Shown: positions 1-64,000 of the stretch, one piece after another
Position numbering within the stretch: position 1 is the first letter of the stretch
Layout: every line of letters begins with the position of its first letter
The notes under the pieces: model-generated
The model's database searches: none
Told to the model about the DNA's origin: nothing
The model's input: the letters and a program-made list of their open reading frames with translations, nothing else
Assembly: GCF_008364845.1 (NCBI RefSeq)
Contig: NZ_VTTP01000013.1
Coordinates: 1 to 64,000, forward strand
Direction of reading: 5' to 3'
Length of the DNA stretch: 64,000 bases
Origin: Actinotalea subterranea
GTDB taxonomy: Bacteria > Actinomycetota > Actinomycetes > Actinomycetales > Cellulomonadaceae
Program-made: the position numbers and the translations under genes

Positions 1-47
1 TACTACGCTGCCCACAGCCTCACGCCAACAGCGGAGGTCTCACACCA

Positions 48-1400
48 GTGAGTCTCCGGACACGCCGGGGCGGTTCATTCCGCTCGGCAGTCGCTCTCGC
101 GGCAGCCACTCTGACACTGGCGGCATGCACCGGCGGCTCAACGCCGGCGAGCACCGACCCCGGGGACGTGGAAGGCGACATCGTCCCGCGTCCCATCTCC
201 TGGCTCCTCTCGCGACCCGCCGACGGGGCTGTCATCACCACCATTCAGGAGATCGCGGCGGACTACGCGCTGACGCACCCCGGCTTCGAGCTGGAGCTCA
301 TCACCACCCCGGACCGCCCGTCCTACCTTCAGAAGCTCGAGACTCTCGCTGCCGCCAACCAGCTGCCGGAGCTCTTCGACACGGACGCGACCCCGTTCGC
401 GGCGAAGCTTCGAGACCAGGGAAAGATGGTCGACGTCGAGGCTCTCCTCACGGAGCTCGACATCTACGACGACTACCGCCCGGCCGCGCTCGAGTACCAG
501 AGGTTCGACGACGGCAGCCTCTACCTCCTCCCGTTCGAGTTCGGCATCGAGGTGTTCTGGTACAACACCGAGCTGTTCGCCGCTGCAGGTCTCGAGGTGC
601 CGAGCACGCTCGACGACATCGTGGACCTGTGCGGACCCCTCCGCGAGCAGGGTGTGATCCCGATCGCGATGGCTGGCGCAGACCAGTGGCCGCTCGAGCG
701 ATGGATCTCCTACTACCCGTTCCGCGCTGCCGGACCCGAGTACGTGTCGGAGCTTCGCACGGGCGAGGCGTCCATGGCCGAGGAACCGGGTGCTGCGGCC
801 GCGAGCTGGATCTACGACCTGGGGCAGGCCGGCTGCTTCGCAGATGGCTTCTCGTCCGCCAGCTATACCGACGCTCGTGACCTGTTCACCAGTGGGCAGG
901 CAGCTGTCTACAACATGGGTACCTGGGAACTGCCGACGATGGCCGATCCCGACCTGCCGATCGCGGACTCCATCGACTACTTCACGCTTCCCACAGTGGA
1001 CGGAGCCGTGACCGCCGAGAACGAGTACGTGGCGCCGTCGGGCATCGGGGCGGCGCTCAGCTCGGCGAGCTTCGACCCGCTGGTGAAGGACTTCGTCTCG
1101 TACATGCTCCGGGAGTACCCGGCCCGCTACGCCGCCCTGGGCGCATTCGGTCCGACGCTGGGGGTGGAGGTGACTCGTCCGGCCGGCGCGACGGAGATCT
1201 TCGACAGAGCCGCTGCGGAGATGGAGAACGTCGGAGACGTGGTCGCGATGCCGTGGGACACCCAGCTCGACCCGACGTCGAACACGCGCCTCCAGCAGGA
1301 GCTCACCCTCCTCGCGCAGGGTGACACGACCCCGGAGGCGTTCATCGCGACGATGGACGCCACCATCGCAGACCACGCGCCAGGGTACTTCGGCAACTGA
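48..1400 (+). CDS. Sugar ABC transporter substrate-binding lipoprotein
   Basis: This 450-residue protein is a family 1 extracellular solute-binding protein that should capture an oligosaccharide outside the cell and deliver it to the two permeases downstream. It opens with a basic, hydrophobic signal sequence ending in a lipobox (LAAC, Cys at about 27), so it is probably a lipid-anchored lipoprotein. The start is GTG with GGAGG about ten bases upstream. The mature part has the usual aromatic-rich lobe segments of CUT1 binding proteins. The gene heads an operon with permeases at 1456 and 2337 and a LacI regulator at 3276. The sugar cannot be read from the sequence. Confidence 0.9.
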   Translation: MSLRTRRGGSFRSAVALAAATLTLAACTGGSTPASTDPGDVEGDIVPRPISWLLSRPADGAVITTIQEIAADYALTHPGFELELITTPDRPSYLQKLETLAAANQLPELFDTDATPFAAKLRDQGKMVDVEALLTELDIYDDYRPAALEYQRFDDGSLYLLPFEFGIEVFWYNTELFAAAGLEVPSTLDDIVDLCGPLREQGVIPIAMAGADQWPLERWISYYPFRAAGPEYVSELRTGEASMAEEPGAAAASWIYDLGQAGCFADGFSSASYTDARDLFTSGQAAVYNMGTWELPTMADPDLPIADSIDYFTLPTVDGAVTAENEYVAPSGIGAALSSASFDPLVKDFVSYMLREYPARYAALGAFGPTLGVEVTRPAGATEIFDRAAAEMENVGDVVAMPWDTQLDPTSNTRLQQELTLLAQGDTTPEAFIATMDATIADHAPGYFGN

Positions 1401-1408
1401 CCCGCAAT

Positions 1409-1443
1409 CCCGGGGCGGGGCGATGCACTCGCCCTGCCCCGGG
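1409..1443 (+). terminator. Hairpin between binding protein and permease genes (attenuator-like)
   Basis: Two 15-base arms (1409-1423 and 1429-1443) pair with a single mismatch around the loop TGCAC. The hairpin lies nine bases after the binding-protein stop and just before the permease ribosome site. There is no T-tract. Such intercistronic hairpins commonly protect or partly terminate transcripts, so that more binding protein than permease is made. That role is inferred here. Confidence 0.6.
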
Positions 1444-1455
1444 TAGGAGACAACC

Positions 1456-2340
1456 ATGCTGCGCCACCGATCGAAGACCGCCGTTGCCGTCTTCCTGCTA
1501 CCGCCCCTGCTCACCTACGTCGTCGCGGTCCTCTTTCCCATCCTTCAGTCGCTGTTCCTCAGCTTCTTCCGCTGGGACGGGATCACCCCGATGGAGTTCG
1601 TCGGCATCGACAACTACCGCCGCATGCTGGTGGGCGACGACGTGTTCTGGCGGGCGGCGGGCCACTCGCTCGTCTACGTCGCCGTAGCCCTGTTCTTTCA
1701 GCTCGGCGTCGCCCTGTTCCTGGCAAACCTCCTGACCTACGTCAGGCGCGGCCGGGAGACGGTGAAGACCCTGTTCCTCCTTCCGGCGATCGTCTCGACG
1801 GTCGCGATCGCGCTCTTGTTCCAGCGCGTCTACTCGTTCGAGCCGGTCGGCCTGCTGAACGGCGCTCTGGACGCCATCGGGCTCGATGACCTCGCGCGCC
1901 CGTGGCTCTCCGAGCTCGACACCGTGCTGGTGTCTGTCTCCGTACCCGAAGGCTGGCGCTTCACCGGGCTATACATGCTCATTCTGTATGCGGCCATCAT
2001 CGCGGTGCCGGCGGAGCTCGAAGAGGCTGCCCGTCTCGACGGCGCGAGCTCCTGGCAGGTCTTTCGGCACATCCGTTTCGCCTACATCCGCCCCGTCTGG
2101 CTCACCACGATGATCATGGCGACCACCTACAGCCTGCGTGGTTTCGACATCCCCTACCTGCTCACCAACGGCGGACCGGGGCAAGCCTCTGAGCTGCTCA
2201 CGACCTACATGTACAAGACGGCATTCACGAGCACCGACTTCGGCTACGCCAGCACGATTGCTGTCTTCATCGTCGTCCAGTGCGTCGTTGCCGTCGGTGC
2301 GATCCTTGTGCTGCGCAATCGAGGAGACAAGACGGCATGA
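1456..2340 (+). CDS. Sugar ABC transporter permease (MalF/UgpA type)
   Basis: This 294-residue inner-membrane protein is one half of a CUT1 sugar importer channel. It has about six transmembrane helices starting at residue 12. The cytoplasmic EAA loop is clear near residue 195 (EEAARLDGASSWQVFRHI) and would contact the ATPase. The start is ATG with GGAG upstream. Its end overlaps the next permease start in an ATGA, which indicates translational coupling. No ATPase gene is present in this operon. Confidence 0.92.
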   Translation: MLRHRSKTAVAVFLLPPLLTYVVAVLFPILQSLFLSFFRWDGITPMEFVGIDNYRRMLVGDDVFWRAAGHSLVYVAVALFFQLGVALFLANLLTYVRRGRETVKTLFLLPAIVSTVAIALLFQRVYSFEPVGLLNGALDAIGLDDLARPWLSELDTVLVSVSVPEGWRFTGLYMLILYAAIIAVPAELEEAARLDGASSWQVFRHIRFAYIRPVWLTTMIMATTYSLRGFDIPYLLTNGGPGQASELLTTYMYKTAFTSTDFGYASTIAVFIVVQCVVAVGAILVLRNRGDKTA

Positions 2341-3224
2341 CAAGCGCACTCCTGCCCCGAGCCGCGCGTCCCATGAGCACGCGAGAAGGCAATCGCCGGC
2401 TCCGGATCGCCAGGGCGTTCTCGACGATCCTGGTCCTGCTCATCGTCGCCATCCAGATCTATCCGCTCGTGTGGGTGGTCCTGGCCAGCCTCAAGACGCC
2501 GGCGGAGTTCGCCGGCGGCAACCCGTTCGCCCTGCCTCGCGAGCCCACCTTTGACAACTTCGGCCGGGCGTGGGAGATGGCCGATCTGCCGCGGTACATC
2601 GGCAACAGCTTCGTGGTCACCGTCGCATCGAACGTCTTCATCGTGCTCCTCGGCATGATGGCGGCCTATGCGATCCAGGTGCTTCGGTTCCGGTGGAGCA
2701 ATGCTGTGATGGGGCTGTTCGTCGTTGGCCTGGTGGTCCCCGTTCAGGTTGCACTCGTCCCGCTCTTCATCAACTACGCGCGCGTGGGGCTGCTCGACAC
2801 GTACCAGGCGATGATCGTGCCGCTCGTCGGCTTCTCGCTGCCGATCTCCGTGTACTTGTTCGCGTCGTTCTTCCAGTACGTCCCTCACGAGACCTACGAG
2901 GCGGCTTCACTCGACGGCGCCGGACCGTACCGGGTCTTCTTCAAGATCACGATGCCGCTGTCCGTCAACACGATCATCACGGTGGTCTTCGTCAACACGA
3001 TCTTCATCTGGAACGACTTCATCTTCGCGAACACCTTCGTGCTGAGCGAGCAGCTGCGCACGATCCCCCTGGGGCTGCAGAACTACATGGGTGCGATGGG
3101 TTCGGTGGACTGGACGGCGACCTTCGCGGCCGTCTGCGTGACGGTCACGCCGGTACTGCTCGCCTTCCTGGCGCTTAACCGAGCGATCATCTACGGCATC
3201 GAAGGCGGTGGCAGCAAGGGATGA
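2337..3224 (+). CDS. Sugar ABC transporter permease (MalG/UgpE type)
   Basis: This is the second channel subunit of the importer, about 295 residues with six predicted membrane helices. An EAA loop (ETYEAASLDGAGPYRVFFKI) lies in the C-terminal half. I chose the ATG at 2337, which overlaps the preceding stop by four bases and has GAGGAG upstream. An in-frame ATG at 2373 is a possible alternative. The C-terminus ends with the short hydrophilic tail usual for MalG-like proteins. Confidence 0.9.
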   Translation: MTSALLPRAARPMSTREGNRRLRIARAFSTILVLLIVAIQIYPLVWVVLASLKTPAEFAGGNPFALPREPTFDNFGRAWEMADLPRYIGNSFVVTVASNVFIVLLGMMAAYAIQVLRFRWSNAVMGLFVVGLVVPVQVALVPLFINYARVGLLDTYQAMIVPLVGFSLPISVYLFASFFQYVPHETYEAASLDGAGPYRVFFKITMPLSVNTIITVVFVNTIFIWNDFIFANTFVLSEQLRTIPLGLQNYMGAMGSVDWTATFAAVCVTVTPVLLAFLALNRAIIYGIEGGGSKG

Positions 3225-3275
3225 GGAGCTAGCCTTCGAACGCTGTGGATGAGGAAGGGCAGGAGGAGGTGCTGA

Positions 3276-4295
3276 GTGAGCCGTGACGCGCGCCGCGTGA
3301 CCATCACGGACGTCGCTGCTCGCGCCGGCGTCTCCGTTGCCACCGTGTCCTACGTCCTCAACGACAAGCCGGGCGCCAAGATCACACCGGCGACGAGGGA
3401 CCGTGTGCGGGCAGCGGCCAGTGCCCTGGGCTACCGGCCCAACGCGCTCGCCCAGGGCCTGCTCCACGGGACCTCGCGGTTCATCGGCGTGGTCGCTGAC
3501 GCGATCGCGACCACGCCGTTCGCCGGGCAGCTCCTCGAGGGTGCGCAGGCTGAGGCTTGGCGCCATGGCTACCTGCTGCTGATCGCCAACACCGGCGACG
3601 ACCTCCAGGTCGAACAGAACACGCTGCGTGTGATGCTCGAGCACCGAGTGGCGGGAGTCCTCTACTCGACGTACTTCCACCGCCAGGTGATCGCCCCCAG
3701 AGAGCTGGCTGAGGTACCCCACGTCCTCGCCAACTGCTACTCCGCTGACCCCCGGCAGACGGCGGTGGTGCCGGACGAGGTCGGGGGCGGCCGGTCGGCG
3801 ACCCAGCTCCTCCTCGACGCGGGCCACCGACGCATCGGCTTCATCAACTCGGTCGAAGATGCTCCGGGCCCCTCGGGTCGCCTGGCTGGCTACACCGCCG
3901 CGATCAAGGACGCGGGGCTTCCGCCGGACCCCGCACTCGTCTTCGCGGCGGGGCACGATCAAGAGTCCGGCTATGTGGGCGTCCAGGTGCTGCTCGACGA
4001 CCCGCAGCCACCGACAGCTCTGTTCTGCTACAACGACCGCGTTGCCATGGGCGCCTACGACGCCCTTCGCGAGCGCGGCCTGAGGGTGCCCGAGGACATC
4101 GCCGTCGTTGGCTTCGACAACCAAGAGGTCATCGCCGGCCACCTGAGGCCGACGCTGACCACGGTGGCGCTGCCCCACTACGAGATCGGCGTCCGCGCGG
4201 TCCAAGCCCTGCTGGGCGTTGCCGACGGTGGCCCGCGGCACGTCATCGAGTGTCCGGTCGTCCTGCGCGAGTCCGTGGGGACTCGCGTGGACTGA
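3276..4295 (+). CDS. LacI family transcriptional regulator
   Basis: This 339-residue regulator has an N-terminal LacI helix-turn-helix (ITDVAARAGVSVATVSYVLN, residues about 9-28), a hinge helix near residue 55 and a periplasmic-binding-protein-like sugar sensor. The start is GTG with GGAGGAGG just upstream. It follows the importer genes by 51 bases on the same strand and most likely represses them in response to the imported sugar. It resembles the LacI protein at 62921 in several sensor-domain segments (for example IATTPF versus IATTPY), so the two importers may recognise related ligands. Confidence 0.92.
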   Translation: MSRDARRVTITDVAARAGVSVATVSYVLNDKPGAKITPATRDRVRAAASALGYRPNALAQGLLHGTSRFIGVVADAIATTPFAGQLLEGAQAEAWRHGYLLLIANTGDDLQVEQNTLRVMLEHRVAGVLYSTYFHRQVIAPRELAEVPHVLANCYSADPRQTAVVPDEVGGGRSATQLLLDAGHRRIGFINSVEDAPGPSGRLAGYTAAIKDAGLPPDPALVFAAGHDQESGYVGVQVLLDDPQPPTALFCYNDRVAMGAYDALRERGLRVPEDIAVVGFDNQEVIAGHLRPTLTTVALPHYEIGVRAVQALLGVADGGPRHVIECPVVLRESVGTRVD

Positions 4296-4413
4296 CCGAG
4301 GCTGAAGGGCGGCCGACGACGTCGGGCGGGAGGGCGCTCGTGAGGCGTGCTGTCCTGACAGTCCGGCGTTCGAGCATCCGCGAAACTGATTCACCCGTTC
4401 GGCCCACACTCAA

Positions 4414-4425
4414 TGACACGTGTCA
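4414..4425. promoter_or_regulatory. Perfect palindrome and -10-like element upstream of the GH64 gene
   Basis: TGACACGTGTCA is a perfect 12-base palindrome in the 281-base region between the LacI gene and the glucanase gene. A TAGGGT hexamer (4427-4432) fitting the actinobacterial -10 pattern follows at once, so a protein bound at the palindrome would overlap this candidate promoter. I see no good -35 element. The remainder of the region is a GC-rich leader without an apparent gene. Confidence 0.4.
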
Positions 4426-4576
4426 CTAGGGTGCATGACACGGCTGCGTCCTGGCGTGCGCCGCCCCGCACCGCCCGATGACGTCGTCCGGCAGCGCGCG
4501 GAGGCCCGCCCCAGGGGTGCGGGCGCCGCGCGCCCGGGCAGAGCGGCGCGCGGAGACGACATGAGGGGGAACGCAC

Positions 4577-6166
4577 ATGCATCAGCTACGGAAGTGGCTC
4601 GTCGCGCTCGTGGTGGGAGGTCTGTGCGCCATGGGCGCCGCGGCACCCGCGGCGGCGGTCGGGCCCGACCAGCTGCCGATCACGATCGCCAACCAGTCCG
4701 GGCGGGGCGAGCAGGTGTTCGTCCACGTGCTCGGCACCAACCTCGCGACCGGGCGTCTCGGCTGGGTCGACGCCGGCGGCACCTTCCACCAGTGGCCGGC
4801 GGGGCAGCTGCCGCCCTCGCCCGCACCGGAGAGCGCGATCGCGGGGCCCGCCAACGGCGGCGCGGTCACGGTGAACATCCCGCGCGGCTTCTCCGGGCGC
4901 ATCTACTTCTCGTTCGGGCAGAAGCTGCCCTTCGCGCTCACGCCCGACGGCCTCGTCCAGCCCGCCCCGTGGGCTCCGGGCGACCCGACGCGGGACATGC
5001 TGTTCGACTGGAGCGAGCTCACCTACAACGACGACGGCCTGTGGCTCAACAGCTCGCAGGTCGACATGTTCGCCGTGCCGCACGCCGTGAGCGTCACCGG
5101 CGCCTCGGGCACCACCCGCACCGCCGGCGTGCTCGTCCCGAACGGTCGCCAGCAGGTCGTCGACGCGATGCGCGCCGACCCCACGTGGGCGCGCAGCGTC
5201 GTCACGCGCGCGGACGGCACCGTGCTCCGGGTGCTCGCGCCCAGCAAGGCGGCGGGCTCCGGCCTGCTCAGCACCACCTACCTGGACGCCTACATCGCCT
5301 CGGCGTGGAACAGCTTCACCACGCGCTCGCTGACCGTGCAGCCGTTCGGCGACCGCCCCGAGGTCCGCTACACGGGCCGGGTGTCCGGGACCACCATGCG
5401 GTTCACCGACCCGTCCGGCCGTGAGGTCGCGTCCTTCGCGCGGCCCTCGACCATGGACGTCTTCGCGTGCGACGGCGCCCTGCATGCACCCAACGACCAG
5501 GTCGTCGGCCCGATCGCGCGCACCCTCTGCGCGGCGCTGTTCCGCGGCACGCTCGGCACGAGCACCACCGAACCCGTGCTCGACCCCTCGCGGTACTACC
5601 GCAACGAGCCCGTCGTGAAGTACGGGCCGATCATCCACGCGGCGATGGCCGACGGCAGCGCGTACGCGTTCGCCTTCGACGACGTGGGCGCGCACGAGTC
5701 CCTCGTGGGCGACGGCAACCCGCGCAGCGCGCGCATCGACCTCACCGCCTTCTCGGGCGGCGCGGGCCCCGTGACCGGGACGGGTGCGGTCCGGTCCGGC
5801 GCGTCCGGCATGTGCGTGGACGCCGCGGGCGGGAACAGCGCCAACGGCACGGCGGTGCAGCTCTACGAGTGCAACGGGACCGCCGCGCAGAAGGTCACGT
5901 TCGGCGCGGACGGCTCCCTGCGCGTCCTGGACAAGTGCCTCGACGTCACGGACTGGGGCACCGCCAACGGCTCCAAGGTCCAGCTCTGGGACTGCAACCC
6001 CGGCCAGTCCAACCAGACGTGGGCGCGCGACGGCAACGCGTACCGCAACCCCGCGTCCGGACGCTGCCTGGACAACCCCGACGGCCTGGCCGTCAACGGT
6101 CAGCGCCTGCAGCTCTGGGACTGCTACGGCAACAGCGCCCAGTGGTGGTCGCTCCCCGGCGCCTGA
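4577..6166 (+). CDS. Secreted GH64 beta-1,3-glucanase with C-terminal ricin-type lectin domain
   Basis: This 529-residue secreted enzyme should cleave beta-1,3-glucan (laminarin, curdlan, fungal wall). A Sec signal peptide spans about residues 1-28 and ends AAPAAAVG. Residues about 30-395 match the thaumatin-like GH64 family. Two acidic residues 16 positions apart, E147 (DWSEL) and D163 (SSQVD), match the spacing of the catalytic pair known in laminaripentaose-producing glucanases. Residues about 405-529 form a ricin-B/CBM13 trefoil with repeated QLW/QLY motifs and CxD cysteines. The ATG follows a GAGGGGGA ribosome site. It is a single-gene unit, closed by a strong hairpin at 6189. Confidence 0.93.
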   Translation: MHQLRKWLVALVVGGLCAMGAAAPAAAVGPDQLPITIANQSGRGEQVFVHVLGTNLATGRLGWVDAGGTFHQWPAGQLPPSPAPESAIAGPANGGAVTVNIPRGFSGRIYFSFGQKLPFALTPDGLVQPAPWAPGDPTRDMLFDWSELTYNDDGLWLNSSQVDMFAVPHAVSVTGASGTTRTAGVLVPNGRQQVVDAMRADPTWARSVVTRADGTVLRVLAPSKAAGSGLLSTTYLDAYIASAWNSFTTRSLTVQPFGDRPEVRYTGRVSGTTMRFTDPSGREVASFARPSTMDVFACDGALHAPNDQVVGPIARTLCAALFRGTLGTSTTEPVLDPSRYYRNEPVVKYGPIIHAAMADGSAYAFAFDDVGAHESLVGDGNPRSARIDLTAFSGGAGPVTGTGAVRSGASGMCVDAAGGNSANGTAVQLYECNGTAAQKVTFGADGSLRVLDKCLDVTDWGTANGSKVQLWDCNPGQSNQTWARDGNAYRNPASGRCLDNPDGLAVNGQRLQLWDCYGNSAQWWSLPGA

Positions 6167-6188
6167 CGGCTTGACGTCACCGCGTCAC

Positions 6189-6225
6189 CACCGACGCCCG
6201 GCGGCACCACCGCCGGGCGTCGGTG
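6189..6225 (+). terminator. Perfect 16-bp stem terminator after the GH64 gene
   Basis: Arms 6189-6204 and 6210-6225 are exact reverse complements, with the five-base loop CACCA. The hairpin starts 22 bases after the glucanase stop. It lacks a T-run, as is usual for actinobacterial terminators. Confidence 0.8.
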
Positions 6226-6331
6226 CGCCCATACCCCGACGCTCACCTACCGGACGGGGTGAGTGGCGGGACATGATGGCCGCGGTCGCGTGCCCGGTAC
6301 GCGCCGACCCCGGCCAGTGAAGGAGGCGCCC

Positions 6332-6925
6332 GTGCCCGCAGTCCCGCCCGACCCCTCGGGTCCCGCGGAGCCCTCGGGCGCACCGCAGCCCGCGGACCCG
6401 GGCGTTCCCGCCGCCACCGGGCCCGCTCCCGCGCACGCAACCGGCGGCAGCATGCACGTCGTCGAGCTGCGCAAGGAGGCGGCGACGATGGCGCTCTACG
6501 TCGCCATCTCCCTGCTCGCTGCGCTGACGGCCCTGCCCGAGGACACCCGCGAGCACATCCCCATGATCGGTCTCATCTGGGGCACCACCGCCGGGCTGGC
6601 GATCGCGCACGTGTTCGCGTTCCGGGTCACCTCACGCCTCGTCGCGACGGGTCGGGTGGGCGCGAGCGATGCGCTCTCGGGTGCCGCCCAGGTGGCGGGC
6701 GCCGCGGTCGTCGCGCTGGCCGCGTCGGTCGCCGTCGGCCTCAGCCCGGAGCCCGTGGAGGGGGAGGTCCTCGGGCTCGTGCTCGCGGCGACGATCGCCC
6801 TCGTGGGCTTCGCCGTCGCCGTCGGCGGGGGTGCGACACGGCGGCGTGCGCTCGTCTACGCGGGCGGCGTCCTCGTCGTCGCCATCGGCGTGGTCCAGGT
6901 GAAGAACCAGCTCACCGGCCACTGA
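6332..6925 (+). CDS. Multi-pass membrane protein of unknown function
   Basis: I do not recognise this protein of about 197 residues. A proline- and alanine-rich N-terminal tail of about 45 residues is followed by five hydrophobic segments, the first starting MALYVAISLL and the last near the C-terminus. The GTG at 6332 is chosen because AGGAGG sits five bases upstream. In-frame starts further upstream lack a ribosome site. It stands alone between the GH64 terminator and the MarR gene, so context gives no function. Confidence 0.6.
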   Translation: MPAVPPDPSGPAEPSGAPQPADPGVPAATGPAPAHATGGSMHVVELRKEAATMALYVAISLLAALTALPEDTREHIPMIGLIWGTTAGLAIAHVFAFRVTSRLVATGRVGASDALSGAAQVAGAAVVALAASVAVGLSPEPVEGEVLGLVLAATIALVGFAVAVGGGATRRRALVYAGGVLVVAIGVVQVKNQLTGH

Positions 6926-7020
6926 CGCTCCGGCGTGCGCTCCCGTGCGTCGGCCAGGTCTCGGCGAGAAGCGGCCCGACGGCAGGTGGGCACCCGGGCG
7001 GGGCTGCGCCGTCGTCGGCC

Positions 7021-7485
7021 TCAGTCTGCGGTGGGAGTCGGTGAGACGGACAGCGCGGCGACGCACGACGCGAGGTCGTCCACGAGGCGACGCTGGGCCG
7101 CGGGGGACAGGTGGGACACCATCTGCTGCTGGATCGCCTGGACCGCGGCGCTGGCCCTGCGCAGCTGCTCGCGTCCGGTGGTGGTGAGCTCGGTGGGCAG
7201 CGCCCGGCCCTGCGGCGCGGTCGTCGGCCGGGTGACCAGGCCCCGGTCCTGCAGGCCGCGGAGCACCCCGTTCATGGACTGGCGGGTGACGAACACGCCC
7301 CGCGCCAGGTCCGCGTTGGACAGGCCCGGCCGTTGCCCGAGCAGCTCGAGGCAGGCGTACTGCGGGACCGTGAGGTCCATCGGCCGCAGCGCGGCATCCA
7401 TCGCGGTGCGCAACGCCGCCGCGGCCTGCTTGAGCACGTAGCCCACGGCGTGGTCCAGGTCGCCGACCATCTCGCCTTGACTCAT
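7021..7485 (-). CDS. MarR family transcriptional regulator
   Basis: This 154-residue protein has the MarR winged-helix layout: a helical N-terminus, the LTVPQYACLELL and LSNADLARGVFVTRQSMNGVLRGLQDRGLV recognition region, a basic wing, and a C-terminal dimerisation helix. It is divergent from a VOC gene 57 bases away. Two copies of a TGTCA-N6-TGACA element lie between them and overlap its own start codon, so autorepression plus control of the VOC gene is the natural model. The ATG is read from the minus strand at 7485. Confidence 0.9.
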   Translation of the reverse strand: MSQGEMVGDLDHAVGYVLKQAAAALRTAMDAALRPMDLTVPQYACLELLGQRPGLSNADLARGVFVTRQSMNGVLRGLQDRGLVTRPTTAPQGRALPTELTTTGREQLRRASAAVQAIQQQMVSHLSPAAQRRLVDDLASCVAALSVSPTPTAD

Positions 7486-7527
7486 GTCAATATCCTGACA
7501 CACAATCCAGGTGTCAACATCCTGACA
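7485..7527. promoter_or_regulatory. Twin operator repeats between the MarR and VOC genes
   Basis: TGTCAATATCCTGACA (7485-7500) and TGTCAACATCCTGACA (7512-7527) differ at one base. Each is an inverted repeat with TGTCA/TGACA arms. They are spaced 27 bases start to start, between two and three helix turns. The first touches the MarR start codon and the second lies 15 bases before the VOC start. Binding by the adjacent MarR is inferred from position and symmetry. Confidence 0.8.
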
Positions 7528-7542
7528 TCCCTGGAGGACCCC

Positions 7543-7914
7543 ATGACCGTCACCGGACCCGACTTCCTCGCCCTGCAGGTGCGCGACCTGCAGGGTTCGG
7601 CCCAGTTCTACGAGACGCACCTCGGGCTGCGCCGCGCACCCATGAGCCCGCCCGGGGCGGTCGTGTTCGACACCGCTCCCATCGCCTTCGCCGTCCGCGA
7701 GCCGCTCCCCGGCGTCGACCTGGACGCAGCGAGCCCGCGCCCCGGGCTCGGGGTGGCCCTGTGGCTGCACGCGACCGACGCCCAGGAGCTGCACGACCGG
7801 CTCGCGGCCGCTGGTGTCGCCATCCTCGCGGCGCCGTTCGACAGCCCCTTCGGGCGGACGTTCACCCTTGGCGACCCCGACGGGTACGCCGTGACCATCC
7901 ACGACCAGCCCTGA
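7543..7914 (+). CDS. VOC family (glyoxalase/bleomycin-resistance-like) protein
   Basis: This 123-residue protein has the vicinal-oxygen-chelate fold: FLALQVRDLQGSAQFYETHLGL at the start of the first beta-alpha-beta module and a second module ending FTLGDPDGYAVTIHDQ. Members are metal-dependent lyases, dioxygenases or drug-binding proteins. The exact reaction cannot be told. The ATG at 7543 follows GGAGG by six bases. The divergent MarR gene and the operators in front of it suggest induction by a small toxic or phenolic ligand. Confidence 0.85.
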   Translation: MTVTGPDFLALQVRDLQGSAQFYETHLGLRRAPMSPPGAVVFDTAPIAFAVREPLPGVDLDAASPRPGLGVALWLHATDAQELHDRLAAAGVAILAAPFDSPFGRTFTLGDPDGYAVTIHDQP

Positions 7915-7960
7915 GGCCGGCCCGCCCGCCCCGCGGGGTCTGCCAGCGGAGCCCGCGGGG

Positions 7961-9352
7961 TCAGCGGTAGGAGAGGGCCTCGGTGCGCAGCCGCCCGCGG
8001 GGAACCCCCGCTGCGCGCAGGTCGGTGCACAGCGTCGAGACCATCGCCGGCGACCCGCAGGCCAGGACGGAGATCGCATCGGCCCTCCCGCCGGCCACGG
8101 CCACGATGTCGCCCGCGGTCAGCCGGGCGAGGCGCGTGGTGTCGTGCAGGTGGACATCCAGCCACTCGAGGCGGAGTGCGGCATCGAGCAGCTCGTCGGC
8201 GAACGGCTCCGTCTCGAAGCCGCGGCTGGACCAGATCAGGTCGACGTGGTGATCGGGGTAGTGCTCGCCCTGCGCGCGGACCCAGCTGACGAACGGCGCG
8301 ATGCCGATGCCCCCGGCCAGCCACACCTGACGTGCGCCGGCGCCCTCGTGGCGGAACAGGCCGCGCACCGGGCCCAGGGACACCCGGTCGCCGGCACGGA
8401 CACCCGCGACGACCCGGGCGGTGCCGGTTCCGACGGCCCGCACGGCCACCTGGAGGTCGGGCTGGTCGGGTGCGCTCGTGAGCGTGAGCGGGTGGGGCCG
8501 CTCGCCTGAGACGGGCACCCCCAGCTCGACGAACTGGCCCGCCGCGTAGCGGATCGGCCGCTCGGGAGCGATGGTGATCACCGCGACGTCCGTGCCATGG
8601 CGCTCGACCGCCACGACGGTCCCCGGCACGTCACGCACGCCGCTACGGGTGATGACCATGCGCTCGATCACGGCGTAGAGGCCGAGGGCGCAGACACCCG
8701 CGTACACGACCGCGAGCACGGGCCGCTCGCGCAGGCTCACGCTGTCGGCCACGCCGTGGGCCATCGCGACGACCAGGAACGCCGCGAGCACGCCGTGCAT
8801 GGCACGCCAGCGGTCGTAGCTGCGCCGGGCGAGCCAACCGAGCGGGCCGCGCCACGAGGCGACCCGGGAGGTCGGCGTCATCAGTGCCCAGGCCGTGAGC
8901 ACGACGGCGAGCGCGGTCAGCGGGTCGAGCAGCTCGGCGAAGAGGGACGCCGGCCGGCCGCCGTCCGGCACCAGGAGGACCGGGTGGACGACGCCGAGCC
9001 CGACGCCGACCGCACCGGCCACGCGGTGCCACCACAGGGCGCCCGCGACGCCGCCGAACGAGCGTTCGACACGGGCGGAGCGCGTGAGCACGAGGACGGA
9101 GGAGCTCATCAACCAGACGGACTCGACGCCGAGCAGCTCGGCGACGTGGTTCTGCTGGAGCCCGTCGCCAGGACCGACGGCCAGCCAGACCGCAGCGATC
9201 AGCACCGTGATCGCCAGATGGGTCAGGACGCCTGTGCTGGGGCGCGGGCGCCGTCGCGTCTCGGCTCTCGCCGCCTCGCCGCGGACACCGGAGCGAGGGC
9301 GGGAGGTGGGATCAGCGGGCAGGTGCGGGTCGTGGGCGGTCGGTGTCGGCAT
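7961..9352 (-). CDS. Ferric-reductase-like transmembrane flavocytochrome (FAD/NAD(P)H)
   Basis: This protein of about 463 residues joins a membrane electron-transfer domain to a cytoplasmic ferredoxin-NADP-reductase-like half. Two helices carry paired histidines, WHRVAGAVGVGLGVVH and HGVLAAFLVVAMAH, the spacing used for two b-hemes in ferric reductase and NADPH oxidase families. The second half has the FAD motif HPLTLTSAP, the pyridine-nucleotide loop AGGIGIAPF and a CGSP motif near the C-terminus. The likely role is moving electrons from NAD(P)H across the membrane to ferric iron or another acceptor. I chose ATG 9352; an upstream in-frame start at 9388 is possible. Confidence 0.82.
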   Translation of the reverse strand: MPTPTAHDPHLPADPTSRPRSGVRGEAARAETRRRPRPSTGVLTHLAITVLIAAVWLAVGPGDGLQQNHVAELLGVESVWLMSSSVLVLTRSARVERSFGGVAGALWWHRVAGAVGVGLGVVHPVLLVPDGGRPASLFAELLDPLTALAVVLTAWALMTPTSRVASWRGPLGWLARRSYDRWRAMHGVLAAFLVVAMAHGVADSVSLRERPVLAVVYAGVCALGLYAVIERMVITRSGVRDVPGTVVAVERHGTDVAVITIAPERPIRYAAGQFVELGVPVSGERPHPLTLTSAPDQPDLQVAVRAVGTGTARVVAGVRAGDRVSLGPVRGLFRHEGAGARQVWLAGGIGIAPFVSWVRAQGEHYPDHHVDLIWSSRGFETEPFADELLDAALRLEWLDVHLHDTTRLARLTAGDIVAVAGGRADAISVLACGSPAMVSTLCTDLRAAGVPRGRLRTEALSYR

Positions 9353-9409
9353 GCGTCGAGCGTCCCGAGGGGCGTCCGTCGCACGCATCGACGCTGTGCG
9401 GCAACGCCG

Positions 9410-9431
9410 CCCTACCGCGCTCGCGGTAGGG
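9410..9431 (-). terminator. Hairpin after the first two-component operon
   Basis: CCCTACCGC and GCGGTAGGG pair perfectly around the loop GCTC. The hairpin lies nine bases past the response-regulator stop on the minus strand and before the reductase start, so it likely ends that operon. There is no T-tract. Confidence 0.55.
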
Positions 9432-9439
9432 CGGAGCGG

Positions 9440-10117
9440 TCAGTCGTTCGGGCCGACCCGCACCAGGCCCGACTGGTACGCGGCGACCACGAGCTGCGCC
9501 CGGTCACGCAGGTCGAGCTTGGTCATGGACCGGTTGACGTGCGTCTTCACCGTCATCGGCGAGATGAAGAGCCGGGCGGCGATCTCGTCGTTGGTGAGCC
9601 CCTCCGCGACGAGTGCGACGATCTCGCGCTCGCGTTCGGTGAGCTGTCCGAGCTGGGCGGGCGCGCCTGCCGTGGTCACCCGGCTGGGCTGCGCCAGGAA
9701 CGTCAGGATGAGGGACCGTGTGGCGGCGGGTGACAGGAGCGCCTCACCGGCTGCGACGAGCCGGATCGCGTCGAGGAGGTCGCCCGGGTCGACGCTCTTG
9801 CCGAGGAAGCCGCTCGCACCGGCGCGCAGCGCGAGGTACACGTACTCGTCGAGCTCGAACGTGGTCAGGACCAGCACCTTGACGCCGGCGAGGTCCTCGT
9901 CGGCGCTGATGCGGCGCGTGGCCTCGAGCCCGTCGAGCCCGGGCATCCGGATGTCCATGAGGACGACGTCGGCCCGCTCGCTCCTGGCGAGCGCCACCGC
10001 CTGCTCACCGTCCCCTGCCTCGCCGACGACCTCGAGGTCGTCGGCGCCGTCGACGAGCACGCGAAAGCCTGCGCGGATCAACGCCTGGTCGTCGGCGATC
10101 AGCACGCGGATGGTCAT
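9440..10117 (-). CDS. NarL/LuxR-type response regulator (exporter module A)
   Basis: This 225-residue regulator has a receiver domain (VLIADDQALIRAGF; phospho-acceptor Asp in VVLMDIRMPG at about 54) and a C-terminal LuxR helix-turn-helix (LTEREREIVALVAEGLTNDEIAARLFIS, then VKTHVN). Its start overlaps the kinase stop by four bases, so the pair is translationally coupled. The operon runs ATPase, permease, kinase, regulator from 13248 down to 9440. It probably controls that exporter. Confidence 0.93.
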   Translation of the reverse strand: MTIRVLIADDQALIRAGFRVLVDGADDLEVVGEAGDGEQAVALARSERADVVLMDIRMPGLDGLEATRRISADEDLAGVKVLVLTTFELDEYVYLALRAGASGFLGKSVDPGDLLDAIRLVAAGEALLSPAATRSLILTFLAQPSRVTTAGAPAQLGQLTEREREIVALVAEGLTNDEIAARLFISPMTVKTHVNRSMTKLDLRDRAQLVVAAYQSGLVRVGPND

Positions 10118-11361
10118 CGGTCCTCCTGGGCGAGCGGCAGGTGGGCGGCGACCCGGAAGCCGCCGTCCGCGGTGGGTCCGGTCTCCAACGAGCCGCCGGC
10201 CGCCAGGACGCGTTCGCGCATGCCGACCAGACCCAGGCCGGAGCCGGTCGCGGCGTCCCGCGGCTCCACCGACGCCGCGTCCGACGCTGTGCCGCTGGGC
10301 TCGGCCCGGTTCGGACCGGCGGGCAGGCGGGGCGGCCGGCCGTTGGTCACCTCGATGAGGGCGAGCGTGCCCTGCGACTCGACGCGCACCGCTGCGGCGG
10401 CCCCGTGCGCGTGCTTCTGGACGTTCGTGAGGGCCTCCTGCACCAGCCGGAAGGCGGCGACGTCCGCGGCAGGGGACAGCGCCGGGGGCGTCGCGGGGAG
10501 CGTGCTCTCGACGCGCGCTCCTGTCGCGCGGAACGACGTGACGAGCACGTCGAGCCCGGAGAGTCGCGGGGCAGGCGCGGTGGGCAGCGCCGCCTCGTCC
10601 TGCCGCAGGACCCCGAGCACCGACTGCAGCTCAGCCAGGACGGCGCGGGACGCGGTGCGCACGTGCGCCAGCGCCTCGCGGGCCGCCGCCGGGTCACGCT
10701 CCACCATGTGCTCGGCCACCCCGGACTGCACGCTCATCACCGCCACGTGGTGGGCGATCACGTCATGCAGCTCGCGTGCGATCCGTACGCGGTCCTCGGC
10801 GACTCGGCGGCGTGCGGTCTCCTCGCGCGACTCCTCGGCGCGGCGGGCGCGGTCCTCCAGGGCCGCCATGGTCGCGCGCCGGTTCTGCACGGCAGCTGCC
10901 ACGGCAGTCGCCGTCCAGAGCAGGAGGATGACCTTGTCGTGCTCGCCCCACTCGTCGCGCCACAGCCCGGCGAGCCCGATGGTCAGCGACACGGCGACGG
11001 CCGCAGCCACCGCGCGAGCCCGCGGGGCCCGGACGGCGTACCCGTACACCGCGATGACCACGGCCGGTGTCGCCACGTAGACGTCCCAGGCGTTGAGCAT
11101 CGACACCGCCGTGACCGCCGTCGTCACGGCGACCGTGACGGCAGGGTGCCGCCGCCACTGGGTGAGTGCGACCGCGGCCAGGACGGTCAGGGCGACACCC
11201 GGCGGGGTCGGCGTCAGGTCGAGGGCCCCCTCGTCACGCAGGCCATCGGGCGCGACCAGTGGGCCCACCAGGAAGAGCGCGCCGAGGGCGACGCCCAGGA
11301 GTGCGTCGGCGACCGCGGGACGACGCCGGAGCGCCTCCACGACCGACCGACGCACGTCCAT
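10114..11361 (-). CDS. DesK/NarX-type sensor histidine kinase (exporter module A)
   Basis: This protein of about 415 residues has an N-terminal block of about six membrane helices, a HisKA_3 dimerisation helix with phospho-acceptor His in ARELHDVIAHH, and a C-terminal HATPase with GLGLVGMRER. Almost no extracellular loop is present, which fits an intramembrane or envelope-stress sensor. ATG 11361 is used; GTG 11370 is an alternative. It overlaps the response-regulator gene by four bases and follows the permease gene by 40 bases. Confidence 0.9.
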   Translation of the reverse strand: MDVRRSVVEALRRRPAVADALLGVALGALFLVGPLVAPDGLRDEGALDLTPTPPGVALTVLAAVALTQWRRHPAVTVAVTTAVTAVSMLNAWDVYVATPAVVIAVYGYAVRAPRARAVAAAVAVSLTIGLAGLWRDEWGEHDKVILLLWTATAVAAAVQNRRATMAALEDRARRAEESREETARRRVAEDRVRIARELHDVIAHHVAVMSVQSGVAEHMVERDPAAAREALAHVRTASRAVLAELQSVLGVLRQDEAALPTAPAPRLSGLDVLVTSFRATGARVESTLPATPPALSPAADVAAFRLVQEALTNVQKHAHGAAAAVRVESQGTLALIEVTNGRPPRLPAGPNRAEPSGTASDAASVEPRDAATGSGLGLVGMRERVLAAGGSLETGPTADGGFRVAAHLPLAQEDR

Positions 11362-11401
11362 GGCTGTCACCCTACGGACCGCGACGCCGCGCCAGACCGG
11401 C

Positions 11402-12286
11402 TCACACGTCGCGCCGGGTGAGGGCGACGACCGCGCCGCCCAGCGCCACCGCGACCCACGCGACCAGGACGAGGGCCCCCGCCCCGGCGCTGAGGACCTC
11501 CGTGCCGAAGCTCTGGACGGCGGTGAAGGCCGAGGCTGCCGAGCTGGGCAGGTACTGCAGGATCGGGTCCCAGGTGTCCGGCAGGAGCGCACCGGCGAGG
11601 GTCGGCAGGATGAGGACGCCCGCGACCACTGCCCCGACGGACCCGGCGACGCTGCGCAGCAGGATCCCCAGGCCCAGGCCGATGAGGCCGATCGCGGCGA
11701 GGTATCCCGCCATGCCGAGGACCTCGCGCAGGACGCCGTCGTCGGTCAGTGCGACGGTCGGGGCGTCCGCGCCGGCCAGGATGCCCATCCCGGCGAAGAA
11801 CGCGCCGAGGACGCCGATCAGCGACGCCGCGAGCGTCGTGCCGAGGAACACGGTGGCCTTGGCGACGACCACCTGCCACCGCCGCGGGACGGCGGCGACG
11901 GTCGCCGTGATCATCCGGGAGCCGTACTCGCGGGCCCCGGCCAGGCTCCCGAGCACCCCGATGAGCAGGACGGCGAAGTTGGCGCCGGTCAGGGCGATCG
12001 CGACCGGCCCGGAGCCGCCGAAGGGTCCGTCGCCACCGCCACCGCCGCCTCCGTCCGGGTCCGCGACGGAGCCGGTGGACACCCCGGCGGCGACGGCGCC
12101 GAGGCCGACGAGGATCAGGACGACGGCGCCCAGGCCCACCCAGGTCGAGCGCAGGGTGGTGAGCTTGACCCACTCCGAGCGGATGGCCCGCCCCAGGGTC
12201 TGCGGGCGGACGGCGATGGGCTCCGTGCTGCGGGACGCAGCACGGTCGGCTGCCGCGGCAGGAGCCACGAGCGTGTCGGTGGTCAT
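11402..12286 (-). CDS. ABC-2 type exporter permease (module A)
   Basis: This 294-residue permease begins with a cytoplasmic tail and the segment RSEWVKLTTLRSTWVGLG, typical of ABC-2 permeases of the bacitracin-exporter-like type. Six hydrophobic segments follow. A glycine-only stretch (eight Gly) lies in the first extracellular loop near residue 80. The ATG overlaps the ATPase stop by one base. It should form the membrane part of an exporter or peptide-resistance pump with the ATPase at 12286. Confidence 0.87.
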   Translation of the reverse strand: MTTDTLVAPAAAADRAASRSTEPIAVRPQTLGRAIRSEWVKLTTLRSTWVGLGAVVLILVGLGAVAAGVSTGSVADPDGGGGGGGDGPFGGSGPVAIALTGANFAVLLIGVLGSLAGAREYGSRMITATVAAVPRRWQVVVAKATVFLGTTLAASLIGVLGAFFAGMGILAGADAPTVALTDDGVLREVLGMAGYLAAIGLIGLGLGILLRSVAGSVGAVVAGVLILPTLAGALLPDTWDPILQYLPSSAASAFTAVQSFGTEVLSAGAGALVLVAWVAVALGGAVVALTRRDV

Positions 12287-13248
12287 CAGGCAGCCCTCCT
12301 GGCGGCGTCGGCGTCGGCGGTGCGGGTCGGGCGCAGGTGGCTCGGGACGGCGCCGGTGTACTCGACGCTGCCCCGGGTGAGCTCGAGGTAGGCGGTCTCC
12401 AGCGACGGGGTGACCTCGGCGAGCTCGTGCAGCCGCACGCGGTGCTGGGCCGCGAGGTCGCCGATGACGTCCGCCGTCATGCCGCGGACCTCGAGCCGCC
12501 CGCCCGGTGACGCCGTCAGGGACACGTCGGGTCCGACGAGCAGCGGTGCCAGCGCGGCGGCGTCCGGCGAGGTCACGACGACGACGCCCGACGAGGCCCC
12601 GGCGATGAACGCATCCATCGAGGTGTCCGCGAGGATGCGCCCCAGGCCGATGACCAGGAGGTGCTCGGCGACCAGCTCCATCTCGCTCATCAGGTGCGAG
12701 GACAGCAGGATCGTGCGCCCTTCGGCGGCGAGGTCGGCGAGCAGGGCGCGGATCCACTGGATCCCGTCCAGGTCCAGGCCGTTGACGGGTTCGTCGAGGA
12801 TGAGCACGGCAGGGTCGGCGAGCAGCGCCGCAGCGAGGCCCAGCCGCTGGCCCATGCCCAGGGAGAACGTCCCGGCGGGCTTGCCCGCGACGTCGCTCAG
12901 CCCGACGACGCCCAGAACCTCGTCGACCCGACGCGGCCCGATGCCGACCGTCGCCCCCAGGGCGAGCAGGTGGTTGCGCGCCGTCCGGCCCTTGTCGACG
13001 CTCTTGGCGTCCAGCAGCGCGCCCACCTCCGCGAGCGGAGCGGGCGCGGTGACGTAGGGCCGTCCGTTGACGAGGGCGGCGCCGGACGTCGCCCTGTCGA
13101 GGCCGACGACGACGCGCATCGTCGTGGACTTGCCCGCCCCGTTCGGGCCGAGGAACCCGGTGACGACGCCGGGGCGGATGGTGGCACTGATGTGGTCGAC
13201 GGCGACCTTGTCGCCGTAGCGCTTGGTGACCTCTCGCAGCTCGATCAT
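12286..13248 (-). CDS. ABC exporter ATPase (module A)
   Basis: This 320-residue ATPase has Walker A GPNGAGKS, signature FSLGMGQRLGLA (a noncanonical form of LSGGQ seen in bacitracin-type exporters), Walker B VLILDEP and an H-loop in LSSHLMSE. The C-terminal 90 residues form the accessory domain common in this group. The ATG at 13248 has GGAGG upstream. It heads the module A operon and faces the VanZ-like gene. It is similar in signature and layout to the ATPase at 24488. Confidence 0.93.
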   Translation of the reverse strand: MIELREVTKRYGDKVAVDHISATIRPGVVTGFLGPNGAGKSTTMRVVVGLDRATSGAALVNGRPYVTAPAPLAEVGALLDAKSVDKGRTARNHLLALGATVGIGPRRVDEVLGVVGLSDVAGKPAGTFSLGMGQRLGLAAALLADPAVLILDEPVNGLDLDGIQWIRALLADLAAEGRTILLSSHLMSEMELVAEHLLVIGLGRILADTSMDAFIAGASSGVVVVTSPDAAALAPLLVGPDVSLTASPGGRLEVRGMTADVIGDLAAQHRVRLHELAEVTPSLETAYLELTRGSVEYTGAVPSHLRPTRTADADAARRAA

Positions 13249-13332
13249 GGTCGTCCTCCGGTGTGTTGTCGTAGGACGACTGTCGCGAACCCGCGCCCGA
13301 GCCGTCGTCACTGTGCGGGAGCGACCTGCGCG

Positions 13333-13348
13333 TACCACGACCGTGGTA
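13333..13348. promoter_or_regulatory. Inverted repeat upstream of exporter module A
   Basis: TACCACG and CGTGGTA are exact inverted arms separated by AC, 85 bases before the module A ATPase start in the divergent region shared with the VanZ-like gene. Symmetry and position suit a binding site for the dimeric module A response regulator. This is inferred. Confidence 0.5.
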
Positions 13349-13460
13349 GGCGGCCGGGCGGGCATGCCTTCGCTCGCGACGTCCAGCCCGTGGTCACGCC
13401 GGGCCGGAGGACGGCCTGCGGCACGACGGGCACGCACCGCGCCTGGGTAGGGTCCGGTCC

Positions 13461-13949
13461 GTGCTCTCGACCGTCCTTGTCGAACATCCGTGGCTGACGA
13501 CCGCCGCCCTCGTGGTGCTGGTCGTCGTCGGTCCCCTGGCGGGGGCGTGGCTGGTCCCGCGACCGCGCGTCACCCAGGTGCTGCTGGGGCTCTCGCTCGT
13601 GGTCGTCGCGGCGCTGACTCTCGTCCCCACGGAGCGCGAGCTCGCGGTCGGCTGCACCGTCGAGTGGGGCCTGCCGCGGCTCGGGGCGGTCGAGGCCGTG
13701 GCCAACCTGGTCATGCTCGGCCCGGTCGTCCTGCTGGCCGGCGTCCTGACCCGGCGTCCGCTCGCGATGCTGCTCGCCGGGAGCGGCCTGTCCGTGCTCA
13801 TCGAGGCGGTCCAGGCGCTCGCCCCCGCGCTCGGCCGGAGCTGCTCGACCAACGACTGGCTGCAGAACACGCTCGGCGCGGTCCTCGGGGCGCTGCTGGC
13901 GGTGGTCGCGCTGCGGCTCGCACAGCGGCTCGCACAGCGACTCGCGTAG
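13461..13949 (+). CDS. VanZ-like membrane protein
   Basis: This 162-residue protein has four hydrophobic helices and the VanZ-family pattern, with a mid-protein LTLVPTE segment and a later LIEAVQAL helix followed by a polar SCSTNDWLQNTLGAVLGA stretch. VanZ-family proteins are linked to glycopeptide tolerance in some bacteria, but most are uncharacterised. The start is GTG at 13461 without a strong ribosome site. The C-terminus is a small repeat (LAQR twice) caused by a tandem repeat near 13917. It lies between two exporter/two-component modules. Confidence 0.75.
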   Translation: MLSTVLVEHPWLTTAALVVLVVVGPLAGAWLVPRPRVTQVLLGLSLVVVAALTLVPTERELAVGCTVEWGLPRLGAVEAVANLVMLGPVVLLAGVLTRRPLAMLLAGSGLSVLIEAVQALAPALGRSCSTNDWLQNTLGAVLGALLAVVALRLAQRLAQRLA

Positions 13950-14017
13950 CGGCTGGACGGCGCGGCGCGACCGCGCGAGGGCTGACCCGCCCGCACCCCA
14001 GCGTCCGCGTGCGCCGG

Positions 14018-14638
14018 CTACCGGAGCAGCCCCCGCCGGTAGCCCTCGCCCACGGCGGCGGCGCGGTCGCGGACGTCGAGCTTGTCGTACACGTGCTGAA
14101 GGTGCGTCTTGATGCTGGCCTCACTGATGAACAGCTGCCGGGCCACCTCCCGGTTGGACGCGCCGTCGGCCACGAGCTGGAGGACCTCGAGCTCGCGGTC
14201 GCTCAGCGCCAGGCCCGTGGGTCTGCGGACCCGCCCCATGAGCTGCCCGGCCGCCGACGGCGCGAGGACGGACTCCCCGCGGTGGGCGGCGCGGACGGCG
14301 TGGATCAGCTCCTCGGGGGGCGTGTCCTTGAGCAGGTAGCCGGTCGCGCCGGCCTGCACCGCGGGCAGCACGTCGGACTCGCTGTCGAACGTGGTGAGCA
14401 CGAGCACCCGGACCGAGGGTGCGACGCGGCCGAGCTCGACGATCGCCCGCACGCCGTCCATCTGCGGCATCCGCAGGTCCATGAGCACGACGTCGACGCC
14501 CAGCCGGACGGCCTCGCTCACGCCCTCGCGCCCGTCGCCCGCCTCGCCGGCCACCTCGATGTCCGGCACGTCCGCGAACGCGCCCCGCAGCCCGTTGCGG
14601 ACGATGGGGTGGTCGTCGACGATCAGGACGCGGATCAC
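14018..14638 (-). CDS. NarL/LuxR-type response regulator (exporter module B)
   Basis: This 206-residue regulator carries a receiver domain with phospho-acceptor Asp in VVLMDLRMPQ and a LuxR HTH (LALSDRELEVLQLVADGASNREVARQLF, then IKTHLQHVYDKL). Its start overlaps the kinase stop by four bases. It is the last gene of the ATPase-permease-kinase-regulator operon running from 17547. Confidence 0.93.
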   Translation of the reverse strand: MIRVLIVDDHPIVRNGLRGAFADVPDIEVAGEAGDGREGVSEAVRLGVDVVLMDLRMPQMDGVRAIVELGRVAPSVRVLVLTTFDSESDVLPAVQAGATGYLLKDTPPEELIHAVRAAHRGESVLAPSAAGQLMGRVRRPTGLALSDRELEVLQLVADGASNREVARQLFISEASIKTHLQHVYDKLDVRDRAAAVGEGYRRGLLR

Positions 14639-15876
14639 GGCGCCGTCACCGGGGCCGCGGGCACCCGCACGCTGATCGCGGTGCCCTCGCCGGGCGAGCT
14701 CTCGATCTGCATCGCACCTCCCACGCTCCGGACGCGTTGCGCCATGCTGCGCAGCCCGAACCCTCGCCCCTCGTACCCGTCGCTGTCCATGTCCATGCCC
14801 CGCCCGTCGTCGCGCACGTCCAGCAGCACCTCGTCCGTCAGGTACGACAGCACGACGCCGACGCGCCCCGCCTGCGCGTGCCGTGCGACGTTGTGGAGCG
14901 CCTCCTGGGCGACGCGGAACAGCGCGACCTCGACGGCCGGGCTGAGGGGGACCGGGTCGCCGGTCACGTCGAACCCTGCCGCGGCACCGCCGTCCTGCGC
15001 CCAGCGCCGCACCAGGTCACCCAGGGCGTCGGGCAGGTGCGCCTCCTCGAGCTGGTGGGGCCGCAGCGCCTGCACCGAGCGTCGGGCCTCGGCGAGGCTC
15101 TCCCGGGCGAGACCCGTCGCCCGGTCCACGTGCTCGAGGGCCTGGTCCGGCGAGCGCCAGACCCGCTGGGCGGCCTGGAGCTGCGTGATGATGCCGGTCA
15201 GGCCCTGCGCCAGGGTGTCGTGGATCTCGCCGGCCATCCGCTGACGCTCGTCGACCACCCCCGCCTCCCGGGCCTGCGCGAGCAGCTGCGCGTGCAGGCC
15301 GGCGTTCTCCGCGAGCGTCGCCTCCAGCCGGGCGATCATCTCCTTGCGGCGTCGGTGCTGCTCGGTGGTCCGCTCGACCAGGGCGACACCGAGCCCGACG
15401 CCCGCCGTCTGGACAGCGATGACACCCGCGTAGGTCGCGATCGACGCGACGGACGGGCCCGGCACACCGATGGTCACGGTGTTGAGGACCACCGACGTGG
15501 CGAGCACCCCCGCGACGCCCACCTGCCACGGGCGCAGCACGAAGGCGTGGAAGAACCCGGTGACGGTGAAGAGCAGGAAGACCTGGTCGCGGCCCATCAA
15601 GACCGCGCTGAGGGCGAGCAGCCCCACGAAGTACGTCAGCAGCGGCAGGGTCCGCCGGCGGCGCTCCTGAGACACCCGGGTGTACGTGAGGTAGACCCAG
15701 ACGGCGGCCAGCCCGGCCAGACCGAGGGTGACCGCGCGGTCGGCCCCCGTCTGGCCGGGCTGCGCGACGGCGATCACCGTCGCGACAGGGAGCGTGAGCC
15801 ACGGGATCAGGCGCAGCAGCGCGACGAAGTAGTGCTCGCCGTCACGGCCCAGGTCCTCGCTCATCGTGGCTGGCAC
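14635..15876 (-). CDS. Sensor histidine kinase (exporter module B)
   Basis: This 413-residue kinase has about six membrane helices in the first 180 residues, a coiled region, a HisKA_3 helix with His in MAGEIHDTLAQGLTGI, and a HATPase domain ending GRGFGLRSMAQRV. The HDTLAQGL motif differs from the HDVxAHxV of the other two kinases here and is closer to the LiaS/YxjM type. The start may be GTG 15876 or ATG 15864. It follows the permease by seven bases. Confidence 0.9.
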   Translation of the reverse strand: MPATMSEDLGRDGEHYFVALLRLIPWLTLPVATVIAVAQPGQTGADRAVTLGLAGLAAVWVYLTYTRVSQERRRRTLPLLTYFVGLLALSAVLMGRDQVFLLFTVTGFFHAFVLRPWQVGVAGVLATSVVLNTVTIGVPGPSVASIATYAGVIAVQTAGVGLGVALVERTTEQHRRRKEMIARLEATLAENAGLHAQLLAQAREAGVVDERQRMAGEIHDTLAQGLTGIITQLQAAQRVWRSPDQALEHVDRATGLARESLAEARRSVQALRPHQLEEAHLPDALGDLVRRWAQDGGAAAGFDVTGDPVPLSPAVEVALFRVAQEALHNVARHAQAGRVGVVLSYLTDEVLLDVRDDGRGMDMDSDGYEGRGFGLRSMAQRVRSVGGAMQIESSPGEGTAISVRVPAAPVTAP

Positions 15877-15883
15877 CCCCGGC

Positions 15884-16642
15884 TCACTCCCAGCGGAACA
15901 GTGTGGCTGCGGCCCCGCCGACGACGCCCGCGAGCACCGCCATTATCCCGACCTGGAGCATCAGGGGCGGGCTCGCGCCGGCCGTGGTGGACGCCACGCC
16001 CGACCAGGTGTCGAGCAGGGCCTGCACGCCCGGCGGGACGTAGGCGCTGATCCGCACCAGGGCGTCCGGCAGGAGGAACTGGGGCAGGAACACGCCGCCC
16101 GTGAACATCGCACCCACGTAGGCGAGCGTCGACAGGCCGGTCGCGAGCCGCAGGGTCGGCGCGACGGCCGCGATGAGCACGCCGACGGCGAGGAGGGCGC
16201 CGAAGCCGACGACGAACGCCACCGCGAACTCGAGCGGCTGCCGGGGCAGCGGCACGTCGAGCAGGAGCCAGGCCGACGCGACCACGAGGGCACCCGCCAC
16301 GACCGCGGCGCCCAGGGCGACGAGCAGCTGCGCCGCGAGCATCGCGCCGGGGTGCACGGGCGTGGTCGACATCCGGCGCAGGATGCCGCGTTCGCGGTAG
16401 GTGGCCACCACCACGGGGATCTGCTGGAGGGCGAGGATGCCGAGGCCGAGGGCCAGCGCTGCCGGGGCCCAGGACTGGACGAAGGTCGCGCCGCCGAACT
16501 CCTCGGCGGGCTCCCGCAGCGCGGGGATGGCGCCGAGGCCGAGCAGGAGGACGGCGGGGAACAGGACCCCGAAGCCGACCGACACGGGGTCGCGCAGGAA
16601 CAGCCTGGTCTCGGCGACCGTGAGCCTGTACAGGGCGGACAT
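15884..16642 (-). CDS. ABC-2 type exporter permease (module B)
   Basis: This 252-residue permease starts with a cytoplasmic MSALYRLTVAETRLFLRDP segment followed by six membrane helices. The cytoplasmic motif YRERGILRRMSTTPVHP is typical of DrrB/NodJ-type ABC-2 permeases. Its start overlaps the ATPase stop by one base. With the ATPase it should form a drug or lipid exporter. Confidence 0.9.
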   Translation of the reverse strand: MSALYRLTVAETRLFLRDPVSVGFGVLFPAVLLLGLGAIPALREPAEEFGGATFVQSWAPAALALGLGILALQQIPVVVATYRERGILRRMSTTPVHPGAMLAAQLLVALGAAVVAGALVVASAWLLLDVPLPRQPLEFAVAFVVGFGALLAVGVLIAAVAPTLRLATGLSTLAYVGAMFTGGVFLPQFLLPDALVRISAYVPPGVQALLDTWSGVASTTAGASPPLMLQVGIMAVLAGVVGGAAATLFRWE

Positions 16643-17547
16643 CAGACCGACCTCCTTCCGGTGAGGGTGATGAAGGCGTCGTCGAGGCTGGCCTGCTCGA
16701 CCCGCAGGTCGTGCGCGACGACGTGGTGCACGGCCAGCACCGAGGTGACGGCCTGGAGCAGGTTGCCCGTGCCCGTCACCACGACGTGCTGGCCGTGGTG
16801 GCGCAGGTCCGTGACCTCCGGGAGGTCCGTCAGGAGCCGCTCGTCCACGGGGACCGACGGCCGGAACTGCACCCGCTGCTGGGCGCCGACGCGCGCCACC
16901 AGGCCCGCGGGCGTGTCGAGCGCGGTCACCCGACCGGAGTCGATCACCGCGAGCCGGTCGCAGAGGCGCTCCGCCTCGTCCATGAAGTGGGTGACGAGCA
17001 CGACCGTCACCCCGGCGTCGCGCACGTGCTCGACGAGGTCCCAGGTGTCGCGTCGAGCCTGCGGGTCCAGGCCCGTGGTGAGCTCGTCGAGGACCGCGAC
17101 CTCGGGGCTGCCCACGAGCGCGAGGGCGATCGCCAGACGCTGCTTCTGCCCGCCGGAGAGCTTGCGGTACTGGGTGGTGCGCTTGTCCGCGATCCCCAGC
17201 ATCTCGAGGAGCCGGCCGCCGTCGGCGGGACGCCGGTAGAACGAGCGGTAGAGCTCCATCGCCTCGCCGACCGTCTGCCTGTCCGGCAGCCGGCTCTCCT
17301 GCAGCTGGACGCCGACGCGTTGCCGCAGCTCACCGCGGTCCCGGCCGGGGTCGAGCCCGAGCACCCGCAGCGTGCCGCGGTCGGGTGCGCGCAGACCGGT
17401 CAGGCACTCGACGGTGGTGGTCTTGCCCGCACCGTTGGGGCCGAGGATGCCGAAGATCTCGCCGGCCTCGACCGTGAAGGAGACGTCGTCGACCGCCGTC
17501 GTCGCCCCGTAGCGTTTGTGGAGGTTCGTGACCTCGATGATGTCCAT
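16642..17547 (-). CDS. ABC exporter ATPase, DrrA-like (module B)
   Basis: This 301-residue ATPase has Walker A GPNGAGKTT, the canonical signature LSGGQKQRLAIA, Walker B VAVLDELTTGLD and H-loop VLVTHFMDEAE. The C-terminal part resembles the DrrA regulatory segment. It heads the module B operon and is divergent from the sigma factor gene at 17757. A 30-base palindrome lies between them. By signature it belongs to a different ABC subfamily from modules A and C. Confidence 0.93.
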   Translation of the reverse strand: MDIIEVTNLHKRYGATTAVDDVSFTVEAGEIFGILGPNGAGKTTTVECLTGLRAPDRGTLRVLGLDPGRDRGELRQRVGVQLQESRLPDRQTVGEAMELYRSFYRRPADGGRLLEMLGIADKRTTQYRKLSGGQKQRLAIALALVGSPEVAVLDELTTGLDPQARRDTWDLVEHVRDAGVTVVLVTHFMDEAERLCDRLAVIDSGRVTALDTPAGLVARVGAQQRVQFRPSVPVDERLLTDLPEVTDLRHHGQHVVVTGTGNLLQAVTSVLAVHHVVAHDLRVEQASLDDAFITLTGRRSV

Positions 17548-17610
17548 GCCTCGAGCCTCGGCCCTCGGGCGCGAGGGCGGATCACCCGGCCAGGGGCGAG
17601 GTCGGTCGAT

Positions 17611-17640
17611 CCCGGCATCGACCGATCGGTTGATGCCGGG
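17611..17640. promoter_or_regulatory. 30-base near-perfect palindrome between exporter module B and the sigma factor gene
   Basis: Arms CCCGGCATCGACC and GGTTGATGCCGGG flank a GATC centre with a single mismatch. The left arm also pairs with an upstream GGTCGAT (17604-17610), giving three alternating half-sites. It sits 64 bases before the ATPase start and 117 before the sigma factor start. A binding site for the module B response regulator, possibly coordinating both units, is the best guess. A hairpin role is less likely because neither operon ends here. Confidence 0.6.
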
Positions 17641-17756
17641 CCAGGCGCAGGGGCCGTCCCCGGGCGTTCACCCGCAGGGCGTCGCGCCCGGCGGGACGCC
17701 CTGCTTAGCATGACGTCCCGCCCGAACCACCACAGACCGCCGCAGGAGGTGCCGCC

Positions 17757-18677
17757 GTGCCCGCCACTCTGACGCCCGAGGACCAGGAGAGCCTGGTCCG
17801 CCTGGCGCGCGCCGGCGACGCGGCGTCGTTCGGGGCGCTGGTCGCGGCGCACGAGGCGCGTGCGCGTGCGGTCGCCGTCTCCGTGCTGGGCTACGGCGCG
17901 GGTGCGGAGGACGCGGTCCAGGACGGCATCCTCACCGCCTTGACCCAGCTCGACGAGCTCCGTGAGCCCGCGGCCTTCGGGGCGTGGCTGCGCACCATCG
18001 TGCGCCACCACGCGCTCGCGCAGGTACGGCGGGACCGTCGGTACGCGCCCCTCCCGCAGGAGGAGGACGCGCTCGGCGTCGTCGACCCCCCGGAGCGTCT
18101 GTTCGAGGACGCGACGACGCGCGCGTGGTTGTGGACCGCGCTCTCGACGCTCACCGAGCCGCTGCGCACGGTGACCCTGCTGCGCTACTTCAGCTCCGCG
18201 CAGTCGTACGCGGCGATCGCCGCCGTGTGCGGCGTCCCGGTGGGGACGGTCCGTAGCCGGCTGAGCCAGGCCCGCGTCAAGCTGCTCGAGGAGCTCAAGC
18301 GCGCGGCGGTCGACGCACCCGACCCGACGCTCCGTGCGCAGGCCGACGCCGCCCGGGCGGCCTGGTTCCTGGCCGCCGTCCGGACGGGGGAGCTCGACCG
18401 GGCCGTCGACGACCTGTGGGGTGCCGCCATGACCGCGAAGGGCCCCGCCGGCCAGGAGTGGGACCGCTCGGCCCTCGTCGCTGCCCTGCGCGCGGACGTC
18501 GACCACGGCGTGGCGCAACGGGTCACGAACGTGCAGACCGCCGGGGACGTGCAGATCTGGGAGACCCGCATGACCAGCGAGGACCTGGACTACTGCAGCG
18601 CGCCCGCGGTCCTGTGGCTCCAGCGGAACGCCCACGGCCGCGTCCGCACGCTGCGGCTGTACCACCCCGAGCCCTGA
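17757..18677 (+). CDS. ECF-type RNA polymerase sigma factor with C-terminal extension
   Basis: This 306-residue protein has sigma region 2 (about residues 10-85, GAEDAVQDGILTAL) and region 4 (about 125-180, SYAAIAAVCGVPVGTVRSRLSQAR). A C-terminal extension of about 120 residues follows, containing a tryptophan-rich, possibly NTF2/SnoaL-like segment. Such extensions often replace an anti-sigma factor as the regulatory part. No anti-sigma gene is adjacent. The GTG at 17757 follows AGGAGGT by six bases. Confidence 0.85.
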   Translation: MPATLTPEDQESLVRLARAGDAASFGALVAAHEARARAVAVSVLGYGAGAEDAVQDGILTALTQLDELREPAAFGAWLRTIVRHHALAQVRRDRRYAPLPQEEDALGVVDPPERLFEDATTRAWLWTALSTLTEPLRTVTLLRYFSSAQSYAAIAAVCGVPVGTVRSRLSQARVKLLEELKRAAVDAPDPTLRAQADAARAAWFLAAVRTGELDRAVDDLWGAAMTAKGPAGQEWDRSALVAALRADVDHGVAQRVTNVQTAGDVQIWETRMTSEDLDYCSAPAVLWLQRNAHGRVRTLRLYHPEP

Positions 18678-18792
18678 CCTGACTCGCGCCGGGTGCACCG
18701 ACGTCGGACGCAGGATCGAACTTTCTGGGCCCCCCGCGCCTCCTGTCCTCGACGGATCGCAACGGCGGTCCGCTGATCCAGGAGAGACACAC

Positions 18793-19743
18793 ATGACATC
18801 CACCTCGCACCACGGTGCTCCGACACCCCACGCGACCGTCGTCGACGGTGTCGTCCAGCGCTTCCACGTGGCGGGCCGAGGGCCGGTCTGCGTCGTCCAC
18901 CCGGGCGGTCCGGGGGCCGACTGGGAGTACCTGCGGATGCCCGAGCTCGAGCGGCACCTCACGGTCGTCTACGTCGAGCCGATCGGCACGGGGCACTCGG
19001 GCCGCCTGGCGAACCCTCGCGACTACCGCATCGACACCTACGCGCGGCACCTCGCGCAGGTCGTCCGCTCGGTCGCCGACCCGGCGGACCCGCGCGTGCA
19101 CCTCATCGGGCACTCGTTCGGTGGGTTCGTGATGGCGCACTACGCCCTGCTCCACCCGGAGCGTGTCGCAGGCGTCGTGCTGTACGCGACGGCCGCCCGG
19201 CTCGGTCCCGAGCTGATGCAGCGGGCCCTCGAGACCCTCGTCCGACGCGCGGAGCAGCAGCCCTCGCGCCCGGACCTCGCGGCGCTCCCGGGTGCGCTCC
19301 AGGCGATGCTCGAGGCGACGACGGACGAGGCGTTGGCGCAGGCGCTGCCGTCCGCGCTCCCGCTGTACGTCGGCGACCTGCCCGCGCGTGCGGAGGTCGT
19401 CGAGGGGCTCGTCCGGACGATGCGCCTGGCGGCGACGCCGCTGGGCACGCCGGAGATCTCGCCGTTCGACGTACGCGGCTCGCTCGCCCGGATGACGGCG
19501 CCCGCGCTCGTCCTGTGCGGTGAGCTGGACCCGGTCTGCGGCCCGGAGTGGGGACGTGAGCTGCACGCGCTGCTCCCGACCTCGACCTACGTCGAGGTGC
19601 CCGAGGCCGGGCACATGCTGCACCTCGAGGCGCCGGACCTGTTCGCCGGAGCGGTCCTCTCCTTCCTGGCGGACGCCGGAGCTGGGCCGGGCGCCGGAGC
19701 GGGGCCGGTCGCCGGCGACGAGGTCCGGGCGGCGGACCTGTGA
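18793..19743 (+). CDS. Alpha/beta hydrolase, proline-iminopeptidase-like
   Basis: This 316-residue cytoplasmic protein has an oxyanion-hole motif HPGGPG (about 36-41), the nucleophile elbow GHSFGG with S108, a late Asp (CGELDPVCG) and the catalytic His in EAGHMLHLE. This matches S33-type alpha/beta hydrolases. The last 20 residues are a low-complexity Gly-Ala-Pro stretch. The ATG follows AGGAGAG. Its stop overlaps the GTG of the acetyltransferase gene. The substrate is unknown. Confidence 0.85.
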   Translation: MTSTSHHGAPTPHATVVDGVVQRFHVAGRGPVCVVHPGGPGADWEYLRMPELERHLTVVYVEPIGTGHSGRLANPRDYRIDTYARHLAQVVRSVADPADPRVHLIGHSFGGFVMAHYALLHPERVAGVVLYATAARLGPELMQRALETLVRRAEQQPSRPDLAALPGALQAMLEATTDEALAQALPSALPLYVGDLPARAEVVEGLVRTMRLAATPLGTPEISPFDVRGSLARMTAPALVLCGELDPVCGPEWGRELHALLPTSTYVEVPEAGHMLHLEAPDLFAGAVLSFLADAGAGPGAGAGPVAGDEVRAADL

Positions 19744-20570
19744 CCGCCCTCGGCACGGACCTCACCGCCCTGCTGCACAACTGGGACACGTACTGGCTCG
19801 GCTGGGGGGTCCGGGACCGCGGCAGCGTCGACGGGCTCGCGTACCACGTCTCCGGTGTGCCGCACCCGATCCTCAACGGGGTCACGTCGAGCGCGGCCCC
19901 CGCGAGCGAGGTGCTGCCTGAGCTCCGCGAGAGGCTTCGCGGCCTGCCCTGGGTGTGGCAGGTGAGCCCGCTCAGCCGGCCGGGGACCGTGGACGAGCTC
20001 CTCGCGGGTGGTGGCGTCGACGCGGGCTCGCTGGACGTGATGGCGCTGGATCCTGCCGCGTTCCGTCCGGTCGCGGAGCCGCCCGCCGGCCTGAGCGTCA
20101 ACGAGGTGCCGGCTGAGGCGGACCTGGGGCCCTGGGTCGACGGCTACCGCGACGCGTTCGGCGTCCCGCCGGAGGCCCGGGACCTCACGGTCGGCGTCGA
20201 GCGGCAGCGCAGCTACGACGCGGGTGCCCGGACGCGGCTCGTCGGCGTGCTCGCGGGCTCCGTCGTGGCGACGACGGAGGTGCTCGTCACCGGGACGGTC
20301 GCGGGCATCTACGTCGTCGCGACCCAGGCGGAGCACCGCGGTCGAGGGATCGCGACGGCCCTGGTCAGCGCCGGCGTCGAGCGTGCCCTGCGCGACGGCG
20401 CGACCGCCGTGACGCTCCAGGCGGAGCCCGGCGCGCTCGGCGTGTACCGCCGGGTCGGGTTCCGCAGCGTCTCGCACCTCACGTCCGTCTACTTCGCACC
20501 GGCACCGGCACCGGCACCGAAGTCGTCGGCGGCCGAGCGGGCGCCGCGGACGGTGGCGCGCAGCACGTAG
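19740..20570 (+). CDS. GNAT family N-acetyltransferase
   Basis: This 276-residue protein has a divergent N-terminal half and a C-terminal GNAT domain with the acetyl-CoA loop TQAEHRGRGIATALVSAGV and the closing motif GALGVYRRVGFR. The GTG start overlaps the upstream stop by four bases. A simple repeat of GCACCG (four units, 20496-20519) encodes a Pro-Ala tail. The acceptor is unknown. It forms a likely transcriptional unit with the hydrolase and perhaps the sigma factor. Confidence 0.85.
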   Translation: MTALGTDLTALLHNWDTYWLGWGVRDRGSVDGLAYHVSGVPHPILNGVTSSAAPASEVLPELRERLRGLPWVWQVSPLSRPGTVDELLAGGGVDAGSLDVMALDPAAFRPVAEPPAGLSVNEVPAEADLGPWVDGYRDAFGVPPEARDLTVGVERQRSYDAGARTRLVGVLAGSVVATTEVLVTGTVAGIYVVATQAEHRGRGIATALVSAGVERALRDGATAVTLQAEPGALGVYRRVGFRSVSHLTSVYFAPAPAPAPKSSAAERAPRTVARST

Positions 20571-20595
20571 CGCTGGGGCGAGGCCGGGGGAGGGC

Positions 20596-20632
20596 GTCCG
20601 CCCGGCGGCACCACGCGTGCTGCCGGGCGGAC
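20596..20632. terminator. Bidirectional terminator between convergent genes
   Basis: Arms of 16 bases (20596-20611 and 20617-20632) pair with a single G-T mismatch around the loop CACGC. The hairpin sits between the acetyltransferase stop at 20570 and the response-regulator stop at 20692, which converge. It probably ends both transcripts. Confidence 0.75.
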
Positions 20633-20691
20633 CCGACCGGGCGAGGAGGACGGCGGTGACCGCCGGGCCCGGCTCCGCGGCTCGGCGGACG

Positions 20692-21375
20692 TCACCGCTG
20701 CCCGGCGCCGCCCCCGACCAGTCCGGACTCGTACGCGATGATCACGGCCTGCACGCGGTCCCGTGCCCCGAGCTTCGCGAACACGTTGCCCACGTGCGTC
20801 TTCACGGTGGTCTCGGACACGATCAGCAAGGTCGCGATCTCGGCGTTGGAGGCGCCCTCCGCGATCAGCCGCAGGACCTCGAGCTCGCGCGGCGTGAGCA
20901 CGCTCAGGCGGGGGTTAGGGGCGTCGTCCGCCGTCGCCCCGGCGCTCGCGGGCAGATGGGGCGCGAAGAGGTCGAGCATCCGGCGCAGCACGCGTGGTGC
21001 GACGACGGCCGTGCCCGCGGCGACCGTGCGGATCGCGTCGACGAGCTCGTCGGGCCGGGCCGACTTCAGCAGGAACCCGCTCGCCCCGGCGCGCAGTGCG
21101 GCGAACGCGAGGTCGTCCACGTCGAACGTCGTGAGCACGAGCACGCGGGAGCCCGGGTGCTCGGCGACCACGCGCCGCGTCGCCTCGATGCCGTCCATGC
21201 CGGGCATGCGGATGTCCATGAGCACGACGTCGGGCGCGAGCGCCGCGACCTGCTCGAGCGCGACCCGGCCGTCGGCGGCCTCGCCGACCACCTCGAGGTC
21301 CGGCTCGGACTCGATGACGAGCCGGAATCCGACGCGCAGCAGCGACTGGTCGTCCACGAGGAGCACTGTCGTCAC
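20692..21375 (-). CDS. NarL/LuxR-type response regulator (exporter module C)
   Basis: This 227-residue regulator has a receiver domain (VLLVDDQSLLRVGF; Asp in VVLMDIRMPG) and a LuxR HTH (LTPRELEVLRLIAEGASNAEIATLLIVS). I chose GTG 21375, which overlaps the kinase stop by four bases and is preceded by GGGAGG. A longer frame beginning at 21402 has no such signal. It closes the five-gene module C operon. Confidence 0.92.
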   Translation of the reverse strand: MTTVLLVDDQSLLRVGFRLVIESEPDLEVVGEAADGRVALEQVAALAPDVVLMDIRMPGMDGIEATRRVVAEHPGSRVLVLTTFDVDDLAFAALRAGASGFLLKSARPDELVDAIRTVAAGTAVVAPRVLRRMLDLFAPHLPASAGATADDAPNPRLSVLTPRELEVLRLIAEGASNAEIATLLIVSETTVKTHVGNVFAKLGARDRVQAVIIAYESGLVGGGAGQR

Positions 21376-22823
21376 GGCCGACCTCCCTTCTCGTCGGTCC
21401 ACGGCAGGGTCGCGTGCACGCGCCAGCCGCCGCCCGGCCGGGGACCGGCCTCGACGTGGCCGCCGAGCAGCGCCGCGCGTTCCCGCATCCCGACGACGCC
21501 GCGTCCGGTGCCGCCACCCCCACCCGTGCCGGGGCGTGCGCCGCCCCCGTCGACGACCTCGACCTCCACGGTGGTCGCGGTGCGCCGCACCGAGACCTCG
21601 ACGGACGATGCGCCCGGCGCGTGGCGCAGCACGTTGGTCAGCGCCTCACCCAGGATGCGCACGACCGCCAGGCGCACCGACGTGTCGGCCGGGAGCTCGG
21701 TGTCCAGACCCGTGGCGCGCACCGGGACGCCCGCAGCCTCGAAGCGCTCGACGAGCGTCGACAGGTCGACCTCGGTGGGTTCGGCACGACGGCCGTCGCC
21801 CTCGCCGCCCGCCGGGCCGAGCGCACCCAGGACGCCCTGCATGTCGCCGAGCGCGGCCCGTCCGGTGCGGGCGATCTGCCGCACCGCGTCGCGGGACAGG
21901 TCCGGCGCTCGCTCGAAGGCGGCGTCCGCGCCGTCGGCCAGGCTGACCATCACCGACACGTTGTGCGCGACGACGTCGTGCATCTCCCGTGCGATGTGGG
22001 CGCGCTCGGCGGCCCGTGCCAACGCGGCGCTCTGGTCCCGCTCCCGCGCCAGCGCGCGGTAGCGCTCGACGAGGTCCTGCGCGTGCAGGCGGCGAGCGCG
22101 CGCCGCCGACCCCACGGCCACGCCGAGCAGCAGGACGGCGTGCAGCACGAGCAGCGACCCGGTCCTGCGCGCCGCGGCGAACGGTGGCTCGGGAAGGCTT
22201 CGCGCCGGTTCCCACGGCTCGGCGATCGAGGGTACGGCGCTGTACCACAAGGTCATCTCGACGAAGCCGAGATGCTCCCACCACCACGTCGCCGCCGTCA
22301 GGACGACCAGCACGAGGGCGACCACCGACCAGGTCACGCGTGGCCCGTGCGCCGCCGCGACGCTGTAGAGGGCGCACGCCACCGCGGCTCCGAGCACCCC
22401 CTGGACCCCGGCCACGAGCACGGACGCGACGAACCCCGCCACGAGCAGCGCGGTCACCGTGAGCGGCCGGGCCCGCCGGAACAGCAGGAGGGCGGCCCCG
22501 CCGAAGGCCCCGACGAGCCATGTGGCGGTGACCGTGCGCTCGATCTCGGAGTCCATCGGGTACAGGCCCAGGAACCGCGCGCCGACGGCGGCCTGCCAGG
22601 CGAAGATCACGCCGACGAGGCCCACCAGGACGATCGCGACGGCGACCGTCACGTCCATGATCCAGGGGTGCGCGTTGACCAGCCGTGCGACGGGGCTGCC
22701 GCCGCTGACCTGGGCCTCCGTCAGCGGGGCGTCCTCCGGCCCGGGCGCGCCGGCGCTCGCGGGCGTCGCGCGTCGGATCACCATCGGGCCACTGTGCCAT
22801 CCCGCTCGTTCAACGGACGTCAT
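21372..22823 (-). CDS. DesK-type sensor histidine kinase (exporter module C)
   Basis: This kinase of up to 483 residues has a 60-residue polar leader, about six membrane helices, a HisKA_3 motif with His in AREMHDVVAHNVSVM and a HATPase with GRGVVGMRERAALLGG. The start at 22823 overlaps the permease gene by 14 bases; ATG 22784 is an alternative that would shorten the leader. It resembles the module A kinase (HDVIAHHVAVM) more than the module B kinase. Confidence 0.9.
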   Translation of the reverse strand: MTSVERAGWHSGPMVIRRATPASAGAPGPEDAPLTEAQVSGGSPVARLVNAHPWIMDVTVAVAIVLVGLVGVIFAWQAAVGARFLGLYPMDSEIERTVTATWLVGAFGGAALLLFRRARPLTVTALLVAGFVASVLVAGVQGVLGAAVACALYSVAAAHGPRVTWSVVALVLVVLTAATWWWEHLGFVEMTLWYSAVPSIAEPWEPARSLPEPPFAAARRTGSLLVLHAVLLLGVAVGSAARARRLHAQDLVERYRALARERDQSAALARAAERAHIAREMHDVVAHNVSVMVSLADGADAAFERAPDLSRDAVRQIARTGRAALGDMQGVLGALGPAGGEGDGRRAEPTEVDLSTLVERFEAAGVPVRATGLDTELPADTSVRLAVVRILGEALTNVLRHAPGASSVEVSVRRTATTVEVEVVDGGGARPGTGGGGGTGRGVVGMRERAALLGGHVEAGPRPGGGWRVHATLPWTDEKGGRP

Positions 22824-23613
22824 GCCGCGACAACCGGTACGCCGCCGCCGCGAGCAGCACCACCACCCACACCAGGAGCACGACGCCGCCGCCCCACACC
22901 CCGAGCTGCGGCCCGCGCGTCACGGCATCCAGGCCGGCGAGCGCGGCGTCGTCCTGCAGGAGCCGGGCGCCCGACGACGGCAGGAAGGCGCGGATCGTGT
23001 CGGTCGTCCGGCCGGGGTTCATCGCCAGGAGGTGGTCGCCCACGAGCACGAGCAGAACCCCGGCGACGAGCGCGGACGCGGGGTGGCGCAGCAGCGCGCC
23101 GAGGCCCACACCGAGGAGGGCGACGGCGGCCGAGGCCAGCACGAAGCCGAGCAGGGCCCGGGCAGCGCCCGGCACCGAGAGGTCCAGGGCGGGTGCGTCC
23201 ACGGCGCGGACGCCCCCGGTCGCCAGGTAGGAGGCACCCAGTGCGACGGACGCCGTGGTCAGCGCAGCCAGGAGCGTGACCTGCACCTGCGCCGCGAGGA
23301 CGGGCAGTCGCCGGGGCACCGTGGTGTAGGTCGTCCGGGCGGTACCCGTCGTGTGCTCGGACGTCCCCACCAGGACGCCCAGCACGAGGAACCCCAGCTG
23401 GGCCAGGACGAACCCGGAGGTCACGACCCAGGAGCCGGACCGGCCGTCGCCCGGCCGGACGAACAGGCCGAGCCCGTACGCGGTACCCGCCGCGACGGCC
23501 ACCGTGCCCAGCGCGATCCAGACGTTCGACCGCACGCTGGTGAGCTTGGTCCACTCGGCGCGGAGCACACGGAGCCCGGTCGACCCCGGCCGGCCCATCA
23601 CGGCGGCGGTCAT
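22810..23613 (-). CDS. ABC-2 type exporter permease 2 (module C)
   Basis: This 267-residue permease begins LRAEWTKLTSVRSNVWIALG and has six membrane helices, ending with a short basic tail (YRLSRHDVR). It resembles the permease directly upstream (AEWTKLTSLRSPWW start and RLHARDVR end), so the two are probably duplicated genes forming a heterodimeric channel. The ATG overlaps the stop of that gene by four bases. Confidence 0.88.
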   Translation of the reverse strand: MTAAVMGRPGSTGLRVLRAEWTKLTSVRSNVWIALGTVAVAAGTAYGLGLFVRPGDGRSGSWVVTSGFVLAQLGFLVLGVLVGTSEHTTGTARTTYTTVPRRLPVLAAQVQVTLLAALTTASVALGASYLATGGVRAVDAPALDLSVPGAARALLGFVLASAAVALLGVGLGALLRHPASALVAGVLLVLVGDHLLAMNPGRTTDTIRAFLPSSGARLLQDDAALAGLDAVTRGPQLGVWGGGVVLLVWVVVLLAAAAYRLSRHDVR

Positions 23614-24491
23614 CGCACGTCCCGGGCGTGCAGCCGCACGGCTGCCGCCGCGAGCAGCACCACGATCCACGCGAGGAGAACCAGGCCGCCGCCCACCGGG
23701 CCGAGGTCCGGTGCGCCGTCGATCGGACCGTAGGAGGCGGGGATCGTCATGAGCTGTGCGGCACCACCGGGAGAGAAGGCCATGAGCGTGCCCGGCACGG
23801 TGGTCGGCACAGCGCCGTCCACCAGACCGGTCGACGCGGGGTCGGCGCCGACCATGGGGTCGCTCACCATCATGAGCACGATGGGCAGGATGAGGACGGC
23901 GAACAACCCCGTCAGCATGGCCGGAACCGTGCGGCGCACCAGCGCCCCCAGGGCCAACCCGAACAGTGCCAGGCCGACGCCGAAGGCCACCATGCCGAGC
24001 ATCAGTCCGGGAGCGTCGCCGCCGGTCAGGTCGACGGCGATGCCCCGCGATGCCGCCGGCGGCCAGATCCCCACCACGCAGGCCGCCGTCGCCGCCACGG
24101 CCAGGGCCAGCGCGAACGCGGTCAGGGCGAGCACCTGTGCGGCGAGCACGGGCAACCTCCGGGGGGCCAGCGTGAAGGTCGTCCGGAACGCGCCGGTGCG
24201 GAACTCGCCGGCACCCACCAGCACGCCCAGCACCAGCGGGCCGACCTGGCCCAGAACGAGGCCCGTCGACAGCGAGTCGACCGGCTGGAACCCGGAGTCG
24301 ACCGAGGATGCCTGCGCGCTCAGGTACGTGATTGCCCCGGTGACCAGCACCGTCACCGCCGCGACCCACCACGGTGAGCGCAGCGACGTGAGCTTGGTCC
24401 ACTCCGCGGCGAGCAGGCGGGCGAAGGTCGGGCCGGAGCGGGCGGTGGCCAGCGCCCGGGCCGCGCCCGGCACCGTCGTCGCGGCGCTCAC
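23610..24491 (-). CDS. ABC-2 type exporter permease 1 (module C)
   Basis: This 293-residue permease has the AEWTKLTSLRSPWW cytoplasmic start, about six membrane helices and a large loop between helices 5 and 6 carrying SDPMVGADPASTG. The GTG at 24491 overlaps the ATPase stop by four bases. It works with the second permease and the ATPase at 24488, probably as an exporter or detoxification pump. Confidence 0.88.
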   Translation of the reverse strand: MSAATTVPGAARALATARSGPTFARLLAAEWTKLTSLRSPWWVAAVTVLVTGAITYLSAQASSVDSGFQPVDSLSTGLVLGQVGPLVLGVLVGAGEFRTGAFRTTFTLAPRRLPVLAAQVLALTAFALALAVAATAACVVGIWPPAASRGIAVDLTGGDAPGLMLGMVAFGVGLALFGLALGALVRRTVPAMLTGLFAVLILPIVLMMVSDPMVGADPASTGLVDGAVPTTVPGTLMAFSPGGAAQLMTIPASYGPIDGAPDLGPVGGGLVLLAWIVVLLAAAAVRLHARDVR

Positions 24492-25414
24492 CGGGTGCGC
24501 CCGAGGGTGTCGGCCGTGCGGTACTCCACGGAGTCGCCGGTCAGCTGCAGGTACGCGTCCTCGAGCGACCCGGACTCGGCGCCGAGCTCCAGCACGGTGA
24601 CCCCGCACCGGCGGGCGGCCGTGCCGACGTCGTCGACCGACGCTCCGTGCACCTGCAGGACGCCGCCGTCCTGCGGCGTGACGTCGGCGCCGGCCGTGAG
24701 GAGCTCGCGGGCCAGCGCCTCGGGGTCGGTGGTGCGCACCCGCACGGCGCCGGCGCGCTCCGAGCGGGCGACGATCTCCTGGACCGTCGCGTCGGCGAGC
24801 AGACGGCCGCGGCCGATGATCACGACCCGGTCGGCGCACAGCGCGAGCTCGTGCATCAGGTGCGACGAGAGGAGCACCGTGCGGCCCTCGGCCGCGAGCT
24901 CGCGCACCAGGTGCCGCACCCACAGCACGCCGTCCGGGTCCAGGCCGTTGACGGGCTCGTCGAGGATGAGCGTGGCAGGGTCGCCGAGCAGCGCCCCGGC
25001 GATGCCGAGGCGCTGCCCCATGCCGAGCGAGAACGTGCCTGCGCGGCGGTTCGCGGCCGGCTCGAGGCCGGTCTGCGCGAGGACCTCACGCACGCGTGCC
25101 TTGCCGATGCCGTGGGTCTGGGCCATCGCCAGCAGGTGCTTGTACGCCGTGCGCCCGGGGTGCACCGAGCGGGCGTCGAGCATGACGCCCACCGCGTGCA
25201 GCGGCGCGGGCAGGTCCGCGTACCGGCGACCGGCGACCGTCGCCGTGCCCGACGTCGGGCGCTCGAGACCCACCACGACGCGCATGGTCGTGGACTTGCC
25301 CGCGCCGTTGGGGCCGAGGAATCCCGTGACCGTCCCCGGCCGGGCCGTGAACGTCAGCCCGTCCACCGCCGTCGTGCTCCCGTAGCGCTTGGTCAGCGCC
25401 TCCACCTCGATCAT
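24488..25414 (-). CDS. ABC exporter ATPase (module C)
   Basis: This 308-residue ATPase has Walker A GPNGAGKS, signature FSLGMGQRLGIA, Walker B TLILDEPVNGLD and H-loop LLSSHLMHELA. It closely parallels the module A ATPase, including the ARSVHPGRTAYKHLLA segment that aligns with AKSVDKGRTARNHLLA. I chose ATG 25414 with GAGGAG upstream; GTG 25417 is possible. It heads the operon ATPase, permease, permease, kinase, regulator. Confidence 0.93.
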   Translation of the reverse strand: MIEVEALTKRYGSTTAVDGLTFTARPGTVTGFLGPNGAGKSTTMRVVVGLERPTSGTATVAGRRYADLPAPLHAVGVMLDARSVHPGRTAYKHLLAMAQTHGIGKARVREVLAQTGLEPAANRRAGTFSLGMGQRLGIAGALLGDPATLILDEPVNGLDPDGVLWVRHLVRELAAEGRTVLLSSHLMHELALCADRVVIIGRGRLLADATVQEIVARSERAGAVRVRTTDPEALARELLTAGADVTPQDGGVLQVHGASVDDVGTAARRCGVTVLELGAESGSLEDAYLQLTGDSVEYRTADTLGRTR

Positions 25415-25521
25415 CACGTCTCCTCGTCGTCGGGCCGGTGCCCGTGCGGGCGTCCGTCGGCGACGTTACGGAGAGGGACCGGGCGGCCGGCACCTGCTGG
25501 TGGAGGAGACCAGCGGGCTGT

Positions 25522-25547
25522 GCCCCTCCTCCCACGGGAGGAGGGGC
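25522..25547. terminator. Perfect 12-bp inverted repeat between the aldo/keto reductase and exporter module C
   Basis: Arms GCCCCTCCTCCC and GGGAGGAGGGGC are exact, with AC at the centre. The repeat lies 15 bases past the aldo/keto reductase stop and about 108 bases before the module C ATPase start, all on the minus strand. It may terminate the reductase transcript. The near-absence of a loop also fits a DNA operator for module C. Confidence 0.5.
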
Positions 25548-25562
25548 GTCCACCGTGGGGCG

Positions 25563-26459
25563 CTACCCGGCCGTGACCCGTGCGTCGGCCCGGCCGATCC
25601 CGTCGAGCACAGCCAGGTCGGCCGGCGTCAGCGCGAGGCCCGCCCCGGCGACGTTCTCGCGCAGGTGCGCGACGGAGCGGGTGCCCGGGATCAGCAGGAT
25701 GTTGGGCGAGCGCTGAAGCAGCCAGGCGAGCGCGACCGACATGGGTGTCGCACCGAGCCGCTCGGCGACGTCCGTCAGCGCGGCCGACTGCAGGGGGCTG
25801 AAGCCGCCCAGCGGGAAGAACGGCACGTACGCGATGCCGTCCGCCGCGAGCGCGTCCACGAGGTCGTCGTCGTGCCGCACGGCGAGGTTGTACATGTTCT
25901 GCACGCACACGATCGGCGTGATCGCGCGGGCCTCGGCGACCTGCTCGGGCGTCGCGTTGCTGAGGCCGAGGTGGCGCACGAGCCCCTGGCCCTGGAGGTC
26001 GACGAGCGTCTCGAGTGCCGTGGCCAGCGAGCCGGGCTGCGGGCCCGACGCGTCCCCGAGGCGCAGGTTGACGACGTCGAGCACGTCCAGGCCCAGGGAC
26101 TCGAGGTTCGCGTCGACCGCGCGCCGCAGGTCGTCCGGGCGTCGCGCCGGTGGCCAGCCGCCCTGGGCGTCCCGCGTGGCGCCCACCTTGGTGACGACGT
26201 GCAGGGAGGCCGGGTAGGGGTGCAGCGCCTCGCGGATGAGCTCGTTGGTCACGCGCGGGCCGTACGCGTCGGCGGTGTCGACGTGCGTGATGCCCAGGTC
26301 GACGGCCTCGCGCAGCACCGCGAGCGCACCGTCGTGGTCCGCCGGTGGGCCCATGACGCCGGGCCCGGCGAGCTGCATGGCGCCGTAGCCGACGCGGGTG
26401 ACGGTGAGGTCGCCCAGGGTCCAGGTGCCGCCGGGGAGCGTGGTGGAGGTCGCGGTCAT
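25563..26459 (-). CDS. Aldo/keto reductase
   Basis: This 298-residue TIM-barrel oxidoreductase shows HVDTADAYG (catalytic Asp and Tyr) and VVTKVG (catalytic Lys). The position of the usual catalytic His reads VVNLRLG, with Asn in its place, as in some members of this subfamily. The NADP-binding end GTRSVAHLRENV is intact. The ATG at 26459 follows GAAGGCGAG. It is divergent from an HxlR regulator that probably controls it. Confidence 0.88.
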   Translation of the reverse strand: MTATSTTLPGGTWTLGDLTVTRVGYGAMQLAGPGVMGPPADHDGALAVLREAVDLGITHVDTADAYGPRVTNELIREALHPYPASLHVVTKVGATRDAQGGWPPARRPDDLRRAVDANLESLGLDVLDVVNLRLGDASGPQPGSLATALETLVDLQGQGLVRHLGLSNATPEQVAEARAITPIVCVQNMYNLAVRHDDDLVDALAADGIAYVPFFPLGGFSPLQSAALTDVAERLGATPMSVALAWLLQRSPNILLIPGTRSVAHLRENVAGAGLALTPADLAVLDGIGRADARVTAG

Positions 26460-26539
26460 GTCTCGCCTTCGGGTCGGTGGGTGGTTGTGCCGTGGTCGGC
26501 GTGGCACCAGGATGGGGACGAAGGCTCTCTGACGGGAAG

Positions 26540-26559
26540 TAGGCACCTGGAAGTGCGTA
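26540..26559. promoter_or_regulatory. Imperfect 20-base palindrome between the reductase and HxlR genes
   Basis: Seven of ten base pairs match in the dyad TA-N-GCAC-N-T / A-N-GTGC-N-TA, centred 26.5 bases before the first HxlR start codon in the divergent promoter region. HxlR proteins bind as dimers near their own gene, so this is a reasonable operator candidate. Confidence 0.45.
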
Positions 26560-26575
26560 GGGCACCGGGAGGCAT

Positions 26576-27007
26576 GTGGTGACGGCGACGGCGGCTCAAC
26601 GCCGGGCACAGGCGAAGGTCGAGTACGACGCGTTCCTGGCGGTCTGCCCGAGCAGGCAGCTGCTCGACCGCGTCGCCGACAAGTGGGTCACGCTCGTGCT
26701 GTGTGCGCTCGGGGGAGGGAGCGACGCCGGGTACGGCGAGCCGCGTGCGATGCGCTACTCCGAGCTCGCGCGCCAGCTCGCGGGCGTCAGCCAGAAGATG
26801 CTCACCCAGACCCTGCGGACGCTCGAGCGCGACGGACTGATCACGCGCACGGTCACCCCGACGGTCCCGGTGACCGTGACGTACGAGCTCACCGAGCTCG
26901 GCGCCTCCCTGCGGCAGGCCGTCGCGACCCTCAAGATCTGGGCGCAGACGCACATGGACGACGTGCTGGCGCACCGGGCGGCGTACGACGAGGTGCCTGG
27001 GCGCTGA
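26576..27007 (+). CDS. HxlR family transcriptional regulator
   Basis: This 143-residue winged-helix protein has the HxlR core: CPSRQLLDRVADKWVTLVLCAL, then MRYSELARQLAGVSQKMLTQTLRTLERDGLITR, and a beta wing. One cysteine at about 24 sits where HxlR sensors often use a reactive Cys. Two GTG codons (26576, 26579) can start it; GGGAGG is better spaced for the second. It probably regulates the divergent aldo/keto reductase in response to electrophiles or aldehydes. Confidence 0.9.
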   Translation: MVTATAAQRRAQAKVEYDAFLAVCPSRQLLDRVADKWVTLVLCALGGGSDAGYGEPRAMRYSELARQLAGVSQKMLTQTLRTLERDGLITRTVTPTVPVTVTYELTELGASLRQAVATLKIWAQTHMDDVLAHRAAYDEVPGR

Positions 27008-27115
27008 GTCGCGCCGCCGCTGCCTGCGGGAGCGGGCCGCGGCGACCAGCGACGGCCGCCCTCGGGCCGGGACGTCGCTCCGGGAGGCCGGCCGGGTCGC
27101 CTGTGCGAGAAGATC

Positions 27116-28159
27116 GTGACGATGACGACTTCTCCGCTGGACCCCATGACAGCTCTCGACCTCCCTGCCGGCTGGCGCGCGCACGCCCCCGGCGCCGACG
27201 ACGTGCCAGAGCTCCTCGCCCTGCGTACGCGGCACGAGGTGGCCGTGCGTGGCCGCAGCTCGACGGGCGCCGCAGACGTCGAGAGCGAGGTGGTCGGCTC
27301 CGGGGCCGGCACCCGGTCCCACGTCGTGGTGCGGGACGAGCAGGGCGTCGCGCGCGCCTGGGCGACGGTGCACGACCGTGCCGCGGGACGGCTGATCGTC
27401 GCCGTGCTGGTGGACCCGGACCGGGCGGACGCCGACCGGCTCGCGGCGAGCCTTCTCGCCTGGTCGGAGGTGACGGCGTCGCGCATCGCCCTCGGGCGCG
27501 GGCTGACCGTGGTCCAGCTGGACAGCGGTGCGTTCGAGCCCGACGCCCGCCAGCAGCGGTGGCTCGCGTCGGCCGGCTACACCCACGCGCGCACGTGGCT
27601 GCAGATGTCGCGGCCGGTGGTCGACGACGATGCGCGTCCGCCGAGGGACCCGGGTCCAGGCGTGCGGGTGCGGCCGGTCGTCCGGTCCGGCGACGGGATG
27701 CCGGACGAGGCCGATCTCGTGGCCGTGCACGACGTGCTCGAGCAGGCGTTCGCGGACCACTTCAACCACCACGAGGAGACGTTCGACCAGTTCGTCGACC
27801 GGTTGCGGGCCGACCCAGGCCACCGGTGGGACCACTGGTGGCTGGGTGAGCTCGTCGACGGTCCGCGGGTCGAGCCCGCCGGCGCGCTCGTCGGGAGCGC
27901 GTCGCTCGACCCCGACGGCAGGCCGGTCGGCAGCTACGTCGAGTACCTCGGGGTGCTGCGCACCGCCCGCGGGCGTGGGCTCGCGACGTCGCTGCTGGAC
28001 GCGGTGATCACCGACGCCGCCGACCGGGGCCGGCGCTCGGTGGGCCTGGAGGTCGACGCGGACTCCCCGACGGGCGCCAAGGAGCTGTATCTCTCGCTGG
28101 GCTTCGAGACCGGCTACGTGACGCAGTCCTGGCACCAGGAGCTCGTCCTGGACCGCTAG
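27116..28159 (+). CDS. Tandem GNAT-fold acetyltransferase
   Basis: This 347-residue protein appears to contain two GNAT-like halves. The first (about 15-180) is degenerate. The second (about 185-345) has an acetyl-CoA site LGVLRTARGRGLATSLLDAVI and the terminal motif KELYLSLGFETGY. Double-GNAT proteins such as mycothiol synthase are common in actinobacteria, but this is not clearly one of them. The start is GTG 27116 or ATG 27122; the ribosome site is weak. The substrate is unknown. Confidence 0.82.
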   Translation: MTMTTSPLDPMTALDLPAGWRAHAPGADDVPELLALRTRHEVAVRGRSSTGAADVESEVVGSGAGTRSHVVVRDEQGVARAWATVHDRAAGRLIVAVLVDPDRADADRLAASLLAWSEVTASRIALGRGLTVVQLDSGAFEPDARQQRWLASAGYTHARTWLQMSRPVVDDDARPPRDPGPGVRVRPVVRSGDGMPDEADLVAVHDVLEQAFADHFNHHEETFDQFVDRLRADPGHRWDHWWLGELVDGPRVEPAGALVGSASLDPDGRPVGSYVEYLGVLRTARGRGLATSLLDAVITDAADRGRRSVGLEVDADSPTGAKELYLSLGFETGYVTQSWHQELVLDR

Positions 28160-28219
28160 CCGGGGCGCGGCGGTGACCGGCGCTATCGTCGATCAACGCA
28201 CTCCGCTGAAGGGACGGCC

Positions 28220-28894
28220 ATGCCCACCATCGCGATCGTCGGAGCGGGACCGGGCCTCGGGGCCGCGGTCGCGCGCAGGTTCGGCGCCGAGGGGTTCTCC
28301 GTCGTCCTCCTCTCCCGGGACCAGCCGAAGCTGGACGAGCTCGCGGCCGAGCTCCAGGAGGGCGGCGTGGTGGCGCGCGGGTACGCGGCGGACGTCCTGG
28401 ACCCCGCCGCACTCGAGGCCGCCCTCACACGTGCGGCGGCCGAGCTCGGCCCGGTCAGCGTCCTGCAGTACAGCCCGCTGCCCTCCAGGGACTACCTCAA
28501 GCCGGTGCTCGACCTGACTCCCGAGCTGGCGCTGGAGGCGCTGCGCTTCTCGGCGCTGGGGCTCATCCACGCCGTCAGGTCGGTCCTGCCCGCGATGCGG
28601 GCGGCGGGCCAGGGCAGCATCCTCCTGATCAACGGGGGGACGTCCGTGAAGGCGCGGAGCGACTTCGCCGGGACCTCGGTCGCGTTCCCGGCCGAGAGCG
28701 CGTACGGCGAGATGCTCCACGACGCGCTCGAGGGTGAGGGCATCCGCGTCGCGCAGCTCGTGATCCCGGGCGGCATCCCGAAGCTCAGGCTCGAGAACGG
28801 CATCGACGACGTGGCGCAGCGCATCTGGGAGCTCCACAGCGCCCGCGGCGAGTTCCGGACGATGCTCATCCCGCTGGAGGAAGGCCGGGAGTGA
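28220..28894 (+). CDS. Short-chain dehydrogenase/reductase-like protein lacking the catalytic lysine
   Basis: This 224-residue protein has the Rossmann nucleotide loop GAGPGLGAAVARRF (8-21) and an overall SDR layout. At the active site, Y162 is followed by GEML, so the Lys of YxxxK is replaced by Leu166. The C-terminal substrate lid is short. It may bind NAD(P) without ordinary SDR catalysis, or use another mechanism. The ATG follows GAAGGG. It is 60 bases after the acetyltransferase gene. Confidence 0.8.
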   Translation: MPTIAIVGAGPGLGAAVARRFGAEGFSVVLLSRDQPKLDELAAELQEGGVVARGYAADVLDPAALEAALTRAAAELGPVSVLQYSPLPSRDYLKPVLDLTPELALEALRFSALGLIHAVRSVLPAMRAAGQGSILLINGGTSVKARSDFAGTSVAFPAESAYGEMLHDALEGEGIRVAQLVIPGGIPKLRLENGIDDVAQRIWELHSARGEFRTMLIPLEEGRE

Positions 28895-28921
28895 GTCCGT
28901 CAGCCGCATGGGGAGGGGCCG

Positions 28922-29257
28922 ATGGCTAGGATCTACGGCTACTTCGAGCACCCCGACGACCTGACCCCCGGGCGGTCGAAGGAGGGGGGACTCCACCAGA
29001 ACCTCTACGACAGCGACAGGCGCCTCGCAGACCACGCCACGTTCTTCCCGGACGACGAGGAGCTGCAGCCCGCCCACGGGAGCGCGGCGGCGTCAGGAGA
29101 TGGCGACGACCTGACTCTCGAGGGTCTGCTCGGCGCGCTCGTCCTCCTCGGAGCCATGGCCGCCTTGGAGACGGCGAAGCCGCACGTCGTGAAGTGGTGG
29201 GGCGACCAGGCGCTCCCTGTCCTCAGGTCGACGTGGCACAGGCTGGCCACGCCATGA
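28922..29257 (+). CDS. Small protein of unknown function, possibly 3'-truncated
   Basis: I do not recognise a named family in this 111-residue protein. It has a polar N-terminal half rich in Asp, Gly and His (ARIYGYFEHPDDLTPGR, EGGLHQNLY) and one hydrophobic helix (about 68-85, LLGALVLLGAMAALETA), followed by a basic amphipathic end. The ATG follows GGAGGGG. The stop codon overlaps the first ATG of a truncated GH31 frame in ATGA. The gene may have lost its natural 3' end at that junction; this is an inference. Confidence 0.6.
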   Translation: MARIYGYFEHPDDLTPGRSKEGGLHQNLYDSDRRLADHATFFPDDEELQPAHGSAAASGDGDDLTLEGLLGALVLLGAMAALETAKPHVVKWWGDQALPVLRSTWHRLATP

Positions 29258-30090
29258 TCGGGAACCTCTACCCTCAGCTCTTCGCCCGCGCGTTCCACGA
29301 CGGGCAGACGGCCGCCGGGCAGGACGACGTCGTCAACCTCGTCCGGTGCGTCTGGGCAGGCAGCCAGCGGTACGGGGCGCTGGCCTGGTCGGGGGACATC
29401 CACTCGACCTTCGAGGACCTGCGCAGCCAGGTGACCGCGGGCATCCACATGGGTGTGGCGGGCATCCCGTGGTTCACCACCGACATCGGTGGTTTCCACG
29501 ACGGGGACGTCGACGACCCGCAGTTCCGGGAGCTGCTCGTGCGCTGGTTCCAGTTCGGCACGTTCTGCCCGGTCATGCGCCTGCACGGCGACCGGCTGCC
29601 CTACCGTGACGTCACGGCTGCGGACGGCTCGCGCCGGTTGCGCAGCGGCGGGCCCAACGAGCTCTGGAGCTTCGGCGACGAGGTCTACGAGGTCCTGGCC
29701 GCGTACGTCCACCTGCGAGAGGCGCTGCGTCCCTACACGCGGGCCCTCATGGTCGACGCGCACGAGCACGGTCAGCCGGTCATGCGCGGCATGTTCCACG
29801 AGTTCCCGCACGACGCGACCGCCTGGGACCTCGACGACCAGTACATGTACGGGCCGGACGTCCTCGTCGCGCCCGTGCTCGAGGCCGGCGCGACGTCGCG
29901 GGCCGTGTACCTGCCGAGCGGCGCCCGGTGGACGGACGCGCACACGGGCGACGTGCACGACGGCGGACGCTGGGTCCGCGCCAGCGCGCCCCTCGCCGTC
30001 GTCCCCGTGTTCCTGCGCGACGGCGCGTTGCCCGCTCTCGTCGGTGCGCTCCCGGGGCCGGGCGTGCGCGCATCCGCGGTCGGTACGTGA
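29254..30090 (+). pseudogene. 5'-truncated GH31 alpha-glycosidase remnant
   Basis: The 278-residue frame matches only the C-terminal part of GH31 enzymes. It has WAGSQRYGALAWSGD, where D48 aligns with the acid/base Asp of YicI-type enzymes, then TTDIGGF, RLHGDR and the C-terminal sheet domain. The N-terminal domain and the first half of the barrel, including the nucleophile Asp, are absent, and I find no trace of them upstream in any frame. Homology begins at the ATG itself (IGNLYPQLFARAF). It cannot be an active glycosidase. It lies just before the ROK gene. Confidence 0.85.
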
Positions 30091-30153
30091 GGGGACGCCC
30101 TCGCCAGGGTGCTGTCCGGGGTGGCCGGGGAGCGACGTTGGTATCTTCGCGCC

Positions 30154-31377
30154 ATGGTCGATCAGGGTTCCGGCAGGGTCGGCGGTTCGCCTGCCCCGGA
30201 GGCCGCGACCGTCAGCTCGTTGCGGCAGCGCAACCGGGCGCGCCTCCTGGCCCACGTCCTGAAGTCGGGCCGCACCACGCGGGGTGACCTCGCGCGGGAG
30301 TGCGGTGTGTCCATCGCGTCGGCCACGAACATCGTCAACGACCTCGTCGCGGAGGGGCTGGTCCACGAGACGGGGCTCATCGCGTCGCGCGGGGGCAGGC
30401 CCATCGGCGTCGTCGAGCCACGGCCTGAGGGGGCGTACCTGGTCGGTGCGGACGTGGGGGAGCGCGGCGTCGCGGTCGAGCTGTTCGACCTCGCGATGCA
30501 CCGGATCGACCGGGAGTTCCGCGGCGGGCGCGACCAGGAGAGCCCGCAGACGATCGCGCACGACCTCGACGACGCCATCGGCGCGCTGCGTGAGCGCAAC
30601 CCGCAGGCGTGGGCGTCGCTCGCCGGCATCGGGCTGGGCCTGCCGGGCGTGGTCGGGACGGCGCCCGACGGTGCGCAGACGCTGTACGCGCAGAGCCTGG
30701 GCTGGGACCCCGTCCCGGTCACCGACCTCGTCCACGTGGACGGCCCGGTGTTCGCGGAGAACGGCGCCAAGACGCAGGCGATGGCGGAGCTGTGGTTCGG
30801 GGCGGCGCGGGGCATCGAGCACGCGCTCGTCGTGCTCCTCGGGCGCGGCGTCGGCCTCGGCATCATCGCCGACGGCCGGCTCCAGCGCGGCGCGACGAGC
30901 AGCGCCGCCGAGTGGGGCCACACCAAGATCGTTCGCGGCGGGGCGCTCTGCCGCTGCGGGGACCGCGGGTGCCTCGAGGCCTACGTCGGCGCGGACGCGA
31001 TCCTCCAGGCGTGGCGGGACACGGGGGCCACCTTCGAGGGGACGGGCTGGCGTGCGATCGGCGAGGTCCTCGAGGCTGCCGAGGCGGGGGAGGCCGGGGC
31101 CGTGCGGGTCGTCGACGACGTGGTCGCGTCGCTCGGGGTGGCGCTGGGCAGCGTCGTCAACCTCACCGACCCGCAGCGCATCGTGATCGGCGGCTGGGTC
31201 GGCCTCCGGCTGATGGAGCGGCTTCAGCCGCGCCTCATCGAGGCGACGCGCGAGAACGCGCTCACCCTGTTCGGCGGCCGGGTTGACCTCGTCGCCTCCG
31301 CGTTCGGCGGTGACACGGTCGCGCTGGGGGCCGCCATCATGCCGATGGAGTCGCTGGTCCGGGCCCCGCGCCCGTAG
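30154..31377 (+). CDS. ROK family transcriptional regulator
   Basis: This 407-residue protein has an N-terminal winged helix (SGRTTRGDLARECGVSIASATNIVNDLVAEGLV) and a sugar-kinase-like ROK domain with the zinc motif CRCGDRGCLEAY. It is of the XylR/NagC repressor type. ATG 30154 is preceded by a TATCTT hexamer (30142-30147) and no ribosome site, so it may be leaderless. It stands at the head of the glucan locus and probably controls the GH5 and importer genes through a shared upstream element. Confidence 0.88.
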   Translation: MVDQGSGRVGGSPAPEAATVSSLRQRNRARLLAHVLKSGRTTRGDLARECGVSIASATNIVNDLVAEGLVHETGLIASRGGRPIGVVEPRPEGAYLVGADVGERGVAVELFDLAMHRIDREFRGGRDQESPQTIAHDLDDAIGALRERNPQAWASLAGIGLGLPGVVGTAPDGAQTLYAQSLGWDPVPVTDLVHVDGPVFAENGAKTQAMAELWFGAARGIEHALVVLLGRGVGLGIIADGRLQRGATSSAAEWGHTKIVRGGALCRCGDRGCLEAYVGADAILQAWRDTGATFEGTGWRAIGEVLEAAEAGEAGAVRVVDDVVASLGVALGSVVNLTDPQRIVIGGWVGLRLMERLQPRLIEATRENALTLFGGRVDLVASAFGGDTVALGAAIMPMESLVRAPRP

Positions 31378-31415
31378 CCCCTCGCGTGTGCGGTGCGTTG
31401 CGGGTGGCCGTCCCC

Positions 31416-31440
31416 GCATAATCGCAGCACTTAGTTCAAG
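31416..31440 (+). promoter_or_regulatory. Candidate ROK-regulon element upstream of the secreted GH5 gene
   Basis: The block GCATA...TC...CAGCACTTA followed by GTTCAAG lies 131 bases before the GH5 start (CAGCACTTA at 31425-31433). The same block recurs upstream of the importer gene at 34496. TTAGTT resembles the half-site of XylR-type ROK operators. Shared control by the adjacent ROK protein is inferred. Confidence 0.5.
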
Positions 31441-31479
31441 GCCTCGACAAAGCCCTTGGGCGATGCCACGCTGACTCCC

Positions 31480-31497
31480 GCGGGCACCGTCGCCCGC
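31480..31497 (+). terminator. Short GC hairpin after the ROK gene
   Basis: GCGGGC and GCCCGC pair around the loop ACCGTC, about 100 bases after the ROK stop and 59 before the GH5 start. It could end the ROK transcript or form part of the GH5 leader. The stem is short. Confidence 0.3.
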
Positions 31498-31555
31498 GCC
31501 CGCGTCATCACACGCGCATCCACCCCGTGATGAGCGGGCATGGTCGAGGAGGATC

Positions 31556-34390
31556 ATGAAGGGGAAGACGTTCGCGGGCGCCGTCCTGGCGACGACGCTC
31601 ATGGCAGTGGGGCTCACACCACCGGTCGCGGCCAGCGCCGCGCTCGGGAACGGTGACTTCATCAAGGCCGACGGAAACGTCCTGAGGCTCAACGCGGGCA
31701 CTGGCGCAGCGATCAACCTGCGCGGGACCAACATCGGCGGCTGGCTCACCCAGGAGGACTGGATGTCCCCGCTGGGCGAGTTCGCCGTCGACCGCACCGG
31801 CTGGTCGCTCAGCGCCTCCGCGGGGACGGCCTCGGCCGCCGCCGACGGGTCGGGCACCGCCCGGTGGACGACCGGCGCCAACCAGAGCGGCGGCGAGTGG
31901 ATCCAGGCGAACCTCGGTGCGCCCACGCTCTTCAACCGTCTGTCGATCGACAACACGGCGAACCCCGGGCAGTACCCGCGCACCGTCGACGTGCAGGTGT
32001 CGAACGACGGGACAACCTGGGTGAGCGTCGCGACCCAGCCGGGTGCCGACGGCGTCACCACGGTCAAGTTCGCCGCCCAGGTCGCGAGCCACGTCAGGGT
32101 GCGTCAGACGGGCTCCGCGTCCGCGCTGTGGTCGGTGGGCGAGCTCAACCTCTTCAACGACCCGGTGCTGCACAACGGCGCGCACACGGCGTCGGCCTTC
32201 GCGACCGTCGGCGGCGGGTCCGCGGCGAACGCGCTCGACGGGAACGCGGCCACCGCCTGGCAGAGCGGCACCCCGCAGGTGCCCGGCCAGACCTTCACGA
32301 TCGACCTCGGCCGCAACGTGGACATGGACAAGGTCCTGTTCGACTCGGGCGCGGCCGCCCCCGACGACTACCCGCGGACCTGGGACGTCTACGTCTCCTG
32401 GGACAACGTGAACTTCACCCAGGTCGCGAGCGGCTACGGCACCAACCGGGTGATCCAGGCGGACTTCCAGGGCACCAAGAACGGCAGGTACCTGCGGCTC
32501 GCGTCCAACGGCACCTCGTCCCAGTGGTGGAGCATCGCCGAGGTCGCCATCTCCAGCGGCACGTCGCTCGACCGTGCGGGCTGGGGCGTCACGGCGTCCG
32601 TGGGTGCCTCCCCGGCGGCCATGGTCGACGGCAACGTCGGCACCAGGTGGACCACGGGTGCGGCCCAGACCAACGGGCAGCAGGTCCAGGTCGACATGGG
32701 TGCGCTCGTCACGCTCGACAACGTGACCATCGACACCGCCAAGAACACCTCCGACGAGACCGACTACGCGCGGGGCTACCGGCTCGAGCTCTCGAGGGAC
32801 GGCAGCACCTGGACGACGGTCGCGACGGGCGTCGGCACCCGCAAGGCCACGACGATCGGGTTCGTCGCGCAGGCCGCGCGGTACTTCCGGCTCACGCAGA
32901 CGGGGTCGTCGGGCTCGTGGTGGTCGATCGGCGAGCTCACGGCGGGCCTCTACAACGACGACTACTCGCTCCAGCTGTCGATGGCGAACCGCTTCGGCAC
33001 CGCGGGCGCGCAGACGATCATCGACGCTCACCAGGACACGTGGATCACGGAGGCGGACCTCGACAACCTCGACGCCGCGGGCTTCAACTTCGTGCGGGTG
33101 CCCATCGGCTGGAACACGTTCCTCAACCTCGACGGGACGTGGAAGCAGAACCCGTGGGAGAAGATCGACTGGGTGGTCCAGGAGCTCAGCGAGCGCGGCA
33201 TCTACACGCTCATCGACCTGCACACCGTTCCCGGTGGCGGGTGCCCGTGGGGGAGCTGTGGTCGCATCGGCCCCAACCCCAACGGCTTCTGGGGGACCTC
33301 GACGTACCAGGACTGGGTCGTCGACATCTGGGAGGAGATCGCGGCGCGCTACGAGGGCAACCCCGCCGTCGCCGGCTACGACCTCATCAACGAGCCGCTC
33401 ATCGACTACGGCGAGGACGCGGACGACGTCGCCCAGAAGAGCGCGTACTACGACCGGCTGTACGACGCGGTCCGCGCGATCGACCCGGACCACACCGTCG
33501 TGCTCGGCGCGTTCTTCAACCTGGGTGCGATCACCCCGCCGTCGACGCACGGGTGGACCAACGTGGTCTACGAGTACCACCCGTACGACATGCCGAACTC
33601 GAAGGACTGGACGGCGCAGAACCAGCTCGTGACGAACGAGCTCGACGGCCTCGCCGCGAAGCTCGCGAACCCCGGGGTGCCGATCCTGTACGGCGAGTAC
33701 TCGCTCTACTACAACGACGACGTGTGGGCGCGTTTCATGGCCGGCCTCAACGCCTCGTCGGTGTCCTGGTCGGCGTGGACGTACAAGGTCAGGGGCACCG
33801 CGAGCGACGGGTTCGCCTACTGGGGCATGTACTACGACAACCAGAAGCCGATCCCGGTCATCAACAGCGACAGCTCCGCGACGTTCATCTCGAAGCTCGG
33901 CCAGTTCGGCACCGGGAGCTTCACGAAGAACACGCGGTTCGTCGCGACGTTGGCGAAGTACTCCGGCGGCCTCTCGACGTACTCGCCTACGGCGATCAGC
34001 CACGCGGGGTGGACGGCGACGGCGTCGAGCACCGCACCGGGGTCCTCGCCCGCGGGCGGGGTCGACGGCGTGGGCGGCGGCAGCTGGGCCACGGGCTCGG
34101 CGATGGCCGGCGGGGAGTGGTACCGCATCGACATGGGTGCCAACCGCACGGTCGCGATGGTCACGGTCCAGACGCCGACGGGGAACACGTGGGACTACCC
34201 GCGTGGCTTCGACGTCGCGGTCTCGACCGACGGGACGTCGTGGACGACTCTGGCCACGGGCATCGCGTACGGCTGGAAGCGGCCGATCTCGGTGACGCCC
34301 ACGACGGCGCGCTACATCCGGATCACGCAGACCGGCGCCGCACCGCAGTGGTGGACGATCGACGACGTGAGCGTGTACTCGTCGTACTGA
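31556..34390 (+). CDS. Secreted GH5 glucanase with three discoidin-like domains inserted in the catalytic barrel and one at the C-terminus
   Basis: This 944-residue secreted enzyme has a signal peptide (about 1-29). The first barrel strand of a GH5 exo-beta-1,3-glucanase-like domain is at 53-75 (LRGTNIGGWLTQEDWM). Three F5/8-type-C-like domains follow at about 79-201, 205-333 and 337-463, each with a WTTG or WQSG segment and a closing QTG/WWSI region. The GH5 fold then resumes at 466 (YNDDYSLQLSMANRFG, DTWITEADLDNL) and runs to about 805, with acid/base E613 (INEP) and nucleophile E714 (YGEYS). A fourth discoidin-like domain covers 812-943. Reading frame and catalytic residues are intact. It likely depolymerises beta-glucan outside the cell for the importer that follows. 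Confidence 0.9.
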   Translation: MKGKTFAGAVLATTLMAVGLTPPVAASAALGNGDFIKADGNVLRLNAGTGAAINLRGTNIGGWLTQEDWMSPLGEFAVDRTGWSLSASAGTASAAADGSGTARWTTGANQSGGEWIQANLGAPTLFNRLSIDNTANPGQYPRTVDVQVSNDGTTWVSVATQPGADGVTTVKFAAQVASHVRVRQTGSASALWSVGELNLFNDPVLHNGAHTASAFATVGGGSAANALDGNAATAWQSGTPQVPGQTFTIDLGRNVDMDKVLFDSGAAAPDDYPRTWDVYVSWDNVNFTQVASGYGTNRVIQADFQGTKNGRYLRLASNGTSSQWWSIAEVAISSGTSLDRAGWGVTASVGASPAAMVDGNVGTRWTTGAAQTNGQQVQVDMGALVTLDNVTIDTAKNTSDETDYARGYRLELSRDGSTWTTVATGVGTRKATTIGFVAQAARYFRLTQTGSSGSWWSIGELTAGLYNDDYSLQLSMANRFGTAGAQTIIDAHQDTWITEADLDNLDAAGFNFVRVPIGWNTFLNLDGTWKQNPWEKIDWVVQELSERGIYTLIDLHTVPGGGCPWGSCGRIGPNPNGFWGTSTYQDWVVDIWEEIAARYEGNPAVAGYDLINEPLIDYGEDADDVAQKSAYYDRLYDAVRAIDPDHTVVLGAFFNLGAITPPSTHGWTNVVYEYHPYDMPNSKDWTAQNQLVTNELDGLAAKLANPGVPILYGEYSLYYNDDVWARFMAGLNASSVSWSAWTYKVRGTASDGFAYWGMYYDNQKPIPVINSDSSATFISKLGQFGTGSFTKNTRFVATLAKYSGGLSTYSPTAISHAGWTATASSTAPGSSPAGGVDGVGGGSWATGSAMAGGEWYRIDMGANRTVAMVTVQTPTGNTWDYPRGFDVAVSTDGTSWTTLATGIAYGWKRPISVTPTTARYIRITQTGAAPQWWTIDDVSVYSSY

Positions 34391-34400
34391 GGTGTGACCT

Positions 34401-34438
34401 GGTGCGGGCCCTCGCCGTCGTCGGCGGGGGCCCGCACC
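34401..34438 (+). terminator. Terminator after the secreted GH5 gene
   Basis: Two 17-base arms (34401-34417 and 34422-34438) pair with one T-G wobble around TCGT, ten bases after the stop. It separates the GH5 transcript from the importer operon. Confidence 0.8.
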
Positions 34439-34495
34439 GCTGTCCGTGCGCGTCCTGCCTCGTTACTCGATCGTGATGCGCGATGCTTGCCGCAG

Positions 34496-34521
34496 GCATA
34501 TTCCAGCACTTATTCTTGGTC
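34496..34521 (+). promoter_or_regulatory. Second copy of the candidate ROK-regulon element, upstream of the importer
   Basis: GCATATTC followed by CAGCACTTA (34504-34512) repeats the block found before the GH5 gene. Here it is 63 bases before the binding-protein start. TTCTT and AAGAA arms (34514-34518, 34526-34530) add a short dyad. It probably marks the promoter or operator of the importer operon. Confidence 0.5.
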
Positions 34522-34566
34522 GTGAAAGAAGGAGCTGCACCCCCGACCTCCAACGAAGGAGCTGTC

Positions 34567-35826
34567 ATGAGCAAGGCCCGCACCACCCGCAGGATCGGCG
34601 TGGTCGCCGTCGTCGCGACCTTCGCCCTCACCGGCTGCGGGGGGCAGTCGCCCGAGGCCGACGCCGCCGGCGACGACACCGAGACCGCGCCCCTGACCGT
34701 CTGGGTCATGGGCGACTCGGGTGCCAACCTCGAGGCCGCCGTCGAGCCGTTCACCGCCGAGACGGGCATCGCCGTCGACGTCGAGGCGATCCCCTGGGAC
34801 AACGTCAACGACCGCCTCACCACCGCCGTCGCCTCGGGCGAGGGCCCCGACGTCACGCAGATCGGCCTGTCCCACCTCGCGTCCTTCCTCGAGGGCGGCG
34901 CGCTCGAGGACCTCACCGACTACGTCCCCGACCACCCCAACCTCGACCCCGCGAACTTCCCGAGCGCCGTCGCGGCCGAGAACCTCAACCCTGAGGGCGG
35001 GCTGTACTCCGTGCCGTGGGTGAGCGACACGCGTGTGCTCTTCTACCGCTCGGACATCCTCGCCGAGGCAGGCATCGACGGGCCGCCGGCCACGTGGGAC
35101 GAGCTTCGCACGGCGGCGACCACCCTCGCCGCCCGGGGCGACGGGCAGTACGGCTACTACATCCCGCAGTGGGACGCTCCGCTCCCCGTCACCTACACGT
35201 GGCAGTCGGGCGGCGACGTCATCGCCAAGGACGGGACCATCGAGCTCGACACGCCCGCCTTCCGGGAGGCCGTCGACCACTACCTGGGCTTCTACGAGGA
35301 CGCGTCCGTGCCCACGGCCGGTGACTTCGACCAGACGGCCGGGTTCATCTCGGGCTCCGCACCCCTGCTCGTCTCGGGCCCCTACCTCGCAGCCGCCATC
35401 GCCGAGCAGGCCCCCGACCTCGAGGGCAAGTGGGGCGTGACCACGGTGCCCAGCAACGACTCGGCCACCTCGCTCTTCGCCGGCTCCAACCTGGGCATCT
35501 GGAGGGGCACCGAGAACATGGACGCCGCGCTCCAGCTCCTGGACTTCCTCACCGAGGCCGACACCCAGGTCGCCTGGTACGACGCCACGGGCGAGCTCCC
35601 CGCCGTGACCGCCGCGTTCGACGACGCGGCGCTCGCCGACGACCCGCTCGCCGTGGTCTACGCCGAGCAGCTCCAGGACTCCCGCCCGCTGCCCATCAGC
35701 ACCGCCTGGGACGAGGCGAACAAGGCAGTCCTCGAGTCCCTCAACGCGATCGCGCTGACCGGCGCCGACAAGGAGCAGACCCTGACGGCCCTGTTCGCCA
35801 CGATCGAGGAGATCAACGCCCGATGA
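34567..35826 (+). CDS. Sugar ABC transporter substrate-binding lipoprotein (glucan locus)
   Basis: This 419-residue binding protein has a basic start, a hydrophobic segment and a lipobox LTGC (Cys about 23), so it is membrane-anchored. The ATG at 34567 follows GAAGGAG. The mature domain is family 1 solute-binding, with PWVSDTRVLFYRSDILAEAGI in the hinge area. Its stop overlaps the permease start in ATGA. Given the two GH5 and one GH3 genes around it, beta-gluco-oligosaccharides are the likely ligand. Confidence 0.9.
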   Translation: MSKARTTRRIGVVAVVATFALTGCGGQSPEADAAGDDTETAPLTVWVMGDSGANLEAAVEPFTAETGIAVDVEAIPWDNVNDRLTTAVASGEGPDVTQIGLSHLASFLEGGALEDLTDYVPDHPNLDPANFPSAVAAENLNPEGGLYSVPWVSDTRVLFYRSDILAEAGIDGPPATWDELRTAATTLAARGDGQYGYYIPQWDAPLPVTYTWQSGGDVIAKDGTIELDTPAFREAVDHYLGFYEDASVPTAGDFDQTAGFISGSAPLLVSGPYLAAAIAEQAPDLEGKWGVTTVPSNDSATSLFAGSNLGIWRGTENMDAALQLLDFLTEADTQVAWYDATGELPAVTAAFDDAALADDPLAVVYAEQLQDSRPLPISTAWDEANKAVLESLNAIALTGADKEQTLTALFATIEEINAR

Positions 35827-36848
35827 GCGGGAACGGCGGTGCCGGCGGGCCCCTCGGCGGCACCGCCGTTCTCCCTGGCACCACGGAGGTTGGACCGGTG
35901 CACGACGATCGACGGCCGGGTGCGCGGCGCCGCACCCGCCCCGGAGGAGGGCCTGCCGACCGGCGACCCCGACGCGGCCGCGCGGCGCTCGTCCCGTACG
36001 CGTTCATCTCACCGGCGCTGCTGCTGCTCGCGATGTTCGGGCTGCTGCCGATCCTCGTCGCCGCGGGCGTGAGCCTGACCGACCTCGACATCGGCGGGCT
36101 CGGCAACCCCGAGACCGTCCGCTTCATCGGCCTGGACAACTACGAGCGGCTCTTCTCGGACCCGGGCTTCTGGAAGGCCCTGCAGACCACCGCCTTCTTC
36201 GTCGTCGTCGGCGTGCCGGTCATCATCGCGGTCTCGCTGGCCGTCGCCGTCGCGCTCAACACGTCGGAGTCGCGGTTCTTCCGGGCGCTGCGCGCGTTCT
36301 ACTTCCTGCCCGCGATCACGGCCATCGTCGCGATCGCCCTGATCTGGGGCTACCTCTACAACAGCCAGTTCGGGCTGCTGAACCACCTGCTCGACCAGGT
36401 CGGCCTCGGGCCCGTCGGCTGGCTCTCCGACCCGACGTCCGCCCGGTTCTCCGTGGCGCTCGTCGCCGTGTGGCGGGCCACCGGCCTCAACATCATCATC
36501 TTCCTGGCCGCGCTCCAGTCGGTGCCGAAGGAGTACCACGAGGCCGCCGCGCTCGACGGCGCGGGCCGGTGGACCACGTTCTGGCGGGTCACGTTCCCGC
36601 TGCTGCGGTTCGCCCTCTTCTTCGTCACGGTGACCACGCTCATCGGCTGGCTCCAGTTCTTCGACGAGCCGTACGTGCTGACCAAGGGCGGCCCGGTGGG
36701 GGCGACGACGTCCATCTCCCTGTTCATCTTCGAGAACGGCTTCAGCCTCAACCAGTTCGGCTACGCCAGCGCCGGCTCGATCGTCCTGCTGATCCTCATC
36801 GCCGTCGTCACGGCGGTCCAGCTGCGCATGCGAGGTTCCGATGACTGA
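35823..36848 (+). CDS. Sugar ABC transporter permease (MalF type, glucan locus)
   Basis: This 341-residue permease has a long Arg/Pro/Gly-rich cytoplasmic N-terminal tail of about 60 residues before six membrane helices. The EAA loop reads EYHEAAALDGAGRWTTFWRVTFP. The ATG overlaps the upstream stop by four bases; a GTG at 35898 would remove part of the tail. It overlaps the next permease by eight bases. Confidence 0.9.
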   Translation: MSGNGGAGGPLGGTAVLPGTTEVGPVHDDRRPGARRRTRPGGGPADRRPRRGRAALVPYAFISPALLLLAMFGLLPILVAAGVSLTDLDIGGLGNPETVRFIGLDNYERLFSDPGFWKALQTTAFFVVVGVPVIIAVSLAVAVALNTSESRFFRALRAFYFLPAITAIVAIALIWGYLYNSQFGLLNHLLDQVGLGPVGWLSDPTSARFSVALVAVWRATGLNIIIFLAALQSVPKEYHEAAALDGAGRWTTFWRVTFPLLRFALFFVTVTTLIGWLQFFDEPYVLTKGGPVGATTSISLFIFENGFSLNQFGYASAGSIVLLILIAVVTAVQLRMRGSDD

Positions 36849-37665
36849 TCGCCGCCGACGCCCCCTCGTCGTCCTCGTCGGTGCCGTCCTCGCCGTCGGG
36901 GCGCTCGCGACCTCGTTCCCGTTCCTATGGATGATCACGAGCTCGCTCAAGCCCGCGAGCGAGGCGCTCGCCACACCCCCGACCTTCTGGCCGAGTGCGC
37001 CGTCGTTCGACGCCTACACGCGGCTCTTCACCGAGCTCGACTTCGGCAGGTACCTGCTGAACACGCTCGCCGTCGTGGCGATCGGGGCCGTCGGGCTGCT
37101 CGCGATGGCGATGGCGGGCTACGGGTTCGCCAAGTACCGGTTCCGCGGGCGTGGCGTGCTGTTCATGCTCGTCCTGATGACGCTCATGATCCCGGTCCAG
37201 GTCACGATGATCCCGACCTACCTGATCCTCAACGAGCTCCACCTGACGAACACCCTGGCCGGCATCGCCGCGCCCACCCTCGTGAGCGCCTTCGGCATCT
37301 TCCTGTTCCGGCAGTTCATGGCGACCATCCCCGACGAGCTCCTCGAGGCCGCACGCCTCGACGGTGCGGGGGAGATGCGGACGTTCCTGACGATCGTGCT
37401 GCCGCTGTCGACGCCGATCCTCGCGGTCCAGGGCGTGCTGACCTTCATCAGCGGGTGGAACAGCTTCCTGTGGCCCCTGATCATCGCGACGGACCAGGAC
37501 ATGTACACGCTCTCGGTCGGCCTCTCGCTGCTCAACCAGCAGATCACCGTGAACCCGACCCTGCAGATGGCCGGGGCCTCGCTCATGGTCGTGCCGATCA
37601 TCGTCGTCTTCGTGCTCTTCCAGCGGCACATCGTCCAGGGCTTCACGATGTCGGGCCTGAAGTAG
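36841..37665 (+). CDS. Sugar ABC transporter permease (MalG type, glucan locus)
   Basis: This 274-residue permease has six membrane helices and the EAA loop ELLEAARLDGAGEMRTFLTIVLP. Its start lies within the end of the preceding gene, so the two are coupled. It completes the importer channel. Intracellular glycosidase genes follow 50 bases later. Confidence 0.92.
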   Translation: MTDRRRRPLVVLVGAVLAVGALATSFPFLWMITSSLKPASEALATPPTFWPSAPSFDAYTRLFTELDFGRYLLNTLAVVAIGAVGLLAMAMAGYGFAKYRFRGRGVLFMLVLMTLMIPVQVTMIPTYLILNELHLTNTLAGIAAPTLVSAFGIFLFRQFMATIPDELLEAARLDGAGEMRTFLTIVLPLSTPILAVQGVLTFISGWNSFLWPLIIATDQDMYTLSVGLSLLNQQITVNPTLQMAGASLMVVPIIVVFVLFQRHIVQGFTMSGLK

Positions 37666-37715
37666 CCCGGCCCGCCCCGCCCGTCCCGCCGCCGTCCCCG
37701 TCCGGAGGAAACCCC

Positions 37716-39365
37716 GTGTCCCACGTCTCTGCCTCGACCCGTCCCCGCACACCCGTGCACGCCCCGTCCGCGTTCGTCCGGGCGGAGGGCGGGCGACTGG
37801 TCGGGCCCGACGGCGAGCCCCTCCTGCTCCGGGGTGTCGGCCTGGGCAACTGGCTGCTGCCCGAGGGCTACATGTGGGGTTTCGGGCACGCGGCCGCCTC
37901 TCCCACGCAGATCGAGGCGCTCGTCGTCGACCTCGTCGGCGAGCAGGAGGCCGCCGCGTTCTGGCGACGCTTCCGGGAGGTGTTCGTCACGCAGGCCGAC
38001 GTCGCCCAGATCGCGCGGGACGGGTTCGACCACGTGCGCCTGCCCATCAACTGGCGCGTGCTCATGACCGGGGACGGTGGCTGGCGCGAGGACGGGTTCG
38101 CGCTCGTCGAGCGCCTCGTGGGCTGGTGCCGCGACGCCGGGCTCCGCGTGCTCCTGGACCTGCACGGCGCGCCGGGCGGCCAGACGGGCACCAACATCGA
38201 CGACTCGGACGGCCGCCCCGCGCTGTTCATGGACCCCCGGAACGCGGACCTCACCGTCGCCCTGTGGGTCGAGCTCGCGCGTCGCTACGCGAGCGAGCCG
38301 GCCGTGCTCGGCTACGACCTGCTCAACGAGCCGCTGCCCAACGAGTGGCAGCACACGTACCCCGAGCAGCTCGTCGCGCTGTACCGGCGGATCACCGCGG
38401 CGATCCGCGACGTCGACCCCGACCACCTGATCATGTACGAGGGCACGCACTGGGCGACCGGCTGGGAGATCTTCACGCAGGTGTGGGACGAGAACTCCGC
38501 GCTCCAGTTCCACAAGTACTGGTCGGCCGCCGACCGTCCCAGCATCCAGGGGTACGTCGAGGTGGGTCGCCGGCTCGGCCTGCCGGTCTACATGGGGGAG
38601 GGCGGCGAGAACACGCCCGAGTGGCTCGCCGCGGCCCACCAGCTCTACGAGGACCACGGGATCGGCTGGAACTTCTGGCCCTGGAAGAAGATCGACACGC
38701 AGACGTCGCCGATGTCGGTGCGCGCGCCCGAGGGCTGGGACCGCGTGCTCGCGTACGCGGACGGCCGGGGGCCGCGCCCGGACCGGGCCGACGCCGTCCG
38801 GATCCTCACCGACCTGCTCGACGCCATGCCCGCGCACGCGTGCGAGCGGCGCGAGGACGTCGTGCACGCCCTGTTCCGTCGGGCCCCGGTGACGCTGCCG
38901 GCGAGCGCGTTCACGTTCCGCGGCGCCGGCGCGTCGTACGGCACCACCCGAGCCGTGCCCCACCCGCAGCTGCGGCCCGACGACGCCGTGACGCTCCGGC
39001 GCCGGGACGGCGGTCCGGACCTCGGCTTCGAGCACCCCCGCGCCGCCGGGCCGGAGGGCGACGTGGTCGCCGACCTGGCCCCGGGCGACTGGCTCGTGCT
39101 CGAGCCCGAGGTGCCCGCGGGCACGTGGGAGGTCGTGGTCCTCGGCACCTGCGGCGCGCCGGGCGCGCCGGGCGCTGTCCCGCTGCTCGAGGTCGACGGC
39201 GTGCCGATCGCCCTGCACCCCGCGCCGGCTCACGCCACGGCCCTGGACGACGCGTGGGCGGCACCGCTCACGTCCCCGCGGCCGGACCGCGTCGCGCTCC
39301 GGGTCGCCGCGGCCGACGGCGGGCTCACGCTCGCCTCCGTGCGCGTGACGGGGGTCGCCTCGTGA
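37716..39365 (+). CDS. Intracellular GH5 glycosidase
   Basis: This 549-residue enzyme has no signal peptide. The GH5 barrel covers about 20-370, with LRGVGLGNWLLPEGYMWGFG as first strand, acid/base E205 (LLNEP) and nucleophile E295 (YMGEGGENTPEW). A C-terminal beta-rich domain of about 140 residues follows, possibly carbohydrate-binding. The GTG has GGAGGA upstream. It probably trims imported gluco-oligosaccharides. Its stop overlaps the GH3 start in GTGA, so the two are made together. Confidence 0.88.
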   Translation: MSHVSASTRPRTPVHAPSAFVRAEGGRLVGPDGEPLLLRGVGLGNWLLPEGYMWGFGHAAASPTQIEALVVDLVGEQEAAAFWRRFREVFVTQADVAQIARDGFDHVRLPINWRVLMTGDGGWREDGFALVERLVGWCRDAGLRVLLDLHGAPGGQTGTNIDDSDGRPALFMDPRNADLTVALWVELARRYASEPAVLGYDLLNEPLPNEWQHTYPEQLVALYRRITAAIRDVDPDHLIMYEGTHWATGWEIFTQVWDENSALQFHKYWSAADRPSIQGYVEVGRRLGLPVYMGEGGENTPEWLAAAHQLYEDHGIGWNFWPWKKIDTQTSPMSVRAPEGWDRVLAYADGRGPRPDRADAVRILTDLLDAMPAHACERREDVVHALFRRAPVTLPASAFTFRGAGASYGTTRAVPHPQLRPDDAVTLRRRDGGPDLGFEHPRAAGPEGDVVADLAPGDWLVLEPEVPAGTWEVVVLGTCGAPGAPGAVPLLEVDGVPIALHPAPAHATALDDAWAAPLTSPRPDRVALRVAAADGGLTLASVRVTGVAS

Positions 39366-41668
39366 GCGCGCTCGGGACGCACGTCGCCGCGCCGTACCGG
39401 GACGCCGGCCTGCCGGTCGCCGAGCGGGTCGCCGACCTGCTGGGCCGCATGACGCTCGCCGAGAAGGTCGGCCAGATGCTGCTGCTCGACGCGCAGGAGG
39501 GCGTCGAGCACGCCGTGGAGCAGCGGCACGCAGGCGCGATCCTGCACGCGTCGCCCGCGCACGTGCGCGCGGCCCACGAGGCCGTGACCCGGACCCGGCT
39601 CGGCATCCCCGTGCTCGTCGGGGAGGACTGCATCCACGGCCACTCCTTCGAGGCGGGCGCGACGATCTTCCCCACCCAGCTCGGCATGGCCGCGAGCTGG
39701 TCGCCCGAGCTCCTCGAGCGCGTGGCGCGCGCGACCGCCGTCGAGGTCGCCGCGACGGGCGTGCACTGGACGTTCTCGCCCGTGCTCTGCATCGCGCGCG
39801 ACCTGCGGTGGGGTCGCGTGGGGGAGACGTTCGGCGAGGACCCGTACCTCCTCGGTGAGCTCGGCGCCGCCATGGTGCGCGGGTACCAGGGCGACGGGCT
39901 GTCCGACCCCACTGCGGTGCTCGCGACCGCGAAGCACTTCGCGGGGTACTCGGAGACGCAGGGCGGACGCGACGCGTCCGAGGCCGACATCTCGCGGCGC
40001 AAGCTCCGCTCGTGGTTCCTGCCCCCGTTCGAGCGGGTCGTGCGCGAGGGCACGGGCACCGTGATGCTCGGCTACCAGTCGATGGACGGCGTGCCCGTCA
40101 CCACGAACGCATGGCTGCTCGACGGCGTGCTGCGCCAGGAGTGGGACTACCCGGGTGTCCTCGTCACCGACTGGGACAACGTCGGGCGCATGGTCTGGGA
40201 GCAGCGGATCTTCCCCGACGACGTCGCCGCGGCGGCCGCGGCCATCCGCGCCGGGAACGACGTGATCATGACGACCCCGCAGTTCTTCGAGGCGGCCCAG
40301 GAGGCCGTGCGCACGGGCATGGCCGACGAGGCGGGCATCGACCGTGCCGTCGCCCGCATCCTCGCCCTCAAGTTCCGGATGGGGCTGTTCGAGGACCCCC
40401 GGCACCCGCACCCCGACCGCCGCCGGCTCGTCGGCGCAGCACCGCACGCCCAGCTCAACCTCGAGGTCGCGCGCCGGTCGCTCGTCCTGCTGCGCAACGA
40501 CGGCACGCTCCCGCTGGCGGGCGGCTGCCGGACGGTCCCTGGCGGCGCGAGCGTCGCCGTCGACCCGCGCCCGCGCCGCGTCCTGGTCGTCGGCCCCAAC
40601 GCCGACGACGTCCACACGCAGCTCGGCGACTGGGCGGGCGCGTCGGGCCAGGTGCGCTGGCTCATGCCCGACGGGCACCCGCGCGAGCTCACGGAGACCG
40701 TCGTGGACGGGCTGCGGGCCCTCGCGCCGTCGGCGTGGCAGGTCACCCACGCGCGCGGCGCCGACATCCTGACGGTCGGCCCCGACCCCGAGGGCGAGAC
40801 CTTCCCCGACGGTCAGCCCCGCCCCCCGGTCGTGCACCCGGCGCCCGTGGACCAGGGCCTCCTCGACGAGGCCGTCGACGCGGCACGCGACGCCGACGTG
40901 GTGGTCGCCGTGGTGGGTGACCGCATCGAGCTCGTCGGCGAGGGCCGGTCCACGGCCACGCTCGAGCTCATGGGTGGTCAGGTGGCGCTCCTGGACGCGC
41001 TCGTGGCCACGGGCACGCCCGTCGTCGTGGTCCTGCTCGCGTCCAAGCCGCTCGTGCTGCCTCCGTCCGCGCTCGAGGCCGCCGCGCTCGTGTGGGCCGC
41101 GAACCCGGGGATGCGCGGTGGCCGCGCGCTCGCCGAGGTCCTGCTCGGGCTCGTCGAGCCGAGCGGTCGGCTGCCGATCTCCTTCGCCGCGCACGCCGGC
41201 CAGCAGCCGACGTACTACAACCAGGTGCGCGGCCAGCACGGCGCCAGGTACGCGGACCTCACGCAGAGCCCGGCGTTCGCGTTCGGGGAGGGCCTGAGCT
41301 ACACCACCGTGGAGTACGACGACCTGCGCGTCGTGGACCCGCAGGTGACCGCGACCGGCGTGGTCCGCGCGTCCGTGACGCTGCGCAACGCCGGCGGCCG
41401 GCCCGCGCTCGAGACCGTCCAGGTCTACGTGAGCGACGTCGTCACGTCCGCGACCTGGGCCGAGCAGGAGCTCAAGGCGTTCGTCCAGGTCGAGCTCGCC
41501 GCGGGCGAGGAGCGGACGGTCGAGCTCGAGGTCGCGGCGGCCGACTGCACCATCGTGGACGGCGCCGGGCACCGGGTCGTCGAGCCCGGCGAGTTCGAGC
41601 TCCGTGTCGGTCCGTCCTCACGGCCCCAGGCGCAGGTGCGCGCCAGGTTCACCGTCACGGGCGGCTGA
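39362..41668 (+). CDS. GH3 beta-glucosidase, intracellular
   Basis: This 768-residue enzyme has the full GH3 layout: an N-terminal barrel (MTLAEKVGQM, KHFAGYSETQGGRDASEADIS) with nucleophile D270 in LVTDWDN, an alpha/beta sandwich, and a C-terminal fibronectin-like domain (GVVRASVTLRNAGGRPALETVQVYV). No signal peptide is present. It should release glucose from short beta-linked glucosides imported by the adjacent transporter. The GTG start overlaps the GH5 stop. A linkage preference cannot be read. Confidence 0.9.
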   Translation: MSALGTHVAAPYRDAGLPVAERVADLLGRMTLAEKVGQMLLLDAQEGVEHAVEQRHAGAILHASPAHVRAAHEAVTRTRLGIPVLVGEDCIHGHSFEAGATIFPTQLGMAASWSPELLERVARATAVEVAATGVHWTFSPVLCIARDLRWGRVGETFGEDPYLLGELGAAMVRGYQGDGLSDPTAVLATAKHFAGYSETQGGRDASEADISRRKLRSWFLPPFERVVREGTGTVMLGYQSMDGVPVTTNAWLLDGVLRQEWDYPGVLVTDWDNVGRMVWEQRIFPDDVAAAAAAIRAGNDVIMTTPQFFEAAQEAVRTGMADEAGIDRAVARILALKFRMGLFEDPRHPHPDRRRLVGAAPHAQLNLEVARRSLVLLRNDGTLPLAGGCRTVPGGASVAVDPRPRRVLVVGPNADDVHTQLGDWAGASGQVRWLMPDGHPRELTETVVDGLRALAPSAWQVTHARGADILTVGPDPEGETFPDGQPRPPVVHPAPVDQGLLDEAVDAARDADVVVAVVGDRIELVGEGRSTATLELMGGQVALLDALVATGTPVVVVLLASKPLVLPPSALEAAALVWAANPGMRGGRALAEVLLGLVEPSGRLPISFAAHAGQQPTYYNQVRGQHGARYADLTQSPAFAFGEGLSYTTVEYDDLRVVDPQVTATGVVRASVTLRNAGGRPALETVQVYVSDVVTSATWAEQELKAFVQVELAAGEERTVELEVAAADCTIVDGAGHRVVEPGEFELRVGPSSRPQAQVRARFTVTGG

Positions 41669-41722
41669 CCGCCCGGCGACCGCCGGCGCGCACCGGCCCG
41701 GGCCGGGGGGCAGGATGACCGG

Positions 41723-42952
41723 GTGACCGAGCACACCGCGACGGACGAGCGCTCACCCACCCTGCCGCCCTACGGCGCCCCCGCCCACGGGTCCCGGCCG
41801 GACGCGGGGCCTGCGGACTGGGACCCGCGAGGCCCCGACGTCCGCCGCGACCCCGTCGCCGCGTACGACGAGATGCGCGCACGGTGCCCCGTCGCCCACG
41901 GCCCGGACGGAGCCTGGACGCTGTTCGCGCACGCCGACGTCACCAGGGCCGCGCTCGACGACGAGACGTTCTCGAGCGCGACGTCCCGGCACCTCCAGGT
42001 GCCCAACGGCCTCGACGGCGCCACGCACAGCGCGTGGCGTGCCCTCGTCGACAGGTACTTCACGCCGGCGAGGGTCGCCGCGGTCGAGCCCCGTGCGACG
42101 CAGGTCGCGGCGGACCTGGTGGCCGGGCTCGACCTGCCCGCACGCGTCGACGCCGTGCAGCTCGGCGCGCGCTTCGCCGTCCGCGCCCAGAGCGCCTGGC
42201 TCGGGTGGCCGGCGGACATCGAGGAGGACCTGCTGAGGTGGGTCCAGGACAACCACGCGGCCACCCGGTCAGGCGACCCCACGCGCACGGCCGAGGTCGC
42301 GGACCGGTTCGACGCCCTCGTCCGTGCGCTCGTCGCCCCGCGCCGCGCGTCCGGCCCCGAGCGGCCCGACGACGTCACGACCGAGCTCGTCCACGACCGC
42401 CTCGACGGTCGGCCGCTCACCGAGGACGAGATCGTCTCGATCCTGCGGAACTGGACCGGCGGCGACCTCGGCTCGATGGCCCTGTGCGTGGGTGTGGTCC
42501 TCGTCCACCTCGCGGACCACCCGGGGCTCCAGGCGCACCTGCGTGCCGGTGTGCCGGACGCCGAGCTGGACGCCGTGCTCGACGAGATCCTGCGGATCGA
42601 CGACCCGTTCGTCTCGAACCGCCGCGTCGCGACCCGTCCGGTCACGGTGGGTGGCCGTCGGATCGAGCCGGGGGAGCGGGTGTTCCTCAGCTGGACGGCC
42701 GCCAACCGCGACCCGGCCGTCTTCGGTGACCCTGACGCGTTCGACCCGGCACGCAACGGACCCGACACCCTCGTGTGGGGCATCGGGAGGCACGTGTGCC
42801 CCGGCCGGCCCCTCGCGACCCTCGAGCTGCGGGTCCTGGTGCGGGCGCTCCTGGCAGCGACCACCGCGATCGAGGCCGACCCGCAGAGACCTCGCGAACG
42901 CGCGCTGCCACCCGTCGGAGGCTTCGCCGCGGCCCCCGTCCTGCTGACCTGA
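41723..42952 (+). CDS. Cytochrome P450 with atypical I-helix
   Basis: This 409-residue soluble P450 has the ExxR motif (E288-R291) and the heme loop WGIGRHVCPG with ligand C359. In the I-helix the oxygen-activation motif reads TGGDLG (245-250). The acid D248 is kept, but the usual following Thr is Leu249. Such variants may use another proton path, a peroxide shunt, or have a non-hydroxylating role. GTG 41723 is chosen. It lies 54 bases after GH3, and no ferredoxin gene is nearby. Confidence 0.88.
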   Translation: MTEHTATDERSPTLPPYGAPAHGSRPDAGPADWDPRGPDVRRDPVAAYDEMRARCPVAHGPDGAWTLFAHADVTRAALDDETFSSATSRHLQVPNGLDGATHSAWRALVDRYFTPARVAAVEPRATQVAADLVAGLDLPARVDAVQLGARFAVRAQSAWLGWPADIEEDLLRWVQDNHAATRSGDPTRTAEVADRFDALVRALVAPRRASGPERPDDVTTELVHDRLDGRPLTEDEIVSILRNWTGGDLGSMALCVGVVLVHLADHPGLQAHLRAGVPDAELDAVLDEILRIDDPFVSNRRVATRPVTVGGRRIEPGERVFLSWTAANRDPAVFGDPDAFDPARNGPDTLVWGIGRHVCPGRPLATLELRVLVRALLAATTAIEADPQRPRERALPPVGGFAAAPVLLT

Positions 42953-42966
42953 ACCCGAGCCGACCC

Positions 42967-42988
42967 TTCCGGTGGCGCGCCGCCGGAA
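42967..42988. promoter_or_regulatory. 22-base near-perfect palindrome before the TfoX-N gene
   Basis: TTCCGG and CCGGAA flank a GGCGCGCC core with one mismatched pair. It begins 15 bases after the P450 stop and is followed by a CACAAT hexamer six bases before the TfoX-N ATG, which suggests a leaderless promoter. It could be an operator or a terminator for the P450 gene; the lack of a loop favours an operator. Confidence 0.45.
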
Positions 42989-43001
42989 CCACAATGCCGT
43001 C

Positions 43002-43334
43002 ATGGCGTACGACGTCGAGCTGGCGGACCGGGTCCGCGACCTGGTGGGGCACGAGCGCGGCCTCGAGGAGAAGCGCATGTTCGGCGGGCTGGCGTTCCTC
43101 GTCGACGGCCACCTCGCGGTCAGCGCGAGCAGCAAGGGTGGGCTGCTCGTACGGGTCAAGCCCGCGTCCACCGAGGAGCTCGCCGCCCAGCCGGGCGTCG
43201 CGAGGTTCGAGATGCGCGGCCGCGCGATGGATGGTTGGCTCCACGTCGCCGCCGAGGCGGTCGCCGGCGACGCCGACCTCGAGCGCTGGGTGCGTCGCGC
43301 CGTCGACCACGCGCGGGCGCTCCCCACGGCGTAG
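43002..43334 (+). CDS. TfoX N-terminal domain protein
   Basis: This 110-residue protein matches the TfoX_N family in MAYDVELADRVRDLV and the RMFGGLAFLVDGHLAVSAS strand pair, with WLHVAAEAV further on. Full TfoX regulates competence in gammaproteobacteria, but the single-domain actinobacterial proteins are uncharacterised. ATG 43002 is preferred; an upstream GTG at 42972 lies within the palindrome. Confidence 0.8.
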   Translation: MAYDVELADRVRDLVGHERGLEEKRMFGGLAFLVDGHLAVSASSKGGLLVRVKPASTEELAAQPGVARFEMRGRAMDGWLHVAAEAVAGDADLERWVRRAVDHARALPTA

Positions 43335-43343
43335 CCACCGTCT

Positions 43344-43387
43344 CCCGGTGGGGCCTGCCACCGGGTCAGGTGGCCCGCCCCACCGGG
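43344..43387. terminator. Long bidirectional terminator between convergent genes
   Basis: An outer 11-base stem (43344-43354 with 43377-43387) and an inner six-base stem (43357-43362 with 43369-43374) stack with a two-base internal loop and apical GGGTCA. It lies between the TfoX-N stop and the aldo/keto reductase stop. Confidence 0.8.
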
Positions 43388-43402
43388 TGCACCGGTGCGG
43401 GC

Positions 43403-44380
43403 TCAGCCGGAGTGCGCGGCGCCCGCGTCGCCGTCGGCCCGCACGGAGGCCTGCGCGAGGGCGTCGACCTCGGCGGCCGTGAGCTCGAGGGTCGCCGAGG
43501 CGAGGAGGTCCGCGAGCTGGTCGACCGTCCGTGCGCTCGCGATCGGCGCGACGACCGTGGGCTGCATGCGCAGCCACGCGAGGGCCACCGCTGCCACGGA
43601 CGTCCGGTGCGCCGCCGCGACGTCGTCGAGGGCCGCCAGGACGCGTCGGCCCCGGTCGTCGAGGTAGGCCGCGGCGGAGCCGGCGCGCGGGCTGTCGACG
43701 GCGGGACCGCCGTCGCGGTACTTGCCGGCGAGGAAGCCCCGCGCCAGGCCGAAGTACGGCAGGACGCCGAGGCCGTAGCGCTCGGCGCGGTCGCGCAGCG
43801 CGCCCTCGAACTCACGCTCGAGGAGGTTGTAGTGCGGCTGCAGGGCCACCGGTCGGTGGAGGCCGTCGCGCTCGGCCACGGCCATCCACTCGTCGATGCG
43901 CTCGGGCGTGTAGTTCGACAGGCCGACGTCCTTGACCAGGCCGTCGTCGACCAGCGCCGAGAAGGCGCCGGCGGTCTCGGCGAGCGGCACGCCCGCGTCG
44001 TCGAAGTGCGCGTAGTACAGGTCGATCCGGTCCGTGCCGAGCCGGCGCAGGGACGCCTCTGCGGCCGCCCGGACCGTGGCCGGGGCGAGCCCGGAGAAGT
44101 CGGGGTGGGTGCTGACCTTCGTGGCGACCACCACGTCGTCGCGGCGCCCGCGGCGGGCGAGCCACCGGCCGATGAGGGTCTCGCTCTCACCGCCCGTGTG
44201 CCCGGGGACCCAGGCGGAGTAGCCGTCGGCCGTGTCGACCATGACCCCTCCGGCGTCGGCGAACGCGTCCAGCACCGCGAGGGTGCTGGGCTCGTCGGCC
44301 GTCCACCCGAACACGTTGCCGCCGAGCACGAGCGGGAAGCGGCGCAGGGCGGCCAGTGAGTGCGCGGCGGTCGTGGTCAT
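43403..44380 (-). CDS. Aldo/keto reductase
   Basis: This 325-residue NADP-dependent oxidoreductase has the complete tetrad pattern: Asp and Tyr in MVDTADGYSAW, Lys in VVATKVS and His in DLYYAHFDD. The cofactor end reads IASARTVDQLADLL. It belongs to the Tas/YajO-like group. The ATG at 44380 follows GAGGAG. It is not closely similar to the reductase at 25563. The substrate is unknown. Confidence 0.9.
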   Translation of the reverse strand: MTTTAAHSLAALRRFPLVLGGNVFGWTADEPSTLAVLDAFADAGGVMVDTADGYSAWVPGHTGGESETLIGRWLARRGRRDDVVVATKVSTHPDFSGLAPATVRAAAEASLRRLGTDRIDLYYAHFDDAGVPLAETAGAFSALVDDGLVKDVGLSNYTPERIDEWMAVAERDGLHRPVALQPHYNLLEREFEGALRDRAERYGLGVLPYFGLARGFLAGKYRDGGPAVDSPRAGSAAAYLDDRGRRVLAALDDVAAAHRTSVAAVALAWLRMQPTVVAPIASARTVDQLADLLASATLELTAAEVDALAQASVRADGDAGAAHSG

Positions 44381-44438
44381 GCGGGCTCCTCGGGGGTGGG
44401 GCTGTGCGGCTCGGGGCCGGCGGGTCGTCCCGCGGGCC

Positions 44439-44453
44439 GTTGCCTGGGGCAAC
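44439..44453 (-). terminator. Small hairpin between the DUF3237 and aldo/keto reductase genes
   Basis: GTTGCC and GGCAAC pair around TGG, 42 bases after the DUF3237 stop on the minus strand. It may end the esterase operon before the reductase promoter. Confidence 0.4.
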
Positions 44454-44494
44454 TCGGGTGCGCCGTCCGGTGTTCCCGACGCGCCGACGTGCCG

Positions 44495-44914
44495 CTAGCC
44501 CTGGGCGGTGATCAGGTGCACCTCGATGCGCACGCGGTCGGTCGAGACCGGCGGGGTGAGCACCCCGACGAAGAAGCCCGTCGCCAGCCACGTGGGGCCG
44601 CCGGCGCCGACCTCGAACGTCGGTCGGGTCAGGATCAGGGGCGACCGGCCGTCGTGGACCCCCTCGTTGAGGACCGACACGACCGCACCGTCGTCGGTCC
44701 GCAGCTCGTACCGCGCCCACAGGTGCACGGAGCCGTCGGCGCGCACGACGTTCCAGTCGGCCCCGCCGGGCAGCACGGTGCCGCTGAGCCCGTCGCTGAC
44801 GGTGCCGCCGAGGATCGGGATGACCCGCCGGAAGCCGGCTGCCGTCGCGCCGACCTCGACGGGTGCCCCGATGACCGCCTCGATCGTGAACGCGTGCCGC
44901 TGGCTCAGCTCCAC
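44495..44914 (-). CDS. DUF3237 family protein
   Basis: This 139-residue protein matches DUF3237 (FTIEAVIGAPVEVGATAAGFRRVIPILGGTVSG-like start, ADWNVVRADGSVHLWARYELRTDDGAVV in the middle). The family is beta-barrel-like and of unknown function, often found with esterases or catabolic genes. The GTG at 44914 lies ten bases inside the esterase gene and has AGGGGG upstream. It is therefore coupled to the CE7 esterase. Confidence 0.8.
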   Translation of the reverse strand: MELSQRHAFTIEAVIGAPVEVGATAAGFRRVIPILGGTVSDGLSGTVLPGGADWNVVRADGSVHLWARYELRTDDGAVVSVLNEGVHDGRSPLILTRPTFEVGAGGPTWLATGFFVGVLTPPVSTDRVRIEVHLITAQG

Positions 44915-45912
44915 GGCCCGGCCCCCTGCACGGCCGCGTCGGTGCCCGTCGCGAGGTCTGCGAGGAACCGCGCGTGCTCGGGCCAGCGTGCGACCCCGCC
45001 GCCCTCGTGGTTGTTGTACGGGTAGACGGTGATGTCCTTGGGCCCGGCGTAGCGGTTGTACGCGGCGAACACGGTCGACGGCGGGCAGATCACGTCGAGG
45101 AGCGCCGCGGAGAAGAACGCCGGTGCGGTGGCCCGTCGGGCGAAGTGGACGCCGTCCACGTAGGACAGGGTCCGCAGCACGGTGTCGACGCGGTCGCGGT
45201 GCACGGCCAGGTAGCGGGCGACCTCGGCGTACGGGTCCGCGTCGGTCATCCCCACCGCGCGCGAGAAGTGGCAGCAGAACGGGACGTCGACGAGCGCCGC
45301 AGCGAGGCCGTCCTGGAGCCCGGCGACGGCGAGCGCCGTCCCGCCGCCCTGGCTGACGCCCGCGACGACCACCCGGGCGGGGTCGATCCCCGGCAGGCCG
45401 CGCACGGCGTCGACGCACCGCACGGCGTCGGTGAACAGCCGCCGGTAGTAGTAGGTCTCGGGCGCCTCGATGCCGCGCGTCGTGAAGCCGGGGACCGCCG
45501 GGCCGGCCCCGTGCGGGTCGGCTGTGCCGCCGCCCCCGCCCCACACGGATCCCTGGCCGCGCGAGTCCATGACCACGTAGGCGTACCCCGCCGACGGCCA
45601 CGCGAGGTGCTCGTGCGGCAGGCCCCGTCCGCCGCCGTAGCCGACGTACTCCACGACCACGGGCAGCGGGCCCGGTGCGCCGGCGGGGCGCAGGTACCAG
45701 GCCTTGACGGGGTCGCCCGCGAAGCCCGGGAACGTCACGTCGTGCACCTCGACCCCGGTGAGCGCGGTCACAACGGGTGTCACCGTCACGTGGGCGTCGA
45801 GCGCGCGCGACTCCTCGAGGGTCGTCGCCCAGAAGGTGTCGAAGTCGTCGGGTGCCTCGATCTCGGGCGCGTAGTCACGCAGGGCCTCGAGGGGCATGTC
45901 GAAACGCGGCAC
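44905..45912 (-). CDS. CE7 acetyl-xylan esterase / cephalosporin-C deacetylase
   Basis: This 335-residue alpha/beta hydrolase has the CE7 signature set: DSRGQG (116-121), nucleophile S187 in GVSQGG, D273 in LLDVICPP and H302 in NNHEGG. It has no signal peptide, so it should deacetylate imported acetylated oligosaccharides in the cytoplasm. The family usually acts as hexamers. It is divergent from the importer operon at 47022, together with a second esterase. Confidence 0.92.
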   Translation of the reverse strand: MPRFDMPLEALRDYAPEIEAPDDFDTFWATTLEESRALDAHVTVTPVVTALTGVEVHDVTFPGFAGDPVKAWYLRPAGAPGPLPVVVEYVGYGGGRGLPHEHLAWPSAGYAYVVMDSRGQGSVWGGGGGTADPHGAGPAVPGFTTRGIEAPETYYYRRLFTDAVRCVDAVRGLPGIDPARVVVAGVSQGGGTALAVAGLQDGLAAALVDVPFCCHFSRAVGMTDADPYAEVARYLAVHRDRVDTVLRTLSYVDGVHFARRATAPAFFSAALLDVICPPSTVFAAYNRYAGPKDITVYPYNNHEGGGVARWPEHARFLADLATGTDAAVQGAGPWS

Positions 45913-45970
45913 GGCGGGTCCTTCCTGTCTCGGTCCCCGGCGCCGCGTCTCGCGCGGCGCCGGCGTGCTC

Positions 45971-45998
45971 GGGTGCCGGGCCCGGGGTGCCGGGCCCG
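45971..45998. repeat. Exact 14-base tandem duplication
   Basis: GGGTGCCGGGCCCG occurs twice without spacing between the two esterase genes, upstream of the CE7 start on the minus strand. Each unit contains the palindrome CGGGCCCG. It may be a slippage product or a doubled protein-binding site. Confidence 0.7.
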
Positions 45999-46008
45999 GA
46001 CGGGTCGG

Positions 46009-46824
46009 TCAGGCGCCCGGTCGCGCCGCGACGGGGGCCGTGTGACGGACGAGGAACGCAAGGGTGCGGTCGTAGAGGACCTCGCGTGCGCCGACGCTGC
46101 TCCAGCCGTGGTCCGCGCCGTCGACGACCGTGATCTCGGCCCGATCCCCGTACACGTCCCCGTAGGCGAGCGCGTACGACGACGGGACGATGGCGTCGTC
46201 CGCGCCGTGCATGACCAGCACGGGCCCCTCGTAGCCCCGGGCCTGCGCGTAGGGGTCGAACCGCGCGGCCGCGTCGACGTACGCGGCGGAGAGCCGCAGC
46301 CCCAGGAAGTCCACGTAGCCCGTGGTCGCGAGGTCCCCGAACGGTCGGCCCTGGATGGACCCTCCCCGGAGCTCGTCAGCGAACACGGCGGCCGGCGACC
46401 AGAAGACCATGGACGCGACAGGCGTCCGCAGCCGCGCGGCGGCGACGCCCGCGACGACGGCGCCCATGCTCATGCCGAGGAGGCTCACGGAGCGCGGCCG
46501 GAGCGTGGGGTGGTCGGCGAGCCACGTGATCGCGCCGACCGCGTCCTCGACCTCGGTCTCGATCGTGATCCGGTCGAACTCGCCGTCGCTCTCGCCGTGG
46601 GCGACCCGGTCGAACGAGGCGACCGTGAACCCGCGTGCGCACAGCTCACGCGCGAGCCCCATGAACAGCCCGAGCGCCTCCGTCCTCGTCGACGCGAAGC
46701 CGTGGTGCAGGACCACGAGGTCGGTCCCCGCGGCGCACGCGGGGCCGTCGCCGGCGGGGTGGTAGAGCGAGCCGCGCATGACGGCGCCCGCCGGCGTCGA
46801 CCAGCTCAGGGGGGTGACGTCCAC
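46009..46824 (-). CDS. Alpha/beta hydrolase, cinnamoyl/feruloyl-esterase-like
   Basis: This 271-residue cytoplasmic hydrolase has the HHGFASTRTEA oxyanion region (40-50), nucleophile S119 in LGMSMGA, a late Asp in MHGADDAIVP and His in DGADHGW. The layout resembles cinnamoyl esterases of intestinal and plant-degrading bacteria. It probably removes an acyl group from imported plant-wall fragments. It precedes the CE7 gene by 96 bases and is divergent from the importer at 47022. Confidence 0.8.
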   Translation of the reverse strand: MDVTPLSWSTPAGAVMRGSLYHPAGDGPACAAGTDLVVLHHGFASTRTEALGLFMGLARELCARGFTVASFDRVAHGESDGEFDRITIETEVEDAVGAITWLADHPTLRPRSVSLLGMSMGAVVAGVAAARLRTPVASMVFWSPAAVFADELRGGSIQGRPFGDLATTGYVDFLGLRLSAAYVDAAARFDPYAQARGYEGPVLVMHGADDAIVPSSYALAYGDVYGDRAEITVVDGADHGWSSVGAREVLYDRTLAFLVRHTAPVAARPGA

Positions 46825-46967
46825 CGTGGTCCTCTCGTCGTCGCCGGGTGCCTACCGCCCGGCTGAGCCATCGCACCAGGTCGTCCCGGCGCGTTCAACC
46901 GCCGCATGGCGGGCGCGGCCCCCGGACCTTCGTCGTCGTGGCGGTGTCGGCGCCGCACGGGCCGCGA

Positions 46968-46979
46968 GGACAGTTGTCC
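46968..46979. promoter_or_regulatory. Inverted repeat upstream of the third sugar importer
   Basis: GGACA and TGTCC flank GT, with further partial complementarity (CCGC left, GCGG right). It lies 42 bases before the binding-protein start in the divergent region shared with the esterases. It is a candidate operator for the locus regulator at 51204. Confidence 0.45.
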
Positions 46980-47021
46980 GCGGGTGCTGAAGCGCAGCGC
47001 CGGTACTTCAAGGGAGAAGCC

Positions 47022-48398
47022 ATGCGTCTGACCACGACCAGGGGTGCACGCAGGAGAGCGGTGGGGCTGGCGCTCGTCGGGGTCGCCGGCGTCCTGCTCG
47101 CCGGGTGCACGCCCGGCGGCTCGGCACCAGCCGAGACCCCCGCGGCGAGCGCCACACCGGTGAACACCGCCCTCACGGAGGAGGAGGTCGTCCTCGACGT
47201 CTACCTCGAGACCAACTTCCAGGACGCGTTCAAGGCGCTCGCGGAGGAGTTCACGAGCCAGCACCCGAACGTCACCTTCACGTTCCAGGCGGACACGACC
47301 GCGAACCTGTCGCAGAACGCCACCAAGATCATCTCGGGTGACGCCCCGCCGGACCTCGTGCGCTACACCTCGGTCGCCCAGGCAGCCAAGGACGGGATCG
47401 TCGCGAACCTCGACGGCTACGCCGAGGCGTACGGCTGGGACGCGTGGCCCACCGGCACGATGGACCAGCTCCGCACGCCGGGTGACGGCTCCCGTGGGGC
47501 GGGCTCGCTGTACGGGCTCGGCATCGGCTACTCGGTCACGGGCGTCTACTACAACAAGGCGCTCGCGGCGGAGCTGGGGCTCACGATCCCGCCGACGACG
47601 ATCGACGAGTTCGAGGAGCAGCTCGCGGTCGCCAAGGCCGCCGGTGAGCTCCCGATCAGCTCCGGCAACAAGGACTTCATGGTCAACTTCCCCTTCCAGG
47701 CGCTGCAGAACCAGTACGCCCTGCGCACGCCCACGGGGCTCGACGACCTCAAGCACTTCGCGTATGCGCGCCCCGACTCCACGTTCGAGCTCGACTCGTC
47801 CCTCGCGGCCGCGCAGAAGATCCAGGAGTGGGCCCAGAAGGGCTACTTCCCCGACGACGCGAACGCCATCGACTACATGGGCGACATCGGCGGGTTCTCC
47901 GGCGGTGAGGGCCTCTTCATGTTCAACGGCGACTGGGCCGCCGCGCAGATCGACGGTATCGCCCCCGGCGCCTTCGGCTTCTTCCTGTTCCCCGGTGAGA
48001 CGGCGGACAGCCGGGCCATCGCGATGTCCGCGCCCGCCACATACGTCGTGCCCGCACAGGCGGCGGACAAGGACGCGATGGCGTACTTCCTCAACTGGGT
48101 GCACACCGACGAGGGGGCGCGTCAGATCGTGCTCGACGTGACCGGCTCGACCCCCGGCGGTCCGGCGGAGCTCGCGCAGCCCACGCCCAAGGAGGGCACC
48201 CTCGCGGTCGAGACCCTCGCCGCGGCCCAGGTGGTGTCGCAGAGCGACGGGGCCATCGACTTCACGGCCAACTCGACGCCCGGCATCTTCACGGCCGTCA
48301 TCGGCCCCAACCTGCAGCTGCTCATCAGCGACCGGATCACCCCCGAGGAGTACGTGACGGCGGTCCAGACCGGGTACGAGACCGAGCTCGGGCGATGA
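47022..48398 (+). CDS. Sugar ABC transporter substrate-binding lipoprotein (esterase locus)
   Basis: This 458-residue binding protein has a twin-arginine-like basic start (RGARRRAVG), a hydrophobic stretch and a lipobox LLAGC (Cys about 28). The mature domain is CUT1 family 1, with a YSVTGVYYNKALAAELGL hinge segment. ATG 47022 follows AGGGAGAAG. It opens a five-gene operon whose neighbours are three esterases, so an acylated oligosaccharide is a likely ligand. Its stop overlaps the next start in ATGA. Confidence 0.9.
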   Translation: MRLTTTRGARRRAVGLALVGVAGVLLAGCTPGGSAPAETPAASATPVNTALTEEEVVLDVYLETNFQDAFKALAEEFTSQHPNVTFTFQADTTANLSQNATKIISGDAPPDLVRYTSVAQAAKDGIVANLDGYAEAYGWDAWPTGTMDQLRTPGDGSRGAGSLYGLGIGYSVTGVYYNKALAAELGLTIPPTTIDEFEEQLAVAKAAGELPISSGNKDFMVNFPFQALQNQYALRTPTGLDDLKHFAYARPDSTFELDSSLAAAQKIQEWAQKGYFPDDANAIDYMGDIGGFSGGEGLFMFNGDWAAAQIDGIAPGAFGFFLFPGETADSRAIAMSAPATYVVPAQAADKDAMAYFLNWVHTDEGARQIVLDVTGSTPGGPAELAQPTPKEGTLAVETLAAAQVVSQSDGAIDFTANSTPGIFTAVIGPNLQLLISDRITPEEYVTAVQTGYETELGR

Positions 48399-49345
48399 CC
48401 GCAGTGACTCGAGGCAGCGCCGGCGCGGTGGAGCTCGCTCCACCGGCCGGCGGTGCCGGTCGCGACGCCCGCAGGCCGCGGGGGCCCCGTCGCCGATGGC
48501 TCGCCTGGGGTTACGTCGCGCCGGCCATGGCGCTCTACGCGGTCCTCGTGCTGGGCCCGTTCGGCCTCTCGGTGCAGTACTCGTTCTTCGACTGGAACGG
48601 CATCGGCACCGCCGTGTGGGTGGGCCTCGAGAACTACGTCGAGGTGTTCGCGGACCCGTCCCGACTGAACGCCCTGCTCAACGCGTTCAAGCTGATCTTC
48701 TTCTACTCGGTGCTGTCGGTCGCCCTGGGCCTGCTCGCGGCGACGCTGACGCGTTCCCTGGAGTCCCGGTGGAGCCGTGCGGCCCAGACGATCCTGTTCC
48801 TGCCCCAGGTCGTCCCCCTCGTCGGGGCCGGCATCGCCTGGAGCTGGCTCTACGCCACGGACGGTGCCGTCAACCAGGCGTTGCGGGCGGTCGGGCTGGG
48901 CGCGCTCGCCCGCCCGTGGCTCGCCGACTTCACGTGGGCGCTGCCGGCCATCGGCCTCGTCGGCACCTGGGTGCTGATCGGCTTCTGCACGATGCTCTTC
49001 AGCGCCGGGATGTCCAAGATCGACCCTGCCCTGTACGACGCCGCGAGCGTCGACGGCGCGGGTGCCGTGCGGACGTTCTTCGCAGTGACCCTGCCCGGCC
49101 TGCGCAACGAGGTCGCCGTCGCCGTGACCGTGACCCTCATCAGCGCCCTGAAGAGCTTCGACGTCGTGTACGTCATGACGCTCGGCGGTCCCGGCCGGGC
49201 GACGATGGTGCCCGGCGTCGACGTCTACCAGCTCACGTTCAACCAGGCGCGTGTCGGTGCCGGGTCCGCGATGGGCGTGGTCCTCATGGTGCTCGTCCTT
49301 CTGGTCGTCATCCCCATCCAGCGAGTCGTGCGAGGTCGGTCGTGA
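48395..49345 (+). CDS. Sugar ABC transporter permease (MalF type, esterase locus)
   Basis: This 316-residue permease has a 35-residue cytoplasmic Arg-rich tail and six membrane helices. The EAA loop reads ALYDAASVDGAGAVRTFFAVTLP. Both ends overlap the neighbouring genes by four bases, so expression is tightly coupled. Confidence 0.92.
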   Translation: MTAVTRGSAGAVELAPPAGGAGRDARRPRGPRRRWLAWGYVAPAMALYAVLVLGPFGLSVQYSFFDWNGIGTAVWVGLENYVEVFADPSRLNALLNAFKLIFFYSVLSVALGLLAATLTRSLESRWSRAAQTILFLPQVVPLVGAGIAWSWLYATDGAVNQALRAVGLGALARPWLADFTWALPAIGLVGTWVLIGFCTMLFSAGMSKIDPALYDAASVDGAGAVRTFFAVTLPGLRNEVAVAVTVTLISALKSFDVVYVMTLGGPGRATMVPGVDVYQLTFNQARVGAGSAMGVVLMVLVLLVVIPIQRVVRGRS

Positions 49346-50175
49346 GCGTCAGACGTATCGGGAAGGCCGAGAAGTGGTCCGGCCGGGTGATCCTCACAGG
49401 GCTCGTCGCCTTCACCCTGCTGCCGTTCGCCGGCATGCTGAGCGCCGCGCTCCAGGAGCCGGGGAGCGCACCGACGGGGATGAGCTTCTCGTTCCCGCTG
49501 CACCTGGAGAACTTCGTCACCGCGTTCCAGGTCGCACGGCTGCCGGAGCTCATGTGGTCGAGCGTCCTGCTCGTCGTCATGGTCGTGCCCGCGTCGCTCG
49601 TGCTGTCGCTGCTCGCCGCGTACGGGCTCGAGGTGCTGCGCGTGCCGGGCCGGGCGATCGCCCTGGGAGTCCTGCTCCTCGGCCTCACGATCCCGTTCGA
49701 GGGCCTCATCTGGCCCCTCTACTACATGATGCGGAACTGGGGGCTGCACAACACCCAGATCGCGATCGCACTGCCCCTCATCGCGCTCTACCTGCCGTTC
49801 GGCGTCCTGTGGATGCGGGCGCACTTCCAGGGCGTGCCCAAGGAGCTCGACGAGGCCGCGGCGCTCGACGGGGCCGGCTCGTGGCGTGCGCTGCGGCTCA
49901 TCCACGCTCCGCTCGCCAAGCCCGCGCTCTCGACGCTGACCGTGCTGTTCAGCCTCTGGACGTGGAACCAGTTCATCATCGCGCTCGTGATGATGGACGA
50001 CCCGCTCAAGCGGACCGTCGCGGGCGCGCTCGGCGCGTTCCAGGGTGAGCACGGCACGGACATCGTGCTGCTCTCCGCTGGTGCGTTGCTCATCATGGCG
50101 CCCACCATCGTGGTGTTCCTGCTCTTCCAGAAGCAGTTCGTCGCCGCACTCCTCCAGGGATCGGTCAAGGGATGA
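49342..50175 (+). CDS. Sugar ABC transporter permease (MalG type, esterase locus)
   Basis: This 277-residue permease has six membrane helices and the EAA loop ELDEAAALDGAGSWRALRLIHAP. The GTG at 49342 overlaps the upstream stop, and its own stop overlaps the esterase ATG. It completes the third importer channel. No ATPase gene accompanies it. Confidence 0.92.
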   Translation: MSVRRIGKAEKWSGRVILTGLVAFTLLPFAGMLSAALQEPGSAPTGMSFSFPLHLENFVTAFQVARLPELMWSSVLLVVMVVPASLVLSLLAAYGLEVLRVPGRAIALGVLLLGLTIPFEGLIWPLYYMMRNWGLHNTQIAIALPLIALYLPFGVLWMRAHFQGVPKELDEAAALDGAGSWRALRLIHAPLAKPALSTLTVLFSLWTWNQFIIALVMMDDPLKRTVAGALGAFQGEHGTDIVLLSAGALLIMAPTIVVFLLFQKQFVAALLQGSVKG

Positions 50176-51155
50176 CACTCCGCAACGCAGCACCACTGCC
50201 CGCACCGCCGTTCGACTCGGAGTCCGCGGCCGCGCTCGCGCTCACCGTCGGCACGCCGTCGCCCCTGACCGCCGACGACATCGGGGAGCGGCGGCGGGTC
50301 GAGGCCGGCGACGCCGCGGCGATGACGAGGCACATCGAGGAGCTCGGCCTCGTCCGGGTCGACGAGGAGATCCCGGTCGCGGACGGCGCGACGATCACCC
50401 TGAGCCTGGTCCACCGGCGCGACCGCATCCCGACGAGCCCGCTGATCTACTACATGCACGGCGGCGGGATGATCCTCGGCAACCGGTGGAGCGGTGCGGA
50501 CGTGTTCCTCGAGTGGATCGAGCGGTACAACGCCGTCGTCGCCACCGTCGAGTACCGCCTGGCCCCCGAGCACAGGTTCCCCGTCCCGCAGCAGGACTGC
50601 TACGCGGGCCTGCGGTGGCTCGAGGACAACGCGGGCCGCCTCGGGCTGACCCTCGAGACGGCCCTCCTCGCCGGCATCAGCGCCGGGGGAGGGCTCGCCG
50701 CCTCCGTCGCGCAGATGGTCCGCGACGCGAACGGGCCGCGCCTGGCGGGTCAGCTCCTGCTCGCACCGATGCTCGACGACAGGGTGACCCGCTCCGCGCG
50801 GCAGTTCCCGTCGGGCATCTGGAACTCGACGGAGAACGAGCTGGGCTGGCGCTCGCTGCTGGGCGACCTCTACGGCTCGGACGACGTCCCGGCCTACGCG
50901 GCGCCCGCACGCGCGGAGCGCTTCGACAACCTGCCGCCCGCGTTCATCGAGGTCGGCAGCGCCGAGGTGTTCCGTGACGAGGCGGTCGCCTATGCTTCCG
51001 ACATCTGGGCGGCCGGCGGCCAGGCCGAGCTCCACGTGTGGGCGGGTGCTTTCCACGGCTTCCAGCTGTTCGAGCACACCACGCTCGCGAGGGGGGCTCG
51101 GGACGCGGTGCGCAACTGGCTGGACCGCGCGCTCGGGTACTCCGGCCGCGACTGA
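50172..51155 (+). CDS. HSL-type alpha/beta hydrolase (esterase)
   Basis: This 327-residue cytoplasmic protein has the hormone-sensitive-lipase family signature HGGG (96-99), nucleophile S170 in GISAGGG, the YRLAPEHRFP segment, a late Glu/Asp in IEVGSAEVFRDE and His in AFHGFQLF. It should hydrolyse short acyl esters. It is fused into the importer operon by an ATGA overlap, so it probably acts on the imported compound. Confidence 0.9.
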   Translation: MTLRNAAPLPAPPFDSESAAALALTVGTPSPLTADDIGERRRVEAGDAAAMTRHIEELGLVRVDEEIPVADGATITLSLVHRRDRIPTSPLIYYMHGGGMILGNRWSGADVFLEWIERYNAVVATVEYRLAPEHRFPVPQQDCYAGLRWLEDNAGRLGLTLETALLAGISAGGGLAASVAQMVRDANGPRLAGQLLLAPMLDDRVTRSARQFPSGIWNSTENELGWRSLLGDLYGSDDVPAYAAPARAERFDNLPPAFIEVGSAEVFRDEAVAYASDIWAAGGQAELHVWAGAFHGFQLFEHTTLARGARDAVRNWLDRALGYSGRD

Positions 51156-51203
51156 CGGAGGGCGCGCGACGATGCGAACGTCCCAGCACGGCCCCACGGG
51201 CTG

Positions 51204-52244
51204 ATGAGAGAGCTCCTTCAGCGACTCAGCGCCCTCGACGAGGACGCCTCCGCCGCCGTGAAGATCATCACGTACTTCGACACGCTGCTGCGCCGCAAGG
51301 CGGGCCTCGAGCCGTTCGTGCGTGGCGCCGCGGTGCTGTCGGGGTGGCCGGCGGGGTTCGCGCACCCGCTGCACCAGCTCTGGATCCGCGTCGACCCGTC
51401 GGGGAACGTGGCGCCCGCCGTCGAGGGTGTCGACGTCGTCCGGGAGTGGCCGCACCTGGAGTTCGACGACGGCTCCGGGGCCCTGGTCTGGATCGAGCGG
51501 CCGGGCGGGAGCAGCGCGAACGACATGGTCACGCTCGAGCGGCTCTCCGCCGGGCTGCGGCTCACGCTCGAGCGGGTCAGCCCCGTCGACCTGGACGACG
51601 CCGGGGCGGTCGAGATCCTCGTCTCGGCCACGTCGACGGACGACTCCCGGCGCAAGGCCGCCCGCAGGCTGCGGCTGCCCGTCGACCGGCCGCTGCGCGT
51701 CGTGGTCGCGCCGCCTGACGAGCCGATGCCCGACGGGATGCGGTCGACGCTCGTGGAGTCCTCGCTGGGCACGATCCGGGCGGGCGTCGCCGAGCCCACG
51801 ACCGAGCGGTGGCCGGCGCGCTGCGGGGTGGGGACCGCGACGTCGCTGCACGGGCTGCCGCAGTCGTTCGCGCAGGCCCTCGTCGCCGTCCGCCTCGTCT
51901 CCCGGCTGTCACCCGTCGTGCACTGGGACGAGCTGGGCGTGCTCGGTCCCTTCCTGACGGCGGCCGAGGGGACGGTGGGGGAGCACCCGGACCTGGAACG
52001 GGTGGCCGCCCTGGCCGCCGAGCCGTGGGGCCTGGAGACCCTCGAGGCGCTCGCCGCGACCGACTCCGTGCGCGCCGCGGCGCAGGTCCTGGGCCTGCAC
52101 CACTCGACGCTCCAGAGCCGGCTGACGCGCATGCAGCGCGACCTCGGCTTCGACGTGACCGCGGCGCACGGTCGCCACCGCGCGCTCGTCGCGCTCAGCC
52201 TGCACCGCCTGCGGACCGTCCGGTTCGCGGCCACGCAGGACTGA
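51204..52244 (+). CDS. PucR-like transcriptional regulator
   Basis: This 346-residue protein has a C-terminal helix-turn-helix of the PucR/CdaR type (LETLEALAATDSVRAAAQVLGLHHSTLQSRLTRM). The N-terminal region (about 1-250) is not a recognised PucR domain; it begins with a helical segment ending FDTLLRRKAGLEPFVRGAA. It lies 48 bases after the esterase gene, the last gene of the importer operon, and likely regulates it. The effector is unknown. Confidence 0.75.
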   Translation: MRELLQRLSALDEDASAAVKIITYFDTLLRRKAGLEPFVRGAAVLSGWPAGFAHPLHQLWIRVDPSGNVAPAVEGVDVVREWPHLEFDDGSGALVWIERPGGSSANDMVTLERLSAGLRLTLERVSPVDLDDAGAVEILVSATSTDDSRRKAARRLRLPVDRPLRVVVAPPDEPMPDGMRSTLVESSLGTIRAGVAEPTTERWPARCGVGTATSLHGLPQSFAQALVAVRLVSRLSPVVHWDELGVLGPFLTAAEGTVGEHPDLERVAALAAEPWGLETLEALAATDSVRAAAQVLGLHHSTLQSRLTRMQRDLGFDVTAAHGRHRALVALSLHRLRTVRFAATQD

Positions 52245-52256
52245 CCGGGGCGTACC

Positions 52257-53429
52257 TCAGGCGTCGGCGGAGACCGGCTGCCGGTCGAGGACCTTGTCGT
52301 AGACCGTCTCGAACATGCCGAGCGTCGCGTCGATCGCGTGCACCGCGACGAGCTCACGGCTCGCGGCTCCGCACCTCTCGCGCAGGCCCGGGTCCATCAG
52401 CAGCACCGTGAGGCAGTCGGCGAGCTCGCCGACGTCACCGGGCTCGTAGAGCTCGCCGTTGACCCCCGGGCGGACGAGGTGCGGCAGCGCCATGGCGTCG
52501 GCCGCCACGACCGGCAGGCCGGCGGCCATGGCCTCGAGCGTCACGAGACTCTGGAGCTCGGCGACCCCGGGCATGCAGAACACGTCCGCGTCGGAGTAGG
52601 CCTGCAGGAGCTCGTCGTCCGTGATGCGGCCGCGGAAGACGACCCGGTCCGCGATGCCGAGCGTGCCTGCGAGCGCGGTCCACTCGGCGCGCTTCGCGCC
52701 GTCGCCGACGACCTCCAGGCGTGCCGGCACGCCTGGAGGGAGCATCGCCACGGCGCGGAGGAGCTCGTCCACGCGCTTCTCGGGGTCGAGGCGCCCGACG
52801 AACAGGAGGGTGGGCTCGAGGCCGGGGGTGCGCGTCCGCAGCTGGTACTGGTCGGTGTCGATGCCGTTGGAGACCGCGAAGGCCTCGGTCAGCCCGGCGC
52901 GCTCCGTGAGGAGGTCGACGGCGCGCGGGGTCGGCGCGGTGACGACCTGGGCGCGGCCGTAGACGCGGCCGAGGTCCCGCCACATCCACCGGCCGATCGC
53001 GTCGCGCATGACGCGCGGGAAGGGCAGGTAGCCGACGACGTTCTCCGGCATGAGGTGGTTGGTCGCGACGAGCGGCCGGCCCTGCCGGTGCGCGGCGTTG
53101 ACGACGCCACGCCCGACGACCAGGTGCCCGTTGGTGTGCACCACGTCCGGGTCGACCTCGGCCATGATCTGCGCCGTCTCGCGGGCGGCCTCCCACGGCA
53201 TGCAGATGCGCAGGGCCTCGAGGGGGCCGTACCGCCGGGACGTCACACGGTGCACGGTGACGCCGTCGTGCACCTCGACGCCGGGCCGGCCGGTGGGTGA
53301 GGGGGCGACGACGTGGACGTCGTGCCCGCGGGCGGCGAGGCCGGCGGCAAGGCGACCGGCGAAGCGCGCGGCGCCGTTCACGTCGGGCGGGTACGTCTCT
53401 GCGCCGACGAGGATGCGGAGCGTGGTCAC
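52257..53429 (-). CDS. GT4 family glycosyltransferase
   Basis: This 390-residue GT-B enzyme starts with AETYPPDVNGAARFAGRLAAGLAARGHDVHVVAP. Its sugar-nucleotide site spans LFVGRLDPEKRVDELLRA and AELQSLVTLEAMAAGLPVVAAD. It resembles actinobacterial mannosyltransferases that build glycolipids, but the donor and acceptor are not certain. The start is GTG 53429 with GGGAG upstream. It converges with the PucR-like gene, leaving 12 bases between stops. Confidence 0.88.
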   Translation of the reverse strand: MTTLRILVGAETYPPDVNGAARFAGRLAAGLAARGHDVHVVAPSPTGRPGVEVHDGVTVHRVTSRRYGPLEALRICMPWEAARETAQIMAEVDPDVVHTNGHLVVGRGVVNAAHRQGRPLVATNHLMPENVVGYLPFPRVMRDAIGRWMWRDLGRVYGRAQVVTAPTPRAVDLLTERAGLTEAFAVSNGIDTDQYQLRTRTPGLEPTLLFVGRLDPEKRVDELLRAVAMLPPGVPARLEVVGDGAKRAEWTALAGTLGIADRVVFRGRITDDELLQAYSDADVFCMPGVAELQSLVTLEAMAAGLPVVAADAMALPHLVRPGVNGELYEPGDVGELADCLTVLLMDPGLRERCGAASRELVAVHAIDATLGMFETVYDKVLDRQPVSADA

Positions 53430-53463
53430 GGGTGGCTCCCGAGGTTGGGTGTGCTGGACAGGG

Positions 53464-54447
53464 TCATACGAGGACGGCGGCTTCCGCTCGCGCGGCGACG
53501 GCGTCGGGGTGATGGTGGGCGAGGGTCAGGACGCCCGCGGTCGCGGCGGCCGCCGCGACACCGAGCAGGGCCCAGGTGGCCACGGGCGTGGCTGTGCCCT
53601 CGCCGAGCAGGAGGGCTCCGAGCAGGACGGCCACGATCGGGTCGACGACGGTGAGACAGGCGATCACGACTTCTGGCGCCCCTGCGTGGTAGGCGTGCTG
53701 GACGAGCCAGCCTCCCACGGCCATCGAGGCGATGATGCCGGTTGCGGCGCCGAGCATCGGCGGGTCGAGGATTCCGACGTCACCGGCGGCCACGGCCTGG
53801 GACATGACCCGCACGAGCGTGGACACGAGGCCGAACGCCGACGCACCGGCCATCGCGAGCGCGACGCAGCGGCCGGTGCCGGACCTGGTGAGCCCCACGA
53901 GCGTGAGCGTCGCGACGACGGCGGCCACGCACGCCCCGGCCACGAGCGTCGCGCCCCCGGTCGGTGAGTGGCTCGCGGCGGAGCCGGCGGACAGCACGAC
54001 GAAGACCGCGACACCGACGATGCTCACGGCGGCGCCTGCCATGACGCCGTGCGGCGGACGGCGGCGCAGGCGTGCCGCTGAGATGAGCACCGCCATCGGG
54101 ACGGCGAGGACGCCGATCGGCTGGACCACGCGGAGCGGCGCCATGAGCAGGGCGAGGGCGTGGACGCCGGCCCCGGCCCCGGCGAGGCCGAGCCCGGCGA
54201 GCCACCGCGGGTGCCGCATGACGGCGAGCAGGTGGCGCACCGACATGGTCGCGCCGCCGCGCGCGGGGGCCGTGCCCGTCGTGGCGTCCTGCGAGGTGCC
54301 GTCGTCCGGTGCTGCGGGGCGGGCGTCGCCGTCGTGGTGCCCGGTGCGCACGGCGTGGTGCTGGAGCGCGGACGAGGCCGCGAAGAACGCGGCGCCCAGG
54401 AGGGCGAGCAGGATGGCGCCGGCGTGGCTGCCGATGGCGTCCCCCAC
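53464..54447 (-). CDS. DMT-superfamily membrane protein
   Basis: This 327-residue protein has about nine membrane helices arranged as two EamA-like halves, with a hydrophilic 30-residue loop after the first helix (HHDGDARPAAPDDGTSQ). The segment VVDPIVAVLLGALLLGEG near the end is the usual DMT signature. It sits between two glycosyltransferase genes and may move a glycolipid precursor or metabolite. The substrate is unknown. Confidence 0.8.
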   Translation of the reverse strand: MGDAIGSHAGAILLALLGAAFFAASSALQHHAVRTGHHDGDARPAAPDDGTSQDATTGTAPARGGATMSVRHLLAVMRHPRWLAGLGLAGAGAGVHALALLMAPLRVVQPIGVLAVPMAVLISAARLRRRPPHGVMAGAAVSIVGVAVFVVLSAGSAASHSPTGGATLVAGACVAAVVATLTLVGLTRSGTGRCVALAMAGASAFGLVSTLVRVMSQAVAAGDVGILDPPMLGAATGIIASMAVGGWLVQHAYHAGAPEVVIACLTVVDPIVAVLLGALLLGEGTATPVATWALLGVAAAAATAGVLTLAHHHPDAVAARAEAAVLV

Positions 54448-54628
54448 TCAGCGTCCCAGGCCCGGTGCCGTGCGCGCCGCCACCACGACGCGGGCGCCGT
54501 GGGAGGGGCGCGGCCGGTGCGGACGAACCGTCGGGACCGGCGGGGGCGTCAGGGGTCGGCGCGAGGTGCCGGTGCTCGTCGTCATGGGACAACGGTGACA
54601 GGTCGGAGCGGCCCCCGTACATCCGGGT

Positions 54629-54651
54629 GTCCCCCCACCCGTCCGGGGGAC
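54629..54651. promoter_or_regulatory. Inverted repeat in the divergent promoter region
   Basis: GTCCCCC and GGGGGAC flank a nine-base spacer in the 285-base region between the DMT gene and the hydrolase gene. Nothing else in this stretch looks like a gene. It may be an operator for either unit. Confidence 0.35.
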
Positions 54652-54732
54652 AACCCCCGGGTCTTCTTCAGGGTGCGTGTACGACCTCAGGACGACGTCG
54701 CGGGCCGGGCAGGGTCGTTACGCTCTGCGGCG

Positions 54733-55644
54733 ATGCCCCGCCAGAGCCCGGTCCCCTCTCCGTACGCCTCCCTCGTCGCCGCCACGCGCGTGCGCCGGGA
54801 GGAGGTCGTGCTGCGCGGCGCGCGTACGCACCTGTGGGTGTACGGGCCGGACGAGGGGCCCTGCGTCGTCTTCCTGCACGGGTACCGCGGCGACCATCAC
54901 GGGCTCGAGCCGATCGTCGCGCACCTCACGGGGCTGCGTGTGGTGGTGCCCGACCTGCCGGGCTTCGGCGCGTCCGCGCCGCTGCCGGACGCGGTGCACG
55001 ACGTCGCCGGCTACGCCGGGTGGGCGCGTGACCTGCTGCGGGCCGTCGACCCCGCCGGTGACGCCGTCCTCGCCGGTCACTCGTTCGGGTCGATCGTCGC
55101 GACGGCCGCCCTCGCGGCACCGGACGCACCGCGGGTGCGCGGGCTCGTGCTCGTCAACCCGATCGCGACCGCCGCGCTCGCCGGGCGGCGCCGCCTGGCG
55201 ACCCGGGCGACGGTGCTCCTGCACCACCTCGCGGGCCGAGGTCCGCGAGGCGCAGGGACGTGGGTCCTGCGGCACCCCGCCATGACCCGCGGCGCGAGCA
55301 TCCTCATGGCGACGACGACGGACCGCGTGCTGCGTCGGTGGATCCATGAGGAGCACGACCGCTACTTCTCCGCGTTCGCGGACCGGCGCACCCTCCTCGA
55401 GGCGTTCGACGCGTCGGTGTCGGGTGACGTCGCGTCGTCGGCGCCGCACGTCGGGGTCCCGACGCTCCTGGTCGCGGGGGAGCGGGACGAGCTCGCGCCG
55501 CCCGCCGGGCAGCGGCTCCTGCTCGACCTCTTCGCGGACGCGAGCCTCGTGATGCTGCCCGGCGTCGGGCACCTGACGCACTACGAGGCGCCCGACGGCG
55601 TGGCCCGCGAGGTGCGGCGCTTCGTCCTGGACCTGACCCGGTGA
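54733..55644 (+). CDS. Alpha/beta hydrolase
   Basis: This 303-residue protein has the FLHGYRG oxyanion region, nucleophile S117 in LAGHSFGS, an Asp in VAGERDELAPP and His in GVGHLTHYE. The ATG at 54733 has no ribosome site but has a TTACGCT segment about ten bases upstream, so translation may be leaderless. Its stop overlaps the glycosyltransferase start in GTGA. It may act on a lipid or glycolipid in the same pathway. Confidence 0.85.
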   Translation: MPRQSPVPSPYASLVAATRVRREEVVLRGARTHLWVYGPDEGPCVVFLHGYRGDHHGLEPIVAHLTGLRVVVPDLPGFGASAPLPDAVHDVAGYAGWARDLLRAVDPAGDAVLAGHSFGSIVATAALAAPDAPRVRGLVLVNPIATAALAGRRRLATRATVLLHHLAGRGPRGAGTWVLRHPAMTRGASILMATTTDRVLRRWIHEEHDRYFSAFADRRTLLEAFDASVSGDVASSAPHVGVPTLLVAGERDELAPPAGQRLLLDLFADASLVMLPGVGHLTHYEAPDGVAREVRRFVLDLTR

Positions 55645-56732
55645 GAGCGTTCGTCGACTGCCGCTACGTGCGGGTGGGCCGGCACGACGGCATCAGCCGC
55701 TACACGGCTGGCCTCGTCGCCGAGCTGGCGCGGCTGGTGCCGGTGGAGCTGCTCGTGAGCGACGAGCGACAGCGCGCCCACCTGCCGGACCTGCCGTGGC
55801 ACCTGATCAGCGCCCCGACGAGCTGGCGTGAGCCGTTCGTGGCGCGTCAGGTGCGCCGGCTGCGTCCCGACGTCGTCTTCAGCCCGATGCAGACGATGGG
55901 CTCCTGGGGCCGCGACTACGGCCTGGTGCTGACGCTGCACGACCTCATCTACTACCGGAACCCGACGCCGCCGAGGGACCTGCCGGCACCGGTTCGCGCG
56001 CTGTGGCGTGCCTTCCACCTCGCGTGGTGGCCGCAACGGCTGCTGCTGAACCGGGCCGATCACGTGGTCACGGTGTCCCGGACGACGCAGGACCTCATCG
56101 CGCGGCACCGGCTGACGCGGCGCCCGGTCACGGTCGTGACGAACGCCGCCGACCCCGTGCCGCCGGGTGAGGCGACGCGCCGTGAGCTGCCGACGGGTGC
56201 GCTCGTCTACATGGGCTCGTTCATGCCGTACAAGAACGTCGAGACGCTCGTCCGGGCGGCGGCGCTGCTCCCGGGCCACGAGCTCCACCTGATGAGCCCG
56301 CTGCCGGCGGCCGCGCGCGAGCGCCTCGGAGCGCTCGCGGGAGCGGGGGGGCTCGTGTTCCACGACGGTGCGTCGGACGCGGAGTACCGCCGGGTGCTGC
56401 GTGGTGCGACGGCGCTCCTCTCGGCGTCGCGTGACGAGGGTTTCGGCATCCCGCTCGTCGAGGCGATGGCGCTCGGGACGCCCGTGGTGGTCAGCGACAT
56501 CCCGGTCTTCCGTGAGGTGGGGGGCGACGCGGGGACGTACGTGGCCGCGGACGACCCAGAGGGTTTCGCGCGGGCGGTCCGTGAGCTGGACGACCCGGTG
56601 GAGTGGGACCGCCGCTCGGCCGCGTCGCGGCTCCAGGCGGCCCGCTTCGACTGGGGGACGTCGGCGGGGGTGCTCGCCGAGCTGCTGACACGGGTGGCGG
56701 GCGAGCGGCGGAGGTCTGCCTCAAGGGCGTAG
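55641..56732 (+). CDS. GT4 family glycosyltransferase
   Basis: This 363-residue GT-B enzyme has LTLHDLIYYRNPTPPRDLP in the N-terminal half. The donor site is GALVYMGSFMPYKNVETLVRA and SRDEGFGIPLVEAMALGTPVVVSD, the EX7E motif of GT4. The GTG start overlaps the hydrolase stop. With the divergent GT4 at 52257 it suggests stepwise assembly of a glycoconjugate. Confidence 0.9.
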   Translation: MRAFVDCRYVRVGRHDGISRYTAGLVAELARLVPVELLVSDERQRAHLPDLPWHLISAPTSWREPFVARQVRRLRPDVVFSPMQTMGSWGRDYGLVLTLHDLIYYRNPTPPRDLPAPVRALWRAFHLAWWPQRLLLNRADHVVTVSRTTQDLIARHRLTRRPVTVVTNAADPVPPGEATRRELPTGALVYMGSFMPYKNVETLVRAAALLPGHELHLMSPLPAAARERLGALAGAGGLVFHDGASDAEYRRVLRGATALLSASRDEGFGIPLVEAMALGTPVVVSDIPVFREVGGDAGTYVAADDPEGFARAVRELDDPVEWDRRSAASRLQAARFDWGTSAGVLAELLTRVAGERRRSASRA

Positions 56733-56744
56733 GTGCCGTCCTAC
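56729..56744. promoter_or_regulatory. Operator-like repeat and leaderless promoter of the TetR gene
   Basis: GTAGG and CCTAC flank TGCCGT over the end of the glycosyltransferase gene. A TAGGCT hexamer (56751-56756) follows, six bases before the TetR ATG, fitting a leaderless -10. The dyad is placed where an autorepressing TetR dimer would bind. Confidence 0.5.
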
Positions 56745-56762
56745 ATGCTTTAGGCTGGGGGC

Positions 56763-57335
56763 ATGGCACGTGCCCCGCTGACCGCCGCGCTCGTCGTCGC
56801 CGAGGCCGCAGCGCTCGCGGACGAGGCGGGCTTCGACGCCGTGACCCTGTCCGAGGTCGCCCGCCGCCTCGGCGTGCGGACCCCCAGCCTCTACTCGCAC
56901 GTGCGGGACCTCGCCGCGCTGCGTGACGGGATCACCGACCTCGCGCTGCGCGACCTCGCGGACCGCATCGCGCTCGGCGTCGCCGGGCGCTCGGGGCGTG
57001 CCGCGCTCGAGGGCCTCGCCGACGCCCACCGGACCTTCGCCCGGGAGCGGCCCGGACGGTGGGGCTCGCTCCAGCGCCGGGCAGGGCCCGCCGCCGTCGG
57101 GGCGGACGGTGCGCGGGCCGTCGTCGCGCTGACCGACGCCGTGCTCGGCGGCTACGGGCTGCCGCCCGACGAGCGCGTGCACGCGACCCGGCTGCTCGGC
57201 AGCACCATCAACGGCTACCTGACGCTCGAGGGCATCGGGAGCTTCGCGCACAGCAGCCCGCCCCCGCAGGCGTCGTGGGACCGCATCCTCGACGCGCTCG
57301 ACGCCGTCCTGCGGGCCTGGCCCGCACGCACCTGA
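56763..57335 (+). CDS. TetR family regulator with WHG-type C-terminal domain
   Basis: This 190-residue protein has an N-terminal TetR helix-turn-helix (TLSEVARRLGVRTPSLYSHVRDLAALRDGI) and a C-terminal domain of the WHG type (DERVHATRLLGSTINGYLTLEGIGSF). It is followed after 14 bases by an SGNH hydrolase gene, which it may control together with itself. Confidence 0.9.
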   Translation: MARAPLTAALVVAEAAALADEAGFDAVTLSEVARRLGVRTPSLYSHVRDLAALRDGITDLALRDLADRIALGVAGRSGRAALEGLADAHRTFARERPGRWGSLQRRAGPAAVGADGARAVVALTDAVLGGYGLPPDERVHATRLLGSTINGYLTLEGIGSFAHSSPPPQASWDRILDALDAVLRAWPART

Positions 57336-57349
57336 ACCGAGAGGTCGTC

Positions 57350-58501
57350 ATGATCGCCACACCCGTCACGCAGGCACTCGTCCGCGGCGTCGCCGAGCTC
57401 GAGCCCACCGCCCGCGGGCTGCGCCCGCACCGCCTGCCGGCGTGGGTCCGCGCACAGCTCCCCGACCCCCAGCTCCTCATGGTCGAGGCCCAGCCCTCGG
57501 GCGTCCGGCTGGCCCTGGTGACCGCCGCGCGGCGCGTCGAGCTCGTCACCCACCCGTCGCGGGTCGCGTACCGCGGGGCCGACCGTCCGCGCGGGAGCAT
57601 CGACCTCGTCGTCGACGGCCGCGTCGCCGGCAGCCAGGTGCTGGCCGGCGGGGACGTCGTCGTCGTGGACCTCATGACGGGTGCGGGTGAGCACGTCCCG
57701 GGGGCCCCGCACACCACGGTGTTCGACGACCTCCCGGCCGGCGAGAAGGTCGTCGAGCTGTGGCTCCCGCACAACGAGTCCGTCGAGCTGGTCGAGCTGC
57801 GCACGGACGCGCCCGTCGCGCCGGCCCCGCAGGACCGGCGCGTGTGGCTGCACCACGGGAGCTCGATCAGCCACGGGTCGAACGCGGCGACGCCGACCGG
57901 CACCTGGCCGGCGGTCGCCGCACGCCTGGGCGGTGTCGAGCTCCACAACCTGGGCTTCGGCGGCGGCGCGCTCGTCGACCCGGCCGTGGCGCGCGTCATG
58001 CGCGACACACCCGCCGACCTCGTGAGCGTCAAGCTCGGGATCAACGTGGTCAACGCCGACGCGATGCGGCTCCGCTCGTTCGTGCCTGCCGTCCACGGCT
58101 TCCTCGACACGATCCGTGACGGCCACCCGGACGTCCCGCTCGTGCTCGTCACGCCGATCTTCTGCCCCATCCACGAGGACACCCCGGGTCCGGGAGCGGT
58201 CGACCCCGCCTCGCTCGGGACCGGACAGGTCACCTTCACCGCGACGGGTCGGCCGGGGGACACCGCGCAGGGACGCCTCACGCTCCGCGTGATCCGTGAC
58301 GCCCTCGCGTCCGTCGTCGAACGGCGCGGGGAGGACCCGAACCTGCACCTCCTCGACGGCACCGCGCTGTACGGCGAGCGCGATGCCGCGGCCCACCCCC
58401 TGCCCGACGCCCTGCACCCCGACGCGGCGACGCACCGGCTGATCGGGGAGCGGTTCGCGGCCCACGCGTTCGCGACGAGCGGCCCGTTCGCCGCCGGGTG
58501 A
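57350..58501 (+). CDS. SGNH/GDSL hydrolase with N-terminal beta-rich domain
   Basis: This 383-residue protein has a 160-residue N-terminal beta-rich domain followed by an SGNH domain: block I HHGSSISHGS (S172 as likely nucleophile), block III GINVVN (N232) and a late DALHPD (catalytic Asp/His). The layout resembles esterases that act on acylated carbohydrates. There is no signal peptide. The ATG follows GAGAGG. Its TetR neighbour suggests inducible expression. Confidence 0.85.
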   Translation: MIATPVTQALVRGVAELEPTARGLRPHRLPAWVRAQLPDPQLLMVEAQPSGVRLALVTAARRVELVTHPSRVAYRGADRPRGSIDLVVDGRVAGSQVLAGGDVVVVDLMTGAGEHVPGAPHTTVFDDLPAGEKVVELWLPHNESVELVELRTDAPVAPAPQDRRVWLHHGSSISHGSNAATPTGTWPAVAARLGGVELHNLGFGGGALVDPAVARVMRDTPADLVSVKLGINVVNADAMRLRSFVPAVHGFLDTIRDGHPDVPLVLVTPIFCPIHEDTPGPGAVDPASLGTGQVTFTATGRPGDTAQGRLTLRVIRDALASVVERRGEDPNLHLLDGTALYGERDAAAHPLPDALHPDAATHRLIGERFAAHAFATSGPFAAG

Positions 58502-58512
58502 GGTGCCCCGGC

Positions 58513-58575
58513 GCTACGCCTCCCCGGCGAGCCGCCACGCGTCCCCGGCGAGTCGCTACGCCTCCCCGGCGAGCC
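58513..58575. repeat. Three tandem 21-base repeats at the 3' end of the propeller hydrolase gene
   Basis: Units 58513-58533, 58534-58554 and 58555-58575 follow one another; the first and third are identical and the middle differs at three positions. The third unit carries the last codons and stop of the hydrolase on the minus strand, so two extra copies of its end lie downstream of the stop. This points to slippage or unequal exchange. Confidence 0.8.
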
Positions 58576-59500
58576 GCAGCGTGTCGCCGTCGCGCACCAC
58601 GGGCAGGGGATCGGTGATCTCGCCGACGAACCGCCCGTCCTCGATGTCCCGGAACCCGATGAGCGCCCACCGGCCGTCCACGTCCTGCACCAGGCGCGCG
58701 GCGTACAGGCTGGGGTGGTCGAAGGTCCGCGCGCGGGACAGGTCCCAGGGCCCGAGCAGCGACTCGCCGGGCGCGGCCCACATGCCGCCGACGCCCCACG
58801 CCGCCTGACGCTCGGGCGCGGCCTGCGCGGGCCAGCAGCAGAAGAGCAGGAAGGCCTGCCCCTCGACCTCCACGACCTGCGGGACCTCCATCTGGCCGAA
58901 CCCCGCGGGGGCCGAGAGCGGGGCCTGCACGGTCCACGTCTCCAGGTCCGGGCTGGTGGCGTGCCCGATGACGCTGCGGCCGGCCGGGTCGCCCGTCCGC
59001 GCGCGGGCGGTGACCAGCATGTGCCAGCCGTCGCCACCGGGGTCGGCGACGACCCAGGGGTCGCGCCACGCCTCGTCGAACCACGCCTCGCCGTCGTACT
59101 TCTCGTACCAGCGCGGGTCGGCCTCGCAGACGGGCCCCGGCATGCGGTGCCACGTCGTGAGGTCGTCGGAGCGGGCGACGCCCACGCGCTGGATAAGGCC
59201 CCGCTCGGCTCGGCTGACCCCCGTGTAGAAGAGGCGCCAGCTCCCGTCCGGTGCCTGCACCGTGGAGCCGGTCCAGGTCGCCTGGTCGTCCCACGCCGGG
59301 GCGTCGGCCGTGACGAGCGCGTCGGGCAGGAGGTCCCACGTGCGCAGGTCGGTCGAGCGTGCGTGCCCGATGGACGCGCGCTGGTGGCGCCGGTCCGGGT
59401 CGTGCAGCGCACGGGACGCCCGGAGGAAGAACAGGTGGTGGTGCGTGCCGTCCCAGGCGGGCCAGCTGTCCCACACCCAGTGGTCGGTGAGTCTCAGCAC
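58556..59500 (-). CDS. GH32/GH68-type five-bladed beta-propeller glycosidase
   Basis: This 314-residue enzyme has the three acidic residues of the GH-J/F propeller families: D11 in WDSWPAW, RDP (146-148) and E205 in EVPQVV. A small propeller without the GH32 C-terminal sandwich suggests a sucrose- or fructan-like hydrolase or a related GH43-like activity. No signal peptide is present, so it acts inside the cell. The GTG at 59500 is seven bases after the permease stop. It is the last gene of the importer operon. Confidence 0.82.
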   Translation of the reverse strand: MLRLTDHWVWDSWPAWDGTHHHLFFLRASRALHDPDRRHQRASIGHARSTDLRTWDLLPDALVTADAPAWDDQATWTGSTVQAPDGSWRLFYTGVSRAERGLIQRVGVARSDDLTTWHRMPGPVCEADPRWYEKYDGEAWFDEAWRDPWVVADPGGDGWHMLVTARARTGDPAGRSVIGHATSPDLETWTVQAPLSAPAGFGQMEVPQVVEVEGQAFLLFCCWPAQAAPERQAAWGVGGMWAAPGESLLGPWDLSRARTFDHPSLYAARLVQDVDGRWALIGFRDIEDGRFVGEITDPLPVVRDGDTLRLAGEA

Positions 59501-59507
59501 GATCTCG

Positions 59508-60449
59508 TCATCCCTTCACGCCGGAGGAGGCGATGCTGCTGACGAACGCGCGCTGGAACGCCAGGAACATCACGAGGACCGGCAGGGTGATCAGGGAGGT
59601 GTACGCCATGACCTCGCCCCACGCCGGGTTGACCTGGAAGAAGTACTGCATGCCGACCATGACCGGCCGGAGCTCCTCCTGCTGGACCACCATGAGCGGC
59701 CACAGGTACTGGTTCCACGCGGGCAGGAAGGTCAGGATCGCGACGGTCGCGAACGCCGGCCCGGACAACGGCACGATGATCTTGCGGTAGATGGTGAACC
59801 ACCCCGCGCCGTCGATCCGCGCGGCCTCGTCGAACGACTTCGGGATCGTGGAGAAGTACTGCGTGAACAGGAAGATCGAGAACGCGTTCGCGATGAACGG
59901 GACGATCTGCACGTGGTAGGAGTTCAGCCAGCCGAAGTCGTACATGGGCAGGCCGTCCTCGATCACGATGGTCGGCAGCTTCGACACCCAGTAGACCATC
60001 GGGATCGCGATGGTCTCGAAGGGGACGATCAGGGTCGCGATGATCACGGTGAGCAGGACCTTGCGGCCCCGCCACTCGAGGCGGGACAGCGCGAACCCGG
60101 CCATGCTGTTGACGATCACGCCGAGGCCCACGATGAGCACGGTGACGAGCACCGAGTTGAGCAGGAACCGGGCGACCGGCACCCGCTCGAACACGCCCAC
60201 GTAGTTGTCCGTGCTGATGTCGCCCACGGGCAGGAAGGCCTGCGGCGAGTCGATGTCACCGAGGATCTGGGCGTCCGGCTTGAGGCTCGAGACGAACATG
60301 AAGACCAGCGGGAACAGGAAGAACAGGGCGAGCAGGACCATCGGCAGGTAGCCGAGGACCTTCCGGCGGCGGCCGCGTCGGCCGGCCTCGGCGCTGCGGA
60401 CCCTGGGCGCCTCCCGGCGCGGTGCACCGGTGGTGGTCGTTGCGCTCAT
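59508..60449 (-). CDS. Sugar ABC transporter permease (MalG type, propeller-hydrolase locus)
   Basis: This 313-residue permease has a 30-residue Arg-rich cytoplasmic tail, six membrane helices and the EAA loop SFDEAARIDGAGWFTIYRKIIVP. The ATG at 60449 follows GAAGGA. Only two bases separate it from the preceding permease gene. It is the second channel subunit of the fourth importer. Confidence 0.92.
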   Translation of the reverse strand: MSATTTTGAPRREAPRVRSAEAGRRGRRRKVLGYLPMVLLALFFLFPLVFMFVSSLKPDAQILGDIDSPQAFLPVGDISTDNYVGVFERVPVARFLLNSVLVTVLIVGLGVIVNSMAGFALSRLEWRGRKVLLTVIIATLIVPFETIAIPMVYWVSKLPTIVIEDGLPMYDFGWLNSYHVQIVPFIANAFSIFLFTQYFSTIPKSFDEAARIDGAGWFTIYRKIIVPLSGPAFATVAILTFLPAWNQYLWPLMVVQQEELRPVMVGMQYFFQVNPAWGEVMAYTSLITLPVLVMFLAFQRAFVSSIASSGVKG

Positions 60450-60451
60450 GG

Positions 60452-61414
60452 TCAGTCCTTCTCTCGGGTCAGGAACCGCTGGATCAGCGCCACGACCAGC
60501 ACGATGACGAAGAAGATCAGCGAGATGGCGGCGCCGTAGCCGGTCTCCTGCTCGCGGTAGCCCTTGCGCACCGCGTGGTAGACGAGCGTGGTGGTGGAGT
60601 CGCGCGGGCCGCCCTGGGTCATGACGTCGATCTGCACGAAGAGCCCGAGCGCGGCGATCGTGATCGTCACGAGGATGAAGACCATGGTCGAGCGCAGCCC
60701 GGGCCACGTGACGTCCTTGAACTGCTGCCACGCGTTGGCGCCGTCCATGCGGGCGGCCTCGTAGAGCTCCTCGGGGATGGTCTGCAGCCCCGACAGCCAG
60801 ATGATCATGTGGAAGCCGACGGCCTGCCAGATGGACAGGACGATGATCGCGCCGAGCGCCGTGTCCGGGTTGCCGAGCCAGTCGGTGCCCTGCGACGCGC
60901 CGAACGTGATCGTGTCGATCATCGAGTTGATGAGGCCGTCGCCCTGGTACATGAAGTCCCAGAGGATCGAGATGACCACGATCGACGTGACCACGGGGAC
61001 GAAGAAGATGACCCGGAACCACGTCACGCCCTTGAGCTTCTGGTTGACGAGGATCGCCATGACCAGACCGAGCCCCGCCTGGAGCGGGACGACGACGGCC
61101 GCGAAGACGAAGGTGTTGACCAGCGAACGCACGAAGGTGGGGTCGCTGGTGAAGGCTCGGACGAAGTTGTCCAGCCCGACGAACCGCGGCGGGTTCGGCG
61201 AGATCAGCCGGGCGTTGGTGAACGAGAGCCCGAAGGCCAGGAGCACCGGGACGACGAGGAAGAGGACGAGCAGGACGGTCGCCGGGGCGACCATCCAGTA
61301 GGCGGAGCGGTTGCCCTCGCGCGCGCCGCGGGCGGCACGCCGTCGTCGGGCGCCGGCGCGGGCCTCGCGCAGGGGCAGGCCGTGGGTCTCGACCTGCTGG
61401 GTGGGGACGGTCAT
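60452..61414 (-). CDS. Sugar ABC transporter permease (MalF type, propeller-hydrolase locus)
   Basis: This 320-residue permease has an Arg-rich N-terminal tail, six membrane helices and the EAA loop ELYEAARMDGANAWQQFKDVTWP. I chose ATG 61414, with GGAACGGA at a normal distance; an in-frame ATG at 61423 would overlap that site. Two strong hairpins separate it from the binding-protein gene. Confidence 0.9.
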   Translation of the reverse strand: MTVPTQQVETHGLPLREARAGARRRRAARGAREGNRSAYWMVAPATVLLVLFLVVPVLLAFGLSFTNARLISPNPPRFVGLDNFVRAFTSDPTFVRSLVNTFVFAAVVVPLQAGLGLVMAILVNQKLKGVTWFRVIFFVPVVTSIVVISILWDFMYQGDGLINSMIDTITFGASQGTDWLGNPDTALGAIIVLSIWQAVGFHMIIWLSGLQTIPEELYEAARMDGANAWQQFKDVTWPGLRSTMVFILVTITIAALGLFVQIDVMTQGGPRDSTTTLVYHAVRKGYREQETGYGAAISLIFFVIVLVVALIQRFLTREKD

Positions 61415-61461
61415 GGTGCACATCCGTTCCGGCGGCCGGGGGCGACAACGCAGCCCTCGGT

Positions 61462-61494
61462 GGCCCCTCGACGCCCGGAGGGGTCGAGGGGGCC
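61462..61494 (-). terminator. Intercistronic hairpin 1 between binding protein and permease
   Basis: An 11-base arm pairs with 61483-61494 with one extra G. It lies downstream of the binding-protein stop on the minus strand. With the next hairpin it forms a pair of stable stems that probably reduces transcription into the permease genes or stabilises the upstream message. Confidence 0.6.
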
Positions 61495-61497
61495 GCC

Positions 61498-61520
61498 GGC
61501 CGGGGCCTGCCGCCCCGGCC
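61498..61520 (-). terminator. Intercistronic hairpin 2 between binding protein and permease
   Basis: GGCCGGGGC and GCCCCGGCC pair perfectly around CTGCC, 20 bases after the binding-protein stop on the minus strand. It is the first of the two stems met by the polymerase. Confidence 0.65.
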
Positions 61521-61539
61521 GCCGTTCAGGACGGTCGGC

Positions 61540-62838
61540 TCAGAAGCCGTACCCGTCGTTGGACTCGATGTTCGCGTCGATGTCGTCGACGGCCTGGTTC
61601 AGGGTCGACTGGACGTCCGCGCCGTTCATGATGTCCTTCGCGGCACGCTCGAAGGTGCTCGAGATCACCGGGTAGGCAGGTGTCGGCGGGCGCTCGAGCG
61701 CGTACTGCTGCGAGAGCTCGACGAAGGGCTGGAGCGGGTCGCCCGCACCGAAGTTCGCCGAGAGCTCCTCGGCCTCGGCGGTCGCCGGGATCACGACCTG
61801 CTTGTCGGCGAACGCGGCGATGTACTCGGGGGTGAAGCTGAACTCCAGGTAGGCGCGGGCGCCGTCGGCGGCGTCGCACGACTCCGAGATGCCCCACTGC
61901 CACGAGCCGCCGCCGATCGTGGGGCCCGTGCCGAGGTCCGGCGGGGGCAGGATCAGCAGGTCGTCGCCCACGGTCTCGAGGGAGTCCATCGCGTTCCACA
62001 CGCCGGTGTAGCTCAGCGCGGCCTCGTCGTTGTTGAACTCCTCGTTGCCGATGGTCCCGGCGTCGCTCGCGAGCCCCCGCTCGAAGAGGCTCTGGAACCA
62101 CGTGAAGAACTCGACCGCCTCGGGTCCGTTGAGCGCGCCGTCGGCCGTGAGGAACGTGTCGCGGTCGATGAGGTCACCGCCGGCGCTCTGGAGCATCGGC
62201 GAGTACGCGTACGGCCACCACTCGCCGGTGTCCTCCGCGCCGATGTCCAGCGGCGTCGCGTAGCCCGCGCCCTGGAGCGTCACGAGCGCCGCGTCGAACT
62301 CCTCGAGCGTCCAGGGCTCGGCGATGGTCGGGATGCGGATGCCGTTCGCGTCGAGCACGGACCTGCGCGCGAACACCGACAGCGCGGCGTCCCAGTACCC
62401 GGCCGAGTAGACCTCGTCCTGGTAGCGGCCGACGGCCGTGGGGAGCAGCGAGTCGATGATCGCCTGGTCGAGCTCGAGGGGCTGGATGTAGCCCGCCCAC
62501 GCCCAGTTGGGCACGATCGGGCCGTCCATGTCGAGCAGGCACGGCAGGTCGCCCGCGGCGGCGCCGGCGACGATGGCGTCGTTGTACGCGCCCTGGGGGA
62601 ACGACTCCATGACGACCTCGTAGTCGTCCTGGGACGCGTTGAAGTCGGCGACGATCGTCTCGTAGACCTCGAGCTCCGCGGGGTTGCCCGCGGAGTGCGT
62701 CCACATGGTGATCTCGGCGGCCCCGCCGTCACCACCACCACCGTCGTCGTCGGACTGCCCGGCCTGCCCGCAGGCGGCGAGGGTCGTGGCCAGCACGGCC
62801 GTGGTGGCTAGCATTCCGGTGAAGGACTTGCGACTCAT
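61540..62838 (-). CDS. Sugar ABC transporter substrate-binding lipoprotein (propeller-hydrolase locus)
   Basis: This 432-residue binding protein has a lipobox LAAC (Cys about 23) followed by an Asp/Gly-rich linker (SDDDGGGGDGG). The mature CUT1 domain begins ITMWTHSAGNP. ATG 62838 follows GAAGGGA; an upstream in-frame start at 62871 lacks such a site. It leads the importer operon ending in the propeller hydrolase, so a short fructoside or related sugar is a plausible ligand. Confidence 0.9.
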   Translation of the reverse strand: MSRKSFTGMLATTAVLATTLAACGQAGQSDDDGGGGDGGAAEITMWTHSAGNPAELEVYETIVADFNASQDDYEVVMESFPQGAYNDAIVAGAAAGDLPCLLDMDGPIVPNWAWAGYIQPLELDQAIIDSLLPTAVGRYQDEVYSAGYWDAALSVFARRSVLDANGIRIPTIAEPWTLEEFDAALVTLQGAGYATPLDIGAEDTGEWWPYAYSPMLQSAGGDLIDRDTFLTADGALNGPEAVEFFTWFQSLFERGLASDAGTIGNEEFNNDEAALSYTGVWNAMDSLETVGDDLLILPPPDLGTGPTIGGGSWQWGISESCDAADGARAYLEFSFTPEYIAAFADKQVVIPATAEAEELSANFGAGDPLQPFVELSQQYALERPPTPAYPVISSTFERAAKDIMNGADVQSTLNQAVDDIDANIESNDGYGF

Positions 62839-62889
62839 CGTGATTCCCTTCTGTGGGGCGTCGACGGGCAAGGTCGGCGCTCCGGCTCG

Positions 62890-62911
62890 GTGGCCGCTGG
62901 GAGGCGGCCAC
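62890..62911 (-). terminator. Terminator-like hairpin after the LacI gene
   Basis: GTGGCCGC and GCGGCCAC pair perfectly around a six-base loop, nine bases past the LacI stop on the minus strand and 52 bases before the binding-protein start. It likely ends the regulator transcript, so the importer operon would have its own promoter in this gap. Confidence 0.6.
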
Positions 62912-62920
62912 GGGGTTGTG

Positions 62921-63979
62921 TCACACCCGCCGTCGGTCCGGGTCCCGGACCGACGGTGGGCCCACCGACTCCCGACGGATCAGCGGGCACGGCATGAGCA
63001 CCACGCCGTCGTCCTGCGTCGGGCGCTCGCGTTCGCCGAGGAGCACCTCGACCGCCCACCGGCCCATCGCGTGGTGCGGGAGGGCGACGGTGGTCAGGCC
63101 GGGGTCGAGCTCGGCGGCGATGAGCTGCTGGTCGTCGTACCCGACGACCGACAGGTCGCGCGGGATCTCGAGGCCGTGGCGCCGCGCCGCGGCGTACGCG
63201 CCCATCGCGATCCGGTCGTTGAAGCAGAAGAGCGCTGTCGGGCGGCGGTCCGCGGGCAGGTCGAGCACCCGGGAGGCGGCCTCGGCGCCGCCGGCCGCGT
63301 CGGAGCGGCCCCGGACGTGCAGGGCCGGGTCGGCCTGGATCCCTGCGCGCTCGAGCACCTCGAGGTAGCCCTGGTGGCGCAGGCCCGACGCCTCGGGCGG
63401 TGGCTCCTCGTCGATGTCGACGTAGGCGATGCGTCGGTGCCCGGCGTCGACCAGGTGCTGCACCGCTGCGACGGCCCCGCCCCGGTCGTCGGGGACGACC
63501 GCCGGGAAGCCGCCGCCGGCGGGTCGGCCGTCGAGGAAGACCGTGCCCGGGGGCAGGCCCTGCGGGAGGTCGGTCACGACGCGGTGCCACATGCACGCGT
63601 AGACGAGTCCGTCGACCTGCTGGTCGAGGAGTGCCGCCACGGCCTCCTGCTCGAGCTCCCTGTCGCCTCCGGTGCTGACGAGGAACAGCAGGTGGCCGTG
63701 CCGGCGCGCGGTCTCCTGAGCGGCCTCGACCATGCGGACCGCGTAGGGCGTCGTGGCGATCCGGTCGGAGATGAGCCCGATGGTGTGGGTGCGGCGGGTC
63801 CTCAGGCTGCGGGCGAGCCGGTTGGGTGCGTAGCCGGACTCGAGGGCCGCGCGCCGGACCCGTTCCTGGGTGCTTGCCGGGATCCGCTCGGCGGCCCGGT
63901 CGTTGAGGACGAGCGAGACGGTCGCGGTGGACACGCCCGCGAGCCGCGCGACCTCCTTGATGCCGACCCGTGTCGTCAC
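62921..63979 (-). CDS. LacI family transcriptional regulator
   Basis: This 352-residue regulator has the helix-turn-helix IKEVARLAGVSTATVSLVLN (about 7-26), a hinge region and a sugar-binding domain ending LIRRESVGPPS. The GTG at 63979 has GGAGGAG upstream. It precedes the fourth importer operon on the same strand and most likely represses it. The sensor shares short segments with the LacI protein at 3276. Confidence 0.92.
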   Translation of the reverse strand: MTTRVGIKEVARLAGVSTATVSLVLNDRAAERIPASTQERVRRAALESGYAPNRLARSLRTRRTHTIGLISDRIATTPYAVRMVEAAQETARRHGHLLFLVSTGGDRELEQEAVAALLDQQVDGLVYACMWHRVVTDLPQGLPPGTVFLDGRPAGGGFPAVVPDDRGGAVAAVQHLVDAGHRRIAYVDIDEEPPPEASGLRHQGYLEVLERAGIQADPALHVRGRSDAAGGAEAASRVLDLPADRRPTALFCFNDRIAMGAYAAARRHGLEIPRDLSVVGYDDQQLIAAELDPGLTTVALPHHAMGRWAVEVLLGERERPTQDDGVVLMPCPLIRRESVGPPSVRDPDRRRV

Positions 63980-64000
63980 ACGCTCCTCCTCGTCGAGGGT

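Follow-up and report, generated by a model that had tools for sequence, protein, structure and literature searches.

Gene and domain organization of the locus

The window, the whole stretch of 64,000 nucleotides of Actinotalea subterranea DNA that was analysed, contains a plus-strand gene (31556..34390) that encodes, from its ATG start, a protein of 944 amino acids combining a glycoside hydrolase family 5 (GH5) catalytic domain with four discoidin-type stretches. The open reading frame is free of internal stops, as stated in the first-pass annotation of this DNA. The Pfam model for GH5 (PF00150) matches residues 491-742 with 112.9 bits against a cut-off of 23.5, which identifies the enzyme family. 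The discoidin model (F5/8 type C, PF00754) scores 218.2 bits against a cut-off of 28.2 for the entire protein, and each of the four stretches surpasses this cut-off individually with 61.1-71 bits.

The protein starts with a probable signal peptide, recognized by eye in the sequence (residues 1-28, 31556..31639, plus strand). It is followed by a short N-terminal barrel piece (residues 31-74, 31646..31777, plus strand), which includes the first barrel strand (56-59, from the DSSP assignment of the structure model), residue E67 and several residues that are invariant in the alignment described below. Residue 55 is the first of the strand-1 motif LRGTNIGGW. Directly behind this piece lies an insert of 392 residues (75-466, 31778..32953, plus strand), at a position where relatives without inserts have a motif-to-core distance of only 21-35 residues. 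The insert comprises three discoidins, all on the plus strand: D1 (residues 78-202, 31787..32161; PF00754 at 31811-32119, 63.6 bits), D2 (residues 206-336, 32171..32563; PF00754 at 32189-32545, 62.4 bits) and D3 (residues 338-465, 32567..32950; PF00754 at 32603-32938, 71 bits). The main part of the GH5 barrel then extends from residue 467 to 805 (32954..33970, plus strand) and provides strands 2-8 and the two catalytic glutamates E613 and E714. A fourth discoidin, D4, occupies the C-terminus (residues 816-944, 34001..34387, plus strand; PF00754 at 34016-34354, 61.1 bits), where the first-pass annotation had also placed it. The PF00754 stretches, the motif at residue 55 and the core from residue 467 likewise agree with its proposal that three F5/8-C-like domains part strand 1 from the rest of the barrel. 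Position and kind of the insert were thus correctly described, and only its length had to be revised, from about 385 to 392 residues, with the barrel resuming at 467 instead of about 466.

In their last strand (residues 191, 324, 455 and 932), the discoidins D2-D4 carry a WWSI or WWTI motif and D1 carries LWSV, and D1 may therefore have lost a binding residue. A scan of positions 31300-34700 found neither promoters nor terminators, and NCBIfam offered no name for the GH5 core, its top score of 31 bits being far below the cut-off of 700. The proteins at the four other discoidin matches of this genome (L005-L008) look unrelated when inspected by eye.

Genomic neighbourhood

Upstream of the nested GH5 gene lies a gene for a ROK-family protein (30109..31377, plus strand; PF00480), which is probably the regulator of the locus. 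Downstream, and also on the plus strand, follow genes for an ABC sugar-binding protein (34483..35826; PF01547), two ABC permeases (35820..36848, with an approximate start, and 36841..37665; both PF00528), a second GH5 protein (37716..39365; PF00150) and a GH3 glycosidase (39362..41668, with an approximate start; PF00933, PF01915 and PF14310). The second GH5 protein has no insert and, as judged by eye, no signal peptide. Its residues 26-275 align in one stretch to the GH5_22 structure 9ku5 (phmmer), and the region corresponding to the split barrel is thus continuous, as had been noted earlier. The presence of an ABC importer, a second GH5 protein and a GH3 enzyme supports a glycan-use locus, in which a polymer would be cut outside the cell, imported and finally degraded inside.

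Two further genes flank this group. A GH31 gene at 29194-30090 of the window retains just the second barrel half (positions 181-325 of 328 in PF01055) and the C-terminal domain; the frame upstream of the PF01055 match does not look GH31-like by eye, and the gene is probably a 5'-truncated remnant. A cytochrome P450 gene is located directly after the GH3 gene (41723-42952 of the window), and its sole match among the best 80 loci of relatives is weak (27%, L049).

A single GH5 barrel split by the insert

The structure of residues 29-944 was predicted with AlphaFold2 on the basis of an alignment (A2) of 35 sequences, i.e., the window protein and 34 relatives. The model has a mean pLDDT of 90.2 and a pTM of 0.88. 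Reading its DSSP strand list together with the sequence alignment assigns the barrel strands to residues 56-59, 512-517, 550-555, 605-609, 647-651, 670-674, 710-712 and 737-739. Strand 56-59 is required to reach the count of eight, because residues 467-805 alone provide seven (strands 2-8). A complete barrel within residues 466-805, with the N-terminal piece packed elsewhere, is therefore rejected by the model, which confirms a single predicted GH5 barrel composed of residues ~55-74 and 467-805. This is also the outcome of the structure prediction that the first-pass annotation had proposed. E613 follows strand 4 (605-609) and E714 follows strand 7 (710-712) in the model, as expected for the catalytic glutamates of GH5 enzymes; both residues had been named, with the right numbering, from the sequence alone.

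The alignment is consistent with this assignment. All 35 rows of A2 share residues L55, G57, T58, N59, G61, W63, E67, W69 and G74, and the zero-insert relative L047 aligns through strand 1 in a single run with 9ku5, 8z2w and the Candida exo-glucanase. A model of the one-insert protein from Herpetosiphon (L050) shows the identical layout (pLDDT 88.4, pTM 0.86). The zero-insert relatives have an equivalent catalytic core, which indicates that the insert is dispensable for a GH5 barrel as such.

Distribution of the insert among relatives

Relatives were collected by scanning genome contigs with the core as query, which confirmed at least 574 loci, and the best 80 of these were analysed. Among these 80, the number of inserted domains is quantised: 51 loci have none, seven have one, three have two and 17 have three. 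The corresponding distances between the strand-1 motif and the core fall into separate classes of 21-35, 147-153, 280-293 and 408-415 residues. Two of the 80 loci were left unscored, since the frame begins within the insert (L037) or lacks an upstream motif (L074), and the insert class of two loci outside the motif pattern (L046 and L083) was scored separately. The occurrence of none, one, two or three domains at the same spot in relatives shows that the layout is genuine and has been conserved. Among the best 80 of at least 574 loci, 20 contain two or three nested domains (17 with three, three with two), as do L012, L013, which ends within the fourth domain, and L014; the nested layout is therefore not a product of chance. 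The search for the same domain order, which had likewise been suggested beforehand, thus retrieved the three-insert layout in at least 17 other genomes.

Pfam detected discoidins in 26 of the 35 aligned proteins, which equals the number expected from the insert lengths, although this comparison is a tally only and is silent on the C-terminal parts of the zero-insert proteins, whose rows in A2 ended after the core. Individual Pfam checks covered L046, L051, L058, L049, L034, L026, L050, L066, L040, L045, L065, L033 and L076. Some proteins carry six discoidins, with three copies in the insert and three at the C-terminus (detected by Pfam in L040 and L045 and by eye in L038). In Plebeiobacterium (Bacteroidota, L076), a one-insert protein with a weak match to a secretion-tail domain forms a long branch, and its insert is possibly an independent insertion. 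Zero- and one-insert relatives can end with a DUF7910 domain, which scores above the cut-off in L060, L061, L050, L051 and L074 and below it in L047. The DUF7910 repeats presumably resemble a fascin-type beta-trefoil, and DUF7910 is perhaps the same kind of domain as the module that follows strand 1 in plant GH5_14 enzymes.

The gene is rare at higher taxonomic levels. At class level, a core match at 1e-25 was found in 14 of 394 genomes, and four of these, including that of the window, reach at least 63% identity. Within the family, three of 221 genomes contain a core match at 1e-50. The two other matches are one-insert forms from another genus (L107, which is the same place as L010, and L106, which carries the strand-1-to-core stretch of L066 from Cellulomonas), so that the genome of the window is alone among the 221 in having a three-insert gene. 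No core match was present in the 18 other genomes of the window's genus covered by the family scan. Among the matches listed, the nearest core is that of Homoserinibacter (Microbacteriaceae) with 89% identity. All 80 relatives are bacterial according to their record titles, the core having been searched in prokaryote and viral collections only. The viral contigs yielded 37 pattern matches and no relative, and the plasmids only distant discoidins (17 records, each below 60% identity).

The neighbourhood is partly conserved in the 20 two- and three-insert loci. A ROK match with at least 45% identity is present in 10 of them, and both permeases together with the second GH5 gene are found near the gene with at least 50% identity in 11 (L026-L033, L038, L045 and L049). 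In the remaining nine, the permeases are absent within the DNA covered, which in two cases is a contig of less than 7 kb. None of the zero- and one-insert loci showed a permease match above 30% (tblastn, 1e-15). The five three-insert loci of the Paenibacillaceae contain a GH3 match at ~30% identity instead.

Evolutionary history and selection

A tree of the core was calculated from 61 rows (57 of the best 80 loci plus the window, L010, L012 and L014). All two- and three-insert rows lie on one side of a branch with a support of 100/99.8. For the topology tests, rows were labelled by their insert lengths, although a quick tree preceded this labelling, and some of the rows sit on long branches. 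A tree in which the three-insert rows form a clade of their own, without the two-insert rows, was rejected (p-AU 0.0003), and with it an intermediate role of the two-insert form on the way to the three-insert form. Because a separate three-insert clade is rejected, the two-insert form of the Streptosporangiaceae most likely derives from the three-insert form by loss of a domain; according to A2 and the domain tree, the missing domain is D2. A tree that unites all nested rows against the zero-insert rows, as expected for a single origin without loss, was rejected as well (p-AU 0.0004), and nesting must therefore have been gained or lost more than once.

The domain tree was built by a quick method from 82 domains of A2 rows with only 131 columns, and it omits L046, L051, the C-terminal domains of the two-insert rows and D4 of L032, which is too short. 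In this tree, D1 (21 rows, support 98), D2 (18 rows, support 100) and D4 (17 rows, support 94) each occupy one side of a branch, and D3 (21 rows) does so only together with the long row L076. These groupings suggest that the trio formed once and was subsequently transferred in one piece between Actinomycetota and Paenibacillaceae. Transfer between families is also the likely origin of the locus in A. subterranea, because its nearest core, 89% identical, belongs to a different family.

D1-D3 are under purifying selection. Their dN/dS values range from 0.051 to 0.204 in five of six genome pairs, slightly above those of the core in the same five pairs (0.042-0.148); the sixth pair is saturated for D1-D3 and the core. 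D4 shows values of 0.045-0.263 across all six pairs, with 0.263 reached in one pair. The conserved nested layout and the purifying selection indicate that the protein is very likely functional, in line with the first-pass annotation.

Fold relatives and putative substrate

The top match of the protein, by sequence (E 1.2e-22) as well as by fold (E 4.9e-21), is 9ku5, a GH5_22 exo-beta-xylosidase from Geobacillus, with 20% identity in the Foldseek alignment. On target length, the Foldseek TM-scores are 0.55-0.58 for the GH5_22 exo-beta-xylosidase and 0.51-0.62 for the lower-ranked exo-beta-1,3-glucanases, 0.62 being the highest value for any GH5 structure. The matches also include tandem-discoidin proteins; the Foldseek output lists all matches without aligned ranges. 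GH5_22 provides the nearest solved structure for both GH5 proteins of the locus, as determined by a comparison of nearest structures. E67, which is located eight residues before the insert, aligns with E27 of the Candida exo-beta-1,3-glucanase, and the E27Q structure is among the Foldseek matches. We take E27 to be a sugar-binding residue of this enzyme. An NCBIfam model for NADase-type glycan-binding discoidins scores 39.5 bits against a cut-off of 38.

As far as homology can indicate, a beta-glucan is the most likely substrate, with beta-1,3-linkages favoured. Doubt comes from the exo-beta-xylosidase, which is the closest relative of known structure for both GH5 proteins, and a beta-xylan-like polymer is the main alternative. 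A beta-glucan is favoured because exo-beta-1,3-glucanases are the next matches, because some relatives contain DUF7910, and because the bacterial enzyme LamC showed weaker binding and lower activity towards beta-1,3-glucans once its fascin-like domain had been removed (a result cited in the available text of PMC10858996).

Possible roles of the nested discoidins

In TIM barrels, the loops after the strands face the catalytic side. Given this topology and the alignment of E67 with E27 of the Candida enzyme, the nested trio is expected at the mouth of the active site. We consider it an evenly balanced proposition that the protein is a secreted GH5 beta-glycanase whose nested discoidins hold the substrate beside the active site, while the products are imported and then finished by the inner GH5 and GH3 enzymes. 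In this scheme, the secreted enzyme would carry three discoidin (CBM32-like) modules in the loop after strand 1 and one at the C-terminus. The nested trio, tethered at both ends next to the active site, would hold or orient a polysaccharide chain there, the adjacent ABC importer would take up the short glycan products, and their breakdown would be completed in the cytoplasm by the second GH5 protein and the GH3 enzyme. Sugar binding by the trio at the active site is suggested by homology, and D1 counts against it, as it lacks the double tryptophan that is kept in D2-D4. The proposal as a whole is further weakened by TM-scores to GH5 structures of at most 0.62, by the intact core of the zero-insert relatives and by the nine of 20 two- or three-insert loci without permeases in the DNA covered. 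More tentatively, and with less than even confidence, the loop after strand 1 could be a recurrent landing site for modules, used by discoidins in bacteria, with repeated gain or loss and expansion to a fixed trio in one clade, and by a beta-trefoil in plants, with the trio rigidly extending the cleft, so that binding and catalysis would be mechanically coupled without a linker.

An artefact of assembly or frame, or a recent disabling insertion, is extremely improbable as an explanation for the insert. No supporting evidence was found, and it is refuted by three inserts at the same place in 17 other genome records (among the best 80 of at least 574 loci) and by L012, L013 and L014, as well as by dN/dS values far below 1. 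The nested modules might instead mainly anchor the enzyme, either to the walls of fungal or plant cells or to the surface of its own cell, without a role at the cleft, their position in the barrel being a historical accident kept by selection on folding. This is a serious possibility, albeit one we are inclined to doubt. It agrees with D4 being the same kind of domain as the nested modules, with the loss of a discoidin in a two-insert clade that nevertheless kept the gene, and with members that have three C-terminal copies and thus six in total (L040 and L045 by Pfam, L038 by eye), which fits avidity. However, the position-specific orthology of D1, D2 and D3 across Actinomycetota and Bacillota and the high pTM suggest fixed roles for the individual domains.

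It appears rather unlikely that the trio is a lid or wall which shapes the pocket for exo-acting (chain-end) specificity and has little or no sugar binding of its own. The insert does sit in the loop of E67, the counterpart of E27 in an exo-glucanase, and the high pTM is compatible with a rigid unit, but zero-insert relatives share both the loop motif and the core. The trio as a substrate-holding device beside the active site is kept as our working proposal. Among the relatives, GH5 enzymes that carry between zero and three modules at a single site form a natural comparison series. With this series, the effects of nested modules on specificity can be directly tested against those of modules on flexible linkers, and the tolerance of the barrel to repeated insertion at one loop can be examined as well.

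Comparison with known systems

The GH5 fold of the window protein is shared by the fungal and bacterial exo-beta-1,3-glucanases 8z2w, 1cz1 and 6zb9. In 8z2w and 1cz1, the strand-1 motif RGxNLGGW is also common to the window protein, but their alignment with the zero-insert L047 contains no domain-sized gap after strand 1. The match between 9ku5 and L047 equally passes strand 1 without such a gap.

In the plant subfamily GH5_14, the GH5 barrel is already known to carry a module behind strand 1; this module is fascin-like, and the paper on the subfamilies from 2012 names it as the case (available text of PMC3526467). GH5_14 comprises plant exo-beta-1,3-glucosidases such as rice GH5BG and cotton GhGH5BG (PMC3526467, PMC10858996, as far as the accessible text goes). 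In the model of cotton GhGH5BG, the fascin-like domain (residues 64-176) lies between the two parts of the GH5 domain (residues 25-53 and 194-495; accessible part of PMC10858996). These plant proteins thus contain a single beta-trefoil, as described in these partial texts, in contrast to the three discoidins after strand 1 of the bacterial protein, and the same texts do not mention a C-terminal discoidin, whereas the window protein possesses D4. Membership of the window protein in GH5_14 is rejected, since its inserts are PF00754 domains and no DUF7910 or fascin model appears among the Pfam matches at E values up to 10; a plant origin is ruled out by the location of the window in a prokaryote assembly. 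The first-pass annotation had not known of a described example of such an arrangement. This holds for discoidins as far as searched, but not for post-strand-1 modules of GH5 as such, for which plant GH5_14 is the published precedent in the consulted portion of PMC3526467. Bacteria thus likewise have an insertion at the GH5 position named for plants in 2012 in that portion, with a module of a different kind.

In EngU, the founder of GH148, a CBM4 is nested after strand 4 and was shown to bind glucan (PMC5725463, available text). EngU resembles the window protein in having a carbohydrate-binding-type module within a barrel of clan GH-A, but it belongs to another family and contains one module after strand 4 instead of discoidins after strand 1, which also argues against assigning the window protein to GH148. 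According to the available text, the authors of the EngU study reported no relatives without the inserted sequence (PMC5725463), in contrast to the 51 of 78 scored relatives without one described here. In CE20 esterases, as presented in the accessible part of PMC12313940, the catalytic SGNH domain is interrupted by an ancillary domain. These enzymes share with the window protein a nested ancillary domain in a carbohydrate-active enzyme, although fold and chemistry are different.

In the literature on nested discoidins, CBM32 and other modules in glycoside hydrolases, in which subscription journals were thinly covered, no published case of discoidins nested in GH5 was found. The nesting of modules as such was already known; new here, as far as searched, are the nesting of up to three discoidins in GH5 and the series from zero to three.
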